Below, piece by piece: positions 1 to 64,000 of a stretch of DNA of 64,000 bases. Source of the stretch: Nitrosarchaeum sp. (GTDB taxonomy: Archaea > Thermoproteota > Nitrososphaeria > Nitrososphaerales > Nitrosopumilaceae). The notes below the pieces were generated by a model, which worked only from the letters and a program-made list of their open reading frames with translations, was not told the DNA's origin and ran no database searches. The stretch covers positions 1-64,000 of the forward strand of contig NSIR01000002.1 of assembly GCA_002737445.1 (NCBI GenBank), written 5' to 3'. Position 1 is the first letter of the stretch. Every line of letters begins with the position of its first letter. Position numbers and translations under genes: made by a program.

Positions 1-14
1 GAGACCTGAAATAT

Positions 15-32
15 GGAGGTGTTCGAACCTCC
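15..32. repeat. Short perfect hairpin at the window edge
   Basis: Six-base arms GGAGGT and ACCTCC flank the loop GTTCGA, and the local composition is richer in GC than the flanks. It may be the 3' end of an RNA gene whose body lies outside the window. It resembles a tRNA T-arm, but the loop is 6 or 8 bases rather than 7, so it is not called as a tRNA. A T-rich stretch at 108-118 could be a terminator. Confidence 0.3.
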
Positions 33-162
33 GATACCAAACGAACTTTCTAAATTTTGTATTAACTTAAGGATTTACAATTTCCCCCATGATCTGTTAA
101 AGTTTAAACTTTTTTAAATCTAAAAACGCTAGTAATAAATCACGGATAATAAAACTGGTGAC

Positions 163-450
163 ATGGGAGAATTAGAACACAAATATGAAGTGGAAATACA
201 TGTAACTGAAGAAAAGCAAAAACTCTCAGACGATGTCAAAAATGAATTAAAGGGATCAGGCATGATGGATGATAAAGGAAAACTAAAGCTTAAAGGAGTT
301 AGTCCTAAAATGCTTAAAAAAATGAAACAAGAGTTTGTAAATTGTCCAGTATTAAAGAAAGAAATTCAATTTGTTCAGTGTTTTATTTGTCCAAATTTCC
401 AAAGTAGAGTCATGGGAAAAGTCCTATGCAAAGGCGATTCTTTAAAATAG
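163..450 (+). CDS. Small four-cysteine protein, function unknown
   Basis: This 95-residue soluble protein has a charged, lysine-rich N-terminal half and a C-terminal half with four cysteines (C61, C73, C76, C89). The C-x2-C pair and outer cysteines suggest a structural metal site, probably zinc; that is inference. A GGTGA sequence at 157-161, just ahead of the ATG, looks like a Shine-Dalgarno element and supports this start. The gene stands 67 bases before proS on the same strand. I do not recognise the family and assign no function. Confidence 0.7.
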   Translation: MGELEHKYEVEIHVTEEKQKLSDDVKNELKGSGMMDDKGKLKLKGVSPKMLKKMKQEFVNCPVLKKEIQFVQCFICPNFQSRVMGKVLCKGDSLK

Positions 451-517
451 AAAATATCCACAATATTTAATTTATCACGAAAGGCTCATTAGTAAAATTA
501 TTTCTTTAAAAGATAGT

Positions 518-1960
518 TTGAGTAAGGAAGAAATTGGAATTACAGTTTCAAAAGAAATTGATTTTAGTGAATGGTATACACAAGTAGTACTCAAAGCAAA
601 ACTTGCCGATTATGCACCAGTGAAAGGCTTGATAGTGTTAAGACCTGATGGATATTCGATTTGGGAATCATTGAAAACAACATTTGATAGAAAATTTTTA
701 AAAAATGGAATTAGAAACGGATTTCTACCAATTTTAATTCCAGAATCACTTTTAGGTAAAGAACAAAAACATTTTGCAGGGTTTAATCCAGAAGTGTTTT
801 GGGTAACTCATTCGGGGGAAAATGTACTTGGAGATAGATTAGCTCTTAGACCTACTTCAGAAACTCTAGCATACACAATGTATTCAAAATGGATACAAAG
901 CTGGAGAGATTTACCATTAAAAATTAATTTTTGGAATACTGCATTAAGAGCAGAAATAAAAGCTACCAAGCCATTTTTAAGAACTTCTGAATTTTTGTGG
1001 CAAGAAGGGCATACAGTTCATGCAAATCAAGAAGAGGCAGAAAATGAAGTTATGAAGATTTTAGAAATTTATAAAAATACTGTAGAGGATGAATTAGCTA
1101 TACCAGTAGTTACAGGTAAAAAAAGTGAAAAAGAAAAATTTGTGGGGGCGGTGTATACAACTACTATGGAAGCTATAATGCCAGATGGTAAAGCTCTACA
1201 AATGGGAACATCTCATTTTCTTGGACAAAATTTTTCAGTTCCATTTGAAGTAAAATTTGCAGATAAAGATAATATCGAACAATTTGCATGGCAAACATCT
1301 TGGGGGGTGTCATGGAGATTAATTGGTGCCATGATCATGGTACATGGTGATGATAAAGGACTGGTGCTTCCACCAAAAGTAGCACCGATTCAAATTGTAA
1401 TTGTTCCAATTTTTAAATCAGATGATTCCAAAGAAATAGTATTTAAAAAAGTGAATGAAATTTATGAAGAATTGGAATCTAAACAAATTAGAGTTCACAT
1501 AGACGACAGAGTTGAATTAACACCAGGATACAAATTCAATGATTGGGAACTAAAGGGAGTACCATTAAGAATTGAAATAGGACCAAAAGATATAGAGAAA
1601 GAACAAATTGTTTTAGCAAAAAGATACAACCGAGAAAAAATAAATCTAAATTTCAAAGAGATTGAAAAAATAGTCACCATATTAGATGAAATACAAAAAG
1701 ATATGTTAAAAATTGCAAAAATAAAAGCCAAAGAAAATACAAGTATTATTTCAAATTATACTGAATTCAAGTCAAAAATTGTAAAAGGTGGTTTCCTGTA
1801 TGCCTATTGGTGTGGTAAAGTTGAATGTGAGACAAAAATCAAAGAAGAAACAGGGGCAGATATCAGAGTAATTCCATTTGAAAGTAAAAATACAGATGGA
1901 AAATGCATGTATTGTCAAGAACAAAGTATTACAATACCAATTTTTGCAAGAGGGTATTAG
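518..1960 (+). CDS. proS: Prolyl-tRNA synthetase (archaeal type)
   Basis: Class II aminoacyl-tRNA synthetase that charges tRNA-Pro with proline in the cytoplasm. At 480 residues it matches the short archaeal/eukaryotic-type ProRS without the bacterial editing insertion. Class II features are visible: LRPTSE near residue 110, TSEFLWQEGHT near 155, the anticodon-binding region around 290-400, and a C-terminal zinc-binding domain with cysteines in WCGKVEC and GKCMYC. Translation starts at TTG (518) with no nearby in-frame ATG. The egtB ATG lies two bases after the stop, so the two are probably co-transcribed. Confidence 0.95.
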   Translation: MSKEEIGITVSKEIDFSEWYTQVVLKAKLADYAPVKGLIVLRPDGYSIWESLKTTFDRKFLKNGIRNGFLPILIPESLLGKEQKHFAGFNPEVFWVTHSGENVLGDRLALRPTSETLAYTMYSKWIQSWRDLPLKINFWNTALRAEIKATKPFLRTSEFLWQEGHTVHANQEEAENEVMKILEIYKNTVEDELAIPVVTGKKSEKEKFVGAVYTTTMEAIMPDGKALQMGTSHFLGQNFSVPFEVKFADKDNIEQFAWQTSWGVSWRLIGAMIMVHGDDKGLVLPPKVAPIQIVIVPIFKSDDSKEIVFKKVNEIYEELESKQIRVHIDDRVELTPGYKFNDWELKGVPLRIEIGPKDIEKEQIVLAKRYNREKINLNFKEIEKIVTILDEIQKDMLKIAKIKAKENTSIISNYTEFKSKIVKGGFLYAYWCGKVECETKIKEETGADIRVIPFESKNTDGKCMYCQEQSITIPIFARGY

Positions 1961-1962
1961 GA

Positions 1963-3273
1963 ATGAAAATATCTACAAATATGGAATGGCGAGAATCACT
2001 TTTAATCCAATTTAAAGAAACGCGAGACAGAACACTAGAACTAGTGAAAACACTAGAAAAAGACGATTTTGTTGTACAAAGTGCATCTTTCACCAGCCCA
2101 CCAAAGTGGCACATTGGACATGTTAGTTGGATTTATGAGGCAATTATGAATAAAATAGATAAAAATTATGAATTTTATTCTAAAGAATTTTCAGAGTATC
2201 TAAATTCATACTATCAACAATTTGGAATACCGCAGGATAAATCTAATCGGGGGATTATTTCAAGACCTACAATTGAACAAATTTTTCAATATTTTGACAT
2301 CATTACTCAAAGAGTAAATCAATTTATCAAATCAGAGTCGCTAGATAATAATGCAATAAGATTAATCACTGTTGGATTTCACCATGAATGTCAACATCAG
2401 GAATTATTAATTTATGATCTTCAGCATCTTCTAAACGAACAATATAGACCAATTAAAAAAATTGAAAAAATTATCTCGTCAAATTTTGAACAAAAATCAA
2501 TACAAATCAAAGGTGGGATTTACACAATTGGGTATAATGGACAAGGGTACTGCTACGACATAGAGTTACCAGAACACAAAGTCTATCTCGATAATTATTC
2601 AATTAATGTATTTCCAGTAACTAATGAACAATATTTGAAATTTATGGAAGATGGCGGATATGATTCCTACAAGTATTGGCTTTCAGATGGATGGGAGAAA
2701 GTACAAAAAAATGAATGGGAATCACCAATGTATTGGGAAAAAATAGACAATGAATGGAAAGTAAGAAAATTTCTAGGAATTAAAAAATTAAATCCAAAAG
2801 AACCAGTATGTCATGTTAGTTATTATGAAGCAGATGCATATTGTAAATGGGCTGAAAAGAGACTGCCTACTGAAGCAGAATGGGAGAAAGCTGCATGCTG
2901 GAATGAAGAAAAACAAGTAAAAACAATATTTCCATGGGGAAATGACCAGCCAACAAACGAAAATTGTAATTTATTGGAATCTTATCAGTGGGGATGCACA
3001 GAAGTTGGATCATATCCTGCAGGTGTGAGTTCATCAGGATGTCATCAAATGATTGGAGATATTTGGGAATGGACAACATCTGAATTTATCGGATATCCAG
3101 GATTTAAGACTGGGTTTGAGGAATATAATGACAAATGGTTTACAAATCAAAAAGTACTACGAGGGGGATCGTTTGCCACACCAAAAATGTCAATTCGAGG
3201 AAGTTATAGAAATTTTTTCAGATTAGATGAAAGATGGTTATTTTCAGGATTTAGATGCGTTGATTTAATTTAA
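1963..3273 (+). CDS. egtB: Ergothioneine sulfoxide synthase EgtB
   Basis: Non-haem iron enzyme that joins a thiol donor to trimethylhistidine (hercynine) with O2 to form the C-S bond of ergothioneine. The 436-residue protein has an N-terminal DinB-like domain and a C-terminal formylglycine-generating-enzyme-like domain ending RGSYRNFFRLDERWLFSGFRC. The likely iron ligands are H53 (in KWHIGH) and H141/H145 (HHECQHQ). The reading frame stays open upstream to 1903, but the ATG at 1963, two bases after proS, gives the proper N-terminus. No egtA, egtC or egtE is in the window. The thiol donor (cysteine or gamma-glutamylcysteine) cannot be told from sequence. OvoA is a less likely alternative because no fused methyltransferase is present. 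Confidence 0.88.
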   Translation: MKISTNMEWRESLLIQFKETRDRTLELVKTLEKDDFVVQSASFTSPPKWHIGHVSWIYEAIMNKIDKNYEFYSKEFSEYLNSYYQQFGIPQDKSNRGIISRPTIEQIFQYFDIITQRVNQFIKSESLDNNAIRLITVGFHHECQHQELLIYDLQHLLNEQYRPIKKIEKIISSNFEQKSIQIKGGIYTIGYNGQGYCYDIELPEHKVYLDNYSINVFPVTNEQYLKFMEDGGYDSYKYWLSDGWEKVQKNEWESPMYWEKIDNEWKVRKFLGIKKLNPKEPVCHVSYYEADAYCKWAEKRLPTEAEWEKAACWNEEKQVKTIFPWGNDQPTNENCNLLESYQWGCTEVGSYPAGVSSSGCHQMIGDIWEWTTSEFIGYPGFKTGFEEYNDKWFTNQKVLRGGSFATPKMSIRGSYRNFFRLDERWLFSGFRCVDLI

Positions 3274-3275
3274 AA

Positions 3276-4301
3276 TTAAATATTTTTTGAAATTAAAGTT
3301 AATGCAAACTGTTTATTTTCATCCAACCAAATATTTTCAATACTAAATCCAGTTTGAAACATTAATTCACGTATTTGAGATAAAGTATACTTGTAAGAAT
3401 ATTCAGTGTGAATTAATTCATTCTTTTCCAATGTAAGTGAAAGATTTGCTTTTGGAATTATTATAGATTGATTCAATAATGATTTCAAATACATTTCAAT
3501 TCTCTGTTCACTTTCATTATATAATGAATAGTGTGAAAAATTATCGAGATTGAAATCTGCACTCAATTCATCATTGATTCTAGATAAAACATTGAGATTA
3601 AATCGAGCAGTTATACCTTGACTGTCATTATATGCATTTTCTAAAATAATTTTATTTTTAACTAAATCCAATCCAATCAAAAAAAGATCATTGTTTTTCA
3701 TAGTTAAATTAACTTTCTTTAAAAATTCTTTTCCTTCATCAGGTGAAAAATTTCCAAAACTAGAACCAAGAAAAATAATTAAATTATTGCCATTGTCATA
3801 ATTTTTTAAAAATTCAAGACCTGATTCATAAGTATCAATTATTCCAGTAGTATGTAATTTAGAAAAATCTTCCTGTAAAAGTTTGGAACTTGTAGTCAAA
3901 ATTTCAGATATATCTATTGGAAAATATTCAACGTGATCTTGAATTTGACTTAACATATCCAAGATTATTCTTGTTTTTATAGAAGAACCGCTACCTAGTT
4001 CAACTAATCTAAATGAATCATTAAGATAATTAGCTAATTCATTTTTTAATTTTTTAAGAATACCAATTTCTATTCGAGTAGGATAGTATTCAGGTAAATT
4101 ACAAATTTGTTCAAATAATTCTGAGCCTTTGTGGTCATAAAAAAATTTAGGGCTAATGAATTTAGATTTTTGGTTTAAACTAAAATGGATTTCATCGGCA
4201 AAGCTTTTTTCACTTTTACTTGAATTAAGCTTAAAATAGCAAAGATTTGAATTTACAAAATATTTTTTATAATTAAGATTTTTTTGAATTGTTTTACTCA
4301 A
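3276..4301 (-). CDS. egtD: Histidine N-alpha-methyltransferase EgtD
   Basis: S-adenosylmethionine-dependent enzyme that trimethylates the alpha-amino group of histidine to hercynine, the substrate of EgtB. The 341-residue protein carries the family hallmarks: FYDHKGSELFEQICNLPEYY near residues 60-80, the SAM-binding motif FRLVELGSGSSIKTR near 98-112, and IIFLGSSFGNFSPDEG. It starts at TTG. It is tail-to-tail with egtB, two bases apart, so the two ergothioneine genes are adjacent but on opposite strands and must be transcribed separately. Function rests on family knowledge and this pairing. Confidence 0.9.
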   Translation of the reverse strand: MSKTIQKNLNYKKYFVNSNLCYFKLNSSKSEKSFADEIHFSLNQKSKFISPKFFYDHKGSELFEQICNLPEYYPTRIEIGILKKLKNELANYLNDSFRLVELGSGSSIKTRIILDMLSQIQDHVEYFPIDISEILTTSSKLLQEDFSKLHTTGIIDTYESGLEFLKNYDNGNNLIIFLGSSFGNFSPDEGKEFLKKVNLTMKNNDLFLIGLDLVKNKIILENAYNDSQGITARFNLNVLSRINDELSADFNLDNFSHYSLYNESEQRIEMYLKSLLNQSIIIPKANLSLTLEKNELIHTEYSYKYTLSQIRELMFQTGFSIENIWLDENKQFALTLISKNI

Positions 4302-4394
4302 TTACAATCTGAATTTACTTTAGCATAAATTTCTTACCACATGGGTAGGCATAAATGATATTTCTTGATATACCACCATATTTAATTTCAAATA

Positions 4395-5360
4395 TTGAAT
4401 GAGATTTTAAAAGTAGAAAACCTAACTAAGTTTTTTATAAAAAAGAAAATATTTAGTTCAAATAAAACCATTGTTAAAGCAGTTGATGATATTTCATTTT
4501 CAATAAAAAAAGGAGAGATATTGGTATTAGCAGGTGAATCAGGTTCAGGTAAATCAACAATAGTAAAATTAATTCTTAAATCAATTCAAGCTGACTCAGG
4601 CAAAATAATATTTGAAAATAAAGAAATTAAAAATGATAAAAAAAGTTTAGAGAAAATTAGAATGAATTGTCAAATGATACATCAGGATCCATATGATTCA
4701 ATAAATCCGAGAATGAATATTGAATCCATTGTTTCAGAGCCATTAGAAATTCATAAAATTGGAACCGCTGCAGATAGGAAAAAAAGAGTGCTAGAAGTAT
4801 TACGTGAAGTAAAGTTGGAACCAGTTGAAGAGATACTAGAAAAATATCCCCACATGCTTTCAGGCGGGCAAAGACAAAGAGTAGTAATTGCAAGAGCGAT
4901 TGCATTAAAACCAAAAATAATTCTTGCAGACGAACCTGTTTCAATGTTAGATGTGTCGATTAGAATTGAAATATTGGAATTATTAAAAGAGTTACAAAAA
5001 AAATATCAAATTTCGTTCATATACATTACTCATGATTTAACAACTGCCAAATATTTTGGTGAAAAAATAGCAATTTTGTATCTTGGAAAAATTGTTGAGA
5101 TTGGATTGATTGAACAGGTGTTAGTAAAACCAAAACACCCTTACACACAAGCACTCATAGATGCAATTTTGGAATTAGATCCTGAGAATCTAAATAAAGA
5201 GAGAAAAATTCGCATTAACGAACCGGAGGATATTGATGTTTACTCTGGATGTAGATTTAGAGCCAGATGCCCATATGTAATAGAAAATTGTAAAAAAGAA
5301 CCAAAATTAGAAATTGTTAAAGGGGAACACTCTGTTGCCTGCCATGTTAGTTTAAACTAG
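4395..5360 (+). CDS. Oligopeptide/dipeptide-type ABC transporter ATPase (DppF/OppF-like)
   Basis: Cytoplasmic ATPase subunit of a peptide/nickel-type ABC importer, 321 residues. Walker A GESGSGKST (47-55), signature LSGGQ (155-159), Walker B IILADEP (175-181) and the C-terminal oligo_HPY region with cysteines in CRFRARCPYVIENC are all present. The start is TTG. No permease or partner ATPase adjoins it. The nearest candidate binding protein is 25 kb away at 30535. The substrate is unknown. It overlaps the end of smc by four bases on the opposite strand. Confidence 0.88.
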   Translation: MNEILKVENLTKFFIKKKIFSSNKTIVKAVDDISFSIKKGEILVLAGESGSGKSTIVKLILKSIQADSGKIIFENKEIKNDKKSLEKIRMNCQMIHQDPYDSINPRMNIESIVSEPLEIHKIGTAADRKKRVLEVLREVKLEPVEEILEKYPHMLSGGQRQRVVIARAIALKPKIILADEPVSMLDVSIRIEILELLKELQKKYQISFIYITHDLTTAKYFGEKIAILYLGKIVEIGLIEQVLVKPKHPYTQALIDAILELDPENLNKERKIRINEPEDIDVYSGCRFRARCPYVIENCKKEPKLEIVKGEHSVACHVSLN

Positions 5361-8300
5361 GAAGTTCTAACTGAAGGCATTCGTTTATCCTTGTAAGTTA
5401 CAATATAAGATACGCCATTTTTTGGATAAACACCATAGATAAGCTTGGCTTTTTGTATGACAGAATCTTTCAAAGAAACTAAAATAAATTGGCTTTCTTG
5501 TGAACGCTCTTCCAAAATTTTTGCTAGTTTTTCAGAGTTTGGAGCATCAAGATGTGCATCTACTTCATCAAATAGATAGAAAGGAGATGGTTTCAATTTT
5601 TGAAGGGCCAACACAAATACAATAGCAGCTAATGTTTTTTCACCTCCACTAATTGATGTTGATTCTCTTTTTGGCTTTGCTGGAAATTGAATCAAATAAG
5701 AAATTCCAGAATTGAAAATATCATCTTCATTTTGTAATTCAAGCCAGGCATTACCACCTGTCATTTTATTAAAAATAAGACGGATTTCCTTATCAACTAT
5801 ATCAAATGCATTTAGGAATGTTTGACGTTTATCTTTTTCAATATCTTCAATAAATTTAACAATTGAATTTCGTTCTTCTTCTAACGAATTTTTACGTACA
5901 GACATAGAACGGTATCCATATGATACATCCAAATATGTTTCAGGAGATTTTGCATTTAAAGCCGTAAGAGAATTTAATTCACTAGTTAATCCTTGAGATA
6001 TAGATTCCACATCAAAATTATCCGTATTTTTATCAAAGCCAAAGGATTTAAGAAAATGCTGTAATTTACTTTCATTTTCAGTTAAATCAAACAAATCACG
6101 TTTTAAAGAATCAGATTGTCGTTCTAAAGAATTAATATTTTTTGTAAGTTCAGCACTATCGGAATATAAAATTTTTAATTGATCGTCATACATCTTCAAT
6201 TCCCCAATAGATGAGCCAGACGTAGAAATGAGTTCTTGTTCTTTTTCTCTTAATTTAACAAGTATTTCAGTTTTAGATTTTTTATTAATTTCTAAATCAT
6301 TTATTTTATTTATCAAATCATGATTTTGGTCATTCAATGATAATTCTTCATCATGTAAACTTTGTATCTGTGAATTTTTTCTTTTTTGTTCATTTTGTAA
6401 TTTAGTTAGCTCTGAATCACTAGTTCTATATTCATTTTTGATTTTTGTAAATTGTGTTTCAAGATCAATTTTTGCCTGATTCACTTTTAAAATTTCATTA
6501 GCGATACGTGTTTGCTCTCCGCTCGCATAATTTTCATCAACTAGTGTGATTCTGGAATTAAGTGAATCCACATTAGATTCATGTATTGTGATTTGTGTAA
6601 CCAAGCTTGCACTAGATGCATTCAATTCAGAAATTCTGATTACAAGTTGTTTCTTCATATTAATCGCAGAAGATATTCTAGACTTAAGATTGGAGTTATT
6701 CTCATTTGCAGAAACAAGACTTTGTTCTGAAAGAGATAATCTTTCAGTATTGCTCTGAATGGAATCTTCAAGTTTTTTTAGGGAGAATTTTTTCTTTAAA
6801 ACGTATTTTTTAAGTAAATTAATAGATGCTAGTAACCCATCAATATCAGTACTCATTGAAATAATTTTTGTTAGTTTTGAAATTTTAGAATTAATATCTA
6901 TTATTACAGCACCACCTTTTGCTTCAAAGTATTCACCATCCAAAGTTACTGCTTTGTGACCTAGTTTTGATAGACGATATGCAGAATCTCTTGAATTAGC
7001 AAGTACCACATTTCCAAAAAGGAATGTTTTAAGAACAGAATATAGAGGATTGCAAATAACATAATCAGATAATACTCCAATTACACCAGAATCCTTTGGT
7101 AAATCTAATCTAAATTTTGGAATTGCGTCAAGTGGGATTATTTTCAATTTTGGGAGATTTTTAGAACGTGCAACTTCGGCAATACCAAGCAGTGTTACAA
7201 AATCAGGTACAACCATTGCTTTAATCCAATCAGAACTAACAGCAAGTATAGAGCGTTCATATTTTTTATCCCATGAAATCATTTCATAAACTAATCCAAT
7301 AATACCAAGTTTATCTGAATCTTCTTTTAATTTAGCAATAGTATAATCTTCATGCATTATTCCTTTCACAGTTTTAATTTTTGTATCATACTGTGCTGCA
7401 GCTCTACTAGATTTTTCTAAAATAAGATTAAGTTCTTCCATATCATTCAATATTTTAATTTTTTTAGAATTAAGTTTAAAAATTCTTGATTTTAATTCAG
7501 AAATAGAATCATGGTGATTAGACACCATTGATTCCAATCTTAATTGAATGCTAGATAATTGGATAACATCTTTTTCTAAATCAGATAACTTGGAGAAATT
7601 TAAATCTAATTTATTTTTAGAATCATTTTTTTCATTTTGCACTGTGAATAATTTTAATTTAGAATCATTTAGTTGAGTAGTGAGTAATTGAATTTTTCTA
7701 TCTATTTCAGATTTTTTAGCTGCGATTATAGATTGTGCTTCTAAAATTTTATTTCGTTCAGAATCTAATAAATCTAAATCACAAATAATTTTTTTCTGTT
7801 TTATATCTATATCATCAATTAACTTTAAAGATTCTGTAATTTGTAATTCGGTTTGATTTCCAGATTTAAAAATTGATTCGATTTCATTTGGAATATCTAC
7901 AATTCTTAATTTAATTTGCTCAATTCTTTTAGTAGCTGCAGTGATTGCACTATTATCAATTTCATATTGTTCCATTGCAACACTTAGATCTTTGTCAATT
8001 GTGGATTTTGCATGATTGTAATCATTAGCTGCAGTCATAATATTGGATTTATTTATTTCAAGTTTGTTAATTTCAGATTTAATTCTATTTCGATCATCAT
8101 TAAATTGGTTGATTTCAAGCATAGTATTGTTAAAAATATCTTCTTTTGAGGATTTTTGACTTGTGATTATTCTTAATTTGTTAGAAGCACCAATTGATTT
8201 GTATCTATTTAATTCTCGCTCAAGCAGATCATGACGAAGTTTTTGATTTCGCTCTTCTTCAAGCTCATCAATTCTTTTTTTAATTTCACCCATTTTTGCA

Positions 8301-8881
8301 AGTGCAATCTCTAATCTTCTATCAGCATCATCTAATTGTTGTATTGATTCCTTTTTTTTATCATCAAAATAAGACAGACCAATTAAATCTTCAAGAGTTT
8401 TTCGTTTTTCTTCTGAGCTAAATTCAGATATTCGTGTAACAGTTCCTTGTTGTACAGCATTTAATTGTCCCAATCCAGCATTGGCAACATCAAGAAGATC
8501 TAACATGTTACTGCGGTTTATTGGTTTTTTATTTAGATAGTATGCATTTTCACCCTTATCATCCAATTCCCGAGTAATTTCCACAGAATCTGAATCAATT
8601 GGAATCTTTCGATCAGAGTTATCAAAATGAACACTAGCTCTAGCCATTTTAGAACTATGTCGATTGCCTTCAATGTCATGAATTAAAGATCGCAGTTTAT
8701 CAACTCGCATCATTTTAGGTTTATTTTCACCAAGAGCAAAAATTATTGCATCTAAAATATTACTTTTTCCAGAACCGTTTGGGCCAGAGATGGAAACAAG
8801 TCCAGGTTCAAACATAACAGTTGTATTTTTAAATCCAAATGATTTGAAACCGAAGATCTCCACTTTTTTTATATGAACCAA
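5357..8881 (-). CDS. smc: Chromosome segregation ATPase SMC
   Basis: Dimeric ATPase that compacts and segregates chromosomes. The 1174-residue protein shows the full family layout: N-terminal head with Walker A GPNGSGKS (33-40), two long coiled coils, a hinge around 510-640 (GIIGLVYEMI onward, with GGAVII near its end), and a C-terminal head with signature SGGEK (about 1078-1082) and Walker B FYLFDEVDAHLD (about 1101-1112). It starts at TTG. No scpA or scpB lies next to it. Its 3' end overlaps the ABC ATPase gene by four bases. Confidence 0.96.
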   Translation of the reverse strand: MVHIKKVEIFGFKSFGFKNTTVMFEPGLVSISGPNGSGKSNILDAIIFALGENKPKMMRVDKLRSLIHDIEGNRHSSKMARASVHFDNSDRKIPIDSDSVEITRELDDKGENAYYLNKKPINRSNMLDLLDVANAGLGQLNAVQQGTVTRISEFSSEEKRKTLEDLIGLSYFDDKKKESIQQLDDADRRLEIALAKMGEIKKRIDELEEERNQKLRHDLLERELNRYKSIGASNKLRIITSQKSSKEDIFNNTMLEINQFNDDRNRIKSEINKLEINKSNIMTAANDYNHAKSTIDKDLSVAMEQYEIDNSAITAATKRIEQIKLRIVDIPNEIESIFKSGNQTELQITESLKLIDDIDIKQKKIICDLDLLDSERNKILEAQSIIAAKKSEIDRKIQLLTTQLNDSKLKLFTVQNEKNDSKNKLDLNFSKLSDLEKDVIQLSSIQLRLESMVSNHHDSISELKSRIFKLNSKKIKILNDMEELNLILEKSSRAAAQYDTKIKTVKGIMHEDYTIAKLKEDSDKLGIIGLVYEMISWDKKYERSILAVSSDWIKAMVVPDFVTLLGIAEVARSKNLPKLKIIPLDAIPKFRLDLPKDSGVIGVLSDYVICNPLYSVLKTFLFGNVVLANSRDSAYRLSKLGHKAVTLDGEYFEAKGGAVIIDINSKISKLTKIISMSTDIDGLLASINLLKKYVLKKKFSLKKLEDSIQSNTERLSLSEQSLVSANENNSNLKSRISSAINMKKQLVIRISELNASSASLVTQITIHESNVDSLNSRITLVDENYASGEQTRIANEILKVNQAKIDLETQFTKIKNEYRTSDSELTKLQNEQKRKNSQIQSLHDEELSLNDQNHDLINKINDLEINKKSKTEILVKLREKEQELISTSGSSIGELKMYDDQLKILYSDSAELTKNINSLERQSDSLKRDLFDLTENESKLQHFLKSFGFDKNTDNFDVESISQGLTSELNSLTALNAKSPETYLDVSYGYRSMSVRKNSLEEERNSIVKFIEDIEKDKRQTFLNAFDIVDKEIRLIFNKMTGGNAWLELQNEDDIFNSGISYLIQFPAKPKRESTSISGGEKTLAAIVFVLALQKLKPSPFYLFDEVDAHLDAPNSEKLAKILEERSQESQFILVSLKDSVIQKAKLIYGVYPKNGVSYIVTYKDKRMPSVRTS

Positions 8882-9193
8882 TGAAATTCAATTCTAATTT
8901 GGTAGGATAATCGGTGATTAACAAGTTTATTTGACAGAATTGATTAATTTTTCTTGTTGTACTATCATTTTTTTTGTAGTGGTGATCATTCTAAAAACAA
9001 CATTAAATTCCTACAAGTCAAAAAGCGGGTTTTCTTTTAAAATGTGAGCCTATAACTTACTAAATTTAGCCACAAAATATCCATTAGATACAATTGTGGA
9101 TAAATAAAAAAAGTAGATCAAATTAAAGATAAAACATGAGGGTATTCTAATTTATGATTGGATGTCAACTAAAGAAATTATAAAAAAATTTAA
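8882..9193. other. 312-bp intergenic region between smc and ino1
   Basis: AT-rich spacer between two minus-strand genes. It should carry the smc promoter near its left end and the region after ino1. The only open frames I find are about 20-30 codons without convincing content. No RNA or repeat is recognised. Confidence 0.4.
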
Positions 9194-10288
9194 TTATTTA
9201 CCTTCAACGAATTTTTCACAGTCTATTTTTGCCTGAATATCAGACATTTGTTCAAGAGGATGCTTCATTAGATATGCACTAGCTGGAATAAGTGGACCGC
9301 CTATGCCTCTATCAAGTGCAATTTTTGCCAATCTAATTGCATCTATCACAATACCTGCAGAATTTGCCTTATCGTCAACTTCTAGGCGGACTTCCATATT
9401 ATAAGGAATGTTAGCCCACTGTCTGCCCTCAATACGCATAAACATAAGTTTAGTATTACCTAAAAATGGAATAAAATCAGATGGGCCAACATAGATCTTA
9501 TCATCTGCAAGTCGTTCAGCAAGTTGGCTTTGAACACTTTCAGTTTTAGAAATCCTTTTGGAAGCTAATCTATCTTGTTCTTTCATGTTAAGAAAATCAG
9601 TGTTACCTCCAACGTTGATTTGATAGGTTTTTTCAATTTTAGTTCCACGATCACTACATAATTTAGCTAATGTTCTGTGAACTATTGTAGCTCCAACCTG
9701 ACCTTTAATATCATCACCAATTACAGGAATGTTTTTTTCTTTGAACTTTTTAGCCCATGTTTCATTAGAAGCAATAAAAGAAGGAATGCAATTAACAAAT
9801 GCAATATTCATGTCAAGGCAAATTTCAGCCCAAAATACAGTCACTTGATCAGAACCCACTGGCAAATAGGAGACAATTATTTCAACGTCATTATCTTTGA
9901 GATGTTGTTTTATTTCATCAGTAAGTTGCAAGAGTGTTTTTGTAGTTTGAATTGGATTTATCCTATTTTCGACCCATAGCCCAACTCCATCAAGAGCAGG
10001 ACTCTCGTAAACTTTAGCGCCTGATGTAGGCATTGTTTCTTTTGGAATCCAGTTAACCATGTTTGGATACTCGTAAATTGCTTCATTGAGTAGTTTACCG
10101 ATTTTATTTTCACCCACATCAAAACCACATACAAAATCAATATCATGAATTCCATATCCAGCTAATTTATCATGAATTATACCAGTTACTTCTTGGGAAG
10201 GATTTTGTCGATAGTATTCAATTCCTTGAATTAAACCAGCAAAACAATTACCTATGCCCACTAAAGCTACTCGTATTCTTTTTACCAT
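9194..10288 (-). CDS. ino1: Myo-inositol-1-phosphate synthase
   Basis: NAD-dependent isomerase converting glucose 6-phosphate to inositol 1-phosphate, the precursor of inositol phospholipid headgroups and inositol-based solutes. The 364-residue protein is of the short archaeal/actinobacterial type. The Rossmann motif ALVGIGNCFAGL is at residues 8-19. Family-typical segments NVGGNTDFLNM and VRLEVDDKANSAGIVIDAIRL (split here for length: LEVDDKANSAG) follow in the catalytic half. ATG start. It is a single gene, with a possible degenerate or tiny ORF divergent from it. Confidence 0.92.
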   Translation of the reverse strand: MVKRIRVALVGIGNCFAGLIQGIEYYRQNPSQEVTGIIHDKLAGYGIHDIDFVCGFDVGENKIGKLLNEAIYEYPNMVNWIPKETMPTSGAKVYESPALDGVGLWVENRINPIQTTKTLLQLTDEIKQHLKDNDVEIIVSYLPVGSDQVTVFWAEICLDMNIAFVNCIPSFIASNETWAKKFKEKNIPVIGDDIKGQVGATIVHRTLAKLCSDRGTKIEKTYQINVGGNTDFLNMKEQDRLASKRISKTESVQSQLAERLADDKIYVGPSDFIPFLGNTKLMFMRIEGRQWANIPYNMEVRLEVDDKANSAGIVIDAIRLAKIALDRGIGGPLIPASAYLMKHPLEQMSDIQAKIDCEKFVEGK

Positions 10289-10454
10289 TCAGAAATTGCT
10301 ATGATTAAGGTTGTTTTAAGTTTTCTTAAAGTATTATGAATTATCAGACAATCACATTAGAACTAAGGCGGAATTTGATACTGGTCTCCAAGAAATTATA
10401 ATATGATAGCACTAGAGCGTTCTGTGAAAGATATTAAAATGGATTGTTATAAAC

Positions 10455-10679
10455 TTGGCATTATTGGGCAGTTGTATCAACAGGATTACATGGAATTATC
10501 AAAGATATGATAAAAAATATTGGTTCAATGCTCCAATTACAATTTGTGGTGCACTTGTAAGAGAAGTCATTTCATTGGGCAAAGTCACAAAACAAGCCAG
10601 ACAGTCCACATTTCATACGAAAGTTACAACAATTTTACCATTTATTTATGCCGCATTAATTTCAAAATTAAAAAAATAA
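10455..10679 (+). pseudogene. Possible gene remnant or unrecognised small ORF
   Basis: The frame gives up to 74 residues from a TTG with a hydrophobic middle and a basic end (AALISKLKK). An overlapping frame is also open over part of it and reads like protein (WAVVSTGLHGIIKDMIKN) before a stop. Two partly protein-like frames side by side suggest a decayed, frameshifted gene rather than a working one. I do not recognise either product. The stretch from 10289 to 10454 holds only the ino1 promoter side. Confidence 0.3.
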
Positions 10680-10714
10680 CAAAGATAAGTAAAACTATTA
10701 TTCAGCAAAATTAA

Positions 10715-11428
10715 TTGAAGTTATTGTATCCAAGAATAAGAATAAAAGAATTAAGAGTAATTAATTTAGAAGGCGGTTATTTGATAGATGGATTTCCTTC
10801 AGTTGGATTTACAAGTGCAATTGCTACAGAATCAATGATACAAACATCACAATTTAGTTTAGCAGGGATTGTTGATTCAGATAGTTTTCCAGCGATTAGT
10901 TTGATAAAAGAAGGTAAACCAAATTATCCAACACGTATTTTTGTAAATGATGATCTTAAAGTCTCAGTATTTTTATCATATTTCAGTCTTCATGAATCAT
11001 TACATAGAATTGTTGCACAGTCAATGCTAAAATGGGCAAAAAAACAAAAAATAAAATTAATTGTAAGTAGTGTAGCAATGAAATCTCCAGACGGCATTGA
11101 GGGAATAGTGGCAGTAGGAAATACAGATTCAGCAAGAAAAAAATTAAAGGAAGTAGGGTTAAAAATTTTGGAATATGGAACAATCCCAGGAATACCAGGA
11201 ATATTACTCAATGAAGGTAGTATAACAAATCAGGATGTAATCGTAATATTTTTTCAATCAGATGGTAAAGGTCCTGATTTTAAATCAAGTGCAGAATTAT
11301 GTATTGCAATGTCACAGTTAATTCCAGGCACATCATGTGACATCCCACGTTTACAAAATGAGGCAAAAAAAGCTGAAGATTTAATTAAAGAAACGGACAT
11401 AGATTCAAAGGATTCAATTTATAGATAA
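10715..11428 (+). CDS. PAC2-family protein (proteasome assembly chaperone-like)
   Basis: A 237-residue cytoplasmic protein of the PAC2 family (older name DUF75), related to the eukaryotic proteasome assembly chaperone PAC2; archaeal members are believed to assist proteasome or protein quality-control complexes. The family fold shows in the opening YLIDGFPSVGFTSAIATESMI and the central GIEGIVAVGNTDSARKKL and PGIPGILLNEG segments. It starts at TTG. A second, distinct PAC2 protein is encoded at 46706. The exact role of this copy is unknown. Confidence 0.85.
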   Translation: MKLLYPRIRIKELRVINLEGGYLIDGFPSVGFTSAIATESMIQTSQFSLAGIVDSDSFPAISLIKEGKPNYPTRIFVNDDLKVSVFLSYFSLHESLHRIVAQSMLKWAKKQKIKLIVSSVAMKSPDGIEGIVAVGNTDSARKKLKEVGLKILEYGTIPGIPGILLNEGSITNQDVIVIFFQSDGKGPDFKSSAELCIAMSQLIPGTSCDIPRLQNEAKKAEDLIKETDIDSKDSIYR

Positions 11429-11486
11429 AATTCATTAAATTTTTATATTTAATGTGCAGTGACGAAAGATCAAAAAGAGAAAATTA

Positions 11487-12104
11487 ATGACTCAAATAAT
11501 TGAATTTGCATTAACAGTAATTCTAATTTCAGCATCAGGGGTAATGATGCCAGGCCCATTATTTGCAGCGAATTTAGTTTATGGATTACGAGATGGAGGC
11601 AAAGCTGGAATAAAAATGGCCATAGGTCACACAATTATTGAATTACCGCTTGTGATTTTTTTAGGAATTGGCGTATTATCATTTAAAATTTTTCCAGAAT
11701 TTGTAGTATTGATTTCTATTTTTGGTGCAATCACACTTTTTATATTTGCAGGAATTCAAATTAAAATAGTAATCAGTAATAAAAATAAAAATTTATTTAT
11801 TAAAAAACAGAATACAATTGTAACTGGAATTATACTAAGTGCATTTAATCCATTTTTAATTATATGGTGGTTAAGTGTAGGTTTCAAATTAATTTCAGAT
11901 GCAATAATAATATGGTCATTTTTTGGAATAATCATTGTATTTTTATTCCACATTTGGATGGATTTTGTTTGGTTGTATTTAGTTGCACATCTAGCATCTA
12001 AAAGTTCTAAAATTCTTTCAAATAATAATTACAAAATACTAATTGTGGGTTTAAGCTGTATCTTGGTGTATTTTGGAATATCATTTATAGTAGATATAAT
12101 TTAA
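11487..12104 (+). CDS. LysE-family transporter
   Basis: A 205-residue inner-membrane protein with about six hydrophobic segments. The N-terminus ASGVMMPGPLFAANLVYGLRDG carries the conserved PGP motif typical of LysE/RhtB exporters, and a second half repeats similar helices (LSAFNPFLIIWW). The family exports amino acids or related small molecules; the substrate here is not determinable. It follows the PAC2 gene by 58 bases on the same strand and is convergent with alba. Confidence 0.88.
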   Translation: MTQIIEFALTVILISASGVMMPGPLFAANLVYGLRDGGKAGIKMAIGHTIIELPLVIFLGIGVLSFKIFPEFVVLISIFGAITLFIFAGIQIKIVISNKNKNLFIKKQNTIVTGIILSAFNPFLIIWWLSVGFKLISDAIIIWSFFGIIIVFLFHIWMDFVWLYLVAHLASKSSKILSNNNYKILIVGLSCILVYFGISFIVDII

Positions 12105-12116
12105 TTTTTTAAAATT

Positions 12117-12662
12117 TTAATTTTTTGTAATATCAATTTCAATTGTAGAAACATTACGTAGTCTACCATCTTGAGATTTAAGTGAGACGGATAAAATTCT
12201 AACATCATGTACAACGTATCCTACAGTATTCATTCTTTTAACAATCATTTGAGATACATCTACTGCCTGAGTAATTCTATTACCCCTAGCAGTAATTGTA
12301 ACAATACGTCTAGTTGAAAGTTGAGTTAAAGTCGCTGCAACGTAGGACAGTAAAGGTTTAGTCCCAATAAAAATTACATCGCGTTCTTCCGGATCATGAA
12401 TAGTTTGTTTTACGGAATCATTTTCAGGGGAAGGTAATTGATGCATTGGTTCTGGTGAAGGTAATTGATGCATTGGTTCTGGTGAAGGTAATTGTGGTTC
12501 TGGTGAAGATACTTGTGGTTCTGGTGAAGATACTTGTGGTTCTGTTGAAGATACTTGTGGTTCTGTTGAAGATACTTGTGGTTCTGGTTCAGTCAAAATA
12601 TGAGTATCATGAAATTCAGATAAAATATCTTCTGCATCATTAGATTTTTTAGGGTCACTCAA
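12117..12662 (-). CDS. albA: Alba-family DNA/RNA-binding protein with repeat-rich N-terminal tail
   Basis: Chromatin protein binding DNA and RNA. The last 90 or so residues are the Alba domain: RDVIFIGTKPLLSYVAA, then RRIVTITARGNRITQAVDV, ending in STIEIDITKN. Ahead of it lies an unusual tail of about 90 residues with tandem Pro-Glu-Ser units (TEPQVSS / SPEPQVS / SPEPMHQLP). Ordinary Alba proteins are about 90-100 residues, so this one is almost doubled. It starts at TTG (SDPKKSNDAED). The acidic, low-complexity tail is probably disordered; its role is unknown. Confidence 0.88.
   Translation of the reverse strand: MSDPKKSNDAEDILSEFHDTHILTEPEPQVSSTEPQVSSTEPQVSSPEPQVSSPEPQLPSPEPMHQLPSPEPMHQLPSPENDSVKQTIHDPEERDVIFIGTKPLLSYVAATLTQLSTRRIVTITARGNRITQAVDVSQMIVKRMNTVGYVVHDVRILSVSLKSQDGRLRNVSTIEIDITKN
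12429..12592. repeat. Tandem repeats inside the Alba tail
   Basis: Two unit types lie head to tail: about two copies of a 27-base unit containing ggtaattgatgcattggt, then several 21-base units containing gaagatacttgtggttct. All are multiples of three, so copy-number change keeps the reading frame. They encode SPEPMHQLP and (T/S)(E)PQVSS peptides. Near-identical copies suggest recent expansion. Confidence 0.85.
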
Positions 12663-12697
12663 TTCATTATGCCTTTAACAACAAAAGTTTATTGGCT

Positions 12698-12970
12698 TTA
12701 ATTTAGTTTTTGAGACTGTCGCCGCACATATTCCTCAAAGACTTTTTCCACTTCTTCATCGTTTTTGCTATCCTTTACTTGATTTACTAGATCTTCTTCT
12801 TCAATTTCATAACAATTGAGGAAATCGTGTGAATCTTTAAACAATAAGAGAACTTTGTTTTTAAACAAATAATGATACAATTTTTCTTTTTCCATCAATT
12901 CAGGCTTAATGTTAATTCCATTATCATCAGAAGATATAGGATAAGCCACATTTCTATTAAAAATATTCAA
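12698..12970 (-). CDS. Small acidic protein, unknown function
   Basis: A 90-residue soluble protein with an acidic, helical C-terminal half (QVKDSKNDEEVEKVFEEYVRRQSQ). No cysteine pair, signal peptide or membrane segment is present apart from one cysteine. TTG start. It is divergent from the polymerase gene with only 50 bases between, so a shared promoter region is likely, and it precedes alba on the same strand by 35 bases. Family not recognised. Confidence 0.6.
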   Translation of the reverse strand: MNIFNRNVAYPISSDDNGINIKPELMEKEKLYHYLFKNKVLLLFKDSHDFLNCYEIEEEDLVNQVKDSKNDEEVEKVFEEYVRRQSQKLN

Positions 12971-13020
12971 TATTTAGATTAATACAAATACAATAATAAC
13001 CAAAATAAGGATTCAAATTA

Positions 13021-14115
13021 TTGGAAGCTAGAGTGGTTTTCCACATAGATTTTGATTATTTCTATGCTCAATGTGAAGAAATTCGTATCCCAGGATTAAA
13101 ATCAAAACCTGTATGCGTTTGTGTTTTTTCAGATAGAGGTGGAGACAGCGGCGCAATAGCAACAGCCAATTATATAGCAAGAAGTTTTGGAGTGAAATCT
13201 GGAATATCAATTAGTGCTGCAAAAGAAAAACTGAATAAAAGAAAAGATGCAGTGTTCATTCCAGTTGATTTTGATTATTATGAAGCAATTTCTGAAAAAG
13301 CTATGGAAATTATAAAAAAATACACGGATATTTTTGAATATGTGGGAAAAGATGAAGCATATCTGGATGTAACTGACAGGGTAAACGGGAATTTTGTAAA
13401 TGCAAGTCATTTAGCACAACAAATAAAAAATTCAATAAAAGATAAAACAAAACTTAGCTGCTCAATAGGAATTGCACCAAATAAATTAATTGCAAAAATT
13501 GCATCAGATTTTAGAAAACCAGATGGGCTGACAGTCGTATTACCAGATAAAATTGATGAGCTTTTGGAACAATTAAAGATCAGAGCAATACCAGGAATAG
13601 GAAATAAAACAGAACAACAATTTACACTAATGAAATTAGAAAGCATAAATGATCTTAAAAAATTAGATGTATTTACTTTGAACAAACAGTTTGGAAGAAA
13701 ACAAGGAACTTACATTTACAATGCAATTAGAGGAATAGATGATGAGCCAGTAAAAGAAAAAGACGATACAATTCAATATAGTAAACTAATGACTCTAAAA
13801 AAAGATTCAAACGAGTATGATTTTTTGGCAGAAAATCTTTTGGAATTATGTATAAAGTTACATGAGGTAATTCAAAAAAATAATATAATGTTCAAATCTG
13901 TGGGTATACAATTTATTTTAACAGATCTAACAAACAAAACAAAATCAAGAATGCTAAAAAACAGTACATCTAGTCTTGAAGAATTACAAAAAAATACAAT
14001 TCAGTTATTAAAAGAGGCGTTAGAAGAACAAAAAAATACAATTAGAAGATTAGGAATAAAAGTTTCAGAACTTTCAGAAATTAAGGGTCAAAAAGACATT
14101 ACTAATTATTTTTAG
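13021..14115 (+). CDS. dpo4: Translesion DNA polymerase IV (Dpo4/Dbh type)
   Basis: Y-family polymerase that copies past damaged bases. The 364-residue protein carries catalytic carboxylates D10 (VVFHIDFDYFYAQCEE) and D111/E112 (GKDEAYLDVTD), the probable steric-gate tyrosine Y15, a helix-hairpin-helix thumb (AIPGIGNKT), and the little-finger domain. The last eight residues, QKDITNYF, form a canonical PCNA-binding (PIP) box, tying it to the sliding clamp. It starts at TTG, consistent with the family N-terminus. It overlaps the archaeosortase 3' end by 14 bases on the opposite strand. Confidence 0.95.
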   Translation: MEARVVFHIDFDYFYAQCEEIRIPGLKSKPVCVCVFSDRGGDSGAIATANYIARSFGVKSGISISAAKEKLNKRKDAVFIPVDFDYYEAISEKAMEIIKKYTDIFEYVGKDEAYLDVTDRVNGNFVNASHLAQQIKNSIKDKTKLSCSIGIAPNKLIAKIASDFRKPDGLTVVLPDKIDELLEQLKIRAIPGIGNKTEQQFTLMKLESINDLKKLDVFTLNKQFGRKQGTYIYNAIRGIDDEPVKEKDDTIQYSKLMTLKKDSNEYDFLAENLLELCIKLHEVIQKNNIMFKSVGIQFILTDLTNKTKSRMLKNSTSSLEELQKNTIQLLKEALEEQKNTIRRLGIKVSELSEIKGQKDITNYF

Positions 14116-15049
14116 GGATAGATTTTCCATCAGATTCTAATTTTTTTAGTCTTTTTGTTTCAATTAAAATTACAACAAATAAAAAGATAAACAGCCACGG
14201 TAAAAACATAATTTCACCTGCAACTGAATGAAATTCTTCCCATTGTTTTGCATCAGTGGTAACTTTAAGGGCATACCAAGATAAAGAAAAAATTCGAATC
14301 ATATTGACAACAATAGTGCCTACAATCCCCAATCCAAAGTAAATTAATTTTCGATTTCTACAAATATTCATTTTTAAAAGAAATGCACCCATCACTAAAG
14401 AGTAAATAATTATGCTATGAACCCCAGCAGATGGCCAAAATACTTGAAGTACCATAGAACCAAAATCCCCTTTTAGAAACATCATATTGTCACGAGCTGT
14501 AGCAGTACCAAGATCAAATACATTTACCAACCACACATTTGTTTGCACTAAATATGGAACAACATATTGTAAAGGACCGAGAGAATCATATGGAAAAAAT
14601 GTATCTAATGAAAGAATAATAGCACTTCCAGCAAGAAATATTGGTCCAGCAGGTGCAATTCGTATCCATCGTTTACCAAAAAATATAGTAAGTGCAACAA
14701 TAACAAATATACCCATTATAATAAAATCCCACATCCAAATCCAAGAATTAATTAATTGAACATTAAATTGATCAGAACATAATTCAAGATAATCTCTTAA
14801 ACCATATTCTAAACTAATTAAATATGCAATTATTATTGCAGCTAGTGGAATTACAGTTAACAATTTTTTTTTTGTAATTATTATTTTAAGACCAATTAAT
14901 TCAGCGATGATAAATATCAATGCAAAAATAAATCCTCCACGTCCTTGATTCCAGCTCAAACTAAAAGTATGTGGAAATACAATTAATGCAAAAATAATTG
15001 GGCTTGAAATAATAGCAATTCCAATAATCAAATTTTTATTTTGCAACAT
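14102..15049 (-). CDS. Archaeosortase/exosortase-family membrane protein with Ser at the nucleophile position
   Basis: A 315-residue polytopic membrane protein resembling the exosortase/archaeosortase transpeptidases that process C-terminal sorting signals of surface proteins. The usual catalytic triad is Cys-Arg-His. Here Arg (R252, in VNMIRIFSL) and His (H274, in EEFHSVAGEI) are clear, but the Cys position reads WPSAGVHS, giving Ser207. About eight hydrophobic segments. ATG start. It lies between dpo4 and nreA without obvious functional link. No cognate sorting motif is identified with confidence in this window. Confidence 0.78.
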   Translation of the reverse strand: MLQNKNLIIGIAIISSPIIFALIVFPHTFSLSWNQGRGGFIFALIFIIAELIGLKIIITKKKLLTVIPLAAIIIAYLISLEYGLRDYLELCSDQFNVQLINSWIWMWDFIIMGIFVIVALTIFFGKRWIRIAPAGPIFLAGSAIILSLDTFFPYDSLGPLQYVVPYLVQTNVWLVNVFDLGTATARDNMMFLKGDFGSMVLQVFWPSAGVHSIIIYSLVMGAFLLKMNICRNRKLIYFGLGIVGTIVVNMIRIFSLSWYALKVTTDAKQWEEFHSVAGEIMFLPWLFIFLFVVILIETKRLKKLESDGKSIPKNN

Positions 15050-15148
15050 AATTAAAATAAAAACAGCTCAATAAATACATCATTATAAAAATTTTAAAAT
15101 GAATATAGAAGATTATCCAAATATAGGATAGTTTCTGTACGATGCGAA

Positions 15149-16303
15149 TTAGAAAAAATCCGCGATCGTTTTTTGATGAATTAATTTCATTATATTACAT
15201 TTGGAAATCCATTCAGATTTACTAATACTGGTTTTATTTGAAGCCAAAGTTAAAGCATTGTCTAACGTATCAGTGATTATAGGAATTTGCTTCATTGCTG
15301 AACGAATGCCCTCACGTACTTGCCAAACACCCACAGGAATTGCGTATTCAGGTCGTATTTCCCTAAAAATAATCACTCCTGATTGAATGTTATTTTTTAA
15401 AAGATATTCAGTTACACCTAATTTTGCTGCAAAATATGCACCGGCGGTTACAGGGGCATAATTGATTCCACGTGCATCCTCAATATCAGATCCAAATCCA
15501 ATAATGTCATTTGAATACCACGCTTCAATAATTTGATAAATCCATCTATGTGGAAATAAAACTACTGAAAAATAATTTCCAAGATGGGCATATGTAAAAA
15601 CTTTATACGAATCAATTAAAGAAAAATTTAGAATTTTATCAGTGAGAGATTTAGAAATTATGTCATCAGTTGCAGTAATACTCCATTTTGTAGGAACAAG
15701 TTTTCTTTTTTCTCCAAGCATGCCTATACTGAAACATTTTTGAATCTTTGAAATATCTATACCAGAATTATAAAGATGTAAGACAGCATCTTTTGCATTG
15801 AAATCTTTATCATAAAATACTTTTTCTATTGATTTTATTGCAGATGTATTATAAAATTTTGCAGATTTAATTTCACCTATAGGTCCAAATGGAGCACTCT
15901 CTCCATTTAGTGAAATATTTGCAGAAGTATTTTTAATAAATTGTAAATCAGAATCAATGGGTTTTGAAGACATTGTAATTTCTTGTAGATTTTCAATGTA
16001 TCTGCCATCTGTTTGATTAATTGAAACTTTTTTAACACCACGAATTAAATTTAATCTAAAATTAATAATTTCTTCAAGAGATTTACCCTCCCATTTTTCA
16101 GGAGTATCTAAAAAGCTTGTATCGCCATGAATTGGTGGAACCATTGGGCCCACGAATACTTTGGGGTAATTATATGAGCCCACAAAGATAGACGGCGGAC
16201 TAGAACCACTTACAGAATTTGATGAAAATAAATTTCCATATTTGGATAAATTTTCATGCCATTTTTCTAAAATCGCTCTTCGAATATCTTTTGCAGTCGA
16301 CAA
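15149..16303 (-). CDS. nreA: DNA repair protein NreA
   Basis: Archaeal Nre-family protein, genetically linked in other archaea to repair of interstrand crosslink-type damage and acting with PCNA. The 384-residue protein has the family core (VFVGPMVPPIHGD, then WSITATDDIISKSLTD, HRWIYQIIEAWYSNDIIGFG, GAYFAAKLGVTEYL). Its final residues QKTIADFF are a PCNA-binding box. The N-terminus lacks the cysteine cluster I would expect from many archaeal homologues. It starts at TTG. Neighbouring dpo4 also ends in a PIP box. Confidence 0.9.
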   Translation of the reverse strand: MSTAKDIRRAILEKWHENLSKYGNLFSSNSVSGSSPPSIFVGSYNYPKVFVGPMVPPIHGDTSFLDTPEKWEGKSLEEIINFRLNLIRGVKKVSINQTDGRYIENLQEITMSSKPIDSDLQFIKNTSANISLNGESAPFGPIGEIKSAKFYNTSAIKSIEKVFYDKDFNAKDAVLHLYNSGIDISKIQKCFSIGMLGEKRKLVPTKWSITATDDIISKSLTDKILNFSLIDSYKVFTYAHLGNYFSVVLFPHRWIYQIIEAWYSNDIIGFGSDIEDARGINYAPVTAGAYFAAKLGVTEYLLKNNIQSGVIIFREIRPEYAIPVGVWQVREGIRSAMKQIPIITDTLDNALTLASNKTSISKSEWISKCNIMKLIHQKTIADFF

Positions 16304-16403
16304 TAAAATTTGTGCCTAAAATAATTGTATTAACATGCCTAATCAAAAAAATTGACAATGACTCAACGAATGATGTTTAAACTTCAATCCCACATAAAAA
16401 AAG

Positions 16404-17327
16404 ATGTCAATAAAAAGAATCGTTTCTTTTCTACCAAGTGCAACAGAATTACTCTATGAATTAGGAGTTGAAAATAAATTGTTTGGCGTAACACATGAAT
16501 GCAAATATCCAGAAGACGCAAAAAAAAAGATACAGGTAATAAATTCAGTCATAAATTCGGATAAATTAACCAGTATAGAAATTGATACAAAAACATGTCA
16601 ATTATTAAATGAAGGAAAAGAAATTTTTATACTAAATGAAAAAAATATTTTAAAAGCAAATCCAGATCTCATTATTTCACAAGAAATATGTGAAGCTTGT
16701 GCAGCATATACAAGTCATGTGAATAGAGCTATTCAAATTTTAGAAAAAAAACCAATAGTATATTTAATGAATCCACACAATTTACAAGAAATACTAGAAT
16801 CAGTAAAAGACATAGGGAAAATTATCGGAAAAGAAAAACAGGCTAATATGATAATAGAGTCGCTTAAAAAAAGAATTAGTAAAATAAAAGATATTTCACA
16901 TCAAAAAAAAAAGAAAACTCTTGCAATAGAATGGATTGAACCATTTTTTACAGCTGGTCATTGGATACCAGAGATGATCAAAGACGCCGGAGGAGAAAAT
17001 ATGATAAGTAAAACAGGAGAGCATTCTAGAAAATTAAACATTGAAGAAATATTAGAGATAGATCCAGACATCATAATTATGATGCCGTGTGGATTTGACA
17101 TATTTCGTACAATATCAGAATATAAAAAAATATTAAAAAACAACAAATTATGGAATACATTAAAGGCCGTAAAAAATAAAAAGGTTTTTGCAGTAGATGC
17201 AGATTCATATTTTAGTAAACCAAGCATCAGAACAGTTACAGGATTAGAGATACTTGCAAAAATAATTCAACCAGAGAAATTTTTGAACATAATTATTCCT
17301 GCAAACTCTTTTGTAAATCTAAAATAG
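16404..17327 (+). CDS. BtuF-like cobalamin/metal-chelate-binding protein without signal peptide
   Basis: A 307-residue protein of the type III periplasmic-binding fold (vitamin B12/siderophore binding, BtuF-like): IVSFLPSATELLYELG at the N-terminus, GVTHECKYP, and ISQEICEACAA near residue 93. No signal peptide or lipobox is present; the protein starts directly at MSIKRIVSFLPS, so it is probably cytoplasmic. No ABC permease or ATPase adjoins it. A role in handling cobalamin is possible because Thaumarchaeota make it, but this is inference. Confidence 0.75.
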   Translation: MSIKRIVSFLPSATELLYELGVENKLFGVTHECKYPEDAKKKIQVINSVINSDKLTSIEIDTKTCQLLNEGKEIFILNEKNILKANPDLIISQEICEACAAYTSHVNRAIQILEKKPIVYLMNPHNLQEILESVKDIGKIIGKEKQANMIIESLKKRISKIKDISHQKKKKTLAIEWIEPFFTAGHWIPEMIKDAGGENMISKTGEHSRKLNIEEILEIDPDIIIMMPCGFDIFRTISEYKKILKNNKLWNTLKAVKNKKVFAVDADSYFSKPSIRTVTGLEILAKIIQPEKFLNIIIPANSFVNLK

Positions 17328-17672
17328 GATGTATTTACCTAAATTATCATATTCTTCGTTTATGCCATCAAATCTAATTGAATGTAAATTATAGACAATT
17401 ATTCAATTAATTTCACATGCATCCAACATAATTATAAAATTAATTTTTTTCGAATATCTTGGATACAAATAATATTTTGTATGAATCATAAATTTAGAAT
17501 TACATCCAAAATATCCAATTTGTTTAGAAGTGAGGCATGATTGAAAATCAGGCTTAAATGTGAATTTTATAATGATCAAAAGTGAAGAAAATTTTTGGCA
17601 CTGTATTAGGGGCAATTTATGACATGATTTCATCAATATTTAGTTAATTAGATAAAATTCAACGGATTATGA
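17328..17672. other. 345-bp intergenic region
   Basis: AT-rich spacer between a plus-strand gene and a minus-strand gene. A minus-strand open frame of 77 codons (17403-17636) has an erratic composition and no recognisable feature, so I do not call it a gene. No RNA or repeat is recognised. Confidence 0.4.
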
Positions 17673-18146
17673 TCAAATATTACATTCAATTTTTAACGAT
17701 TTTATGGTCGTAAAATAAGTTAAGCCCAATAATCCAATTGAAAATAGTCTAATTGGAATTTCAAAATTTGTTAGAAATGAAAGAGCCGTTGCACCAATAG
17801 ACCCAAATGAGGAAACCAACGTAAATCCAATCGGTCCACAACTACAAGCACCTGTAGCAGCTCCAATAAATGAGGTAAAAATACTACCAGTAATTTTTGT
17901 TTTAGATTTTTTCAAAATATTAATTCTATAAATATTCATAGGAATTACTAGTGCAGATAAAAAAGATAGTAATATGATCAAAACAAATCCAAATTCAGTA
18001 CCTTTTTGAATATTACCTACAAGATATGGCTCCAAAAAAACATACCCAGATAGAATCAATAAAGAAATTAACATTAAAGTAAAAATCGTGGATGTTAAAG
18101 CAATGTAAATGGGATTTGAAAATACAGTTTTCAAAATTCGAATCAT
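17673..18146 (-). CDS. Four-helix membrane protein with a CxC motif
   Basis: A 157-residue protein with four predicted membrane helices (about residues 15-38, 52-72, 86-112, 118-150). The third carries a striking small-residue/cysteine motif GAATGACSCGPIGF, with C101 and C103 inside the membrane. Such a CxC in a helix could bind copper or form a redox pair, but that is speculation. It ends ...LKIECNI. ATG start. Family not recognised. It stands alone, with 266 bases of AT-rich spacer upstream in which I see nothing. Confidence 0.65.
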   Translation of the reverse strand: MIRILKTVFSNPIYIALTSTIFTLMLISLLILSGYVFLEPYLVGNIQKGTEFGFVLIILLSFLSALVIPMNIYRINILKKSKTKITGSIFTSFIGAATGACSCGPIGFTLVSSFGSIGATALSFLTNFEIPIRLFSIGLLGLTYFTTIKSLKIECNI

Positions 18147-18412
18147 TCTAATTTATAAAATATAGAATTATATAAAAAACTATTCAATAGGAATAAATTA
18201 TTTCTTTTTAAATAAATCTAAAAATTTTAAATATTGTATCAATCAAATATTTCATTACATCTACTGAGTAAACTTTTGAATTATATAGTTAGATAATTTT
18301 ATCACAAGTTAATTGCATGAGCCAATTATATAAAGAACAAATTAACGACTAAAATTATTCACATAATTTTACAAGAGGATATTTTAACATAAAGAAACGC
18401 TTTGAATAAAAA

Positions 18413-18799
18413 TTAAAGATAATGAATTTTCATGTGATTTTGTAGATCCACGTCGTAATTTGTAATATATCCACAGTGATTACATGTTGCCAATTCAGAA
18501 TTATGAATAGAATCACGCTCAATAATTTTTCCAGATATGGATTTTATTGATATAACATCATTGTTAGAAATTACAGCAAAATTATGTGATTCTCCAATGG
18601 ATTCAAGAAATTCTTTGATTGCAGATATCACAGTATTTTTGTCAATTATTGCATCATCAAGTGTAGATAGCATAAACTCATGAATTTTCAAAGTAGGTAT
18701 AGCCGCAACTTGATCAGAGACATAAACAACCAATTCACTCTTTATGGACTCTACATCTCTACAATCAATAGTAAGCACGAGATTGAATAGATTAATCAT
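18413..18799 (-). CDS. C2H2 zinc-finger protein
   Basis: A 128-residue soluble protein ending in one classical C2H2 zinc finger: C106-x2-C109-x12-H122-x3-H126. The N-terminal 100 residues are a mixed alpha/beta domain I do not recognise. Single C2H2 fingers in archaea usually support DNA, RNA or protein contacts. ATG start. It is divergent from the next gene across 61 bases that hold an inverted repeat, which may be its own operator. Confidence 0.75.
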   Translation of the reverse strand: MINLFNLVLTIDCRDVESIKSELVVYVSDQVAAIPTLKIHEFMLSTLDDAIIDKNTVISAIKEFLESIGESHNFAVISNNDVISIKSISGKIIERDSIHNSELATCNHCGYITNYDVDLQNHMKIHYL

Positions 18800-18822
18800 T
18801 ATTTTAGCTTAACAGATATGTG

Positions 18823-18853
18823 AAATGATTATTATTGTTTGAAATAATCATTT
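18823..18853. promoter_or_regulatory. Perfect 11-bp inverted repeat in a divergent promoter
   Basis: Arms AAATGATTATT (18823-18833) and AATAATCATTT (18843-18853) surround a 9-base centre. The whole intergene is 61 bases, so the palindrome must overlap both promoters. A homodimeric regulator binding site is the simplest reading; a hairpin in a leader is an alternative. Confidence 0.5.
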
Positions 18854-18860
18854 TTCATAT

Positions 18861-19247
18861 ATGCGAGATTCGGAAACATTTGGTATTGAAAAAGGATACG
18901 GTTTAGAGGCAATTACATGGATAAATGAGCAATCTACAAATCAAGGGGTTAAATTTGAAGCACGATTATACGGATATACAATAAGTACAAAAAATTTTGG
19001 CGATTTTGAAATGTTTTCATGGGTTGGAGAAGTGCAGATTGCAAGAAAAATGATCAATAAAGCAAGTAAACGATTTAAAATTAAAATAATTGAAGGAGGA
19101 TACAAACCAAAAGAAAAGATATATCAAATGAAAAAATTTGATTATGCAAAAGTCAAAAAAAATGAAAAAGTAATCGGACAATTAGAATTTGAAGTATCAC
19201 GATTTGGGAATAAACAGTGGGAGATAAAAAATGAAGAACGACATTAA
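18861..19247 (+). CDS. Small basic protein, unknown function
   Basis: A 128-residue soluble protein, lysine-rich, with a plausible alpha/beta pattern (ITWINEQSTNQGVKFEARLYGYTIS at the start, KKNEKVIGQLEFEVSRFG near the end). No cysteines, signal peptide or membrane segment. It overlaps the next dehydrogenase gene by 17 bases in a different frame, so the two are translationally coupled. Family not recognised. Confidence 0.65.
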   Translation: MRDSETFGIEKGYGLEAITWINEQSTNQGVKFEARLYGYTISTKNFGDFEMFSWVGEVQIARKMINKASKRFKIKIIEGGYKPKEKIYQMKKFDYAKVKKNEKVIGQLEFEVSRFGNKQWEIKNEERH

Positions 19248-20187
19248 AAAAAATCAGAGTAGTAAAATTGTAAAAATCGGCATTATAGGAACAGGTATAC
19301 TTGGAAATGCTGTAGGATTGCATTTATTGAGATCAGGTTATGAGTTAACAGTATACAACAGAACAAAAGAAAAAACCAATAAATTAAAAATTAATGGTGC
19401 CAAAGTTGTAAATTCACCAAAAAATGTTGCAGAGAATTCAGAATTAGTAATCATCATTGTAAAAGATGCAAATGCAGTTAAAAAAGTGTCATTTGGAAAA
19501 AATGGAATTGTGGATGGGAGACATCCAGGATTAACAGTTGCAGATATGAGCACAATAAATCCCATGGAATCAAAAAAGATTTCAAAGATATTTCTAAAAT
19601 ATAAAATAATTAAATTAGACATACCAGTTATGGGAGGACCAAATGTAGCAATTAATGGAGAGTTGTTGTTAATGGGGTCTGGAAATAAAGAAAGATTTGA
19701 TAAATTTAAAAATATTTTTAATAAAATTGCAAATAAAGTATTTTTTGTTGGTGGAAATGGAACAGCTCATCTAATTAAACTATCAATGAATATTCAAATC
19801 ACAATGCTTGCACTTGCTCTATCAGAAGGAATTACATTAGTAAAAAGTGCAAAAATAGATCCAAGGATATTTTTAGACATATTAAATTCAACCTATTTTA
19901 AAACTGGAATGAGTGAAAATAAAGCATATAAGATGATTCAAGATAATTTTGAGGTCACATTCACTTTAAAAAATTTGAAAAAAGATATCAGCACCATTAC
20001 AGATACTGCGAAATCATTCAAAATAAATTTACCAATGATTGAAAAAGCAAAATCAGTGTATAGTAATGCAATAAATAAAGGATTTGGGGATATTGACTAT
20101 ACAGGAATCTTAGCATATATCGAAGAAATAAATAAAACTCAACTAAAAATTACAAAAAATAATTACAAAAATAAATTTATCACGTAA
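19231..20187 (+). CDS. Beta-hydroxyacid dehydrogenase family (3-hydroxyisobutyrate dehydrogenase-like)
   Basis: NAD(P)-dependent oxidoreductase of 318 residues. The Rossmann motif IGIIGTGILGNAVGLHLL (about 16-33) is followed by the R-T-K signature of the family (YNRTKEK), the substrate segment LDIPVMGGPNVAINGELLLMGSG, and the catalytic lysine region (NGTAHLIKLSMNI). Substrate is uncertain: 3-hydroxyisobutyrate, tartronate semialdehyde or succinic semialdehyde are all family options. It forms an operon with the preceding small gene. Confidence 0.82.
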   Translation: MKNDIKKNQSSKIVKIGIIGTGILGNAVGLHLLRSGYELTVYNRTKEKTNKLKINGAKVVNSPKNVAENSELVIIIVKDANAVKKVSFGKNGIVDGRHPGLTVADMSTINPMESKKISKIFLKYKIIKLDIPVMGGPNVAINGELLLMGSGNKERFDKFKNIFNKIANKVFFVGGNGTAHLIKLSMNIQITMLALALSEGITLVKSAKIDPRIFLDILNSTYFKTGMSENKAYKMIQDNFEVTFTLKNLKKDISTITDTAKSFKINLPMIEKAKSVYSNAINKGFGDIDYTGILAYIEEINKTQLKITKNNYKNKFIT

Positions 20188-20302
20188 ATTAAAAACAAAA
20201 TACTAACCACAGTTTATTCTATGGGGTTTAGTAAAATGATCATAAAAAAAATATGATAACATCACACTAAATATAAATAATAAAAACAGGTTCTCAATTA
20301 AA

Positions 20303-20431
20303 TTATTTTTTAAGATCTATAGATCTTAGATTTTTGTTATGATGAGATTTGTAACTAAAAACAGTAATTCCCATAATAGCTGCCGTAATTACAGACCAAA
20401 ATAGAAAATAAAGTGCATCAGATTCAATCAT
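20303..20431 (-). CDS. 42-residue single-pass membrane protein
   Basis: Translation from the ATG at 20431 gives MIESDALYFLFWSV then a hydrophobic helix (ITAAIMGITVFSY) and a basic tail (KSHHNKNLRSIDLKK), stopping at TAA. This is the positive-inside pattern of a small membrane protein with the N-terminus outside. It occupies an otherwise empty intergenic region of about 340 bases. Function unknown; could be a small subunit of a membrane complex, which is speculation. Confidence 0.55.
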   Translation of the reverse strand: MIESDALYFLFWSVITAAIMGITVFSYKSHHNKNLRSIDLKK

Positions 20432-20545
20432 ACATATGCCTTAATGTATCAACATCTAAAGTTTAGGTTTAAAAAACATTCAAATAAAATTAATTGTAAG
20501 AGGTATTTTTGAAACATCTAAATAGATTTGATAATAAAGTGGTTC

Positions 20546-20755
20546 ATGCCTGAAATAATCTGTCCAGATTGCGGATTGCGATTATTTCATGAAAATGAAG
20601 TTACTTTAAAGATACAAGAAACAATTCATGGTAAATTTTGTAGGAAAAAAATAGGCGAAATACATAGCTACATGCACCGAGATCTAACACATATGAGTAC
20701 ATTTGATTCAGAAAGGGAAAATGACGGTAAAGGAACTCCAATTTTAAAAAAATAA
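20546..20755 (+). CDS. Small CPDCG zinc-ribbon-like protein
   Basis: A 69-residue protein starting MPEIICPDCGLRLFHENE, with a C6-x2-C9 knuckle and a third cysteine C32 (KFCRKK) plus histidines (H38?-IHSYMH region) that might complete a metal site. A TTG 18 bases upstream is in frame, but the ATG gives the more natural zinc-knuckle start. It precedes the geranylgeranyl reductase gene by 58 bases. Function unknown. Confidence 0.6.
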   Translation: MPEIICPDCGLRLFHENEVTLKIQETIHGKFCRKKIGEIHSYMHRDLTHMSTFDSERENDGKGTPILKK

Positions 20756-20813
20756 TTATTTAAAAACCTCAAAACTATACTCAAAATTATATTCTAGATT
20801 TAAAATAGTAATT

Positions 20814-22034
20814 GTGTTGACAACTGAATATCAATATGATTTAGTAGTAGTTGGAGGAGGACCAGCAGGGTCTTCAGCAGCATATGAAGCCTCAAAAAAT
20901 GGAATACGGGTTGCCCTTTTAGAAAAAGAAGAAACAATTGCACAGTCAGTGAGAACTAGTGGAGTGACATGGATACAAAATATTAAAGAATTTGGAATTC
21001 CAGATGATTGCTATAATCCAATAAAAAATTATACGTTTTGTTCACCGAATAACGAAATTACAATTAAAGATAAAATACCACAGGCGGCAGTATTAGATGT
21101 AAGAAAAACATATCGATGGTTGGCAGAACAAGCAAAAAATCAAGGAGTTGATATTTTTCTTAAAACCAATATCAAAAATGTGATAAAAAACAAAGATGGG
21201 GATATTGTAGGAGTTACTGGAACAAACAAAGAAGAAGAAGTGATATTTCATGCAAAAATTATTGTAGATGCCAGTGGATTTTCTTCGACAATTTCCAGAG
21301 CTATGGGTTTTGTATCACAGTGGAAGAGATTTGGAGTTGGTGCAGAATATGAAATGAAGGCGGAACATGTGGATAAAGATACATGGTATCTCATGGTAGG
21401 TCAAAAGTATTCTCCTGCAGGATATGCGTGGATTTTTCCCGTAGGAAAAAATATTGTAAGAATTGGAGTTGGAGTGGGAAAACCAGAATCATCTGTGGAT
21501 CCTACTGAAAAATTAAATGAATTAATAAAATCAAAAATAGGACCAATAAAAAAATTGGGAAAAATTACACCTATTGAATTTCATTATGGATTAATCCCAA
21601 ATGATGGATTATCAAGAAAAACAGTATACAACAATTTGATTCTTGTTGGAGATTCAGCAGGGCAGGCTAATCCACTAGTTTTAGAGGGCATTAGATATGC
21701 AATAAAATTTGGAAGAATTGCAGGAAAAATATCAGCCGATGCTATAAAATCAGGTAAGACGGATGAATTAGCATTATCACCATATGAAAAAAATTGGAAA
21801 AAAGCAATAGAATCAAAAATAAAGTCTGCTGGAAAAATTCAAGATAGATGGATTGGGCTATCAGATGAACAGTGGGATGAAGAATTAAACATAATTAAGG
21901 AATTAAAACCAAATGAGTTTTTGGATTTTATTAAAGCTGATTTTGGATTAATAGACATGATAAAAATGGCAACGCGTCATCCAAAATTAGTAGTGAGACA
22001 ACTATTCAGTTTAGTAAAAACTAAAAATAATTAA
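20814..22034 (+). CDS. Geranylgeranyl reductase family FAD-dependent oxidoreductase
   Basis: A 406-residue flavoprotein with the dinucleotide motif LVVVGGGPAGSSAAYEAS (10-27), the second FAD motif around GDSAGQANPLVLEGIRYA (about 280-297), and family segments typical of digeranylgeranylglycerophospholipid reductases. Family members saturate isoprenoid chains of archaeal lipids or quinone tails. Thaumarchaeota have several paralogues, so the specific substrate is not fixed. Starts at GTG (20814) or the adjacent TTG. It is followed by a methyltransferase gene 38 bases downstream. Confidence 0.83.
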   Translation: MLTTEYQYDLVVVGGGPAGSSAAYEASKNGIRVALLEKEETIAQSVRTSGVTWIQNIKEFGIPDDCYNPIKNYTFCSPNNEITIKDKIPQAAVLDVRKTYRWLAEQAKNQGVDIFLKTNIKNVIKNKDGDIVGVTGTNKEEEVIFHAKIIVDASGFSSTISRAMGFVSQWKRFGVGAEYEMKAEHVDKDTWYLMVGQKYSPAGYAWIFPVGKNIVRIGVGVGKPESSVDPTEKLNELIKSKIGPIKKLGKITPIEFHYGLIPNDGLSRKTVYNNLILVGDSAGQANPLVLEGIRYAIKFGRIAGKISADAIKSGKTDELALSPYEKNWKKAIESKIKSAGKIQDRWIGLSDEQWDEELNIIKELKPNEFLDFIKADFGLIDMIKMATRHPKLVVRQLFSLVKTKNN

Positions 22035-22072
22035 TTAAAAAAAATATATAGAATTATAGTAAAATAATTAAC

Positions 22073-22699
22073 ATGGATCCAGTAACTAAAACATTTGATA
22101 AATGGGCTAAAAATGGAAGAGCCGAACATATGGAAAAAGAACACGGTAAAAATGTAAAAAAATTTTTAGAGACAGTACATTTTAACAAATCATTTACATT
22201 TCTAGATTTTGGGTGTGGAAATGGTTGGGTAGTTAGAATAATTGCAAAAGAGAAATTATGTAAAAAAGTAATTGGGATAGATAAAAGTAAAAATATGATA
22301 ATTGAAGCAAATAAAAAGAAAACAAGTATTAAAGAAAAATATATTAATAAAAATATAGAATCTTTTAATCATCAAGACAAGTATGATTATATTTTTTCTA
22401 TGGAATCACTATATTATGTAGATTCAATAAATACTGCACTCAAAAAAATTTATAAATTATTAAAGCCGGGGGGGAAATTTTTTTGTGGTATAGATTTCTA
22501 TACAGATAATGTGGCGACAATTAAATGGGCAAAGATAATGAAAATTCAAATGCATTTACATTCAAAACAAAAATGGAGAAAATTTTTTAAAAGTGTAGGA
22601 TTTGAAACAAAAACAAGACATGTGAGAGATTTAAAAAATAAGAAAAAATGGAAACGTGAATTTGGTACTTTGTTCATAACAGGCTATAAACCAAAATAA
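22073..22699 (+). CDS. Class I SAM-dependent methyltransferase
   Basis: A 208-residue protein with SAM-binding motif I FLDFGCGNGWVVRI (about 43-56), motif II VIGIDKSKNMI, and post-motif YDYIFSMESLYYVDS typical of small-molecule methyltransferases (UbiE/COQ5-like superfamily). Substrate unknown. The gene follows an isoprenoid-reductase-family gene, so a lipid or quinone substrate is conceivable but not shown. It is directly upstream of the RNase P RNA. Confidence 0.8.
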   Translation: MDPVTKTFDKWAKNGRAEHMEKEHGKNVKKFLETVHFNKSFTFLDFGCGNGWVVRIIAKEKLCKKVIGIDKSKNMIIEANKKKTSIKEKYINKNIESFNHQDKYDYIFSMESLYYVDSINTALKKIYKLLKPGGKFFCGIDFYTDNVATIKWAKIMKIQMHLHSKQKWRKFFKSVGFETKTRHVRDLKNKKKWKREFGTLFITGYKPK

Positions 22700-22733
22700 C
22701 AATCTTCAAATAAAATCAAAAAGATAAACAACA

Positions 22734-23018
22734 TGTGTGAGCTGGAGCACGAAACACTGCTACGGCAGAGGAAACTCCTCCCTCCATACAGGAAATGTGA
22801 TCCGGAGATGGATAACCAGAGATGGTTGGCAACGGAACAGAAAATAATCTGACCTGGCGCACTATGATGGCAAAACCTGAGATTTCCAGAGAAAGAATGA
22901 AAAAGACGCCCCACATGGAGCAAAGCCAAACAGAACTATAGGATCCTGTACCAAGTTCAGGTAGGCTGCAAAGCGTAATATCGTGAAAACAGAAGGAGGG
23001 TTACTCCCAGCACACACA
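22734..23018 (+). ncRNA. rnpB: RNase P RNA (archaeal type)
   Basis: Catalytic RNA that trims tRNA 5' leaders. The stretch is much richer in GC than its flanks and has no good reading frame. The universal 5' core GAGGAAACTCC is at 22768-22778 and the 3' core ACAGAA...GGGTTA at 22989-23003. The ends pair as helix P1: 22734-22739 with 23013-23018 and 22741-22745 with 23007-23011, with one A-A mismatch. A T-rich run (23021-23036) follows as a terminator. Boundaries come from P1 and could shift by a few bases. Confidence 0.9.
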
Positions 23019-23020
23019 AA

Positions 23021-23036
23021 TAATTTTTTATTATTT
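23021..23036 (+). terminator. T-rich terminator after RNase P RNA
   Basis: The sequence TAATTTTTTATTATTTT follows the P1 helix closure within three bases. Oligo-T runs end archaeal transcripts, so this is the likely 3' end of the RNA. Confidence 0.5.
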
Positions 23037-23079
23037 TGACTTGAGATAATAGATTTTAAAATATAAAACGGCGTAAAAA

Positions 23080-24486
23080 TTAAAATCCTTTAGGCAATGT
23101 ACCTTTAGATTTTTTTGGTTGATCAGAGTTAGTTTTAGATTCAAATCCTTTTGGCAAACTACCTCTAGAGGTATTTGTTGCAGGTTTTACTTCTTCCTTG
23201 ACAGATTCTTGATATTTTTGTTCGGATTCAGTTTTTTGCTGTTCTGTTTGGTCTTCATAAACATTTCTTGTTTGATTGTACTCTGAATTATCAACAAGTT
23301 GAGCTTCACCTCTATTTGTTTGATAGCCACCAGAAGATGCACTTGTCTGGTAACTCACTAATTTACTAAGATCAATTCCTTGCTGACCTACTGGTTGATT
23401 TTTTAGTGTTCTACTACTAAAGATAAAAAATGCAATACCACCAATAGCCGCCATTCCTGCCATTCCATAAACAATGATAACAGGGAAACCACCCGTAGAA
23501 GTTGTTTGGTAACCTTGTGGCGGAGCTGCAGTTAATCCTACAATTTCTACGCCATCAAGCATGTCAAGTGCACCAAATCCAATTGCAGAAATATTTCCTT
23601 GATCAGATGATTGAACACTTCTAATTACATAATTTTTATCAGATGATATAGATGCCTCAAAAATTCTTTCTACTTGTCTACCCTCTCTAAGACTGCTTTC
23701 GCCCATTGTCCAATGAGACACAACAAATCCAGAAATAGAATCGCTCAATCCAAATGTAGCAGCATCTGAGGTAACACCTGTTGGATCAAATAAAAAATGC
23801 CAATTAGTCAGAGGCTGCGCTAAAATATAATTTGCGTTGATTAGAGATTTAGATAATACTGTATCAGCATCAGTTCCTGCAAGAATATTGTATACAATTG
23901 GTTCTTTATCTTTCAATATAGATATAGGTAAATTAATTTCCACACCGTCAAGTACAATGGAATCATCAGTACTCATCCCTCTCCAGCCCATGTCAACTAA
24001 ATAACGAACTTGATCATTTGTAATTAGATAATTGGATATAGTACCTTTCAAAATTACTTTATAATCAATAGCAGTATTAAGATCTCTTCCCTTAAGATGA
24101 AAAGTATAATCTACATTTAGATCAGAGATGGTCGCACTGCTTCCATCGGACCTAATTTTTTTATTAAGACTGGCAATTAAATTCTGAACACCTGGATTTG
24201 TAGCATCAGCAGTGCCGGTTACAGTCCATTCTTTTTCATGTAATTCATCAAAAATCTTTCCGCCATCAGGATATTCAATAAAGATGGTTTTTTGGAAATT
24301 ATAAGAGAATGGAGAGGTATCTGCAGAAGGAGTAATCCTAGCATCAATTTGTGCTGCCCAAACAGAAGGACTTGAACTGATTACAGTTATACCAACAATT
24401 AAAATTATCAAAAATAGTGTTTTAGACACGAATAAAATTGTTGAATAATTAGTAATAAACGTATGTTCAGAGATATGATCGTTCAT
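23080..24486 (-). CDS. Membrane-anchored surface protein with cytoplasmic LPKGF-repeat tail
   Basis: A 468-residue protein. An N-terminal hydrophobic segment (about 18-42) acts as signal or anchor, then a large beta-rich extracellular domain, a membrane helix near 345-370 (FPVIIVYGMAGMAAIGGIAFFIF), and a hydrophilic Gln/Glu-rich tail. The tail ends with RGSLPKGF (441-448) and KGTLPKGF (461-468), preceded by YQESVKEEVK. The same tail closes the unrelated protein at 57974. The tail lies on the side opposite the large domain, so probably in the cytoplasm. Family otherwise unrecognised; no function assigned. Confidence 0.8.
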   Translation of the reverse strand: MNDHISEHTFITNYSTILFVSKTLFLIILIVGITVISSSPSVWAAQIDARITPSADTSPFSYNFQKTIFIEYPDGGKIFDELHEKEWTVTGTADATNPGVQNLIASLNKKIRSDGSSATISDLNVDYTFHLKGRDLNTAIDYKVILKGTISNYLITNDQVRYLVDMGWRGMSTDDSIVLDGVEINLPISILKDKEPIVYNILAGTDADTVLSKSLINANYILAQPLTNWHFLFDPTGVTSDAATFGLSDSISGFVVSHWTMGESSLREGRQVERIFEASISSDKNYVIRSVQSSDQGNISAIGFGALDMLDGVEIVGLTAAPPQGYQTTSTGGFPVIIVYGMAGMAAIGGIAFFIFSSRTLKNQPVGQQGIDLSKLVSYQTSASSGGYQTNRGEAQLVDNSEYNQTRNVYEDQTEQQKTESEQKYQESVKEEVKPATNTSRGSLPKGFESKTNSDQPKKSKGTLPKGF

Positions 24487-24545
24487 TTTTGAAAAAGTAA
24501 TATGTAGTAATATAATGACACAATACGGTTTTAAGTGAAAATAAA

Positions 24546-25466
24546 ATGATTACAATACTAGCAGGCGGAACAGGTTCAGTTAAACTAGTTAGAGGACTAG
24601 TATCTCAAGAATCAAAAGTCAACGTCATAACTAATGTCGGAGATAATTATTGGCTTTATGGATTATACATGTGTCCTGATATTGATACCATCATTTACGG
24701 TTTAGCAGACTTGCTAGATCAGGAAAAAGGATGGGGAATAAAAAAAGATTCTTTTAATTTTCTAAGACAAATGGAAGTATTTGGAGAAGAGACATGGTTT
24801 GGAGTAGGAGATAGAGATGCTGCAACACATTTGATAAGAACAAACATGTTAAAAAACGGTAAAAATTTGAGCGATATCACAAAATGGATGTGTGAAAAAT
24901 TTGCAGTTACTGCAAATATTATTCCAGTAACAGATGGTGGTGTAGAAACAAGAATTACTACAGATAAAGGAGATTTACATCTTCAAGAGTATTGGGTAAA
25001 ACATCGTGGAAGAGATAAAGTTGAAGGAATCCAGTATATTGGAGCTGACAAAGCACGTCCAAATCCAGAAGCAGTAAATGCAATTCAAGATGCAGATATG
25101 GTAATTTTAGCACCAGGAAATCCACTAACATCTATTGGTCCAATGTTACAAATCAAAGGAATTAGAAAAGAATTATCTAAAATTAAAAAGAAAGTAGTTG
25201 CAGTAAGTCCACTTATCGGAAATAGTGCAATTAGTGGTCCAGCAGTAAAATATATGGAAGCCGCTGGAATTGAGCCAAATGCATATGGTCTAGCAAAAAT
25301 GTATTCAGATGTATGCTCAAACATTGTAATTGACACAAAAGACAAATTACTTGTAAAGAAAATTCAAAGTTTAGATATCAAAGTGTATGAAACTAAAATT
25401 ACCATGAGCAATAAAATATCTGAAGACGCATTGGCAAATTTCATTTTAAAGCAAATACACGTGTAA
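24546..25466 (+). CDS. cofD: 2-phospho-L-lactate transferase CofD
   Basis: Coenzyme F420 biosynthesis: transfers the lactyl-phosphate (or phosphoenolpyruvyl) moiety from the GDP/GMP-activated donor to the deazaflavin Fo. The 306-residue protein shows the family opening ITILAGGTGSVKLVRGL, GVGDRDAATHLIRT near 92-105, and NPLTSIGPML and SPLIGNSAISGPAVK further on. ATG start. cofC begins one base after its stop codon, giving a cofD-cofC operon; cofG-cofH are 18 kb away. Confidence 0.94.
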   Translation: MITILAGGTGSVKLVRGLVSQESKVNVITNVGDNYWLYGLYMCPDIDTIIYGLADLLDQEKGWGIKKDSFNFLRQMEVFGEETWFGVGDRDAATHLIRTNMLKNGKNLSDITKWMCEKFAVTANIIPVTDGGVETRITTDKGDLHLQEYWVKHRGRDKVEGIQYIGADKARPNPEAVNAIQDADMVILAPGNPLTSIGPMLQIKGIRKELSKIKKKVVAVSPLIGNSAISGPAVKYMEAAGIEPNAYGLAKMYSDVCSNIVIDTKDKLLVKKIQSLDIKVYETKITMSNKISEDALANFILKQIHV

Positions 25467-25467
25467 T

Positions 25468-26106
25468 TTGAAAATTGCTGCAATTATTCCTGTAAAGACA
25501 TTTTCAATAGCAAAAACACGTTTAGAGTTATCATTACAACAAAAAGAAGATCTTTGCAAAATTATGTTAGAAGAAATATTACATATTTTATCAATTTCAC
25601 CACAAATTGAAAAAATCATAATTGTAACAAAAGAAGAAAAAGCCATAGAGTTAGGAAAAAAATACAATGCCGTGATTATTTTAGACAATGATGAAAAAAA
25701 TGTCAATAGTGCAGTGGATTTAGCAGACAAATATCTTTTAGAAAATCAATTTCATGCCTCAATTGTTCTACCACAAGACATACCATGCATCAAAACACAA
25801 GATATTGATTTTATGTTAAATTATAAAATACCTCCAAATTTTGCAATAGTCGTACCATCCAGAAGATTTGATGGGACTAATGCGCTAGTGAGAATGCCAA
25901 TAGATTTAATGAAAACACATTATGACGAAGACAGTTATAAAATACACATGAATACTGCAAAAGAACACACTAGAAATGTCACACTAGTTTTTGTTAAAAG
26001 GATAATGTTAGACATAGACAACATGGAAGATTTGAAATACCTTCTTGAACAAAATGAGAAACCAGAATTGGTAGAAAAAATCAGAAATATAGTAAATAGA
26101 ATATAA
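25468..26106 (+). CDS. cofC: 2-phospho-L-lactate (PEP) guanylyltransferase CofC
   Basis: Activates 2-phospholactate or phosphoenolpyruvate with GTP to make the donor used by CofD in F420 synthesis. The 212-residue protein has the nucleotidyltransferase start AAIIPVKTFSIAKTRLE, the central VLPQDIPCI motif around 93-101, and VPSRRFDGTNALVR near 128. It starts at TTG, one base after the cofD stop codon. Pairing with cofD makes the assignment firm. Confidence 0.92.
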   Translation: MKIAAIIPVKTFSIAKTRLELSLQQKEDLCKIMLEEILHILSISPQIEKIIIVTKEEKAIELGKKYNAVIILDNDEKNVNSAVDLADKYLLENQFHASIVLPQDIPCIKTQDIDFMLNYKIPPNFAIVVPSRRFDGTNALVRMPIDLMKTHYDEDSYKIHMNTAKEHTRNVTLVFVKRIMLDIDNMEDLKYLLEQNEKPELVEKIRNIVNRI

Positions 26107-26108
26107 TA

Positions 26109-27113
26109 TCATTGAATTGGTAATTTTGCGTTATTTTTAGAATTAAAATACGTAATTAGCAATAGGATAACAGAAAAAACACCAGATACTAAAAATAAAA
26201 TTTCTATAGAATTCATTAAAGAACTAGAAAATACATTTTCAATTGTAATGCCGTTGATTTGTGAAATAAAATTAGCGTATGAAAATATAAAATAATTAGT
26301 ACCCCAATGTACAAGTATAGAAACTATAATTCCAAATCGAACATATAACCAACCAAGTATTATTCCACTTGCAGTTGCTTGTGCAAATTTTCCTTCGCTC
26401 CAAGACTCACCACTCATAATATGTGCCAACCCAAAAAAGATACCGACTAAAATAATTAAAACCATGGTTTTTCTCAAATTATAAATTACTAAATTACAAT
26501 TTGGATTCCAAAGTGAATTAAAAAAATGTTTTACAGATAACTTGTGAGAGTAAAATGCAAATAAAGGTAAACCTATTAAAATTATACGAAATCCAAATTC
26601 TTCAACGAGTGGAGATATACTCACATACAAAAATTGAATTAAATTATTTTCAGATGTGGGGGCAATCGTAACTATTCCAAATTGCTGCTGAATAAAATCA
26701 ATCAGTATAGAGATGAAAATCAAAATAGAAAACCATTTTGTAATTATAATCATATAGTTTAATTTTGAATCTAATTTTGAATCTAATTTTTCATGATTAA
26801 AATTACTAGTTATTATTTTAAAAAAATCTTTATCAGGACCAATCATAGCAATTGAAAATAGAATGACATAGATGCACCATAGAACAATAAATGCATCTCC
26901 AAGTACAAGATCAAATGGAATTTGAAAATTTGTTTCTTTAAAAATATCAAGATCTTTTAAAGGATATTGAAAATTAATATCAGTTCCAATATCAGTATGA
27001 AATACAACATATACTCCAAATGGAAACGCCAAAAGCATCATACCAAATATGAAAGATAAAAGTGCAAAATGAGGAATTACTAAAATTTTAAGAATTTTAT
27101 CTGGAACTTGCAA
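26109..27113 (-). CDS. CPBP-family intramembrane metalloprotease
   Basis: A 334-residue polytopic membrane protein of the CPBP/CAAX-protease (Abi) family. The metal-site motifs are present: EEFGFR (about 172-177), FFGLAHIMSG (about 225-234) and HWGTNYF near 277. A short in-frame duplication makes LDSKLDSKLN (about 113-122). Family members cleave prenylated or membrane substrates; the substrate here is unknown. Starts at TTG. It ends two bases after cofC on the opposite strand. Confidence 0.85.
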   Translation of the reverse strand: MQVPDKILKILVIPHFALLSFIFGMMLLAFPFGVYVVFHTDIGTDINFQYPLKDLDIFKETNFQIPFDLVLGDAFIVLWCIYVILFSIAMIGPDKDFFKIITSNFNHEKLDSKLDSKLNYMIIITKWFSILIFISILIDFIQQQFGIVTIAPTSENNLIQFLYVSISPLVEEFGFRIILIGLPLFAFYSHKLSVKHFFNSLWNPNCNLVIYNLRKTMVLIILVGIFFGLAHIMSGESWSEGKFAQATASGIILGWLYVRFGIIVSILVHWGTNYFIFSYANFISQINGITIENVFSSSLMNSIEILFLVSGVFSVILLLITYFNSKNNAKLPIQ

Positions 27114-27120
27114 TGTAGTT

Positions 27121-27429
27121 CTAATGAAGCTCGATACTTGATTCAGGAAATCCTAAATGAATCAATGTGTCTTTAATTGTGTCTCTATGATCGCCTTGAA
27201 GAAATATGTAACCATCTTTTGCAGTTCCACCACAAGCATATTTATTTTTTAATTCTTTTGCAACCGTTTCTAAATTATTTAATTTAGGATCCAATCCTTC
27301 AATCATAGTACCCTTTTTCTTGAATCGTCTAGTTTCTAAACGAATTATAATTTTTGTACTATCTTTAGCAAGTTCGCCACAAGCGCAGAGATCTTCAGGA
27401 AGACCACAAACACTACAAATTACTGCCAT
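27121..27429 (-). CDS. sui1: Translation initiation factor SUI1/eIF1
   Basis: The archaeal eIF1 homologue helps select start codons on the 30S subunit. The 102-residue protein has an N-terminal cysteine cluster (C5, C8, C15, C17) and the SUI1 fold with KKGTMIEGLD, KNKYACGGTAKDGYIFLQGDHRD and a C-terminal HLGFPESSIEL. ATG start, eight bases before the CPBP protease gene, so probably co-transcribed. Confidence 0.94.
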   Translation of the reverse strand: MAVICSVCGLPEDLCACGELAKDSTKIIIRLETRRFKKKGTMIEGLDPKLNNLETVAKELKNKYACGGTAKDGYIFLQGDHRDTIKDTLIHLGFPESSIELH

Positions 27430-27532
27430 ACGTTCTAATAAAATCTATTTTACGCACTATTAAGCCTTGTTTGAGTTATAAATTAAGACAGAAATTAATG
27501 GTATTTTTTAGTTAGAAATCATATCTAAAAAT

Positions 27533-27865
27533 ATGTCAAAAGATCTTACAAAAAAAGCAGTGGAGATGTTGCTGCAAGGGGCAACTTTGCTAAGTGAGCC
27601 ATGTCCGTATTGTTCTGGCGTAAGAGTAATCAAGAATGGTCTTGCATTATGTATCAAATGTGGCAGAGAACCTGAAAAAAAAGAAATCCCAATTAAAGTT
27701 AAAAATGAATTAAAAAAATCAGAAATAGAAATAACATTGGAAGAGAAATTATCCGAATTATCCAAAGAACTGGAGATGGAATCAAATCATGAAAAACAGC
27801 AAGAAATTCTAAAAACAATTAATTCCCTCATAGAAACAATTGAAAAACTAAAAAAACAACAATAA
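27533..27865 (+). CDS. Zinc-finger protein of the autoantigen p27 / UPF0148 family
   Basis: A 110-residue protein. The N-terminal half has a zinc ribbon (C24-x2-C27, C40-x2-C43) within GATLLSEPCPYCSGVRVI, typical of the Sjogren's autoantigen 1-like archaeal family. The C-terminal 60 residues are a charged coiled coil. Exact role unknown. It heads a same-strand cluster with secG and DUF2070, 37 bases before secG. Confidence 0.8.
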   Translation: MSKDLTKKAVEMLLQGATLLSEPCPYCSGVRVIKNGLALCIKCGREPEKKEIPIKVKNELKKSEIEITLEEKLSELSKELEMESNHEKQQEILKTINSLIETIEKLKKQQ

Positions 27866-27902
27866 AGTATTTATGTCAAAATTTAGACTTTGAAATGTAA
27901 CA

Positions 27903-28070
27903 ATGGCAGATAAAAAGAAAGGAGCACCACTACCAGCATCAAGTGGAGGTCTCATGCGATTCTTTGAAGATGAGACTAAGGGATTTAAAATCGACCCAAA
28001 AATAGTAGTTTCAGTTCCAATCAGCTTAATTGTAGTTTCATGGTTAATTGACATATTTTTAGCTCCGTGA
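27903..28070 (+). CDS. secG: Preprotein translocase subunit Sec61-beta (SecG)
   Basis: A 55-residue single-pass subunit of the SecYE-beta translocon. It has the family layout: basic start MADKKKGAPLPASSGGL, the conserved amphipathic stretch MRFFEDETKGFKIDPK, then one C-terminal membrane helix (VVVSVPISLIVVSWLIDIFL, residues about 34-53). The gene is short and easily missed. The DUF2070 gene begins at the next base (TTG) or six bases later (ATG). Confidence 0.92.
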   Translation: MADKKKGAPLPASSGGLMRFFEDETKGFKIDPKIVVSVPISLIVVSWLIDIFLAP

Positions 28071-28076
28071 TTGGAC

Positions 28077-29816
28077 ATGGAAAAATCGTCAGATGATGTT
28101 TCTAATATACATAATAGATTTTCACTTACTTTAATCAATCCATCTTCACATTATTTTTCTCTTGTAGGATCACTGATAATTGCAGGAGTGATTACAACCA
28201 TAGTGTATTTAGCATATTTAGGCTCAAACGAAATTTTGTTTAGAATTCCAATGGTAGTTGGAGTATTAGCATTAACTCAATTAATAGATACACAATTTAC
28301 AAGAAAAAAAGAATATTCAAAATCACTACATGCATCTTTGTTTGGAAATATGTTATGGGTTGCAATATTACTAATGGGTCTACTTGCAAGTGTAGTATTA
28401 TCAAAGGAGATATCACTGTTTTTTGTAACATATGGCATGTTTCTGTTTGCTAGTTTTAGAATTGGAATTTTTACTACAACATTAGGTGCAACCATAAAAA
28501 AGGCGTGGGCTATTTGTATGGTTCAACCACTTGCCATGTTTTTAGTCATGATTCCTTATGAAATGTGGAATTCAATGTTAACAAATCCATTAGTGGTTGG
28601 ATTAGGAGCAACATTTTTGATAATTGCTAGTGCATGGTCTCTATTAACAGATAGGGCTGGAAGACCAGGTATGGAAAGTACACATAAAACAATTCAAGCA
28701 TATTTGGCATCACAGGGAAATGATTTTACAGAAGCTGAAGAAATCATAGAAAAACGTTCGTATAAAACCAAAGTTTCAACATCTCAAATAAGACTTTGTT
28801 CATCAAATGGGACTACGGAATTTAGAATGGTTATACCGGAAATTCACCCTGGACCATATCATCCAGTAGGCGGAAGCAACATTCCGTATTTAATTTACAA
28901 AAATCTAGATTCATCAGCAATGATTATGCATAGTATTTCAGATCATTCATTAAATCTTCCATCAAAAAATGAAGTTGAAAATTATTTAAACAATATAGAC
29001 AAAAGTACAATAAAAGAAGAGGGAGCCACATGTACAGAGCCTGTAACTGTGCAAATAAACAAAGCTAGAGTAACAGGTTTACTTTTTGGAAATAATCCAC
29101 TGTTGTTTCTTTCGTTATCGCCACATGGTATGGAAGATATTCCAAATTATATGAAAAAAGAAATTGAACAATATGCTAAAAATAGAAATTTTAAAAGAAT
29201 ATTGATTGTAGATTGCCATAATGCCATGGGACAGGAAATTTCAAAAGAGGACGGAGAAGACATGTTAAAAGCAGCAAAATCTTGTTTGGATTCATTAATC
29301 ACAAAAGAGAGTTACAGTATAGAATTTGGATATGCTAATTCAGAAAATATGGATGTATGGACAGAGGATTTAGGGATGGGAGGTCTAGGAATAATATGTC
29401 TAAAAATTAATAATAAAAAATTCTTTCTAGGGTGGGCAGATGCAAATAATATGGAAAACGGTGTAAGAGAGAAAATCGTAAAAAATTTTGCAGATAAAGA
29501 ATGTCAATTATTAGAAATTTGTACTTCAGATACACATTATGCCCCAGTCAAAGCTAGAAATAGAAATGGGTACTACCAATTGGGATTAATTACAAATGTA
29601 GAGAAATTAACTAAATGGTTTTTAGAAATTGCAAATAATGCAGAATCAAAAATGACCTCAGCCAAATTTGAAATTTTAGAAAATGAAGCAGATGTAAAAA
29701 TTATGGGTCAGGGAATATACGAAGATTATTCAAAGGCGTTAGATAAATCACTGAAATTAACTAAAGTGTTTATGATTGGAAGTGTCACATTATTCATAAT
29801 TACTTTATTCCTATAG
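28077..29816 (+). CDS. DUF2070 family membrane protein
   Basis: A roughly 579-residue archaeal membrane protein. Six or seven hydrophobic segments fill the first 210 residues, followed by a large soluble domain with GPYHPVGGSNIPYLIY, LIVDCHNAMGQEIS and CTSDTHYAP, and one helix at the C-terminus. The histidine/aspartate-rich soluble motifs suggest a metal-dependent hydrolase-like fold, but no function is established. ATG at 28077 is preferred to the TTG at 28071. It overlaps the nuclease gene by 17 bases, tail to tail. Confidence 0.85.
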   Translation: MEKSSDDVSNIHNRFSLTLINPSSHYFSLVGSLIIAGVITTIVYLAYLGSNEILFRIPMVVGVLALTQLIDTQFTRKKEYSKSLHASLFGNMLWVAILLMGLLASVVLSKEISLFFVTYGMFLFASFRIGIFTTTLGATIKKAWAICMVQPLAMFLVMIPYEMWNSMLTNPLVVGLGATFLIIASAWSLLTDRAGRPGMESTHKTIQAYLASQGNDFTEAEEIIEKRSYKTKVSTSQIRLCSSNGTTEFRMVIPEIHPGPYHPVGGSNIPYLIYKNLDSSAMIMHSISDHSLNLPSKNEVENYLNNIDKSTIKEEGATCTEPVTVQINKARVTGLLFGNNPLLFLSLSPHGMEDIPNYMKKEIEQYAKNRNFKRILIVDCHNAMGQEISKEDGEDMLKAAKSCLDSLITKESYSIEFGYANSENMDVWTEDLGMGGLGIICLKINNKKFFLGWADANNMENGVREKIVKNFADKECQLLEICTSDTHYAPVKARNRNGYYQLGLITNVEKLTKWFLEIANNAESKMTSAKFEILENEADVKIMGQGIYEDYSKALDKSLKLTKVFMIGSVTLFIITLFL

Positions 29817-30435
29817 CATTCATTTGATCAAGATTTCCATAAAATTCATCAACAAATGATGAAAACTGAAAAATTGGAACTATTGGCACTTTATCTATGA
29901 AATCTATCTTATCATGGTATAAAGTCACAATCACGGGTAACGCAATTGCCCCCTGAGTTTTTGAGATATAATGTTGAGTTCTAGCAATCTGTTTTCTGAC
30001 TGCCATTGACAATGTAGATGCACTGTAACGTTTCCAATGTTTACAGTCAATGAGTAATGCGATGCCTAATCGTATTCCAACGACATCAATTTCCATTCTA
30101 GGTTTGGTAAGAATTAAATTTTTAATTATTGCAAAATTTTTTGAATATAAAATTTCAGCAACCAGTCCCTCAAAATCTCTCCAATTTAGTATAATAGATA
30201 TTTCATCCAAAGGAGCACCATTTTTTATTAATTCAACCGCAGCTTTGAGTTTATCACCATCTTCAAAATAATATTTATTTTCTTCTTTTTTTCCAATTTC
30301 GTTTTGAATGTATGTATCTAGAATTTTTTGTGAATCAATAGTATTTATTTTTGTAATTGCAGTAAAATCTTCAACAGATATACCTCCAGAGACAATTCCA
30401 TTTAAGCTAGATAGCATTGTCTGTGTAAATTTCAT
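29800..30435 (-). CDS. PD-(D/E)XK nuclease-like protein (Mrr-type fold)
   Basis: A 211-residue soluble protein. An N-terminal helical region precedes the nuclease core: NWRDFEGLVAEIL (about 83-95), then EIDVVGIRLG and LLIDCKHWKR (about 112-131), matching the D-x(n)-D/E-x-K pattern with K in DCKHW. Mrr-like archaeal proteins cleave DNA, often modified or branched. No methylase or specificity gene is near, so it is probably not part of a classical restriction system. Function is inference. Confidence 0.7.
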   Translation of the reverse strand: MKFTQTMLSSLNGIVSGGISVEDFTAITKINTIDSQKILDTYIQNEIGKKEENKYYFEDGDKLKAAVELIKNGAPLDEISIILNWRDFEGLVAEILYSKNFAIIKNLILTKPRMEIDVVGIRLGIALLIDCKHWKRYSASTLSMAVRKQIARTQHYISKTQGAIALPVIVTLYHDKIDFIDKVPIVPIFQFSSFVDEFYGNLDQMNAIGIK

Positions 30436-30453
30436 ATTAAATTACTTTGAAAA

Positions 30454-30483
30454 TTAAGATGATATAGGTTTTAAGATGATATA
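30454..30483. promoter_or_regulatory. 13-bp direct repeat in a divergent promoter
   Basis: TTAAGATGATATA occurs at 30454-30466 and again at 30471-30483, 17 bases apart. ATAGGTTTT also occurs twice (30464-30472 and 30501-30509). They lie between the divergent nuclease and binding-protein genes (30435 and 30535) and may be operators or duplicated promoter elements. Confidence 0.45.
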
Positions 30484-30534
30484 AAAGAAAAAAATACGAA
30501 ATAGGTTTTATTACAACTAAAGCAAATAACGTTT

Positions 30535-32991
30535 ATGAAATTCGTGCTAGTATTGGCGCTAGCTATTCTAGGAGCATCGCTAATGTGTAATTATTCATTT
30601 GCAGAAAAAAATACATTTTTTGATTCAATCAAATTTATTCAGTATTTGGATGAAAATACAGCACTTGAAGAAGTAAGAAATGGAAATTTAGACATGTATT
30701 ACGATAGAATTTCCTCAGATAGATTAGAAAATAAGAAATCACGTGAAGGATTAAAGGTATTTGAATCAACTGGGGGTTCTTACAGCATACTGGTAAATCC
30801 AGCAGAATCAAATCAATTCAATCCATTTTCAATAAAAGAGGTAAGATTTGCCTTAAACTATCTAGTAGATAGAAAATTAATTGTAAATAATTTACTTGGA
30901 GGTTACGGTTCTTCAATAATTACGTATTATGGTCCGTCAGATCCAGAATATCTGACAATAATCAAACAGTTAGAGACATTTAATTTTAGACATAATCCAG
31001 CATTGGCAGAAGAAATAATTTCAAATGCATTAAAAGAAAAAGGTGCAATAAAATTAAATGGATTATGGGAAATAAATCATGAGCCAATTCAGATTACAAT
31101 TTTCATTAGAAGTGATGATCCAGTAAGAAAATCCATTGGAGAAATTTTAGCATCAGAGTTACAAAAAATTGGATTTACTGTAAAAAAAGATTATGGTGAT
31201 TTGAATAAAGCTTATGTTGTTGTGTACGGCTCAAACCCATCAGAAATGAAATGGAGTTTATACACCGAAGGTTGGGGAAGATCAGCGTTTGTAAAATATG
31301 ATTCAGTAGGATTATCACAAATGTATTCACCGTGGTTTTCAAACATGCCAGGATTCAACAATCCAGCATATTGGAATTATAAAAATGAACACTTGGATTC
31401 TATTACACAAAAAATTTACAGCGGGACATTTGAATCAGAAGAGCAACGAGTACAATTAATTCAAGATGCAATCAACATTGGAGTTGATCAATCAGTTAGA
31501 ATTTTTTTAGCAAGTAAAATTGATCAATATGTAGCAAATGAAAAAATGGAGGGAGTGGTTAATGACTTGGGAGCAGGCATTCCAAGTAGATTTACAGCAA
31601 TTAATTCTAAAAGTAATCATAAAGATTTAGCAATAGGAATAAAGCAAATTTATCAAGGAGCATGGAATCCTGTAATGGGATTAAATGATGTGTATAGCAG
31701 ACAAATTTGGGGATTGATTTCAGATCCCATTACTTTCAAACATCCATTTACAGGAAAAACAATACCAGTTAGAGCAGATTGGAACGTAGAAACTGCAGGT
31801 CCAAGCGGAAAATTAAATTTGCCAGAAGATGCAATAATTTGGGATCCGGTGAAACATGTATGGAAAAAAGTACCAGTTGGAACTCTAGCAACAAGCAAAG
31901 TCAGATTTGATTTTAAATTTAGCAATTGGCATAATGGACAAAAAATGGATATGTATGATATTTTACAATCATTGTATTTTACAATGGAGTGGGGAACAAA
32001 AACAGATGAAAATGACAAAACATTTGATACTGAATTCACACCAATTGCATCTCAAATGATTCAAACGATAATTGGAATCAAACCAATTGATGAGAATACC
32101 ATCGATGTTTACGTAAATTATTGGCACTTTGATGAGGCAGAAATTGCAGATTGGGCAGCACTTTGGAGTTCAGTTCCATGGGAAATTTCTGTCGCAATGG
32201 AACAATCAGTGTTAGATGGAAAAGCATCATTTTCAAAATCAGGAGCAATAAATAAAAATGTCAGTTGGATTTCATTAATAGTTCCAAAAGACGCTCAAAT
32301 GATTCAAAATTATTTGAATGAATTTACTGGAAAAAAATACATTCCAAAATCACTGGAAGGACTTAATACAAATTCAAAGTATTTTGACGATAGATATACT
32401 TCATCTTCAAAATGGATTAAGACTCACAATCATGCAGTAATTAGTAATGGACCATTTTATCTTGATACATATTCGCCTGAATCTAGAACTATTACACTAA
32501 ATGCATTTGAAGACAAATCATATCCTTTCAAATTAGGACATTGGTCAGAATTTGAAAAAACAAAATTACCAAAAATAACAAATATTGATGCTCCAGATAT
32601 TATTAAAAAAGGAATTGATTTAAAGATAAATATTGAAACCTCAAATACAGATTCAATTATGTATTTTTTGACTGGTAATAATGGAAATTCCACGCTATCA
32701 GAATTGATCAGTGTTGATAAAAATTTTACTACAATAATAATTCCAAGTGAAAAAATAAATAAACTAGAGAAAGGTTCAAAAGATTTAAAAATTTTTGCTA
32801 TTTCAAATGTTGTGTTAAAACCAGATTATTATTCTACTAGTTTTCTAATACTTGATAGTAATGTCACCATACCAAAAATGGATCAAGATAACATAGAATT
32901 TAATAAAAATAATTCTTTTGAACCAATTTGGATAATCTTAATTTTAATAATTATCGCAATTATTGTGATTTACATTAAGAAAAGAAAATAG
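30535..32991 (+). CDS. Membrane-anchored family 5 solute-binding protein (peptide ABC type)
   Basis: An 818-residue extracellular protein. A signal peptide (about 1-23, ending NYSFA) leads into the SBP_bac_5 fold used for peptides, nickel and other ligands: NPFSIKEVRFALNYLVDRKLI near 95-115 and the late segment IISNGPFYLDTYSPESRTI. The C-terminus has a hydrophobic helix (about 795-814) and KKRK, an anchor that keeps the protein on the cell surface. No permease or ATPase adjoins it; the lone DppF-like ATPase at 4395 may belong to the same transporter, which is inference. Confidence 0.85.
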   Translation: MKFVLVLALAILGASLMCNYSFAEKNTFFDSIKFIQYLDENTALEEVRNGNLDMYYDRISSDRLENKKSREGLKVFESTGGSYSILVNPAESNQFNPFSIKEVRFALNYLVDRKLIVNNLLGGYGSSIITYYGPSDPEYLTIIKQLETFNFRHNPALAEEIISNALKEKGAIKLNGLWEINHEPIQITIFIRSDDPVRKSIGEILASELQKIGFTVKKDYGDLNKAYVVVYGSNPSEMKWSLYTEGWGRSAFVKYDSVGLSQMYSPWFSNMPGFNNPAYWNYKNEHLDSITQKIYSGTFESEEQRVQLIQDAINIGVDQSVRIFLASKIDQYVANEKMEGVVNDLGAGIPSRFTAINSKSNHKDLAIGIKQIYQGAWNPVMGLNDVYSRQIWGLISDPITFKHPFTGKTIPVRADWNVETAGPSGKLNLPEDAIIWDPVKHVWKKVPVGTLATSKVRFDFKFSNWHNGQKMDMYDILQSLYFTMEWGTKTDENDKTFDTEFTPIASQMIQTIIGIKPIDENTIDVYVNYWHFDEAEIADWAALWSSVPWEISVAMEQSVLDGKASFSKSGAINKNVSWISLIVPKDAQMIQNYLNEFTGKKYIPKSLEGLNTNSKYFDDRYTSSSKWIKTHNHAVISNGPFYLDTYSPESRTITLNAFEDKSYPFKLGHWSEFEKTKLPKITNIDAPDIIKKGIDLKINIETSNTDSIMYFLTGNNGNSTLSELISVDKNFTTIIIPSEKINKLEKGSKDLKIFAISNVVLKPDYYSTSFLILDSNVTIPKMDQDNIEFNKNNSFEPIWIILILIIIAIIVIYIKKRK

Positions 32992-32995
32992 ACAG

Positions 32996-33490
32996 TTAAT
33001 CAGAAATACCATATTCTTGTAAAATAATATTAATTTGATCTTCGGATTCCAATTTACAGTATTCTTCCAAGAGGTTTTGATTTAATTCATAAAAAGTGTG
33101 ACCCCACTTGAATTTATCAAGTATCGCAAATGCCTGATCTCTAAAACCGAGAATAAATAATGATGCAGATAATGCTTCAGCAGTAGTAAGTTTATTGAGT
33201 TTCGAGTAATTGACTGGATTGCCAGCAAACAGAGGAGGTAATTTTCTTTTGATACCACTGAATTTTTCAGAAAATGCTTGATCTACTAAATTCCATGAAC
33301 AGTCAATTCCAACAATAGAATTGATCAGGGATTTATCTTTAGGTAAAAGAGTTTTTTCAGAAAATGGATCTAAAACAAGTCCTTTATTTCCTATTTTTTT
33401 GATATTTTTTGCAATTCCAAATTTTACCATTTTTGCCGCGGTACATTTTTTTGGATCATCTTGATAAAACATCAAAACTTGAAGATTCAT
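32996..33490 (-). CDS. tsr3: 16S rRNA aminocarboxypropyltransferase Tsr3
   Basis: Transfers an aminocarboxypropyl group from SAM to a 16S rRNA pseudouridine derivative during small-subunit maturation. The 164-residue protein (old DUF367) carries the family motifs DDPKKCTAAKM (about 11-21), IVGIDCSW, KRKLPPLFAGNPVNYSKL and KLTTAEALSASLFILGF. ATG start. It is convergent with the solute-binding protein gene four bases away and follows the large surface protein on the minus strand. Confidence 0.93.
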   Translation of the reverse strand: MNLQVLMFYQDDPKKCTAAKMVKFGIAKNIKKIGNKGLVLDPFSEKTLLPKDKSLINSIVGIDCSWNLVDQAFSEKFSGIKRKLPPLFAGNPVNYSKLNKLTTAEALSASLFILGFRDQAFAILDKFKWGHTFYELNQNLLEEYCKLESEDQINIILQEYGISD

Positions 33491-33524
33491 TAAATAAATT
33501 ATAACCGCGACCGGTATTTTGGAC

Positions 33525-36500
33525 TTACTCTAGTATTTTATAATTAATTGTATAATAAAATCTAGATGCCTGATCATCTTTAATCACATCTACGCGCCAA
33601 TTTGTATTTGGTAAAAAGTCTGAAGTGGATTCTGGAAGAATATCAAATTTCTCAAGATATACATCTGAACCAGTGTATTTTACTTTAAGATTAATTCCAT
33701 CTACAGAGACAATTTGATAAATTTGACTTGGTTGTGTAGTAGAATTTTTTACAAGACAATTTTGTTCAGGACCAATAACACATATTCCGGATTCAGAAGT
33801 AACTCTTAGATTGACACTGGATTGATCTAATTTTGTAGTAAGTAATGAGCCAGAAATTACACGTGGAGATACATTTTTTCCATCTAAACTTTTTGTTTCT
33901 GTATTAATTGAAATTTTATTATCTAAAATGCGATTAAATTTTTCAATTACAGTTAATGGTGATTTTTCAGATTCTACAACAATTGGTTTTTCAACTACAT
34001 TAAACACTAAAGATTTTGTTTCAAATCCAGCATTAACACTAATTTCGTATGAACCTAAACTTGAAGGTGCATCAGATAATTTAATCTGATGTGAGAATGA
34101 ACCAGAATAACTTGGCAATATAGTAGTTACAGGGCCCAAGTTTTTACCACAGTAATAAGAGCCGCATGTTATTTGACCATCCATTTTCTTTATCACAGTA
34201 ATATCAAATTGTTCAAGATAAATTATTTTACTTGGCTTACCTGATACAGTCACAGTATCACCAGGATAATATTCAGATTTATCAGTGCCAAGTAACAAAG
34301 ATAATTTTTTACTAGAATCTAAAGAAAGTTCATTTGCAACAGTAAAGATAGATGTGCTATGCTTGCCAGAATATGATGCAGTTACTTTGTAATCACCTTG
34401 AGTAAATATAGTGAGAGGTAATTCGAACAGGCTTTGAAAGTATCCAACACCGTCAGGATAAACAAATGCTTCGTGCATTTTTTTAAATGGTGCTTTGGTA
34501 TCCAATACTTGTATTGTGATTCTAGTAGGCATGTTTCCCACTGAACTATCAGATCCTTTTTCTTTTTCAAATATATTTCCAATTACTTTTAATTTTTCTC
34601 CAGCCTTGTATAGAGATTTTTCAGTTGAAACATACAATGGAGCCAATGATAAAGAATCATGTATCGGATCTGCAGATACTTTGAAGAAAAAGTCTTTTAC
34701 ATTAGAAGTGGTAAATACATGAATTTTGTAAACACCATAATTGGTTTTTAGAGTGTGACGATCATCTGATTTTTCAGATAATGGTTTTTCGCTCAATGGG
34801 GTAGTCCATGACCATGAAAAATGTTGGTTTTCAATTAATGCACCAGAATCAAATCTACTACCATCAGGTTTTGTAAGTGAAACATTTACAGAATTATCAC
34901 CAGATCTAGGTACAAGTCCAGTTAAAACGACATTTTCATTTAATCCAAAGACAGTTTTATTCAAGGTAAGTGATGAATTAGCACTTGACTTCAAAGGATC
35001 AACTACCTCAATAGAAATAGTTTTTGTCATTCCACTGTATTTGGCTTTAATTTTGTAAGTTCCTTCGGTGAAAATTTTTTGATCAATTTTTGTTTGTATT
35101 GAAAATCTACCAGAAGAATCAGGTTTAGAAGTAAAATCATATCCTATTGAAATATTATCTTTACTAGCTGATTTTGCTGATGAGGTAATTTTCAGCAATT
35201 TACCATTTTTATCAGATATTGAAACATTTACAGATGCAGTTAAAAATTCTGGATAAGTTGAAAGATTTGCAATAAAACCATCAATAGTAAGAGATTCATT
35301 CAAATCATAAATTGCCTTTTCTGTAGAAAGTGACAGTGATTCCGTACTTGAAACATATGAGGTGGTATTTGCTACAGCGTGAATAATTAGGGAAGCAGAA
35401 CCAAGATGTTGAGAAACAGAAATTTTGTAATCGCCCAATCGTAATTGATTATCTGGAATTTTGAAAGAATATGTAAATGCCCCATTGCCAGATATTTTGA
35501 CCATATCTAAAATTTTAAATCCAGAATCACTGCCGGGAATAAGATTAATTCTAGAACCTGTGGAATCAGCACCGATTGCATTGTTTTTGGTTTGAATAAT
35601 TTCCAAATCCATAGACTTGACCCACTGCTTATTCAATCTGCCAGAAATTGTCACAGTATCACCTAATGCATATGCTTCTTTATCTGTAGAAAGCGATATC
35701 GGTGTTAGTTCCTTAATATCTTTGATGATTTCAAAAGATGCTAGTATTGAATCATTTGCATAATCGCCAATTATTTGATATTTTCCATAAACAGGATTTA
35801 CAGTATTAAGAAACAAAGTTGTAGAAAATTTTCCATTTACAGGATACAAATTACCTGAAGAAATAACTTTACCACCAGGATTTACTACACTGAATTTTAC
35901 GCTTTCAAGTGGAATGATTACACTGATAGACCCTGTAATATTTACAGTATCGCCAGGGAGATAATTTAGTTTATCAGTAGATAAGCCCAACGCTTGCACT
36001 TTTTGCATATTATCTACAGGGATTTTATCACCTACAGAAAAACTAGTTTCAGATGTGGCATCACCATAAGTTGCTGAAACAGTGTAAGATCCTTCTTTAA
36101 TTCCAATTGCTTTTTGTAGATTTAAACTAGTTTTATAATTCAAATTAAGATCAGGATAAAGATAAATAATTTTCTCATAATTGGAACTGGATATTTTTAC
36201 AATTATTTTATCGGCATGAAATGACGGAGACATGACAAACACCGATTTTGACACATTACCCTGAATGGTGGCTATTTCATCAAAAAGATATGAAAACTTA
36301 TTTGCAGATACAGATATGCGAACTGTATCTTTTTGCTCAGCAGAAATTAATTTTCCATTTGAAGTGCCAGCTGTAGTAATTGCAAATTTCCAATCAGATG
36401 CACTATTAAGATCATATCCATCTTGAATTCTTTGCCATGAATTAAAATCATTTTTCATATCATTGAATAAAGGAGTTTTATCTACAACTAGTCCATTTTT

Positions 36501-36842
36501 ATCTTTTAATTCAATTGAATCATTGGTATCAGTAAACCAAAGATTTTGATAAAAGAATGTAGTAAATTTTCCAGGGGCAATAAAAGTACCTGTTGGGATA
36601 ATCAATGTTTTTTTCATTGCTGAAGTTGATGCAATTTTCCAACCACTGATATCAATTTTTGAATCAGTTGGATTGTACAATTCAATCCATTCTCCGATAA
36701 GTTTTGTATCATCACCAGGTGGGTTTATTTCAATTTCATTGATTACAACATGTGCAGTGTCAGATTCCGTGGATTGAGCATTTGCACTGACAGACAACCC
36801 ATAAAGAATCAAAACTGAAAATAAAATTAAGATAGTTTTCAT
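33525..36842 (-). CDS. Large secreted protein: lamin-tail domain plus six or more beta-sandwich repeats
   Basis: An 1105-residue exported protein with a signal peptide (about 1-22). Residues about 30-135 form a lamin-tail domain (VVINEIEINPPGDD, GEWIELYNPTDSKIDISGW). The rest is built of roughly 95-residue beta-sandwich units, each opening with a phrase like LSTDK..Y..GDTVTISG (near 283, 378, 495, 625, 725, 835). Such repeats resemble macroglobulin/Ig-like stalk domains. There is no membrane helix at the C-terminus. It is probably a cell-surface adhesin or coat protein, which is inference. Confidence 0.82.
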   Translation of the reverse strand: MKTILILFSVLILYGLSVSANAQSTESDTAHVVINEIEINPPGDDTKLIGEWIELYNPTDSKIDISGWKIASTSAMKKTLIIPTGTFIAPGKFTTFFYQNLWFTDTNDSIELKDKNGLVVDKTPLFNDMKNDFNSWQRIQDGYDLNSASDWKFAITTAGTSNGKLISAEQKDTVRISVSANKFSYLFDEIATIQGNVSKSVFVMSPSFHADKIIVKISSSNYEKIIYLYPDLNLNYKTSLNLQKAIGIKEGSYTVSATYGDATSETSFSVGDKIPVDNMQKVQALGLSTDKLNYLPGDTVNITGSISVIIPLESVKFSVVNPGGKVISSGNLYPVNGKFSTTLFLNTVNPVYGKYQIIGDYANDSILASFEIIKDIKELTPISLSTDKEAYALGDTVTISGRLNKQWVKSMDLEIIQTKNNAIGADSTGSRINLIPGSDSGFKILDMVKISGNGAFTYSFKIPDNQLRLGDYKISVSQHLGSASLIIHAVANTTSYVSSTESLSLSTEKAIYDLNESLTIDGFIANLSTYPEFLTASVNVSISDKNGKLLKITSSAKSASKDNISIGYDFTSKPDSSGRFSIQTKIDQKIFTEGTYKIKAKYSGMTKTISIEVVDPLKSSANSSLTLNKTVFGLNENVVLTGLVPRSGDNSVNVSLTKPDGSRFDSGALIENQHFSWSWTTPLSEKPLSEKSDDRHTLKTNYGVYKIHVFTTSNVKDFFFKVSADPIHDSLSLAPLYVSTEKSLYKAGEKLKVIGNIFEKEKGSDSSVGNMPTRITIQVLDTKAPFKKMHEAFVYPDGVGYFQSLFELPLTIFTQGDYKVTASYSGKHSTSIFTVANELSLDSSKKLSLLLGTDKSEYYPGDTVTVSGKPSKIIYLEQFDITVIKKMDGQITCGSYYCGKNLGPVTTILPSYSGSFSHQIKLSDAPSSLGSYEISVNAGFETKSLVFNVVEKPIVVESEKSPLTVIEKFNRILDNKISINTETKSLDGKNVSPRVISGSLLTTKLDQSSVNLRVTSESGICVIGPEQNCLVKNSTTQPSQIYQIVSVDGINLKVKYTGSDVYLEKFDILPESTSDFLPNTNWRVDVIKDDQASRFYYTINYKILE

Positions 36843-36977
36843 TGTGTTTGCCTATATTGAATGCCTAAGAGCCTCATTTTAGAATAAGATTGAGGAAAAA
36901 TTGACATTATTGTTAAGTCATACATCTCAAAATCATCTAAAAAAGGGATTTTTATGCTTTTAACCTATTCGGAGAAA

Positions 36978-37223
36978 TTATTCGTTCGCAGATTCGCAGT
37001 TTGGACATTTTTGATCAGATATTTTAGAGCCACATTCAGCACAAATGCCTTCACCTACCTCTTTTTGGATAGATTTTCTTTTAAATCCAGCATAGAATTT
37101 AATTCCAAGATAGAGTGCAATAACAATTATGGCAGCAAAAATTGGCGCCATAAATGGAATTAATCCAATCATAAAAAGTAAAAGACCCACAATGAGTAGG
37201 ATATCTCGTTTTTCAAAGTTCAA
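36978..37223 (-). CDS. Small membrane protein with C-terminal zinc ribbon
   Basis: An 81-residue protein. Two membrane helices (about 8-26 and 28-46) are followed by a basic loop and a zinc ribbon C61-x2-C64-x8-C73-x2-C76 near the C-terminus, probably in the cytoplasm. TTG start. Function unknown. It lies between the large surface protein and tRNA-Pro. Confidence 0.75.
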   Translation of the reverse strand: MNFEKRDILLIVGLLLFMIGLIPFMAPIFAAIIVIALYLGIKFYAGFKRKSIQKEVGEGICAECGSKISDQKCPNCESANE

Positions 37224-37372
37224 TTGAAGTAAAATTATACGTAATTGATAAAAACATGCCGGAGCTCAGAACGATTAATTTTACTTCATATCAAAGTCAT
37301 TACTCTAACTCTTCCTCATCACTCGGCAACAAATGAAGAACGTTAATTGTTAAATAAGATAATGATTAGTGA

Positions 37373-37446
37373 TGGGATCGACGTGATTTGAACACGCGAT
37401 CTCTGCGTCCCAAACGCAGAATCATACCAAGCTAGACCACGATCCC
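37373..37446 (-). tRNA. tRNA-Pro (anticodon TGG)
   Basis: A 74-base cloverleaf on the minus strand. The acceptor arms GGGATCG and CGATCCC pair perfectly, with discriminator A. The anticodon arm is CTGCG-TTTGGGA-CGCAG, giving anticodon TGG, and the T-loop is TTCAAAT. No intron and no encoded CCA. Confidence 0.95.
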
Positions 37447-37521
37447 AGTAAATCCTAAAAGCCGCCCAATTTAAGCTTGACAGATAATGATTTTAAAGGC
37501 AATTAAAAGAACAGTAAAACG

Positions 37522-38412
37522 GTGCAATTAGAGGATTATATCAAAGCAGGTAAAATTGCTACAGAAGTAAGAGAATTAGTCAGAAAGAGAAACTGTGTTG
37601 GAAAAACAATTTATGAGATTTGTGAGGATGTAGAAAATGAAATTAAAAAACGTGGAGGCAAATGTGCATTTCCAGTGAATGTAAGTGTTAATGAAATAGC
37701 TGCTCACTATACAGCAGAACCAAATGATCCAATCATAATTTTAGATTCAGATTTAGTGAAAATTGATCTTGGTGTTCAAATTAATGGATACATTGCAGAT
37801 ACGGCAGTTACCATTTGTAATGATGGTCAATTGAATGGATTAATTCAAACAGCAGAAGAAGCGTTAAGCAATGCAATGTCCATGATAAAGATTGGAGTTA
37901 AAGCAAGTGATGTTGGTCGAATAATAGAAAAAACAATAAAACAACATGGATTCAAACCAATTGCAAATCTTAGCGGTCATTCTTTAGAACAATATACAAT
38001 ACATGCAGGAAGATCTATTCCAAATATTTGGTCAATTGGAGGATTCACTTTAGCAGAAAATACAGCTTATGCATGTGAACCATTTGTGACTACAGAAAAA
38101 GCTGGCGGATTTGTAAGAAATGGGAAGATAAAAAACATATTTGCATTAAATTCTAGAAAAAAAACAAAAAATGATGAAGCAGATAAATTGCTGGAATATA
38201 TCTGGGAAAAATTCAACATGTTACCATTTGCACTAAGATGGATTACAAAAGATTGGGAAGAAAAAAAAGCTAGAGAATTATTAGAACAGTTAATTAATAA
38301 AAAATCAGTTCAAGCATATCCAATATTAGTAGAGATAAACGAGCAGCCTGTAGCTCAGGCAGAACATACATTTATTCCAAATGAATTGGGAGTTACAGTT
38401 ACTACTTTATAG
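37522..38412 (+). CDS. map: Methionine aminopeptidase, type II
   Basis: Removes the initiator methionine from nascent proteins. At 296 residues it is the archaeal type II enzyme with the insert domain. Metal ligands lie in KIDLGVQINGYIADTAVT, GHSLEQYTIHAG, CEPFVTTE and AQAEHTFI. It starts at GTG, as no ATG is available near the family start. It runs 11 bases into the opposite-strand micro-protein gene at its 3' end. Confidence 0.95.
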   Translation: MQLEDYIKAGKIATEVRELVRKRNCVGKTIYEICEDVENEIKKRGGKCAFPVNVSVNEIAAHYTAEPNDPIIILDSDLVKIDLGVQINGYIADTAVTICNDGQLNGLIQTAEEALSNAMSMIKIGVKASDVGRIIEKTIKQHGFKPIANLSGHSLEQYTIHAGRSIPNIWSIGGFTLAENTAYACEPFVTTEKAGGFVRNGKIKNIFALNSRKKTKNDEADKLLEYIWEKFNMLPFALRWITKDWEEKKARELLEQLINKKSVQAYPILVEINEQPVAQAEHTFIPNELGVTVTTL

Positions 38413-38578
38413 TCTCGCCAAAAATTTTATCTATCATAGTAATTCCATCACAAGAATCACATTTTAATGTCAAAGCAAAAAGATAATCGCCTTGCTTAAA
38501 TTTTCTTTTTCGTTCTAAATTACATTTATTACATTTTTCTATAGTGTATGCTAAAATAATTTTTTCTTTTGAAAACAT
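38402..38578 (-). CDS. 58-residue zinc-ribbon protein
   Basis: From ATG 38578, this encodes a small basic protein with C16-x2-C19 (EKCNKCNLERKRK) and C40-x2-C43 (KCDSCDG), a complete four-cysteine zinc ribbon. The start overlaps the DUF1512 stop in a TAATG, so it is translationally coupled to that gene. It overlaps the map 3' end by 11 bases. The compact, paired cysteines argue strongly for a real gene. Function unknown; nucleic-acid binding is possible. Confidence 0.75.
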   Translation of the reverse strand: MFSKEKIILAYTIEKCNKCNLERKRKFKQGDYLFALTLKCDSCDGITMIDKIFGETIK

Positions 38579-39699
38579 TACTGTTGCACTCCAACGGTAT
38601 TTCCTACCCCAATCAACAAAACAGTCTGACCAATTTTTGTGTTTTCATGAATCATTTCATATATTTGTAGGCGCACATTAACTGCCTGATCTGCAATTTC
38701 TTTAGTCATAAGAGTAATTGCCTCTTTAACAGATTGTTTAACAATAATTGAAAAAATAGGAATGTTATTTTTTGTTGCAATATCTTCAATTTGAAATCGT
38801 TCAATTCCAATTCCACCTATTGCAGCACCAAATCCTTGTGCAATAGATGCCGATTCTTCACCTTCCATTTTTAATGCAGCATCAACCATTATTATAAAAT
38901 CGGGTTTACTTTTAAAAACAATTGATTCAAGAGCATCTCCAGGTCTACCAACTGTAGAATTAGGACCTTCAGCTTTTAATAAAAATAATTTTCGGCCATC
39001 ATACATGGTTTCACTAAAAACAGTTTGAAAAGCAATTGATTCTTTTTTAGTATCAAGCATCATTTTACCTACAACCATTGGACCAATTCCATCACCTATT
39101 GGTTGAGCCATTTTAAAACCAGGAATAGCCTTGCTCATAGCTTCTGCTTCTTCTATGATTAAAGGTAAAATCATTTGAAGTGGTAAAATTAATGGATAAT
39201 TATTATGTTTTTTTGCAGTCAAGAAAAGATGGTTAATTACTTTGTAGATCATTTGTAATGAACTAGCAATTTCAAGTAATGTTTGAATTTTACTTAGTTC
39301 CAAATTACTTGTTTGTGGAGACAATGATTTGATGTGTTCTCTTGAATAATCTTCTCTACCTCTTACAATATGTCTTACTTTGGCAATGATCCCATTTGGA
39401 TCCATATCAACAGGCATTATAGTAAAATAATCTAAAAATTTATCAATTTTTTTAGATGGATCATATTCAAGATTCATATTTATTTTCACAAATTCAATTA
39501 ATTCATTTCTGGAATTTGTTTTATATCCTTCTAGTTTTTTAATACCTTTTTTTATTTCACCTAATGTAATCGCCAATTGGATTCTTTGACCATAGAAAAC
39601 AAAAATAATGATTGGAAGAATCCAAATTAACATCATAATTGGATCTGTTTGATCACTTGATCCAAACAATTTATCAAAATCTATATTTGAAAAATCCAA
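38578..39699 (-). CDS. DUF1512 family membrane-associated protein
   Basis: A 373-residue protein with one N-terminal membrane helix (about 20-40) and a large cytoplasmic part ending in DQAVNVRLQIYEMIHENTKIGQTVLLIGVGNTVGVQQ. It contains a glycine-rich, Rossmann-like stretch (QPIGDGIGPMVVGKMM) and GFGAAIGGIGIERFQIE. It matches the archaeal DUF1512 family, for which no function is established. Start is TTG. Coupled with the zinc-ribbon gene. Confidence 0.82.
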   Translation of the reverse strand: MDFSNIDFDKLFGSSDQTDPIMMLIWILPIIIFVFYGQRIQLAITLGEIKKGIKKLEGYKTNSRNELIEFVKINMNLEYDPSKKIDKFLDYFTIMPVDMDPNGIIAKVRHIVRGREDYSREHIKSLSPQTSNLELSKIQTLLEIASSLQMIYKVINHLFLTAKKHNNYPLILPLQMILPLIIEEAEAMSKAIPGFKMAQPIGDGIGPMVVGKMMLDTKKESIAFQTVFSETMYDGRKLFLLKAEGPNSTVGRPGDALESIVFKSKPDFIIMVDAALKMEGEESASIAQGFGAAIGGIGIERFQIEDIATKNNIPIFSIIVKQSVKEAITLMTKEIADQAVNVRLQIYEMIHENTKIGQTVLLIGVGNTVGVQQ

Positions 39700-40156
39700 T
39701 AATTCATAGTTTAATGAATCTAAATTAAATCATTCGCATAATCAAAAAATTGAAGAGGGCGCAATATCTTTAAATTAGAAAATTATTAGATTCGTATAAA
39801 TTAAATCAGTTTTTTGTAATAATTAACTAGAACACGGCAGAAATAAAGCTCAAAGGTAGATACAAAAAACGACATATTTGGCTTTAATTAATAAAAAAAT
39901 CTAAATTAAATTACAAAAATATTTCTAGATGGAGATCCATTTAGATAATTCTCAAAATTGTTTTTTGTGGTAAAGATGCAAAAACTTTGAGATTGTCTCA
40001 TCAAAAATATAGATATAAAATTCAGAGGTATTGTAAAAAAACTATTGTAAAACATCAATCAAATAAAATAGGGCACATAATTTTGGAAGAGATATACGTT
40101 TAAAGCAAATTGGATTTAGCAAGATAATTTTAATAATTGGTACACATAATTTTTGA
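39700..40156. other. 457-bp intergenic region
   Basis: Very AT-rich spacer between two minus-strand genes. It must contain the DUF1512 promoter at its left. I see no reading frame, tRNA or clear box C/D pair. A small hairpin-like stretch near 39930-39945 (tggagatcca) is too short to interpret. Confidence 0.4.
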
Positions 40157-40483
40157 TTATTTTATGTGACTTCCTAAAGGAATATCTTCATTTACGGTTA
40201 GCCAAAATGGTTTATCATCAACATCAGCTGCTAGTAACATTGCATTTGATTCAACACCGGCCATTATTTTTGATTCCAAATTTATAATTACAATTACAAT
40301 TTTTCCAACAATATCTTCAGATTTATAATATTGTGCACCGCCGATAATCACATTTCTTTGCTCATTGCCAATATCAATTACACCTTTAATTATTTTGGTT
40401 TTACCTGGAATTGGCTCAGTTGAAATAATTTTCGCTACACGAATATCCAATTTTGCAAAATCATCATATGAGATATTAGACAT
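40157..40483 (-). CDS. tRNA-binding OB-fold protein (CsaA/MetRS-beta-like)
   Basis: A 108-residue tRNA-binding domain protein. The OB-fold motif KLDIRVAKIISTEPIPGKTKII (about 11-32), VIIGGAQYY, and ESNAMLLAAD match free-standing Trbp111/CsaA-like proteins and the C-terminal domain of methionyl-tRNA synthetase. In archaea this stand-alone subunit often associates with MetRS; that pairing is inference here. ATG start. Confidence 0.85.
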   Translation of the reverse strand: MSNISYDDFAKLDIRVAKIISTEPIPGKTKIIKGVIDIGNEQRNVIIGGAQYYKSEDIVGKIVIVIINLESKIMAGVESNAMLLAADVDDKPFWLTVNEDIPLGSHIK

Positions 40484-40524
40484 AAGAATTTGTGATTTAC
40501 CGGCTTAAAATAAATTTCGAAATT

Positions 40525-40818
40525 TTACAATAGAACTTTTTTATCTATACCACTTGTTTCAATTTCATATTTTAAAGCTCCAGGGAGTTCAACATATTTT
40601 TTGTTAACTAAATTAACTAGTTGATCATCAGGTACATGTACAATTTTTAGTAATTTTGAGCGTTGATGCGCATATGCATTTTTCCAAAATCCTGCCCCAT
40701 CAAAGGTTCCAATTTTTGTCATATATCGTGATGGTTTTATTTCTTTAATTAAATTGATTGTGACGAAAGTTTGGCAATTGCCGTTAGAACTGGAGTTACT
40801 GTTCTGGATTTTAGGCAT
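40525..40818 (-). CDS. Small conserved-looking protein, unknown function
   Basis: About 97 residues from the ATG at 40818 (an in-frame GTG lies 12 bases upstream). An N-terminal Asn/Ser-rich stretch (KIQNSNSSSNGNCQT) precedes a compact domain with KIGTFDGAGFWKNAYAHQRSKLL and LPGALKYEIETSG. No membrane or metal motif. Located 41 bases ahead of the tRNA-binding gene on the same strand, so perhaps co-transcribed. Family not recognised. Confidence 0.65.
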   Translation of the reverse strand: MPKIQNSNSSSNGNCQTFVTINLIKEIKPSRYMTKIGTFDGAGFWKNAYAHQRSKLLKIVHVPDDQLVNLVNKKYVELPGALKYEIETSGIDKKVLL

Positions 40819-40891
40819 GTTGCCCGTCACAATCTAATTCTCAACATACATGAATCTAATATATTTAATGCGGAATTAGCGAGTAAAAGAT

Positions 40892-41311
40892 ATGGCAGAA
40901 ATTGAAGTATTTGTAGAAATTAATGCATCAGTAGACAAAGTTTGGGAAATAGTATCAGATTTGGATAATGAGCCAAAATTTTGGAAAGGGACCAAAGAAG
41001 TCAAAAATATATCAAAAAATGGAAACGTGGTAAAAAGAGAGATAGTTATTGCATTTAGAGACCAAAAATGCATCCAGGAAATTAAATTACTGCCAAAAGA
41101 AAAAATTGAAATAGTATTTACAAAAGGAATCATAGACGGAAATAAAATTATCAGTATTCTTACCAAAGATAATAAAACGATTCTCAAAGTGAATTGGAAT
41201 ATCAAACTTTCAGGTATCATGAGTATGTTCACATCTATAATAAAAAATCATATAGAAAATGGAACAATACAGTCATTGGATAAAATTAAAGAAGAGGCAG
41301 AGAGTAAATAA
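40892..41311 (+). CDS. SRPBCC-fold (polyketide cyclase/START-like) protein
   Basis: A 139-residue ligand-binding fold: EIEVFVEINASVDKVWEIVSDLDNEPKFWKGTKEVKNI is typical of the START/Bet v1 superfamily that binds hydrophobic ligands. The stop and the next gene's ATG overlap in TAATG, so it is coupled to the glycosyltransferase and may carry its lipid-like substrate; that is inference. Confidence 0.78.
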   Translation: MAEIEVFVEINASVDKVWEIVSDLDNEPKFWKGTKEVKNISKNGNVVKREIVIAFRDQKCIQEIKLLPKEKIEIVFTKGIIDGNKIISILTKDNKTILKVNWNIKLSGIMSMFTSIIKNHIENGTIQSLDKIKEEAESK

Positions 41312-42513
41312 TGGAATTAATTTTAGATATTTTTAATTATTCATTAGCTATAATTTTAATTTGTATATCAGCGGTGTGGATATTTTTAATTAAATCTTTG
41401 ATAGATTCAGTAAGATTTACGCCGTATTTAGATAAATTTGAAAAAAAAGATCATGTAAATCCAAAAGTTTCAATCATTCTACCTGCAAGAAATGAGGAAA
41501 AATTTATTAGAAAATGTTTAGATTCTTTAATTAATCAAGATTACATAAATTATGAAATAATTGTAATTGATGACTCATCAGAAGATCAAACAGGAAAAAT
41601 CATTTTAGAATATGCAAAGACAAATTCAAAAATAATAGCAGTTACGGCACAAATAAAACCAGATGGATGGATGGGGAAAAATTGGGCATGTATGGAAGGA
41701 TACAAAAAAGCAACAGGTGAGCTTTTATTATTTACTGATGCAGATACGATACATTCACAAAAGGTGATTTCACTTGCAGTATCACATTTACTTACTTTTA
41801 ATTTAGATGCATTATCGGCAATTCCAAAATTACTTGCAATTGATTTTTGGACAAGAATTACATTACCAATGATTTCAATATTTCTTCATTCAAGATTTTC
41901 AGCTATTCGAGTAAATGATCCCTCAAAGAAAACAGCATATTTCTTTGGTAGTTTTTTCATAATTAAACAAAAAACATACCAAGCAGTAGGAACTCACGAA
42001 GGCGTAAAATATGAAATTATTGAAGATAGTGCACTTGGAAAAAAAGTAAAAGAGTCAGGATATAAAATGAAAATGGTCAGGGCAGATGATCTAATTGAAG
42101 CTGTCTGGGCACGAGATAAAAGCACGTTATGGCATGCGCTCAAAAGACTAATGGTACCACTATACTTGCAAAGTAAAAAAATTGCAATAGGTAGTTTTTT
42201 TGCAGTGTTTTTTTTGCTTTTTGTACCATTTGTACTTTTAGCATATTCATCTTTATTCATATTTCAAACAACTTCATTTTCAATAATATTTGGAGTTTCA
42301 ATAATTGCTTCAATGTTGATTTACGTCGGAGCCATTATCGAGGTGAAAAAATTATTGCATTTGAGATTAAGTGATGCATTATTTGCGCCCATTGGGGGTT
42401 TAGTCGTGGTGCTTGGTTTTTTGAGTGGATTACTTAAAGTAAATAGTAAAGTAATGTGGAGAGGTAGAAAATACCACATGAAAGATCATGCTCAAAATTC
42501 CATAAACATATAG
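41311..42513 (+). CDS. Membrane glycosyltransferase family 2 (CruC-like)
   Basis: A 400-residue GT-A enzyme. An N-terminal membrane helix (about 5-28) precedes the catalytic domain: ILPARNEEKFIRKCLDSL, the D-x-D metal motif D143-A-D145 in FTDADT, and IEDSALGKKVKESG near 230-243. Three or four further helices follow at the C-terminus. It resembles carotenoid/lipid glucosyltransferases such as CruC; the acceptor is not known. Coupled to the upstream SRPBCC gene. Membrane-side glycolipid synthesis is a reasonable inference. Confidence 0.82.
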   Translation: MELILDIFNYSLAIILICISAVWIFLIKSLIDSVRFTPYLDKFEKKDHVNPKVSIILPARNEEKFIRKCLDSLINQDYINYEIIVIDDSSEDQTGKIILEYAKTNSKIIAVTAQIKPDGWMGKNWACMEGYKKATGELLLFTDADTIHSQKVISLAVSHLLTFNLDALSAIPKLLAIDFWTRITLPMISIFLHSRFSAIRVNDPSKKTAYFFGSFFIIKQKTYQAVGTHEGVKYEIIEDSALGKKVKESGYKMKMVRADDLIEAVWARDKSTLWHALKRLMVPLYLQSKKIAIGSFFAVFFLLFVPFVLLAYSSLFIFQTTSFSIIFGVSIIASMLIYVGAIIEVKKLLHLRLSDALFAPIGGLVVVLGFLSGLLKVNSKVMWRGRKYHMKDHAQNSINI

Positions 42514-42550
42514 TAATGTTTTTAGATATAAAATTTAGAATTAAATTAAA

Positions 42551-43732
42551 ATGGATAAATCAGCAATGCTAACAGGCGGGATAATAGGAGCTGTAATTGT
42601 TGCAGTTATTTTTGGAGTAATGTTAATTTTACCATCAAGTATAATCAAATCAGAAAATATAGAGGATCAAGCAATAGTTCCAATAAAATTAGAAGTTATT
42701 GAAAATGAAGAACATATTCCAAGTACAGTAATAGAAACAATTCCAAAATATACAAAAAATATCTCATTAACTGAAATATTTGAAAAAGCAGAACCTAGTG
42801 TAGTAAGAATTAATGTCCAAAAAATAGATAAAGGAAATGGAACAGGTGCAGTTGGTTCAGGTTTTGTTTTTGATAAAAAAGGACACATTATAACAAATGC
42901 TCATGTAATAAAAGATGCAAAAAAAGTGAATGTTACATTTCTTGATGGTAGGTCATATGGTGCAGAGATAATTGGTTTTGATGTGTTTACAGATATCGGA
43001 ATCATAAAAGTTAATTCAGATTTAGAAATATTGCAACCACTATCATTGGGAGATTCATCTAATCTCAAAGTTGGAGAATCAATTGCTGCTATTGGAAATC
43101 CATTTGGATTATCAGGCTCTATGAGTTCAGGAATTATTAGTCAATTAGATAGACTTTTGCCATCAGGTTCAGGATATTCCATTCCAGATGTAATTCAAAC
43201 AGACGCCGCAATTAATCCAGGTAATTCTGGAGGTCCACTATTAAATATGCGAGGGGAAGTTGTCGGAATAAATACTGCAATAGAAACAACTACTGGCACA
43301 AATACAGGAGTAGGGTTTGCAGTATCATCACAAACATTAGCAAAAATAATTCCAAATTTAATAAAAACTGGAAAATATGAGCATCCTTGGATGGGTATTT
43401 CAGGTAGAGATATAGAACATGATCTCGCCGGTGTTTTAAATTTAAAAGATGCAGTAGGATTTCTTGTGATCACAGTAGTTGATAAAAGCCCAGCAGATAA
43501 AGCTGGCATACATGGATCAGATAAGACGGTAGAGGTAGATGGTGAAAAATATCAAATTGGCGGAGATATCATATTATCTGTAGACGGTAAGCAAGTAAGA
43601 AAAATTGATGATATTTTAATTCACTTACAAAGAGTAAAATCTATTGGTGATGAAATGAATTTAGAAATTCTAAGAGATGGACGAACTACAAATATTACAA
43701 TTATTTTAGAAGAAAGACCAATTAGTAAATAG
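42551..43732 (+). CDS. htrA: HtrA/DegP-type serine protease
   Basis: A 393-residue surface-anchored serine protease for envelope protein quality control. A membrane helix (about 8-28) is followed by the trypsin-like domain with catalytic H118 (TNAHV), D148 (FTDIG) and S226 (PGNSGGP), then one PDZ domain from about 283. All three catalytic residues are intact. ATG start. It stands between the GT2 gene and cofG. Confidence 0.93.
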   Translation: MDKSAMLTGGIIGAVIVAVIFGVMLILPSSIIKSENIEDQAIVPIKLEVIENEEHIPSTVIETIPKYTKNISLTEIFEKAEPSVVRINVQKIDKGNGTGAVGSGFVFDKKGHIITNAHVIKDAKKVNVTFLDGRSYGAEIIGFDVFTDIGIIKVNSDLEILQPLSLGDSSNLKVGESIAAIGNPFGLSGSMSSGIISQLDRLLPSGSGYSIPDVIQTDAAINPGNSGGPLLNMRGEVVGINTAIETTTGTNTGVGFAVSSQTLAKIIPNLIKTGKYEHPWMGISGRDIEHDLAGVLNLKDAVGFLVITVVDKSPADKAGIHGSDKTVEVDGEKYQIGGDIILSVDGKQVRKIDDILIHLQRVKSIGDEMNLEILRDGRTTNITIILEERPISK

Positions 43733-43773
43733 CACGATACAAGCATAAATAGATCTAGGTAAACAAAACAACA

Positions 43774-44943
43774 TTGAACAAACTTGTGTTAAACTCTGAG
43801 AGTTTAAACAAAGTTTTGGAAGAGAGAAAATTATCAAGACAAGAAATAATACAAATTTATGAAAATTCACAAAATAATCCAAGTGAATTATTTTTAACAT
43901 CCCAAAAATTAAGAGATGTGTTTAAAAAAGACACGGTGACATTTTCCAAAAAAGTATTTTTCAATATCATAAATTTATGTAAAGATACATGTTCATATTG
44001 CACATACAAATCTGAGCCGAGTGAGCAGAAAATGTCAATGATGTCTAAACAAGAAATAAAACAATTATTGATTCTTGCAAAAAAAAATAGATGTGTCGAA
44101 GCTTTATTTGTCACAGGAGAACAACCGGAACAAAAATACCAAGAAGCCCGAGATTGGTTAAAAATAAATGGGTTCAAATCTACTGCAGAATATTTGATAC
44201 ATGCCTCAGAATTAGCAATAGAGGCAGGATTATTTCCACATACAAATGCTGGAAATTTGAATAAAGAGGAATTAAAAGAATTGAAAAAAACTAATGTATC
44301 TATGGGCATAATGCTGGAAAATACTAGTGAACGACTTACAAAAAAAGGAATGCCACATTATTTAGCAACAAGTAAAATACCTAAAGCGAGATTAGAAGTA
44401 CTAGAAAATGCAGGTTCATTAAAAATTCCAATGACAACGGGGGTACTTGTTGGAATTGGAGAGACACCAATTGAAATCATAGATTCACTTTTGACAATAA
44501 GAGAATTACATGAAACATATGGAAATATACAAGAAGTGATTGTACAAAATTTTCAACCAAAACAGGACACTGTAATGAACAGTTTTCCACCAGCCAATCA
44601 AAATTATTTTAAAACAGTAGTTGCATTAACAAGAATAATCATGCCAAAAATGAACATACAAATTCCACCTAATTTATCGCCAAATTCATACCATGAATTT
44701 CTATCTTTAGGAATTAATGATTGGGGAGGAGTGTCACCAATTACGCCAGATTATGTAAATCCAGAATTTTCTTGGCCAGAAATTGAAAAAATAGAAGAAA
44801 ACTCAAAAAATGCAGGATATGAATTAAAATGTAGATTTCCAATATATCCAGAATTTTTTTCCTTTCTGGATAAAAAATTAAGAAGTAAGATGAAAGATAT
44901 TGAAGATGAATATGGGTTAGTTAGTGAGACATATTGGAAATGA
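43774..44943 (+). CDS. cofG: 7,8-didemethyl-8-hydroxy-5-deazariboflavin synthase subunit CofG
   Basis: Radical-SAM half of Fo synthase in F420 biosynthesis. The 389-residue protein has the 4Fe-4S motif C69-x3-C73-x2-C76 (CKDTCSYC), then GETPIEIIDSL, IVQNFQPKQDTVM and WGGVSPITPDYVNPE, diagnostic of CofG. Starts at TTG. Its stop overlaps the cofH ATG in ATGA, so the subunits are translationally coupled. Confidence 0.95.
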   Translation: MNKLVLNSESLNKVLEERKLSRQEIIQIYENSQNNPSELFLTSQKLRDVFKKDTVTFSKKVFFNIINLCKDTCSYCTYKSEPSEQKMSMMSKQEIKQLLILAKKNRCVEALFVTGEQPEQKYQEARDWLKINGFKSTAEYLIHASELAIEAGLFPHTNAGNLNKEELKELKKTNVSMGIMLENTSERLTKKGMPHYLATSKIPKARLEVLENAGSLKIPMTTGVLVGIGETPIEIIDSLLTIRELHETYGNIQEVIVQNFQPKQDTVMNSFPPANQNYFKTVVALTRIIMPKMNIQIPPNLSPNSYHEFLSLGINDWGGVSPITPDYVNPEFSWPEIEKIEENSKNAGYELKCRFPIYPEFFSFLDKKLRSKMKDIEDEYGLVSETYWK

Positions 44944-46199
44944 GTAATAACATAGATTCACTACTTAAAAATTCAGATTCTTTTGTTGCCGAAATTCTAA
45001 ACAATGCATTATCAGATAAAGAAGTAACAGCAAAAGAAGGAGTAAGGCTATACAATACAGCAGGCATTGATTTTCATTTAGTGGGGCTGGTTGCAGATGA
45101 AATCAGAAAAAGACGTGTTGGTGATACAGTCACATATGTTGTAAACAGAAATATCAATTTTACCAATGTCTGCATCAAACAATGTGGTTTTTGTGCATTT
45201 AGTAGAGATTTTAGAGAAGAGGAGGGGTATTTCCTCCCAACAGAAGAAATTGTAAGACGTGCAAAAGAAGCATATCAATTAGGTGCAACCGAAGTTTGCA
45301 TTCAAGCAGGCCTTCCACCAGATATGGAAGGGGATGTGTATGAAAATATTTGTAGAGAAATTAAAAAAGAAATTCCAGATATTCACATACATGGTTTTTC
45401 TCCAGAAGAGGTTCTTTATGGAGCAACAAGATCAAATACAACAATTAGAGATTATCTAAAAAGACTCAAAGAATCAGGAGTGGACACTTTACCAGGAACG
45501 GCTGCAGAAATACTGGATCAAAAATTAAGAGATAAAATTTCACCGGGAAGAATTAGTGTAAAAGATTGGATAGATGTGATTAAAACAGCTCACAGTCTTG
45601 GAATCAATACAACTTCAACTATGATGTTCGGACATTTAGAAACACCTGAAGACCGAGTCAATCACATTGTAAAAATTAGAGAGATTCAAAAAGAGACAGG
45701 AGGGTTTACTGAATTTGTCCCACTCAATTTTATTCATACTGAAGCTCCAATGTATAAACATCAATTACATGACGGGATAAAACATGGTGGAACTGGTAAT
45801 GAAGTATTACTAACACATGCAATTGCAAGAATCATGTTAAATAATTACATAGACAATATTCAAATGTCATGGGTAAAAGAAGGGCAAAAAATGTCACAAT
45901 TATTGTTGATGTGGGGAGCCAATGATTTTGGAGGAACGCTAATTAATGAAAGTATTTCAACATCTGCCGGTTCTAATTATGGTCAATTGATAAAACCAAA
46001 AGAAATTAGGAGATTGTCAAGAGAGATTGGAAGAATACCTGCAGAAAGAAATACACATTACAAAATATTAAAAAAATATGACAGTGGTTATGAACCAGAT
46101 GATGAATTGGATAAAATTTCAGATTTATCTAAATTTGGATCATATGCAGAATTAATCAAAATTAACAAATTCAAATACAAGAATCCAAGACAAGATTAA
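44940..46199 (+). CDS. cofH: 7,8-didemethyl-8-hydroxy-5-deazariboflavin synthase subunit CofH
   Basis: Second radical-SAM subunit of Fo synthase, acting on tyrosine and the ribityl-pyrimidine intermediate. The 419-residue protein has C78-x3-C82-x2-C85 (CIKQCGFC), HGFSPEEVLYGA, TLPGTAAEILD and WGANDFGGTLINE, which separates CofH from MqnC. The ATG at 44940 overlaps the cofG stop (ATGA) and is preferred to the TTG six bases upstream. Confidence 0.94.
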   Translation: MSNNIDSLLKNSDSFVAEILNNALSDKEVTAKEGVRLYNTAGIDFHLVGLVADEIRKRRVGDTVTYVVNRNINFTNVCIKQCGFCAFSRDFREEEGYFLPTEEIVRRAKEAYQLGATEVCIQAGLPPDMEGDVYENICREIKKEIPDIHIHGFSPEEVLYGATRSNTTIRDYLKRLKESGVDTLPGTAAEILDQKLRDKISPGRISVKDWIDVIKTAHSLGINTTSTMMFGHLETPEDRVNHIVKIREIQKETGGFTEFVPLNFIHTEAPMYKHQLHDGIKHGGTGNEVLLTHAIARIMLNNYIDNIQMSWVKEGQKMSQLLLMWGANDFGGTLINESISTSAGSNYGQLIKPKEIRRLSREIGRIPAERNTHYKILKKYDSGYEPDDELDKISDLSKFGSYAELIKINKFKYKNPRQD

Positions 46200-46310
46200 A
46201 GGTATAGTTCAAACAAAAACAAATTAGTACTATTAAGATCGTATTTTAGGCATAAAACAAGTGTAAAAAAACCATCCAGATGCACCAATAAAGCTCAAGT
46301 TCAACATTAA

Positions 46311-46337
46311 TATGGTAATGTACGGTACAATACGGTA
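46311..46337. promoter_or_regulatory. Three TAYGGTA heptamers at exact 10-bp spacing
   Basis: TATGGTA (46311-46317), TACGGTA (46321-46327) and TACGGTA (46331-46337) are exactly 10 bases apart, one DNA turn. The last overlaps the ATG of the winged-helix gene. This is the pattern expected for cooperative binding of a regulator on one DNA face, most simply autoregulation by the adjacent protein. Confidence 0.6.
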
Positions 46338-46339
46338 TG

Positions 46340-46684
46340 ATGCGAGCCAGATTAACATACATACCAATTGAGGTAGCAGAACAATTTGAAGACTTTATCA
46401 TAAAAAGAGACGTACAAGTACTAGATGCGGTAAGGGCAAGAACACGAGACTATAGCACGTTATCACTTTTGAAATTACTGTATCAGCTCAAAGGAAACTC
46501 TATGACATTTTCAGAACTATATTCAAAATCAAAAATAAGAATGAAAAAATCATTTCTAAATTATTTACATTTTTGTGTAAATTACAACTTTGTACAAAAA
46601 CAAGCCGTTGGATCAAACATGATCTATTCGATAACAGATAAAGGAAGAATCATGCTAAATTTGTTTATTCAAAAAAGTAATTAG
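46340..46684 (+). CDS. Winged-helix DNA-binding regulator
   Basis: About 114 residues. The N-terminus MRARLTYIPIEVAEQF is followed by LSLLKLLYQLKGNSMTFSELYSKSKIRMKKSFLNYLHFC (helix-turn-helix) and a wing plus YSITDKGRIMLNLF, typical of archaeal winged-helix regulators. Two ATG codons (46337, 46340) are adjacent; the second avoids overlap with the last TAYGGTA repeat. It precedes a PAC2 gene by 21 bases and may regulate itself and that operon. Confidence 0.8.
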   Translation: MRARLTYIPIEVAEQFEDFIIKRDVQVLDAVRARTRDYSTLSLLKLLYQLKGNSMTFSELYSKSKIRMKKSFLNYLHFCVNYNFVQKQAVGSNMIYSITDKGRIMLNLFIQKSN

Positions 46685-46705
46685 ACAGACAAGTTCATGT
46701 AAATA

Positions 46706-47431
46706 ATGCAAGAAGAATTTCCAGAAGCAAGCGTATTTGAAATAAAAAAAATAGAATTAAACAGTCCAATAATACTTGCAGGTTTTGTAGGTGCAGGTCT
46801 TGTAGGACCACTTGCAATTAGTCACATTATTGATGAATTAAAAATGAATGAGATAGGATTAATGAGATCAAAACATCTTCCACCAACAACCGTATTTATG
46901 AAAGGTATGTTACGTTATCCATTTAGATTTTATGCAAATAAAGAAGGTACAATATGTGCAATAATTTGTGAAATAACATTAAAAATGGAAGGATTGTATC
47001 ATATTGTTTCAGCCATTTTAGATTGGGTAGATAAAATAGGTTCAAAGGAAATTATGATTCTAGACGGAATAGCAAGTGATGAACATGATAACAAGGCATA
47101 CTGTGCAGCAAGAGAAGACTTGGTAAGAATTATGGAGGGTAAAGAAATCAATATGATTCCACGCGGATTGATTACTGGAATTACAGGTGGAATTTTAAAT
47201 GAATGTATTATAAGAAAAATTCAAGGTATAGCATTACTTGCAAAAGCAAACAAAACAGCACCAGATACGGCAGCTGCATCAACTTTAATATCTGCCATAA
47301 ATAGATTTTATGAAATAAAAATAGATACTTCTAATTTAGAAAATGAAAAAGATAAAATCAATTCAGAATTTAATGAACTATCTCAAAAATATGTTGAGCA
47401 TAGAGAAGAATTTTCAGGCATGTATATGTAA
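46706..47431 (+). CDS. PAC2-family protein (proteasome assembly chaperone-like), second copy
   Basis: A 241-residue PAC2 family protein distinct from the one at 10715. Features: PIILAGFVGAGLVGPLAISHIID near the start, LDGIASDEHDNKAYCAARED, RGLITGITGGILNE, ALLAKANKTAPDTAAASTLISAINRFY, and an acidic, coiled C-terminus. This subfamily is the better match to archaeal PbaA/PAC2 proteins with a carboxyl tail. ATG start, 21 bases after the winged-helix gene, 48 bases before purM. Confidence 0.87.
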   Translation: MQEEFPEASVFEIKKIELNSPIILAGFVGAGLVGPLAISHIIDELKMNEIGLMRSKHLPPTTVFMKGMLRYPFRFYANKEGTICAIICEITLKMEGLYHIVSAILDWVDKIGSKEIMILDGIASDEHDNKAYCAAREDLVRIMEGKEINMIPRGLITGITGGILNECIIRKIQGIALLAKANKTAPDTAAASTLISAINRFYEIKIDTSNLENEKDKINSEFNELSQKYVEHREEFSGMYM

Positions 47432-47479
47432 TAAAAAACTAGGCAAATTCTTTTATTCAAAGCAAATACGCATGAAACT

Positions 47480-48502
47480 ATGGTCTTAACCTACAAAAAT
47501 GCGGGGGTAGACATATCTGAAATTAAACAAAGTCAGTCAGCAATAGGGAAGATGATTAAATCTACACATGGCCTTCAAAAAATGGCAAAAATCATGCATG
47601 GATTTGGACATTATGCTGGAATTGTAGAGATTCCGGGTAGAAAATTACTAGCCACACACACAGATGGAGTAGGAACTAAAGTTGTAATTGCAAATTTAAT
47701 GAAAAAATACAGTACAATTGGAATTGATTGTGTCGCAATGAATGTAAATGACATAATATGCATTGGTGCGACACCGGTTTCATTTGTAGATTATATCGCT
47801 GCAAACAAAAATGATCAAAGAATTTTCAAAGAAATTGTAGAAGGATTGGTAAAAGGTGCAAAGAAATCAGCGATGCCGATTGTGGGAGGGGAGACAGCCA
47901 TAATGCCCGATGTTATTGCAGGTAAAGGATTTTCATTTGATTTAGCAGGGATGGTGGTAGGTATTGTTTCAAAGAAAGACCTGGTGCTTGGAAATAAAAT
48001 AAAAACTGGAGATATCATCATAGGTGCAAAAAGTAGTGGGATGCATTCAAACGGATATTCACTAGCAAGAAAAGCACTTTTGACAAAATATTCTGTAAAA
48101 GATAAAGTAAAAGGAGTCGGAGTAATAGGAGAATCTCTTTTGATACCCACTGAAATTTATGTAAAGCCAGTTTTAGAAATAATTCAAAAATGTAAAGTAA
48201 ATGGATTGGCACACATTACAGGCGGAGCATTTACAAAATTACTTCGTCTCAAAAAAATAGGATATGAGATAGATTCACTACCAATAATTCCACCAATAAT
48301 GAAATTAATTGAAGAACAAGGTGTGAAATCAGATGAAATGTACAAGACATTTAACATGGGGGTAGGATTTTGTGTTGTAGCATCAAAAGAACATGTAGAT
48401 AAAATAAAAACAATATTTAAAAAACACGGTATATCAAGTCAGGAAATTGGTCAAATTGTATCTAAAAAAGGAGTTTTTGTAAATTCTATAAAAATTGCAT
48501 AA
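47480..48502 (+). CDS. purM: Phosphoribosylformylglycinamidine cyclo-ligase PurM
   Basis: ATP-dependent ring closure to aminoimidazole ribonucleotide in purine synthesis. The 340-residue protein has the AIR-synthase motifs LATHTDGVGTKVVIA near 57-71, GIDCVAMNVNDIICIGATPVSFVDYIA, PIVGGETAIMPDVI, GMHSNGYSLARKAL and GLAHITGGAFTKLLRL. ATG start. No other purine gene adjoins it. Confidence 0.95.
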   Translation: MVLTYKNAGVDISEIKQSQSAIGKMIKSTHGLQKMAKIMHGFGHYAGIVEIPGRKLLATHTDGVGTKVVIANLMKKYSTIGIDCVAMNVNDIICIGATPVSFVDYIAANKNDQRIFKEIVEGLVKGAKKSAMPIVGGETAIMPDVIAGKGFSFDLAGMVVGIVSKKDLVLGNKIKTGDIIIGAKSSGMHSNGYSLARKALLTKYSVKDKVKGVGVIGESLLIPTEIYVKPVLEIIQKCKVNGLAHITGGAFTKLLRLKKIGYEIDSLPIIPPIMKLIEEQGVKSDEMYKTFNMGVGFCVVASKEHVDKIKTIFKKHGISSQEIGQIVSKKGVFVNSIKIA

Positions 48503-48619
48503 TAATTATTTAATTTAAAACAAAATACATTAGATTAGAGAATAAATATTATTTAGAAAAAATATTTCAAACCAGTTTAAAAGTAAAGACTTTTCAATAG
48601 CGCTTTAAAAAAATAATTT

Positions 48620-50059
48620 ATGAGTAATATTGCTGATTTTGTACCAGTAAGTAATAAAAAAACAATTATAGGAATTACAATTTTAAGCGTCCTATCCATT
48701 TTGATTTGGATCATTCCAGAAATCATAGGATTCAATGCAAGTGTTTCATTACGTCTTTTGGCAATAGTTTTACTTGCAATTTACGTTGTACTAGCATTTG
48801 AAATTATTCATAGAACGGTAATTGTATTGATAGCCGTAACTATTGCAATAATAATTGGAATTACCACAGGCATATTCCAAGCTGATGAAAGTTATCAATT
48901 TGCAGTTAAATCTGTGGATTTCAACACAATAGGACTTTTGTTAGGAATGATGATCATTGTGGCCATATTATCTGAAACAGGAATTTTTCAATACATAGGA
49001 ATCAAAATGGGTAAAGCATCCAAAGGAAACATTTGGAAACTGTTGATCATGCTAAGTGTATTTACTGCAGTTACATCCATGTTCATAGATAATGTTACAA
49101 CAATTTTACTTATGATTCCAGTTACAATATCCATATTCAAAATTTTTCGCATGTCTCCAGTTCCATTTATCCTTGCAGAGATATTTGCATCCAACATTGG
49201 TGGAACTGCAACTCTTATTGGTGATCCACCAAACATAATGATTGGATCAGCTGCAAATATTGATTTTTCCACATTTTTAATTCATATGGGTCCTACAATC
49301 GCAATTTCAATATTAGTAGCATTGATTTTATTCAAAGTATTTTTTAGAAAAGAATTAAAGATTGCCCCGCAGCATATTGAAGAAATAATGAGTCAAGATG
49401 AAAAATTACAGATAAAAGACAAGCCACTTTTAATAAAATCATTAATTGTGTTATTTGGTGTAATAATATGTTTCATCATTCATGGTGTCTTACATGTAGA
49501 GCCTTCAATTATTGCTCTAGGGGGCGCAGGTATATTATTACTCATATCAAAAATAAAACCTGAAAAAATATTACATGAAGTAGATTGGAGTACACTGATA
49601 TTCTTTGCATGTCTTTTCATCACCATAAGTATCGCAAAAGAATCCGGAATGATCGACATATTAGCCAAAACTGCAATTAACATTACAGCAGGAAACCTGT
49701 GGGGAAGTTTCGTCATGATAGCAGTATTATCAGCCGTTGCAAGTGCATTTGTAGATAACATACCATTTGCAGTAACAATGATACCACTAATTGAAATTCT
49801 AAATCAGAGTCCAGGCATTGCAGCACAAATTGACGGTGCAATTAGTCCACTTTGGTGGGCATTATCCTTAGGAGTTGGATTTGGGGGAAACGGCACAATC
49901 ATTGGTTCAAGTGCAGGGTTAATTGCAGTTGGATTATCAGAAAAATTTGGGCATAAGATTGGATTCATGCAATTCTTTAAAATTGGATTTCCATTCATGC
50001 TAATTACTTTGACAGCTGGGTGTCTTGTTTTAATGATTGATTTGATGCTAAGAATCTAA
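48620..50059 (+). CDS. ArsB/NhaD-type ion transporter (SLC13-like)
   Basis: A 479-residue membrane protein with about 12 helices. The internal repeat signatures SMFIDNVTTILLMIPVT (about 150) and SAFVDNIPFAVTMIPLIE (about 372) and the GGTATLIGDPPNIMIGSAA segment match the ArsB/NhaD ion-transporter superfamily. Members move arsenite, sodium/proton or dicarboxylates; Na+/H+ exchange of the NhaD type is plausible for a marine cell, but the substrate is not proven. ATG start. Confidence 0.86.
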   Translation: MSNIADFVPVSNKKTIIGITILSVLSILIWIIPEIIGFNASVSLRLLAIVLLAIYVVLAFEIIHRTVIVLIAVTIAIIIGITTGIFQADESYQFAVKSVDFNTIGLLLGMMIIVAILSETGIFQYIGIKMGKASKGNIWKLLIMLSVFTAVTSMFIDNVTTILLMIPVTISIFKIFRMSPVPFILAEIFASNIGGTATLIGDPPNIMIGSAANIDFSTFLIHMGPTIAISILVALILFKVFFRKELKIAPQHIEEIMSQDEKLQIKDKPLLIKSLIVLFGVIICFIIHGVLHVEPSIIALGGAGILLLISKIKPEKILHEVDWSTLIFFACLFITISIAKESGMIDILAKTAINITAGNLWGSFVMIAVLSAVASAFVDNIPFAVTMIPLIEILNQSPGIAAQIDGAISPLWWALSLGVGFGGNGTIIGSSAGLIAVGLSEKFGHKIGFMQFFKIGFPFMLITLTAGCLVLMIDLMLRI

Positions 50060-50179
50060 ATCAATTAGAACAATTTGAAAACTAGAAAAAAAGATAAAAC
50101 AATCAGTTTTGAAAAGTATTAAGAATATAAATCAAAAAAAGTGTTTAAAGAATTTATGTAGACTGGAATAAGAGTAATT

Positions 50180-51772
50180 GTGAACGAGTTGGAGCCCATA
50201 TTTTCAAAAGCATGTGGAGAAATAATGCAAAATCTTCTAACGGTAAATGAGCCAACTAAAAAACAAGTCAAGGATGAAATTAAAAAAATATGTTCAAAAT
50301 ATGCACTTACGAGAATTCCAAGAAACCATGAGATTCTTTCAATGGCAAAAAATTCAGATTTTTCCAAATTACAAAAAGTTTTACTGAAAAAACCAATTAA
50401 AACAGCATCAGGAGTATCAATAATTGCATTAATGCCAAAACCATACGCATGTCCACATGGAAGATGTACATATTGTCCTGGTGGAATTGAATATAATTCT
50501 CCCAATAGTTATACCGGAAAGGAACCATCAACACTTAACGCCATTGAAAATGGATACGATCCCAAACTCCAAATCACAACAAAAATTGAAAAACTAATTG
50601 CATATGGACATGATCCATCAAAAATGGAAATAGTAATTGTTGGAGGAACATTTCTATTCATGCCAAAAGACTATCAAGAAAATTTTATCAAATCTTGCTA
50701 TGATGCACTAAATGGAACTAATTCAAATAATTTGGAAGAGGCAAAATCCAATAATGAACACGCAAAAATAAGAAATGTGGGATTTACAATTGAAACAAAA
50801 CCAGATTACTGCAAACAAAAACATATTGATGCAATGCTAGATTATGGAATTACAAGAATAGAGATCGGAGTGCAATCATTACAAGAAAGAGTATACAAAA
50901 TTGTCAACAGAGGACATGACTACAATGACGTAATTGAATCGTTTCAGATTTCAAAGGATGCAGGGTATAAAATTGTGGCACATATGATGCCAGGTCTCCC
51001 CACAATGACTCCAGAGGGAGACATATCAGATTTTAAAAAATTGTTTGATGATTCACAACTTAGACCAGATATGTTGAAAATATATCCATCGCTAGTTATA
51101 GAAAATACTCCACTTTATGAAGAATACACACGGGGGGAATACACTCCATATTCAGATCAAGATATGATCAGAGTGCTAACAGAAGTAAAAAGAAATATTC
51201 CAAAATGGGTTCGAATTATGAGAGTTCAAAGAGAAATTACGCCAAATGAGATTATTGCAGGACCAAAATCAGGTAATCTCAGACAACTAGTACAGCAAAA
51301 TCTGAGCAAACAGGGTATTTCATGTAAATGCATAAGATGCAGGGAGGCAGGGTTATCAAACAAAAAGGCACCAGATGGAGATTTAAAATTAAACAGAATT
51401 AATTATGAATCATCCGGAGGAAATGAAATATTTTTGTCATATGAAGATACAAATGATTCAATCTATGGATTTTTAAGATTAAGAAAACCAAGTAATCTTG
51501 CACATAGAAAAGAAATTGGACATGATTCATGCATTGTGAGAGAATTACACGTCTATGGTAAATCGCTAAAATTAGGAGAAAAACAAGAAAATCAAATACA
51601 ACATTCAGGTTTGGGGAAAAATTTAATGAAAGAAGCTGAAAGAATATCTAAAGAAGAATTTGAATCTAAACAACTATTGGTTATCAGTGCAGTAGGAACA
51701 AGAGAGTATTATCAAAAATTAGGGTATTCATTATATGGGCCATACATGGCAAAATCATTGAATCAGGATTAA
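50180..51772 (+). CDS. elp3: Elp3-family tRNA uridine modification enzyme
   Basis: Radical-SAM plus acetyltransferase enzyme that forms cm5U34-type modification in tRNA. The 530-residue protein has the radical-SAM cluster in CPHGRCTYCPGG (around 92-103), SLQERVYKIVNRGHD, VAHMMPGLPTMTPEGD and MLKIYPSLVIENTPLY, and a C-terminal GNAT domain (VRELHVYGKSL, HSGLGKNLMKEAERIS, YYQKLGYSL). Starts at GTG 50180. It is followed immediately by lysS. Confidence 0.95.
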   Translation: MNELEPIFSKACGEIMQNLLTVNEPTKKQVKDEIKKICSKYALTRIPRNHEILSMAKNSDFSKLQKVLLKKPIKTASGVSIIALMPKPYACPHGRCTYCPGGIEYNSPNSYTGKEPSTLNAIENGYDPKLQITTKIEKLIAYGHDPSKMEIVIVGGTFLFMPKDYQENFIKSCYDALNGTNSNNLEEAKSNNEHAKIRNVGFTIETKPDYCKQKHIDAMLDYGITRIEIGVQSLQERVYKIVNRGHDYNDVIESFQISKDAGYKIVAHMMPGLPTMTPEGDISDFKKLFDDSQLRPDMLKIYPSLVIENTPLYEEYTRGEYTPYSDQDMIRVLTEVKRNIPKWVRIMRVQREITPNEIIAGPKSGNLRQLVQQNLSKQGISCKCIRCREAGLSNKKAPDGDLKLNRINYESSGGNEIFLSYEDTNDSIYGFLRLRKPSNLAHRKEIGHDSCIVRELHVYGKSLKLGEKQENQIQHSGLGKNLMKEAERISKEEFESKQLLVISAVGTREYYQKLGYSLYGPYMAKSLNQD

Positions 51773-51775
51773 GAA

Positions 51776-53362
51776 ATGTCAGAGCAGGAAATATTTGGAA
51801 AAGGAACATGGATAGACAAGTTAGCTCATGAATTACTAGAACGTGAAAAATCTCTTGGTAGAAATTCACAAATGTTACGAGTTGAAAGTGGACTTGGAGC
51901 TTCAGGAATACCACATATTGGGAGTTTAGGTGATGCCGTTAGAGCATATGGAGTAAAACTAGCACTAGAAAATTTTGGATATAAATCAGAATTAATTGCA
52001 TATTCAGATGATTTAGATGGGTTAAGAAAAATCCCAGAAGGATTTCCAGATTCATTAGAACAGCATTTAGCAAAACCGGTTTCAATAATTCCAGATCCTT
52101 TTGGATGTCATGAATCATATGGAATGCATATGAGCAGTATTCTTTTAGACGGACTAGATAAAATGGGAATTAAATATGAATTTAGAAGAGCAAAAGACAC
52201 ATACCAGAAAGGATTACTACAAGATCAAATTCATACAATTTTACAAAATAGTTCACAGATAGGAGATAAAATTTCAGAGTTAGTAGGTCAAGAAAAATAT
52301 CAGAAATTTCTACCATATTTTCCAGTTTGTTCAAATTGTGATAGGCTCTATACAGCAGAATCATTCGAGTACATAGCAAATGAGAAGAAAGTCAGATACA
52401 AGTGTCATGATACAGAAATCGGTTCAAAAAATATCAAAGGGTGTGGTCATGATGGAGAAGCAGACATTACAAAGGATTTAGGAAAACTTGCATGGAAAGT
52501 AGAATTTGCTGCAAGATGGGCAGCTTTTGATATCAGATTTGAGGCATACGGAAAAGACATTATGGATTCTGTTAAAGTAAATGATTGGGTATCAGATGAG
52601 ATTTTAAAATTCCCACATCCACATCATGTAAAATATGAAATGTTTTTGGATAAAGGTGGAAAGAAAATTTCAAAATCATTAGGCAATGTAATTACAGGAC
52701 AAAAATGGTTAGAATTTGGAAGTACCAAATCAATTCTACTATTACTTTACAAAAGAATTACAGGTGCAAGAGAATTAGGATTTGAAGACATACCAGCATT
52801 AATGAATGAATATAATGAATTAGAAGACATCTATTTTGGAAAAATAAAATTAGACAATCAAGCGAAACTAATAAAATCAAAAGGACTCTATGAATATGTG
52901 AATTTATTAAATCCACCAAAAGAATCTAGCATTCATATCAATTATAGATTACTGGTAGAGTTATGTAAAATGTTTAAAGAGGATAGAATTGAAAGAGTGA
53001 TGAAAAAATTAATAGATTATGGAGTAATCAAAAATTCAGATTCACAGATAGAAAAATTAATAGTATTGGCAGGAAATTTTGCAGATGAATTTGATCAACA
53101 AGAAAAAGTTGAAATTGAATTGGATGAATCAGCAAAAAAAATATTAAAATTGTTAGTAGAAGCACTAAATGCAGAAGAAGCACCAGAAGATATTCAAAAT
53201 ACAATTTATCAAATTGCTAAATCAAATAAAGTGGAACCAAAAGATTTCTTTAAAATATTATATCAAATAATTTTAGGCACTTCAAGGGGTCCAAAAATAG
53301 GACCGCTCATTTCAGATATTGGAAGAGCGCAAGTTGCCAAAACGATATCAGAGTATATTTAA
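51776..53362 (+). CDS. lysS: Lysyl-tRNA synthetase, class I
   Basis: The archaeal class I form of LysRS, 528 residues. HIGH-like HIGSLGDAVRAYGV (44-57) and KMSKS-like KKISKSLGNVI (about 299-309) motifs are clear, with a zinc-type cluster VCSNCDRLY and KCHDTEIGSKNIKGCGHDGEAD in between. ATG start four bases after elp3; the pair looks like one tRNA-biology operon. Class I LysRS replaces the class II enzyme found in most bacteria. Confidence 0.95.
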   Translation: MSEQEIFGKGTWIDKLAHELLEREKSLGRNSQMLRVESGLGASGIPHIGSLGDAVRAYGVKLALENFGYKSELIAYSDDLDGLRKIPEGFPDSLEQHLAKPVSIIPDPFGCHESYGMHMSSILLDGLDKMGIKYEFRRAKDTYQKGLLQDQIHTILQNSSQIGDKISELVGQEKYQKFLPYFPVCSNCDRLYTAESFEYIANEKKVRYKCHDTEIGSKNIKGCGHDGEADITKDLGKLAWKVEFAARWAAFDIRFEAYGKDIMDSVKVNDWVSDEILKFPHPHHVKYEMFLDKGGKKISKSLGNVITGQKWLEFGSTKSILLLLYKRITGARELGFEDIPALMNEYNELEDIYFGKIKLDNQAKLIKSKGLYEYVNLLNPPKESSIHINYRLLVELCKMFKEDRIERVMKKLIDYGVIKNSDSQIEKLIVLAGNFADEFDQQEKVEIELDESAKKILKLLVEALNAEEAPEDIQNTIYQIAKSNKVEPKDFFKILYQIILGTSRGPKIGPLISDIGRAQVAKTISEYI

Positions 53363-53367
53363 CAAAT

Positions 53368-53568
53368 ATGGTTCATAATGAGCATAACAAAATAAAAAAC
53401 AGTAGTAGTTTTGGAGTGATAATATTGGGAGCATTATTGTTAATTTTAGCACCAACCATAAACCCAAGCAATCCAGTATTAGGAATTAGTTCACTAATTG
53501 GAGGAATTGTAATTGGCGGAGTTGGATTTTATCTCAAGTTTATTCGAAATAGAGAAAAAACAAATTAA
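53368..53568 (+). CDS. Small two-helix membrane protein
   Basis: A 66-residue protein with two membrane segments (about 15-33 and 38-56: SLIGGIVIGGVGFYLKF) and a basic end (RNREKTN). ATG start six bases after lysS, so likely part of the same transcript. Function unknown. Confidence 0.65.
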   Translation: MVHNEHNKIKNSSSFGVIILGALLLILAPTINPSNPVLGISSLIGGIVIGGVGFYLKFIRNREKTN

Positions 53569-53604
53569 GAAACATTCATCTTTTGGGAAAATTTGTAAAG
53601 AATT

Positions 53605-54387
53605 ATGGGGATTTTCGGAAAGAAAAAAGAACCCATAGAAGATCAAGTATCTAAAAAAAGTGAAGAATTTGTTCTCAAAGAGGCACTAGAAATAGAGGTA
53701 GAGAATTTACAAAAAGAATTCAGAGTAAGGCAGGAAGAGATAGAGAATATTACAAAAAAACTACAAAGTGTAAAAGAAGAATATGATACTGCAACAAGTA
53801 ATTTAATGGCAGTAAAAAAAGAATCAAACCAAAAAAAAATGGAACTTGATACAACATATTTAGAGTACAAAAATATAAAATTAAAAATAAATGATGCAGA
53901 TCAAAGATTGAGTAAAAATAAAAACTCAATTGACGAATTAGATAAAGTAGAATCAAATATTATAAAATTCAAACAAGAATTTGAAAAAATTACAAAAGAG
54001 TATGAACAAGTTAAAGAAAAAACAATAAAGGAACAATTATCATTAGAACAAATACAAACACAACAAAATCAGACACGAAATGAATTAGATCAAATTAATT
54101 TAAGAATACATAATATAAAACAAGATGAAAAAAATAGAAATACGGATAGTACAATTCAATCAGATATATTCACATTTAATAAAAAAGAAATTACAGATAA
54201 AAAAGAATCAAAAGGAATAATTGAAGCAGCAAGTGTAGTTGTAGCATCATTAAAACTAAAAATTACTAGGGTTGAAAAAGAAATGGAGATAATTCAATCG
54301 GTTTTAGAAAAAGAAAGATCGGATCACATAAAAACAAAAAATGAACTTAAAAAACTTGAAGGGAAATTAAACAATAAAGAGAAATAA
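53605..54387 (+). CDS. Coiled-coil protein, unknown function
   Basis: A 260-residue soluble protein almost entirely of long coiled coil (charged heptad pattern from about residue 25 to 165 and again 210-255) with a basic N-terminal tip MGIFGKKKEP. A short non-coil break at 165-205 contains FTFNKKEITDKKESKGIIEAASVVVASL. It may be a scaffold or membrane-linked structural protein beside the two-helix protein. Family not recognised. Confidence 0.7.
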   Translation: MGIFGKKKEPIEDQVSKKSEEFVLKEALEIEVENLQKEFRVRQEEIENITKKLQSVKEEYDTATSNLMAVKKESNQKKMELDTTYLEYKNIKLKINDADQRLSKNKNSIDELDKVESNIIKFKQEFEKITKEYEQVKEKTIKEQLSLEQIQTQQNQTRNELDQINLRIHNIKQDEKNRNTDSTIQSDIFTFNKKEITDKKESKGIIEAASVVVASLKLKITRVEKEMEIIQSVLEKERSDHIKTKNELKKLEGKLNNKEK

Positions 54388-54398
54388 AATAATTAAAT

Positions 54399-54497
54399 TT
54401 AACGCATAAAATCTACAATACCCACAGAAAAAAAGAAAAATCCTATAATGCCGCCAATAATTCCAATCCAGGCCATAATCTTTTGATTTTTAGACAT
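54399..54497 (-). CDS. 32-residue membrane micro-protein
   Basis: From the ATG at 54497: MSKNQKIMAWIGIIGGIIGF, then FFFSVGIVDFMR and stop. It is a single hydrophobic helix with a charged N-terminal tip. It has a plausible initiator and compact ORF in an intergenic stretch with another micro-protein. Conservation is untested, so confidence is moderate. Confidence 0.5.
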   Translation of the reverse strand: MSKNQKIMAWIGIIGGIIGFFFFSVGIVDFMR

Positions 54498-54616
54498 AAT
54501 TATTAAATTTAAAAAACATACTAATTAATCTACTTAAGACAAATGAATCAAATATTTATTACAGAGACTAAAACAAACTAAAATTAAAAAATGTAAAATT
54601 TATGTTTAAAAAATAA

Positions 54617-54790
54617 TCATCCATAAATTAAGCAATGTTCACATTCACAACTAGGTTGCTGTTTTAATTTTAGCAGACATTTTTTGTGTTGACCTGCTTG
54701 ACATTGAACACATACAAGATCAATGTTATCAACACTGGTATATTTTTTTGATTGATCAAAACCAAATCCACCATCTTGAGGTCCAACCAT
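54617..54790 (-). CDS. 57-residue cysteine-rich protein
   Basis: From the ATG at 54790, MVGPQDGGFGFDQSKK continues to a cysteine-dense half: C27-x2-C30, C38, C48-x-C50, C53 (CVQCQAGQHKKC and CECEHC). Six cysteines in 27 residues suggest metal binding. Stop is TGA. It sits between the micro-protein and the next hypothetical gene on the same strand. Confidence 0.6.
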   Translation of the reverse strand: MVGPQDGGFGFDQSKKYTSVDNIDLVCVQCQAGQHKKCLLKLKQQPSCECEHCLIYG

Positions 54791-54825
54791 GTAGAGATTT
54801 AGATTAAAGCAGTATTTCTACTTCA

Positions 54826-55125
54826 CTAAGAAAGTGCTTTCTCAATTGAATTTTTTAGGTCTGTTCTATACATTTCAATAATTTCTCTAATTTCAAAAGT
54901 ATCAATAGATCCAGATACCGATGAACGTGTTGCTTTTAAAAGATAATGTAATGTTCCTTCTTCAATTTTTCCAACATAATATCCATATAAAAAATCTAGT
55001 TGATTTTCACATTTCCAAACTTGTTTAACGTTTGGAAAAGTGTGTTTAATTTCAGAAGGAATATCTCTAATTCTTAATTTAACGTAATCTTCAACAGATT
55101 TTCTTATTGAAGAATCATGTAACAT
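54826..55125 (-). CDS. Small hypothetical protein
   Basis: 99 residues from the ATG at 55125 (a TTG lies six bases upstream in frame). Mixed alpha/beta content: SVEDYVKLRIRDIPSEIK, WKCENQLDFLYGYYVGKIEEG, and EIREIIEMYRTDLKNSIEKAL. No membrane segment or clear motif. Part of a minus-strand run of small genes. Not recognised. Confidence 0.65.
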   Translation of the reverse strand: MLHDSSIRKSVEDYVKLRIRDIPSEIKHTFPNVKQVWKCENQLDFLYGYYVGKIEEGTLHYLLKATRSSVSGSIDTFEIREIIEMYRTDLKNSIEKALS

Positions 55126-55153
55126 GCCCAATGTTTATCAGAGATACTTGTTT

Positions 55154-55303
55154 TTAGTCATTATTTTTATCAGATTTTTTTTCAGAATTAGGTTTATCCC
55201 ATAAATGCATAGTTCCACGAATCATAAAAGAGCCAACAATAATTGCTACAATTCCACCCACAATAAAAATAAAAAAATGTCCAATACTTTTGAGATTAGC
55301 CAA
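55154..55303 (-). CDS. 49-residue single-pass membrane protein
   Basis: Read from TTG (55303, or 55306), one helix (HFFIFIVGGIVAIIVGSFMI, about 9-28) precedes a hydrophilic, lysine-rich tail (HLWDKPNSEKKSDKNND). The ATG slightly upstream is in another frame and stops at once, so the TTG start is inferred. Small, in a run of micro-protein genes. Confidence 0.5.
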   Translation of the reverse strand: MANLKSIGHFFIFIVGGIVAIIVGSFMIRGTMHLWDKPNSEKKSDKNND

Positions 55304-55548
55304 CAAATAGAGTAATCATGATGTATAATTATAATTGCCTAATAAACAAGATTAAAGAATAATGAAAAAAGATTAAGATGGGTTAAATTATCACAATAAA
55401 ATTTGGGGCTATCATGATAATTCAATTCATTTTGAAGGAAATGTCTTGTAGAAGGATGTAAATGTGAAAAATTTGACAGTAAAAGATCAAAATCACAAAA
55501 ATTAATTATAAAATATAAAATTACAATTACCTAAATTAAAAATAGAAT

Positions 55549-55857
55549 TTATTTTTCAAACTTTAATCTTTTAGCAGTTTCTGAAAATTCATTCATAGGT
55601 ACAATTTTTACAGTACTTAGAGAGGAAATACCTACAGAAATACAAAGTTGTTCAATACCATGTGCACTTTTTGCATCTAAAATAATTATCCATTCATGCT
55701 CAAGTACAGACATGTAAAACCCAATAATTTTTATAATTTGAAATTTCTTCATGCTGGATTTAATTTTAGATTCCATATTTAGAAAAATTTTTCTACTATT
55801 TTTGTTATTTAATGGACAAGATTCAGGGCTATGTACTGCAAAAACTCCAAATAACAT
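55549..55857 (-). CDS. Small soluble protein, unknown function
   Basis: A 102-residue alpha/beta protein (MLFGVFAVHSPESCPLNNK, then YMSVLEHEWIIILDAKSAHG, VKIVPMNEFSETAK). The pattern of short strands and a helix is ferredoxin-like in outline, similar to DUF3303-type proteins, but I cannot place it firmly. ATG start. The 245-base spacer on its 3' side (55304-55548) shows no gene. Confidence 0.65.
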   Translation of the reverse strand: MLFGVFAVHSPESCPLNNKNSRKIFLNMESKIKSSMKKFQIIKIIGFYMSVLEHEWIIILDAKSAHGIEQLCISVGISSLSTVKIVPMNEFSETAKRLKFEK

Positions 55858-56035
55858 ATAATGTTTGTAAAATGAATATTAATAAACTTTAAACTACAAG
55901 ATGGAAATTATCAGACGAATCCTAACAGAATTCATTATAATGTAAGATTAGTATTTTAAATTCATACCCATATCAAATAAATTTAATTTTATAGCAGACC
56001 TAACAAATTTAAAACTAATTAATACACATTTTATT

Positions 56036-56464
56036 GTGAATAAAATGAATAAACAGTTATTCCAAATTAATAGAAATTTCATAATTTGTTTTATTGTTTC
56101 AGCCTCACTTTCAGCAATTATCGCACAATTATTATCAAATTATGAAGATCATTTTACAACAACAATAACTATTGCGACAGGATATGTAATTTATTTTGGT
56201 ATTTTTTCAACTTTATTTTATTTAGATAACAAAAATAGATACAAACAGATGAAATCTAATTTAATCAGAAAGGAGATATTTGCCATGATTTCATCATTTG
56301 GTATTGGTGAAATCATTTATCTTGCTATAAGATGGCCATCGCTGTATTATTTTCTTCAGATTAACGTTGAACCATATGCAGCATCATTAATTTCAGAAAT
56401 AATATCTACCACGTGTTATATGATTACAGTTAGTGTTTTTTTAAGAAAAACAAAAACATTCTAA
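56036..56464 (+). CDS. Four-helix membrane protein
   Basis: A 142-residue protein with four hydrophobic helices (about 13-32, 42-64, 80-100, 118-136), a lysine-rich loop between helices 2 and 3, and a basic C-terminus (RKTKTF). GTG at 56036 or ATG at 56045 begins translation. The layout resembles small GtrA-like flippase proteins, but no signature is secure. Function unknown. Confidence 0.6.
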   Translation: MNKMNKQLFQINRNFIICFIVSASLSAIIAQLLSNYEDHFTTTITIATGYVIYFGIFSTLFYLDNKNRYKQMKSNLIRKEIFAMISSFGIGEIIYLAIRWPSLYYFLQINVEPYAASLISEIISTTCYMITVSVFLRKTKTF

Positions 56465-56557
56465 AACAGTCAAAATACCACTTTGAATATTTTTATGTGT
56501 AAATTAAAGTATTTTTTATATTGTAATTTACAGGTATTTATAAAAAAGGAAATAAAG

Positions 56558-56632
56558 CGGGCTCGATCGGATTTGAACCGATGACCTAACGCTCCGCAAG
56601 CGTTCGCACTATCCAAGCTATGCAACGAGTCC
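56558..56632 (-). tRNA. tRNA-Arg (anticodon GCG)
   Basis: A 75-base cloverleaf on the minus strand. Anticodon arm AACGC-TTGCGGA-GCGTT gives anticodon GCG; T-arm ATCGG-TTCAAAT-CCGAT. The acceptor GGACTCG pairs with CGAGCCC except A3 opposite C70 (bases 56630 and 56561), an unexpected mismatch. Discriminator G. No encoded CCA. Confidence 0.9.
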
Positions 56633-56682
56633 AACAATTTTGTGCTATTAAATTTTTAAAAACGTTTGGTATTTACGAAAAA

Positions 56683-57387
56683 TCAAGCTTCTTTTTCTAC
56701 TTTTTTAACATAGACATAATTCATTATCAAAGCAGCGATTATTCCACCTAAAATAGGAGCAGCCCAATACATCAAATGATAATCCCAAAATCCAGAGATC
56801 AAAGCTGGACCAAATGTTCTTGCAGGATTAACAGATGCTCCAGTTAATGGAACTGCAATCAAATGAATGAGAAATACCATTCCTCCAATTGTAAATCCGT
56901 GCCATCCTGGAGATGCTTTTTTGTGTATAGCAGTCATGAAAATTACAACTACTAAAAAGAATGTCAAAATTGCTTCAACTGCAAATCCAGAACTGATGCT
57001 TTTATTGAGAAGTTCACTGGGTCCACCTTGAGTACCAAAATTAACTTTGGCACCAAGTTCAGGTAAAATTACTTTTAGAGTGGCCGCTGCTGCAACTGCA
57101 CCGATTAATTGTGAACCGATATATCCAACACCGTCGGTAATTCCAATTCGTTTAGTAATCATCATAGAAATTGTTACGGCTGGATTTATGTGAGCTCCAG
57201 ATATGTGCCCAAATGCATAGATCATCAAAGCAATTATTCCACCATGTGCAAGTGCAATGAACAAAACAGATTGAGTGGTAAGACCTTCACCAAATGCAGA
57301 GACTGTCAAAATTATTGAAAGAGGACCAAAAAATACTAGAGCAAATGTAGCGATTGCTTCAGCAAGATATGCTCTTGGATTTACCAT
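56683..57387 (-). CDS. MIP-family aquaporin/glycerol channel
   Basis: A 234-residue six-helix channel for water or small neutral solutes. Both NPA boxes are intact: HINPAVT (about 66-72) and VNPARTF (about 187-193). ATG start. Residues of the aromatic/arginine filter are near the second NPA. Whether it prefers water, glycerol, ammonia or urea cannot be read from motifs alone. Confidence 0.94.
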   Translation of the reverse strand: MVNPRAYLAEAIATFALVFFGPLSIILTVSAFGEGLTTQSVLFIALAHGGIIALMIYAFGHISGAHINPAVTISMMITKRIGITDGVGYIGSQLIGAVAAAATLKVILPELGAKVNFGTQGGPSELLNKSISSGFAVEAILTFFLVVVIFMTAIHKKASPGWHGFTIGGMVFLIHLIAVPLTGASVNPARTFGPALISGFWDYHLMYWAAPILGGIIAALIMNYVYVKKVEKEA

Positions 57388-57488
57388 TAAGAAAAATCCA
57401 ATTCAATTTACATATAAAACAATCGAATTAATTTTAAGATAAAGAAACAATCAGAAAGTAATTAATGATGTAAGAAGAAAAGGCATTG

Positions 57489-57953
57489 ATGATAGTAGAG
57501 GGGGATCTAGTACCAAAATTTGAGATAAACGATGCCAATGGAAATAAAGTAAAATCTACTGATTTTAAAGGTAAAAAACATGTTATCTATTTTTATCCAA
57601 AAGACTTTACACCAGGTTGTACTACAGAGGCAGATGAATTTTCAAAAGATTATAAAAAATTTCAAAAGCATGGAATCGAAATAATAGGCATTAGTCCAGA
57701 TGATGTAGATTCTCATAAAAAATTTTGTGATAAAATGGAAATAGAATATCCACTTCTTGCAGATGTTGATAAAACAGTATCAAATCAATTTGGGGTTTGG
57801 GGTAAAAAGCAATTCATGGGGCGTGATTACATGGGAGTTTCAAGAAGCACATTTTTAGTTGATGAGAAAGGAAAAATTGTCAAGATATATCCCAAAGTAA
57901 AACCTGCAGGTCATTCTAAAGAAGTTCTGAATGATTTTTTAAAATTAAATTAA
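57489..57953 (+). CDS. Peroxiredoxin, BCP type
   Basis: Thiol peroxidase that removes peroxides. The 154-residue protein has the peroxidatic cysteine in DFTPGCTTEADEFSKDY (about residue 46). The position five residues later, used as resolving Cys in many BCP proteins, is not Cys, so another cysteine (KKFCDKM) or an external thiol may resolve it. ATG at 57489 follows a TTG at 57486. Confidence 0.93.
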   Translation: MIVEGDLVPKFEINDANGNKVKSTDFKGKKHVIYFYPKDFTPGCTTEADEFSKDYKKFQKHGIEIIGISPDDVDSHKKFCDKMEIEYPLLADVDKTVSNQFGVWGKKQFMGRDYMGVSRSTFLVDEKGKIVKIYPKVKPAGHSKEVLNDFLKLN

Positions 57954-57973
57954 AAAGAATAGAAATTTTTAAA

Positions 57974-58735
57974 TTAGAATCCTTTGGGTAAACTACCACG
58001 AGTTGTATTTGCTCTAGATTTTACTTCATCTTCAATAGACTCTTGATAGATTTTTTCTTGTTCAACTTTTTGTTGTTGTGCTCTTAGTAAATAATCTGCT
58101 TCATACTCAGCTAGCTGATCTTTTCTTGATTTTCCAGAATTGAGATCATTTGATGAAACTTGAGTTTGCTCAGTTCCTTTTGGCAATGTACCTTTATTTG
58201 ATTTTGGTGGAGGGGATTGATATGATTGAGCATGAGATGCTGAACCGTCAACAGTTAAAGACACACCACTAAAACTACCAAATCTTTTGTTTGCTGGATG
58301 ATATGCTAGTCTAGGTCTTGTTGCAAAGTATTGATTTGAAGGTTGTGTATATCCAGGAACTTTAGCTTTTTGATCATTCCAGTTTGTGGTTGATATTTTA
58401 CCTACAGGGGCAGTGTTTCTTACAAAATATCTATTTGGAGCTGGAGAATATCCTGTGACGTGTTCTCTATACCAATGAAAATCAGTCATTCGGGCATTTT
58501 GATAATTATTCTCTAATGCTTCTTGTAAAGTTAAGGGTGTTTGTGTTTTTACCTCTGCTGGTTTTACCTCTGCTGGTTTTACCTCTGCTGGTTTTACCTC
58601 TGCTGGTTTTACCTCTGCTGGTTTTTGTGCTGCTACTTTGGCTTCAAGCTGTGATGCCAAATTATTTAATTTAGATTCTAATTCTGCAATCTTGTTTTCA
58701 AGATCTTGTTTTGTTTGCTTTTTAGCAGCTACCAT
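57974..58735 (-). CDS. Coiled-coil, repeat-bearing protein with LPKGF tail
   Basis: A 253-residue soluble protein. Order: N-terminal coiled coil (about 8-35), five KPAEV repeats (about 38-62), a central region with paired YSPAPNRYFVR / TQPSNQYFATR motifs, KGTLPKGT at 181-188, a Gln/Glu-rich helix, and a final RGSLPKGF (246-253). The last 34 residues strongly match the tail of the membrane protein at 23080. No membrane helix or signal peptide, so it is probably cytoplasmic. Family unrecognised. Confidence 0.78.
   Translation of the reverse strand: MVAAKKQTKQDLENKIAELESKLNNLASQLEAKVAAQKPAEVKPAEVKPAEVKPAEVKPAEVKTQTPLTLQEALENNYQNARMTDFHWYREHVTGYSPAPNRYFVRNTAPVGKISTTNWNDQKAKVPGYTQPSNQYFATRPRLAYHPANKRFGSFSGVSLTVDGSASHAQSYQSPPPKSNKGTLPKGTEQTQVSSNDLNSGKSRKDQLAEYEADYLLRAQQQKVEQEKIYQESIEDEVKSRANTTRGSLPKGF
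58551..58625. repeat. Five tandem 15-bp units (KPAEV repeat)
   Basis: Five consecutive copies of acctctgctggtttt on the plus strand encode KPAEV on the minus strand. Perfect identity suggests recent slippage; units of 15 keep the frame, so length may vary among strains. Confidence 0.9.
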
Positions 58736-58832
58736 GATTTTGAATGGCTTTCTGGGGTTTATTTAGATTTGGGTCAATTATGAATACAAAATTTGATCAA
58801 GTTTTATATGCAGATAAGACAAAATTATATCA

Positions 58833-59210
58833 ATGGATGATTTTGAGAAAGAATACCCAGGATTTGATTGGAAAAATACACCTGCATACAAACATCCAGG
58901 TGGAAAAGATTGTCCATGTCCAAAGCATGAATACATTAGGGAACAGATCAACTTTACAAAACAAGTAAATCAAAAAGGAAAAGAAACATCAAAAATAACT
59001 TTAAAATTTTGTCCGGATCATTATAGAGTGTACACTCAAGAAGTAATTCCATCTATGCCATTAAAATATAGAATTTTGACAAAAATCGCATTAAAACTTG
59101 GCGCCATACAGATAGAGCAATTAAAGTACATGGAATCAGAATTATGTTTTTACTGCAAATTTGGTTCTGGAGGTCATGATAGAAAGAATGAACTTCCTCC
59201 AATGGGATAA
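58833..59210 (+). CDS. Cysteine-containing soluble protein, unknown function
   Basis: A 125-residue protein with several cysteine/histidine clusters: GGKDCPCPKHEY near 24-34, LKFCPDHYRVY, and LCFYCKFGSGGHDRK near the C-terminus. This layout suggests one or two metal sites. An alternative upstream frame at 58744 is not the coding frame. ATG start. Divergent from the LPKGF-tail gene across about 97 bases. Function unknown. Confidence 0.7.
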   Translation: MDDFEKEYPGFDWKNTPAYKHPGGKDCPCPKHEYIREQINFTKQVNQKGKETSKITLKFCPDHYRVYTQEVIPSMPLKYRILTKIALKLGAIQIEQLKYMESELCFYCKFGSGGHDRKNELPPMG

Positions 59211-59243
59211 AATATCTATTCAGAACTAAGTAAAAATTTGAGT

Positions 59244-59429
59244 TTATTTTGAGATCGTGATAACAACGTTTATCGTAAAGAGAACATTTTTTCGGTCAAG
59301 AAAAATACATTGATAGATTTGAGAATCAAGATAGGGTTTAGCAAGTTTGTTTCCTTCACCAGTACCATTACAAAAAGGCATTGTGATCCCAGTAATTTTA
59401 TAGTAACAATCCCGGTACATACAACACAT
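59244..59429 (-). CDS. Possible small cysteine-rich protein
   Basis: 61 residues from ATG with cysteines in MCCMYRDCYYK, PFCNGTGEGNKL and YQCIF. The middle is protein-like, but the last 20 residues look like frame readthrough. Two other ATG codons compete nearby. The rest of the 346-base space between flanking genes is empty. Could be a small real gene or chance. Confidence 0.35.
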   Translation of the reverse strand: MCCMYRDCYYKITGITMPFCNGTGEGNKLAKPYLDSQIYQCIFLDRKNVLFTINVVITISK

Positions 59430-59556
59430 TTGTTTTTGGACATTACGTATTTTGTTAATTCTCTGAATTAAAATACATCTAGCAATTTTATTTTAAAAGT
59501 ATCCATGTTTAGATAAATCCAGTTAAGCTTATACTTGATTCATAATTAGAAGAATT

Positions 59557-60999
59557 ATGCCAATTGAAGATATTCATGAATTCATTATAGAATTAGAAAA
59601 AAAAGGAGAATTGAAAAGAGTAAAGACAGAAGTAGATTCGAATTTAGAAATTGCCGAAATTTTAAGAAGAGGAATGTATTCAGACGGTCCAGCCATACTT
59701 TTTGAAAATGTAAAAAATTACGATATGCCAGTTTTAGGTAATGCGTTTGGTTCAATCAAAAGACTAGAAATTGGTCTTGAAATGACAGATTTTACTGAGA
59801 TTGGACAAAGAATTGTAGATATGACAAAGATGGATATGCCATCGGGATTTCTTAATAAAATAAAAAAACTTCCTGAACTTTCAAAAATGGCAGACTCGTT
59901 TCCAAAATTAGAAAGTAGTGGTAAGGTAACAGAGATCACATCAAATTCTGCAACTTTTGATGATATACCAATTTTAAAATCATGGCCAAATGATGCAGGT
60001 CGATTTATCACATTAGGATTGGTAGCTACAAAACATCCAGAAACAGGAGTGAGAAATCTTGGAGTATATAGAATACAAATTCTAGATAGTACTCATGCAT
60101 TAATGCATTGGCAGAGACATAAACGCGGTGCACAACATGGCGATATTTCAAAAGAGCGCGGAGAAAAAATACCAGCTGCAATTATCATAGGATGTGAACC
60201 GGCAACAATTTTCTCATCTATAGCTCCAGTTCCAGAAGGACTTGACAAGTATTTGTTTGCAGGAATAACAAGAAAAAAAGGAATTAAAACGGTAAAATGT
60301 AAAACGATAGATTTGGAAGTGCCTGCAAATGCAGAAATTGTTTTAGAAGGATATGTAGATCCACAAGATATTAGAAATGAGGGCCCTTTCGGGGATCACA
60401 CTGGATACTATACACCAGTAGAACCCTATCCAACTTTTACATTAACTGGAATCATGAGAAGAAAAAATCCAGTTTATGTCACAACGGTTGTAGGTAAGCC
60501 GGTTCTAGAAGATGCATATATTGGAAAAGTGATTGAACGATCATTTTTACCATTAATACGAATGTTTCACCCAGAAGTGGTAGATTTTAGTATGCCAGCG
60601 GCAGGTTGGTTCCAAGGTTTTGCAATAATATCTATAAAGAAAAGATATCCAGGTCAGGCAAAAAAAGTAATGATGGGATTGTGGGGAATGGGGCAGCTTG
60701 CCCTGACAAAGATGTTCGTCGTAGTTGATGAAGATATCAATGTTCATGACATTAATGATGTGATATGGGCAATAACAACAAGGGCGGATGCGGCACGAGA
60801 TACAACCATAATTAACAATACCCCTACAGATACACTTGATCCAGCATCACCGCTTGTAAACTTGGGATCAAAGTTAGGAATTGACGCCACTCAAAAAACA
60901 CGAGAGGAAGGATATCTAAGAGAAATTCAACAAATAGTCAAAGTCGACATGGATACTAAAAATTTAGTAGATTCAAAGTGGTCTAGCTATGAACTATAG
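59557..60999 (+). CDS. ubiD: UbiD-family decarboxylase
   Basis: Prenylated-FMN-dependent decarboxylase, 480 residues. The family signature NEGPFGDHTGYYTPVEP (about 270-286), MHWQRHKRGAQHGD and GMGQLALTKMF are visible. UbiD enzymes remove carboxyl groups from aromatic acids in quinone synthesis; in futalosine menaquinone pathways a UbiD-like enzyme acts late. Its neighbour, six bases overlapping tail to tail, is MqnC, which supports the menaquinone role. Confidence 0.88.
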   Translation: MPIEDIHEFIIELEKKGELKRVKTEVDSNLEIAEILRRGMYSDGPAILFENVKNYDMPVLGNAFGSIKRLEIGLEMTDFTEIGQRIVDMTKMDMPSGFLNKIKKLPELSKMADSFPKLESSGKVTEITSNSATFDDIPILKSWPNDAGRFITLGLVATKHPETGVRNLGVYRIQILDSTHALMHWQRHKRGAQHGDISKERGEKIPAAIIIGCEPATIFSSIAPVPEGLDKYLFAGITRKKGIKTVKCKTIDLEVPANAEIVLEGYVDPQDIRNEGPFGDHTGYYTPVEPYPTFTLTGIMRRKNPVYVTTVVGKPVLEDAYIGKVIERSFLPLIRMFHPEVVDFSMPAAGWFQGFAIISIKKRYPGQAKKVMMGLWGMGQLALTKMFVVVDEDINVHDINDVIWAITTRADAARDTTIINNTPTDTLDPASPLVNLGSKLGIDATQKTREEGYLREIQQIVKVDMDTKNLVDSKWSSYEL

Positions 61000-62109
61000 T
61001 AAAGCAATTGAATTATAAAAATTATCTCGTTCTTCAGCACTATACCCAATTTGATGAATCGCATCTACAATTAGTTTACCAGTTAATTCTGTGGAACGAG
61101 CCCCAGTGCAAGATACGACTTCTTCACCAATTAAGGTTCCACCAAAATCATCAGCCCCATATTGTAAAGCAAGTTGTGCCATTCCAACTCCATTTGTAAG
61201 CCATGAAGATTGAATATGTGGAATTAATCCATCAAAAACAAGTCTAGATATCGCTATCATTTTTAAAAGTTGAATTCCACCTTTACCATATGGCACCAAA
61301 TTTTCTTTTTGCATCAAGGTGTTATTGGGTTCAAAATTCCATGGAATAAACGCCATGAATCCATTAGTTCTTTGTTGTAATTCTACAATTTTAAAAAAAT
61401 GATCCGCAATGTCAGCATTACTTTCTACATGACCATACATCATAGTTGCAGAAGCAGGTAATCCCATTGTATGTGATTCTTCCATGATTCGAATCCAATC
61501 AACACTGGATATTTTTTTTGGGCTGATTATATCTTTTACAGAATCAACAAGAATTTCAGCCCCGGCTCCCGGAATAGATTGAAGTCCAGCATCCTTTAAT
61601 CTTGATAAAACCTCTTTTGTGGATGATTTTTCAATTCTGGCAATCATGTCAATTTCAGATGTAGAAAGTCCATGTATTCCAATATTTGGAAATTTTTGTC
61701 GCATCATTTTAAACGTATTTTCATAATATTCAATTCGAAGATTTGGGTTGTGTCCACCTTGAATCAAGACTTGTCTAATCTTAAACATCTCCCATGCGAC
61801 TTTTACTCTTGATTCAATCTGATCAAGGGTTAACGTGTAAGAATCTTCAGCACCAGGAGATCTATAAAATGCACAAAATTTACAATCAGTGATACAGACA
61901 TTGGTATAATTAAGAATAATATTATTTACAAAAGATGCTTTTTGTCCAAATTGTTTTTTAGTAAGATGACCTGCAGTTAAGCCCATAAGAGGAACATCGT
62001 CTGACTCCAATAATCGAAGACACTCTGCATGGTTAGGTCTAATTCCATTTAATGAGTTTTCAAGAATATCTCCAATATCACTTTGATTAATTTGCTTAGT
62101 TTGACTCAA
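60994..62109 (-). CDS. mqnC: Cyclic dehypoxanthine futalosine synthase MqnC
   Basis: Radical-SAM cyclase of futalosine-type menaquinone biosynthesis. The 371-residue protein has C72-x3-C76-x2-C79 (CITDCKFC), QGGHNPNLRIEYYE, HGLSTSEIDMIA, SIPGAGAEILVD, and the ending GADDFGGTLIGEEV. The QGGHNP and GAGAEI segments favour MqnC over CofH, though CofH-like enzymes are close relatives. It starts at TTG. Convergent with the UbiD gene. Confidence 0.82.
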   Translation of the reverse strand: MSQTKQINQSDIGDILENSLNGIRPNHAECLRLLESDDVPLMGLTAGHLTKKQFGQKASFVNNIILNYTNVCITDCKFCAFYRSPGAEDSYTLTLDQIESRVKVAWEMFKIRQVLIQGGHNPNLRIEYYENTFKMMRQKFPNIGIHGLSTSEIDMIARIEKSSTKEVLSRLKDAGLQSIPGAGAEILVDSVKDIISPKKISSVDWIRIMEESHTMGLPASATMMYGHVESNADIADHFFKIVELQQRTNGFMAFIPWNFEPNNTLMQKENLVPYGKGGIQLLKMIAISRLVFDGLIPHIQSSWLTNGVGMAQLALQYGADDFGGTLIGEEVVSCTGARSTELTGKLIVDAIHQIGYSAEERDNFYNSIALL

Positions 62110-62267
62110 TTTTCTTAATCAGATTTATCTCTCTTTTGTATTTATTCATTGGTGAAAAAAATACCAAAAAGAAATTTGAAATATAGACCATTTCATGCAC
62201 AGATTAGATAAACAGAAGATTAAATGATCACGTTATTTTTAAGTAGGGCACAAAACCAGATTGAGTC

Positions 62268-63050
62268 ATGGTATCAGGTCATCAAATTAGACTTAATCGA
62301 ATTCTTAGAAAAGGAAAAATGTTGTGTATTCCTATGGATCACGGTATTTCAAATGGGCCAATTGAAGGCCTCACAAATCCTGCAGATATAATTTACAAAT
62401 GTGAAATGCATGGTCTTACTAGTGTGATTATTAACAAAGGAATTCTCAAAACATTACCAAAACCAACAAAGATCGGAATTTTAGTTCATTTTTCAAGTAG
62501 CACTTCATTATCATTATCACCTAATCGTAAAATGTTAACGGGTACCGTAAAAGAAGCAGTTAGAATGGGTGCAGATGGAGTGTCATTACATATCAACATT
62601 GGAGGAAAAGAAGAACCAGAAATGCTAGAACAGTTGGGAATGATAGCAAATCAGTGTCATGAGTGGGATATGCCACTTTTAGCAATGATGTATCCTAGAG
62701 GAGAAAATGTCAAGAATCCACATGATCCTCAAATTGTAGGGCATGTTGCCAGAATAGGTGCGGAATGTGGAGCAGATATAGTAAAAACACTCTATACAGG
62801 AGATATTGATTCATTTACAAAAATTGTAAAAAGTACTCCAGTGCCAATTGTTATTGCGGGCGGACCAAAATCTAAAACAGATTTAGATATTCTTCAAATG
62901 ACAGAAGATGCAATGACTGCAGGTGCAAAAGGAGTAACGTATGGCAGAAATATTTTTGCACATAGTAAACCAGAAAAAATGGTACAAGCATTAGCATCAA
63001 TAATTTTCAAAAATGAATCCGCAAAGGAAGCAATGAAAAAAATTGAGTAA
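62268..63050 (+). CDS. 2-amino-3,7-dideoxy-D-threo-hept-6-ulosonate synthase (AroA')
   Basis: First step of the archaeal alternative route to dehydroquinate: a class I aldolase condensing a six-carbon sugar-derived ketose with aspartate semialdehyde. The 260-residue TIM-barrel protein has LCIPMDHGISNGPIEGL near 19-35, SVIINKGIL (candidate Schiff-base lysine region), and a late VIAGGPKSKTDLDIL. ATG start. The AroB' gene overlaps its end by eight bases, so the two steps are coupled. Confidence 0.93.
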   Translation: MVSGHQIRLNRILRKGKMLCIPMDHGISNGPIEGLTNPADIIYKCEMHGLTSVIINKGILKTLPKPTKIGILVHFSSSTSLSLSPNRKMLTGTVKEAVRMGADGVSLHINIGGKEEPEMLEQLGMIANQCHEWDMPLLAMMYPRGENVKNPHDPQIVGHVARIGAECGADIVKTLYTGDIDSFTKIVKSTPVPIVIAGGPKSKTDLDILQMTEDAMTAGAKGVTYGRNIFAHSKPEKMVQALASIIFKNESAKEAMKKIE

Positions 63051-64000
63051 GACGCGAGAGTTAATAATTTCACCCAAAGTATCTCAGGCAGAGTTGGCAA
63101 AATTTCTAGAGCAATTACAAAATGAGGGCATAAAAATGATATATCTAGATCCAAAAAAAATAGTAAATAAAAAATTAAAACTTGAAAGTGTGTATACTTC
63201 ATCTACTGCAAATTATGTGGTAATTGAAAAAAATGAATCAATAAAACTAAAAGGGAAAAAAATAGGTAGAAAATTCCAAGTTTTATCTAATACAGATATA
63301 GAAGAAATTCTAAATCTAGCAAAAAAAGGATTAGATTTTGTAATAATAGAAGTGAAAGATTGGAAAATAATTCCACTAGAAAATATAATTGCAAAACTTC
63401 ATAAAATTAATACAAAAATTTTTGCAATAGCAGATACATTTGAAGAAGTTAGAAAAATGTTTTCAATTTTAGAAGTTGGGGTTGATGGAGTTATTTTCAA
63501 TGCAACATCTATTGATGAGGTTAGACAAGCTTTAGTGTATTTAGGCACTAGAAGTTTTGAATTAAAACCAGCAAAAATTATTGAGATCAAAGAAGTTGGA
63601 GATGGTGAAAGAGTGTGTGTAGATACAGCCTCAATTCTTCATAGTGGTGAGGGAATGTTAATTGGAAGTAGATCTAATTTTTTATTTTTAGTACATAACG
63701 AATCAGTAGGCTCTTCATTCACATCACCAAGACCATTCAGAGTAAATGCAGGAGCAGTCCACTGTTATACTCTATCACCTGATGGTACAACAAATTATCT
63801 TTCAGAGATTGAAACCGGATCTGAAGTATTAATAATAAATACAAAAGGTAAAGCAAGAAGGGCTACGGTGGGAAGATCAAAGATAGAACGACGTCCAATG
63901 TTAATGATTAAGGCGTCATCTCTTGGAGAAATAGGAGGAATCATTGCACAGGATGCAGAAACTATTCGTTTTGTTAAACCAAATGGAGAATTAGTATCAG
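63043..64000 (+). CDS. 3-dehydroquinate synthase II (AroB'), truncated by the window end
   Basis: NAD-dependent enzyme that converts the AroA' product to 3-dehydroquinate. The first 319 codons are in view with no stop; the rest lies beyond the window. It starts at TTG (63043), overlapping the AroA' stop. The protein opens SKTRELIISPKVSQAEL and contains SILHSGEGMLIGSRSNFLFLVHNES and RPFRVNAGAVHCYT, typical of the family. Together with AroA' it defines the archaeal shikimate entry. Confidence 0.92.
   Translation, partial: MSKTRELIISPKVSQAELAKFLEQLQNEGIKMIYLDPKKIVNKKLKLESVYTSSTANYVVIEKNESIKLKGKKIGRKFQVLSNTDIEEILNLAKKGLDFVIIEVKDWKIIPLENIIAKLHKINTKIFAIADTFEEVRKMFSILEVGVDGVIFNATSIDEVRQALVYLGTRSFELKPAKIIEIKEVGDGERVCVDTASILHSGEGMLIGSRSNFLFLVHNESVGSSFTSPRPFRVNAGAVHCYTLSPDGTTNYLSEIETGSEVLIINTKGKARRATVGRSKIERRPMLMIKASSLGEIGGIIAQDAETIRFVKPNGELVS

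Follow-up and report, generated by a model that had tools for sequence, protein, structure and literature searches.

A short GTLPKGF peptide specific to the Nitrosopumilaceae is probably a docking tag shared by a soluble coiled-coil protein and a membrane protein

The C-terminal conserved peptide of FtsZ and the C-terminal tip of bacterial SSB are short rigid peptides that end a disordered linker and act as a common dock for several partners, the SSB tip ending in a phenylalanine with a free carboxylate. CsoS2 and EPYC1 are multivalent disordered scaffolds with repeated short motifs, and in the crenarchaeal MIM2 (CdvB-CdvC) the C-terminal end of an ESCRT-III subunit carries a repeated hydrophobic-proline pattern. 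We analyzed a window of 64,000 nucleotides from a Nitrosarchaeum genome (contig NSIR01000002.1, positions 1 to 64,000; genome of 1.19 Mb in 13 contigs), in which a soluble protein and a membrane protein end in an LPKGF motif. Like the FtsZ peptide and the SSB tip, this motif is a short, rigid, and conserved peptide, and as in SSB it ends in a phenylalanine with a free carboxylate; by analogy, its working principle could be that of other C-terminal docking peptides. However, it has no sequence relation to either, is found on at least four unrelated proteins, and is repeated internally. Membership in the FtsZ or SSB group was rejected, the window carriers having no homology to any family.

The soluble carrier resembles CsoS2 and EPYC1 in combining repeated short motifs with Pro/Lys/Ala-rich spacers and helices, but it has no link to a bacterial microcompartment or to Rubisco, and its motif also occurs on membrane and long coiled-coil proteins. 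Like the LPXTG sortase signal, the motif starts with LPx near the C terminus, although it lacks the Thr-Gly and the hydrophobic segment that would follow, lies on the predicted cytoplasmic side, and is borne by proteins that are mostly not exported. A sortase substrate was rejected, since LPKG(F/W/T) stands at the chain end or in linkers and the soluble carrier has no hydrophobic segment at all. With MIM2 the motif shares a proline-containing C-terminal peptide and its occurrence in archaea with Cdv proteins, but Gly-x-Leu-Pro-Lys-Gly-Phe lacks the repeated hydrophobic-proline pattern; MIM2 was discarded as well, given the single proline in the motif core and the lack of any Pfam match of the carriers to ESCRT-III. 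No Pfam or NCBIfam model exceeded its curated cut-off for either window protein, in agreement with the initial annotation, which knew of no named domain for the tail. We found no mention of GTLPKG in the literature searched and nothing on these proteins; for the string LPKGF, the matches listed all concerned unrelated subjects, mostly coronavirus nucleoprotein epitopes.

Both open reading frames were confirmed on the minus strand, that of the soluble protein (253 amino acids) at 57974..58735 and that of the membrane protein (468 amino acids) at 23080..24486, and their tails match as had been described. The soluble protein has the C-terminal sequence YQESIEDEVKSRANTTRGSLPKGF, with a terminal RGSLPKGF at 57977..58000 and an internal KGTLPKGT at 58172..58195 (both minus strand). 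The C-terminal sequence of the membrane protein is YQESVKEEVKPATNTSRGSLPKGFESKTNSDQPKKSKGTLPKGF, in which RGSLPKGF (23143..23166, minus strand) is followed by a terminal KGTLPKGF (23083..23106, minus strand). The membrane protein is composed of an N-terminal hydrophobic segment, an outer domain, one transmembrane segment (about residues 336 to 355; 23422..23481, minus strand), and a cytoplasmic tail, a topology predicted from hydropathy. The contrast originally drawn between a soluble and a membrane-anchored carrier is thus upheld, with the placement of the tail on the inner face following from the same hydropathy analysis.

A six-frame search of the window genome for G[ST]LPKG returned four matches, all four within the soluble and membrane genes, while the reversed pattern returned none and a relaxed pattern added just two unrelated sites that cannot be read as the motif. 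Among 150 genomes of the class, the motif, in the form [KR]G[TSA][LM]P[K/A]G[F/W], was present in 77 of 99 Nitrosopumilaceae genomes versus 1 of 51 outside this family, and the sole outside match, reading GRIPKGC, is spurious. A chance origin was rejected, since reversing the pattern yielded a single match across the 150 genomes. The motif is therefore specific to the Nitrosopumilaceae, and not the tag of thaumarchaea at large that had been suggested.

The conservation of the motif was then assessed on the tails of soluble proteins, 46 after dereplication. Positions -7 and -5 to -1 (G, L, P, K, G, and F) showed zero entropy, and their residues were encoded by 4, 6, 4, 2, 4, and 2 codons, that is, by every synonymous codon; because the tails had been selected as ending in LP[K/A]G[F/W/M], the invariance of L, P, and the second G is fixed by construction, while that of K, F, and the first G is not. 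Twenty to 40 residues upstream of the motif, the entropy was 2.7 to 3.6 bits. Invariant residues combined with full use of synonymous codons indicate strong selection on the peptide, as the first reading of the tails had supposed. Among closed soluble reading frames, 65 of 76 ended in G-x-[LM]-P-[KA]-G-[FWMY] at most 3 residues from the end, and the remaining 11 mostly had near forms (GTLPKGL/T/S or TTLPAGFKP) or were cut by masked bases. Phenylalanine was the last residue in 76 of 79 terminal copies; internal copies, ending in F (77), M (39), or T (30), were as common as terminal ones. These alignments point to a conserved unit of 7 to 8 residues that occurs internally too. The form seen in genera g25 and g6, [GT]TLPAG[FMW]KP, shows that lysine in position six is not an absolute requirement throughout the soluble family. 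In one genome (G049), the soluble and the membrane protein both have the LPAG variant, as would be expected under a shared receptor or copying between genes.

The soluble family was detected with an alignment profile in 31 of 37 genomes tested, including divergent forms in g25 and g6, and among the Nitrosopumilaceae genomes of this set it was missing from just a few. Its members begin with a coiled coil (in the window protein a predicted helix at residues 9 to 33; 58637..58711, minus strand), continue with KPAEVKPAEV-type linkers and a conserved body (..TGYTxPSNQYFATRxRLAYHP..), and end with a helix; most carry 1 to 7 motif copies. In the window protein, the body spans about residues 83 to 155 (58271..58489, minus strand), with GY(S/T)xxxNxYFxxR repeats leading to NQYFATRxRLAYHP, and a long helix is predicted at residues 204 to 243 (58007..58126, minus strand), ahead of the terminal motif. 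The YQES prefix, initially taken as part of the tag, is just this helix, carried along with the copied tail described below. AlphaFold2 modeling with 42 sequences gave a pLDDT of 57 and a pTM of 0.22, with better-supported helices just near residues 9 to 33 and 204 to 243, and did not yield a confident fold for the body; the model was too weak for a fold search. This low confidence is compatible with a largely disordered protein, although a shallow alignment could also explain it. In many genomes, the soluble gene forms a tandem pair in which the short paralogue stops at the internal copy of the long one, so that both are motif ended, the short paralogues of relatives mostly finishing in ..GTLPKGF. 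Draft contigs often break within these tandem genes, and motif copies and paralogues are therefore probably undercounted in public assemblies.

We next addressed the origin of the window's membrane tail. The final 61 codons of this gene (23083..23265, minus strand), whose place is taken in most sister species by a Cys-rich tail, can be aligned gap-free with the 3' end of the double-motif soluble genes of relatives, with a local score of 210 versus at most 93 for shuffled loci. Against the window's own soluble gene, which is of the single-motif form, the same 61 codons scored only 163. An ungapped alignment better than that to the soluble gene of the same genome indicates that the window tail was copied from a double-motif 3' end, the donor being, as far as these alignments tell, an ancestor of this lineage or a relative. 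Duplication of a full-length gene, which the initial annotation had named as a competing origin, was rejected: the 3' end alone is common to both genes, the bodies are unrelated, and most sister membrane tails differ. Over 24 aligned codons, the two window tails showed 8 synonymous differences at 15.8 sites and 9 nonsynonymous ones at 56.2 sites (pS 0.51, pN 0.16), and in the last eight codons (RGSLPKGF) four differ, all synonymously. The earlier statement that the DNA of the tails differs while the peptide is held is thus borne out, but the two DNA sequences are not independent, because the tail was copied in from a soluble 3' end, and this common ancestry weakens the argument for convergence there.

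Members of the membrane family share the architecture given above, and their inner segment (..GQQGIDPSxL..SGGYQTNRGEAQL..) is conserved. When the family was searched against Pfam and PDB profiles, all matches were sub-threshold (adhesin, E 0.03), and the outer domain had no database match. At least four kinds of tail follow the inner segment, namely, the PKG[F/W] motif, two Cys-rich modules, and an 83-residue module. The first Cys-rich module is EEAACGCAASAEIGSECDC.., and the second, M-x-DQACGCEADSGDPDYACDC.., resembles a complete stand-alone gene, start methionine included. The 83-residue module, TKMINVNIQVDNIDP.., was present at four loci and had no significant Pfam match. In most sister species, the membrane protein bears a Cys-rich tail, not LPKGF, that is related to a stand-alone small protein; in other genera the membrane tails run 1 to 4 residues past the aromatic residue. 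All 17 genomes searched had the stand-alone protein, apart from cases unresolved from the fused copy, and in the window genome its gene lies outside the window, at C6:142797-142931. The protein has 45 to 50 residues, CxC pairs, a metallothionein-like look, and no Pfam match. No silent tail cassettes were found adjoining the membrane gene, and a search of the window genome for Cys-rich matches returned the distant stand-alone gene alone.

On a tree of 57 bodies, from which the tails were left out, at least 11 changes are required among the four tail states; on this quick tree the PKG tail needs 5 changes, 3 of them forced by strong branches. Within Nitrosarchaeum, grouping the three PKG-tailed membrane proteins together was rejected (AU test, P = 0.0021), and with it a single origin of the LPKGF membrane tails of this genus. 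Bodies that are 95% identical can have different tail types (L342 versus L329 and L350), and some of the switches could stem from horizontal transfer, be it of entire genes or of bodies. The swapped stretch extends from the RGEAQL..VYE codons to the stop, and the sequence beyond it is again nearly identical between species. There lies the archaeal RNase P RNA gene (22737..23015, plus strand; Rfam RF00373, 187 bits), convergent with the membrane gene and with its 3' end 64 bp from the membrane stop codon, which, as judged from these comparisons, bounds the tail slot. Repeated tail replacement amounts to a natural domain-swap experiment, in which one membrane platform is connected with the tag, with a small Cys-rich protein, and with the 83-residue module.

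It had been asked whether the tail is limited to the two orthologue groups of the window, and this is not the case, as two more unrelated families carry the motif. The first comprises long coiled-coil proteins with N-terminal SGxGDxGRLxHI..LYxSDxxYLExKL repeats followed by an RG[TS]MPK[GD]W segment, which is their only, internal copy; they occur in many Nitrosopumilus and Nitrosarchaeum genomes and are absent from the window genome. In one genome (G009), the gene looks like a pseudogene with many stops, suggesting that this carrier can be lost. The second comprises repeat proteins with about 15 to 21 copies of RGTLPKGFEKP or HGTLPKGMSPP, the start of which is DUF3892-like in our reading, without a library match; a related protein combines few copies with a C-terminal DUF5679 domain. 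In one complete genome (G077), the soluble and long coiled-coil carriers are present, and a membrane orthologue was not detectable.

Taken together, the motif has the attributes of a short linear motif: it is a conserved peptide within the range of 3 to 10 residues, it lies in regions that AlphaFold confidence and composition suggest to be disordered, it recurs in proteins without other homology, and it has been gained repeatedly. The GTLPKGF peptide is thus probably a docking tag. More specifically, we lean, with modest confidence, toward a Nitrosopumilaceae docking motif through which a single cytoplasmic receptor would bind both a multivalent soluble scaffold and a membrane anchor. This receptor would grip the Leu-Pro turn and the aromatic residue, the latter at chain ends being almost always a phenylalanine with a free carboxylate. 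The soluble protein would be a mostly disordered scaffold, oligomerized by its N-terminal coiled coil and carrying the conserved body together with a single motif copy or several, of which the last is C terminal. The membrane protein, bearing the same motif on the inner face, would be drawn to the same receptor and would either tether the scaffold or compete with it; alternatively, the scaffold may be tethered to the membrane through the receptor, or may itself be the receptor. Since most membrane orthologues have no motif, tethering is not essential in the membrane family. In this Nitrosarchaeum lineage, the membrane protein gained the motif when a prior cytoplasmic tail gave way to the copied soluble 3' end.

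Among the other readings, the one that survives best does away with a separate receptor: the motif could be a homotypic sticker, or be bound by the soluble body, with motif tails recruiting their bearers to the resulting network. The soluble family is indeed the commonest carrier and the one with the most copies (up to 7 in the set of this family), it has a coiled coil, and it is as widespread as reported above, LPAG-form genera included. We nevertheless regard this reading as unlikely. No soluble homologue was found in one genome that is 90% complete (G052), yet its membrane tail is GGAMPKDWKPSS; in another (G045), the soluble homologue is weak and truncated, while other families keep motif-like copies. 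In addition, the single-chain AlphaFold model gave no confident structure for either body or motif, leaving the docking of one on the other unsupported.

A C-terminal stability or turnover tag, acting as a degron or a protease shield and not as a docking site, would fit the nearly constant location of the soluble-family motif at the very C terminus, nearly always ending in F. This is hard to reconcile with internal copies that equal terminal ones in frequency, with the long coiled-coil family keeping an internal copy alone, and with the membrane tails of other genera extending past the aromatic residue, and we consider it improbable. Finally, the motif could be without function, left behind as repeats expanded and gene conversion acted on low-complexity sequence rich in Pro, Lys, and Ala. 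The KPAEVKPAEV.. linkers do grow and shrink, there are tandem paralogues, and the window's membrane tail was copied. This reading is nevertheless scarcely credible and already disfavored: six residues are invariant while all their synonymous codons are used, right beside unconserved linkers, and the motif recurs in unrelated families and was fixed repeatedly on the membrane protein.

Returning to the docking motif with a common receptor, it may be extended to a tag-based organizing system in which one receptor would read GTLPKG[F/W] on the scaffold, the long coiled-coil proteins, and the membrane protein, whose cassette-like tail slot, adjoining the RNase P RNA gene, would take LPKGF, the two Cys-rich modules, or the fourth module. 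We see this extension as possible but doubtful; if true, repeated module splicing would rewire membrane attachments between close species. The Nitrosopumilaceae, among which named related loci also place the window, are ammonia-oxidizing archaea of marine and freshwater habitats. The internal organization of ammonia-oxidizing archaea, which are among the most abundant ocean microbes, is little known, and a motif common to soluble, coiled-coil, and membrane proteins across nearly the whole family offers a ready bait for the missing partner.

No receptor for the motif was identified in our searches. The sole genetic candidate, a weak one suggested through guilt by association, is a small conserved Cys/His-rich protein encoded at 58833..59210 on the plus strand and divergently paired with the soluble gene. 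Its AlphaFold model is poor (pLDDT 62), a PDB profile search and Foldseek on this poor model found nothing similar in the PDB, and it has no family name; together with its distribution, these analyses gave no positive evidence for a partner role beyond the conserved linkage. Sequence identity of the protein is 97 to 98% between members of the genus and at least 73% over most of the Nitrosopumilaceae, and the divergent linkage to the soluble gene is kept in most genera of the family. Two genomes from another family, which have no soluble gene, likewise possess this small gene.
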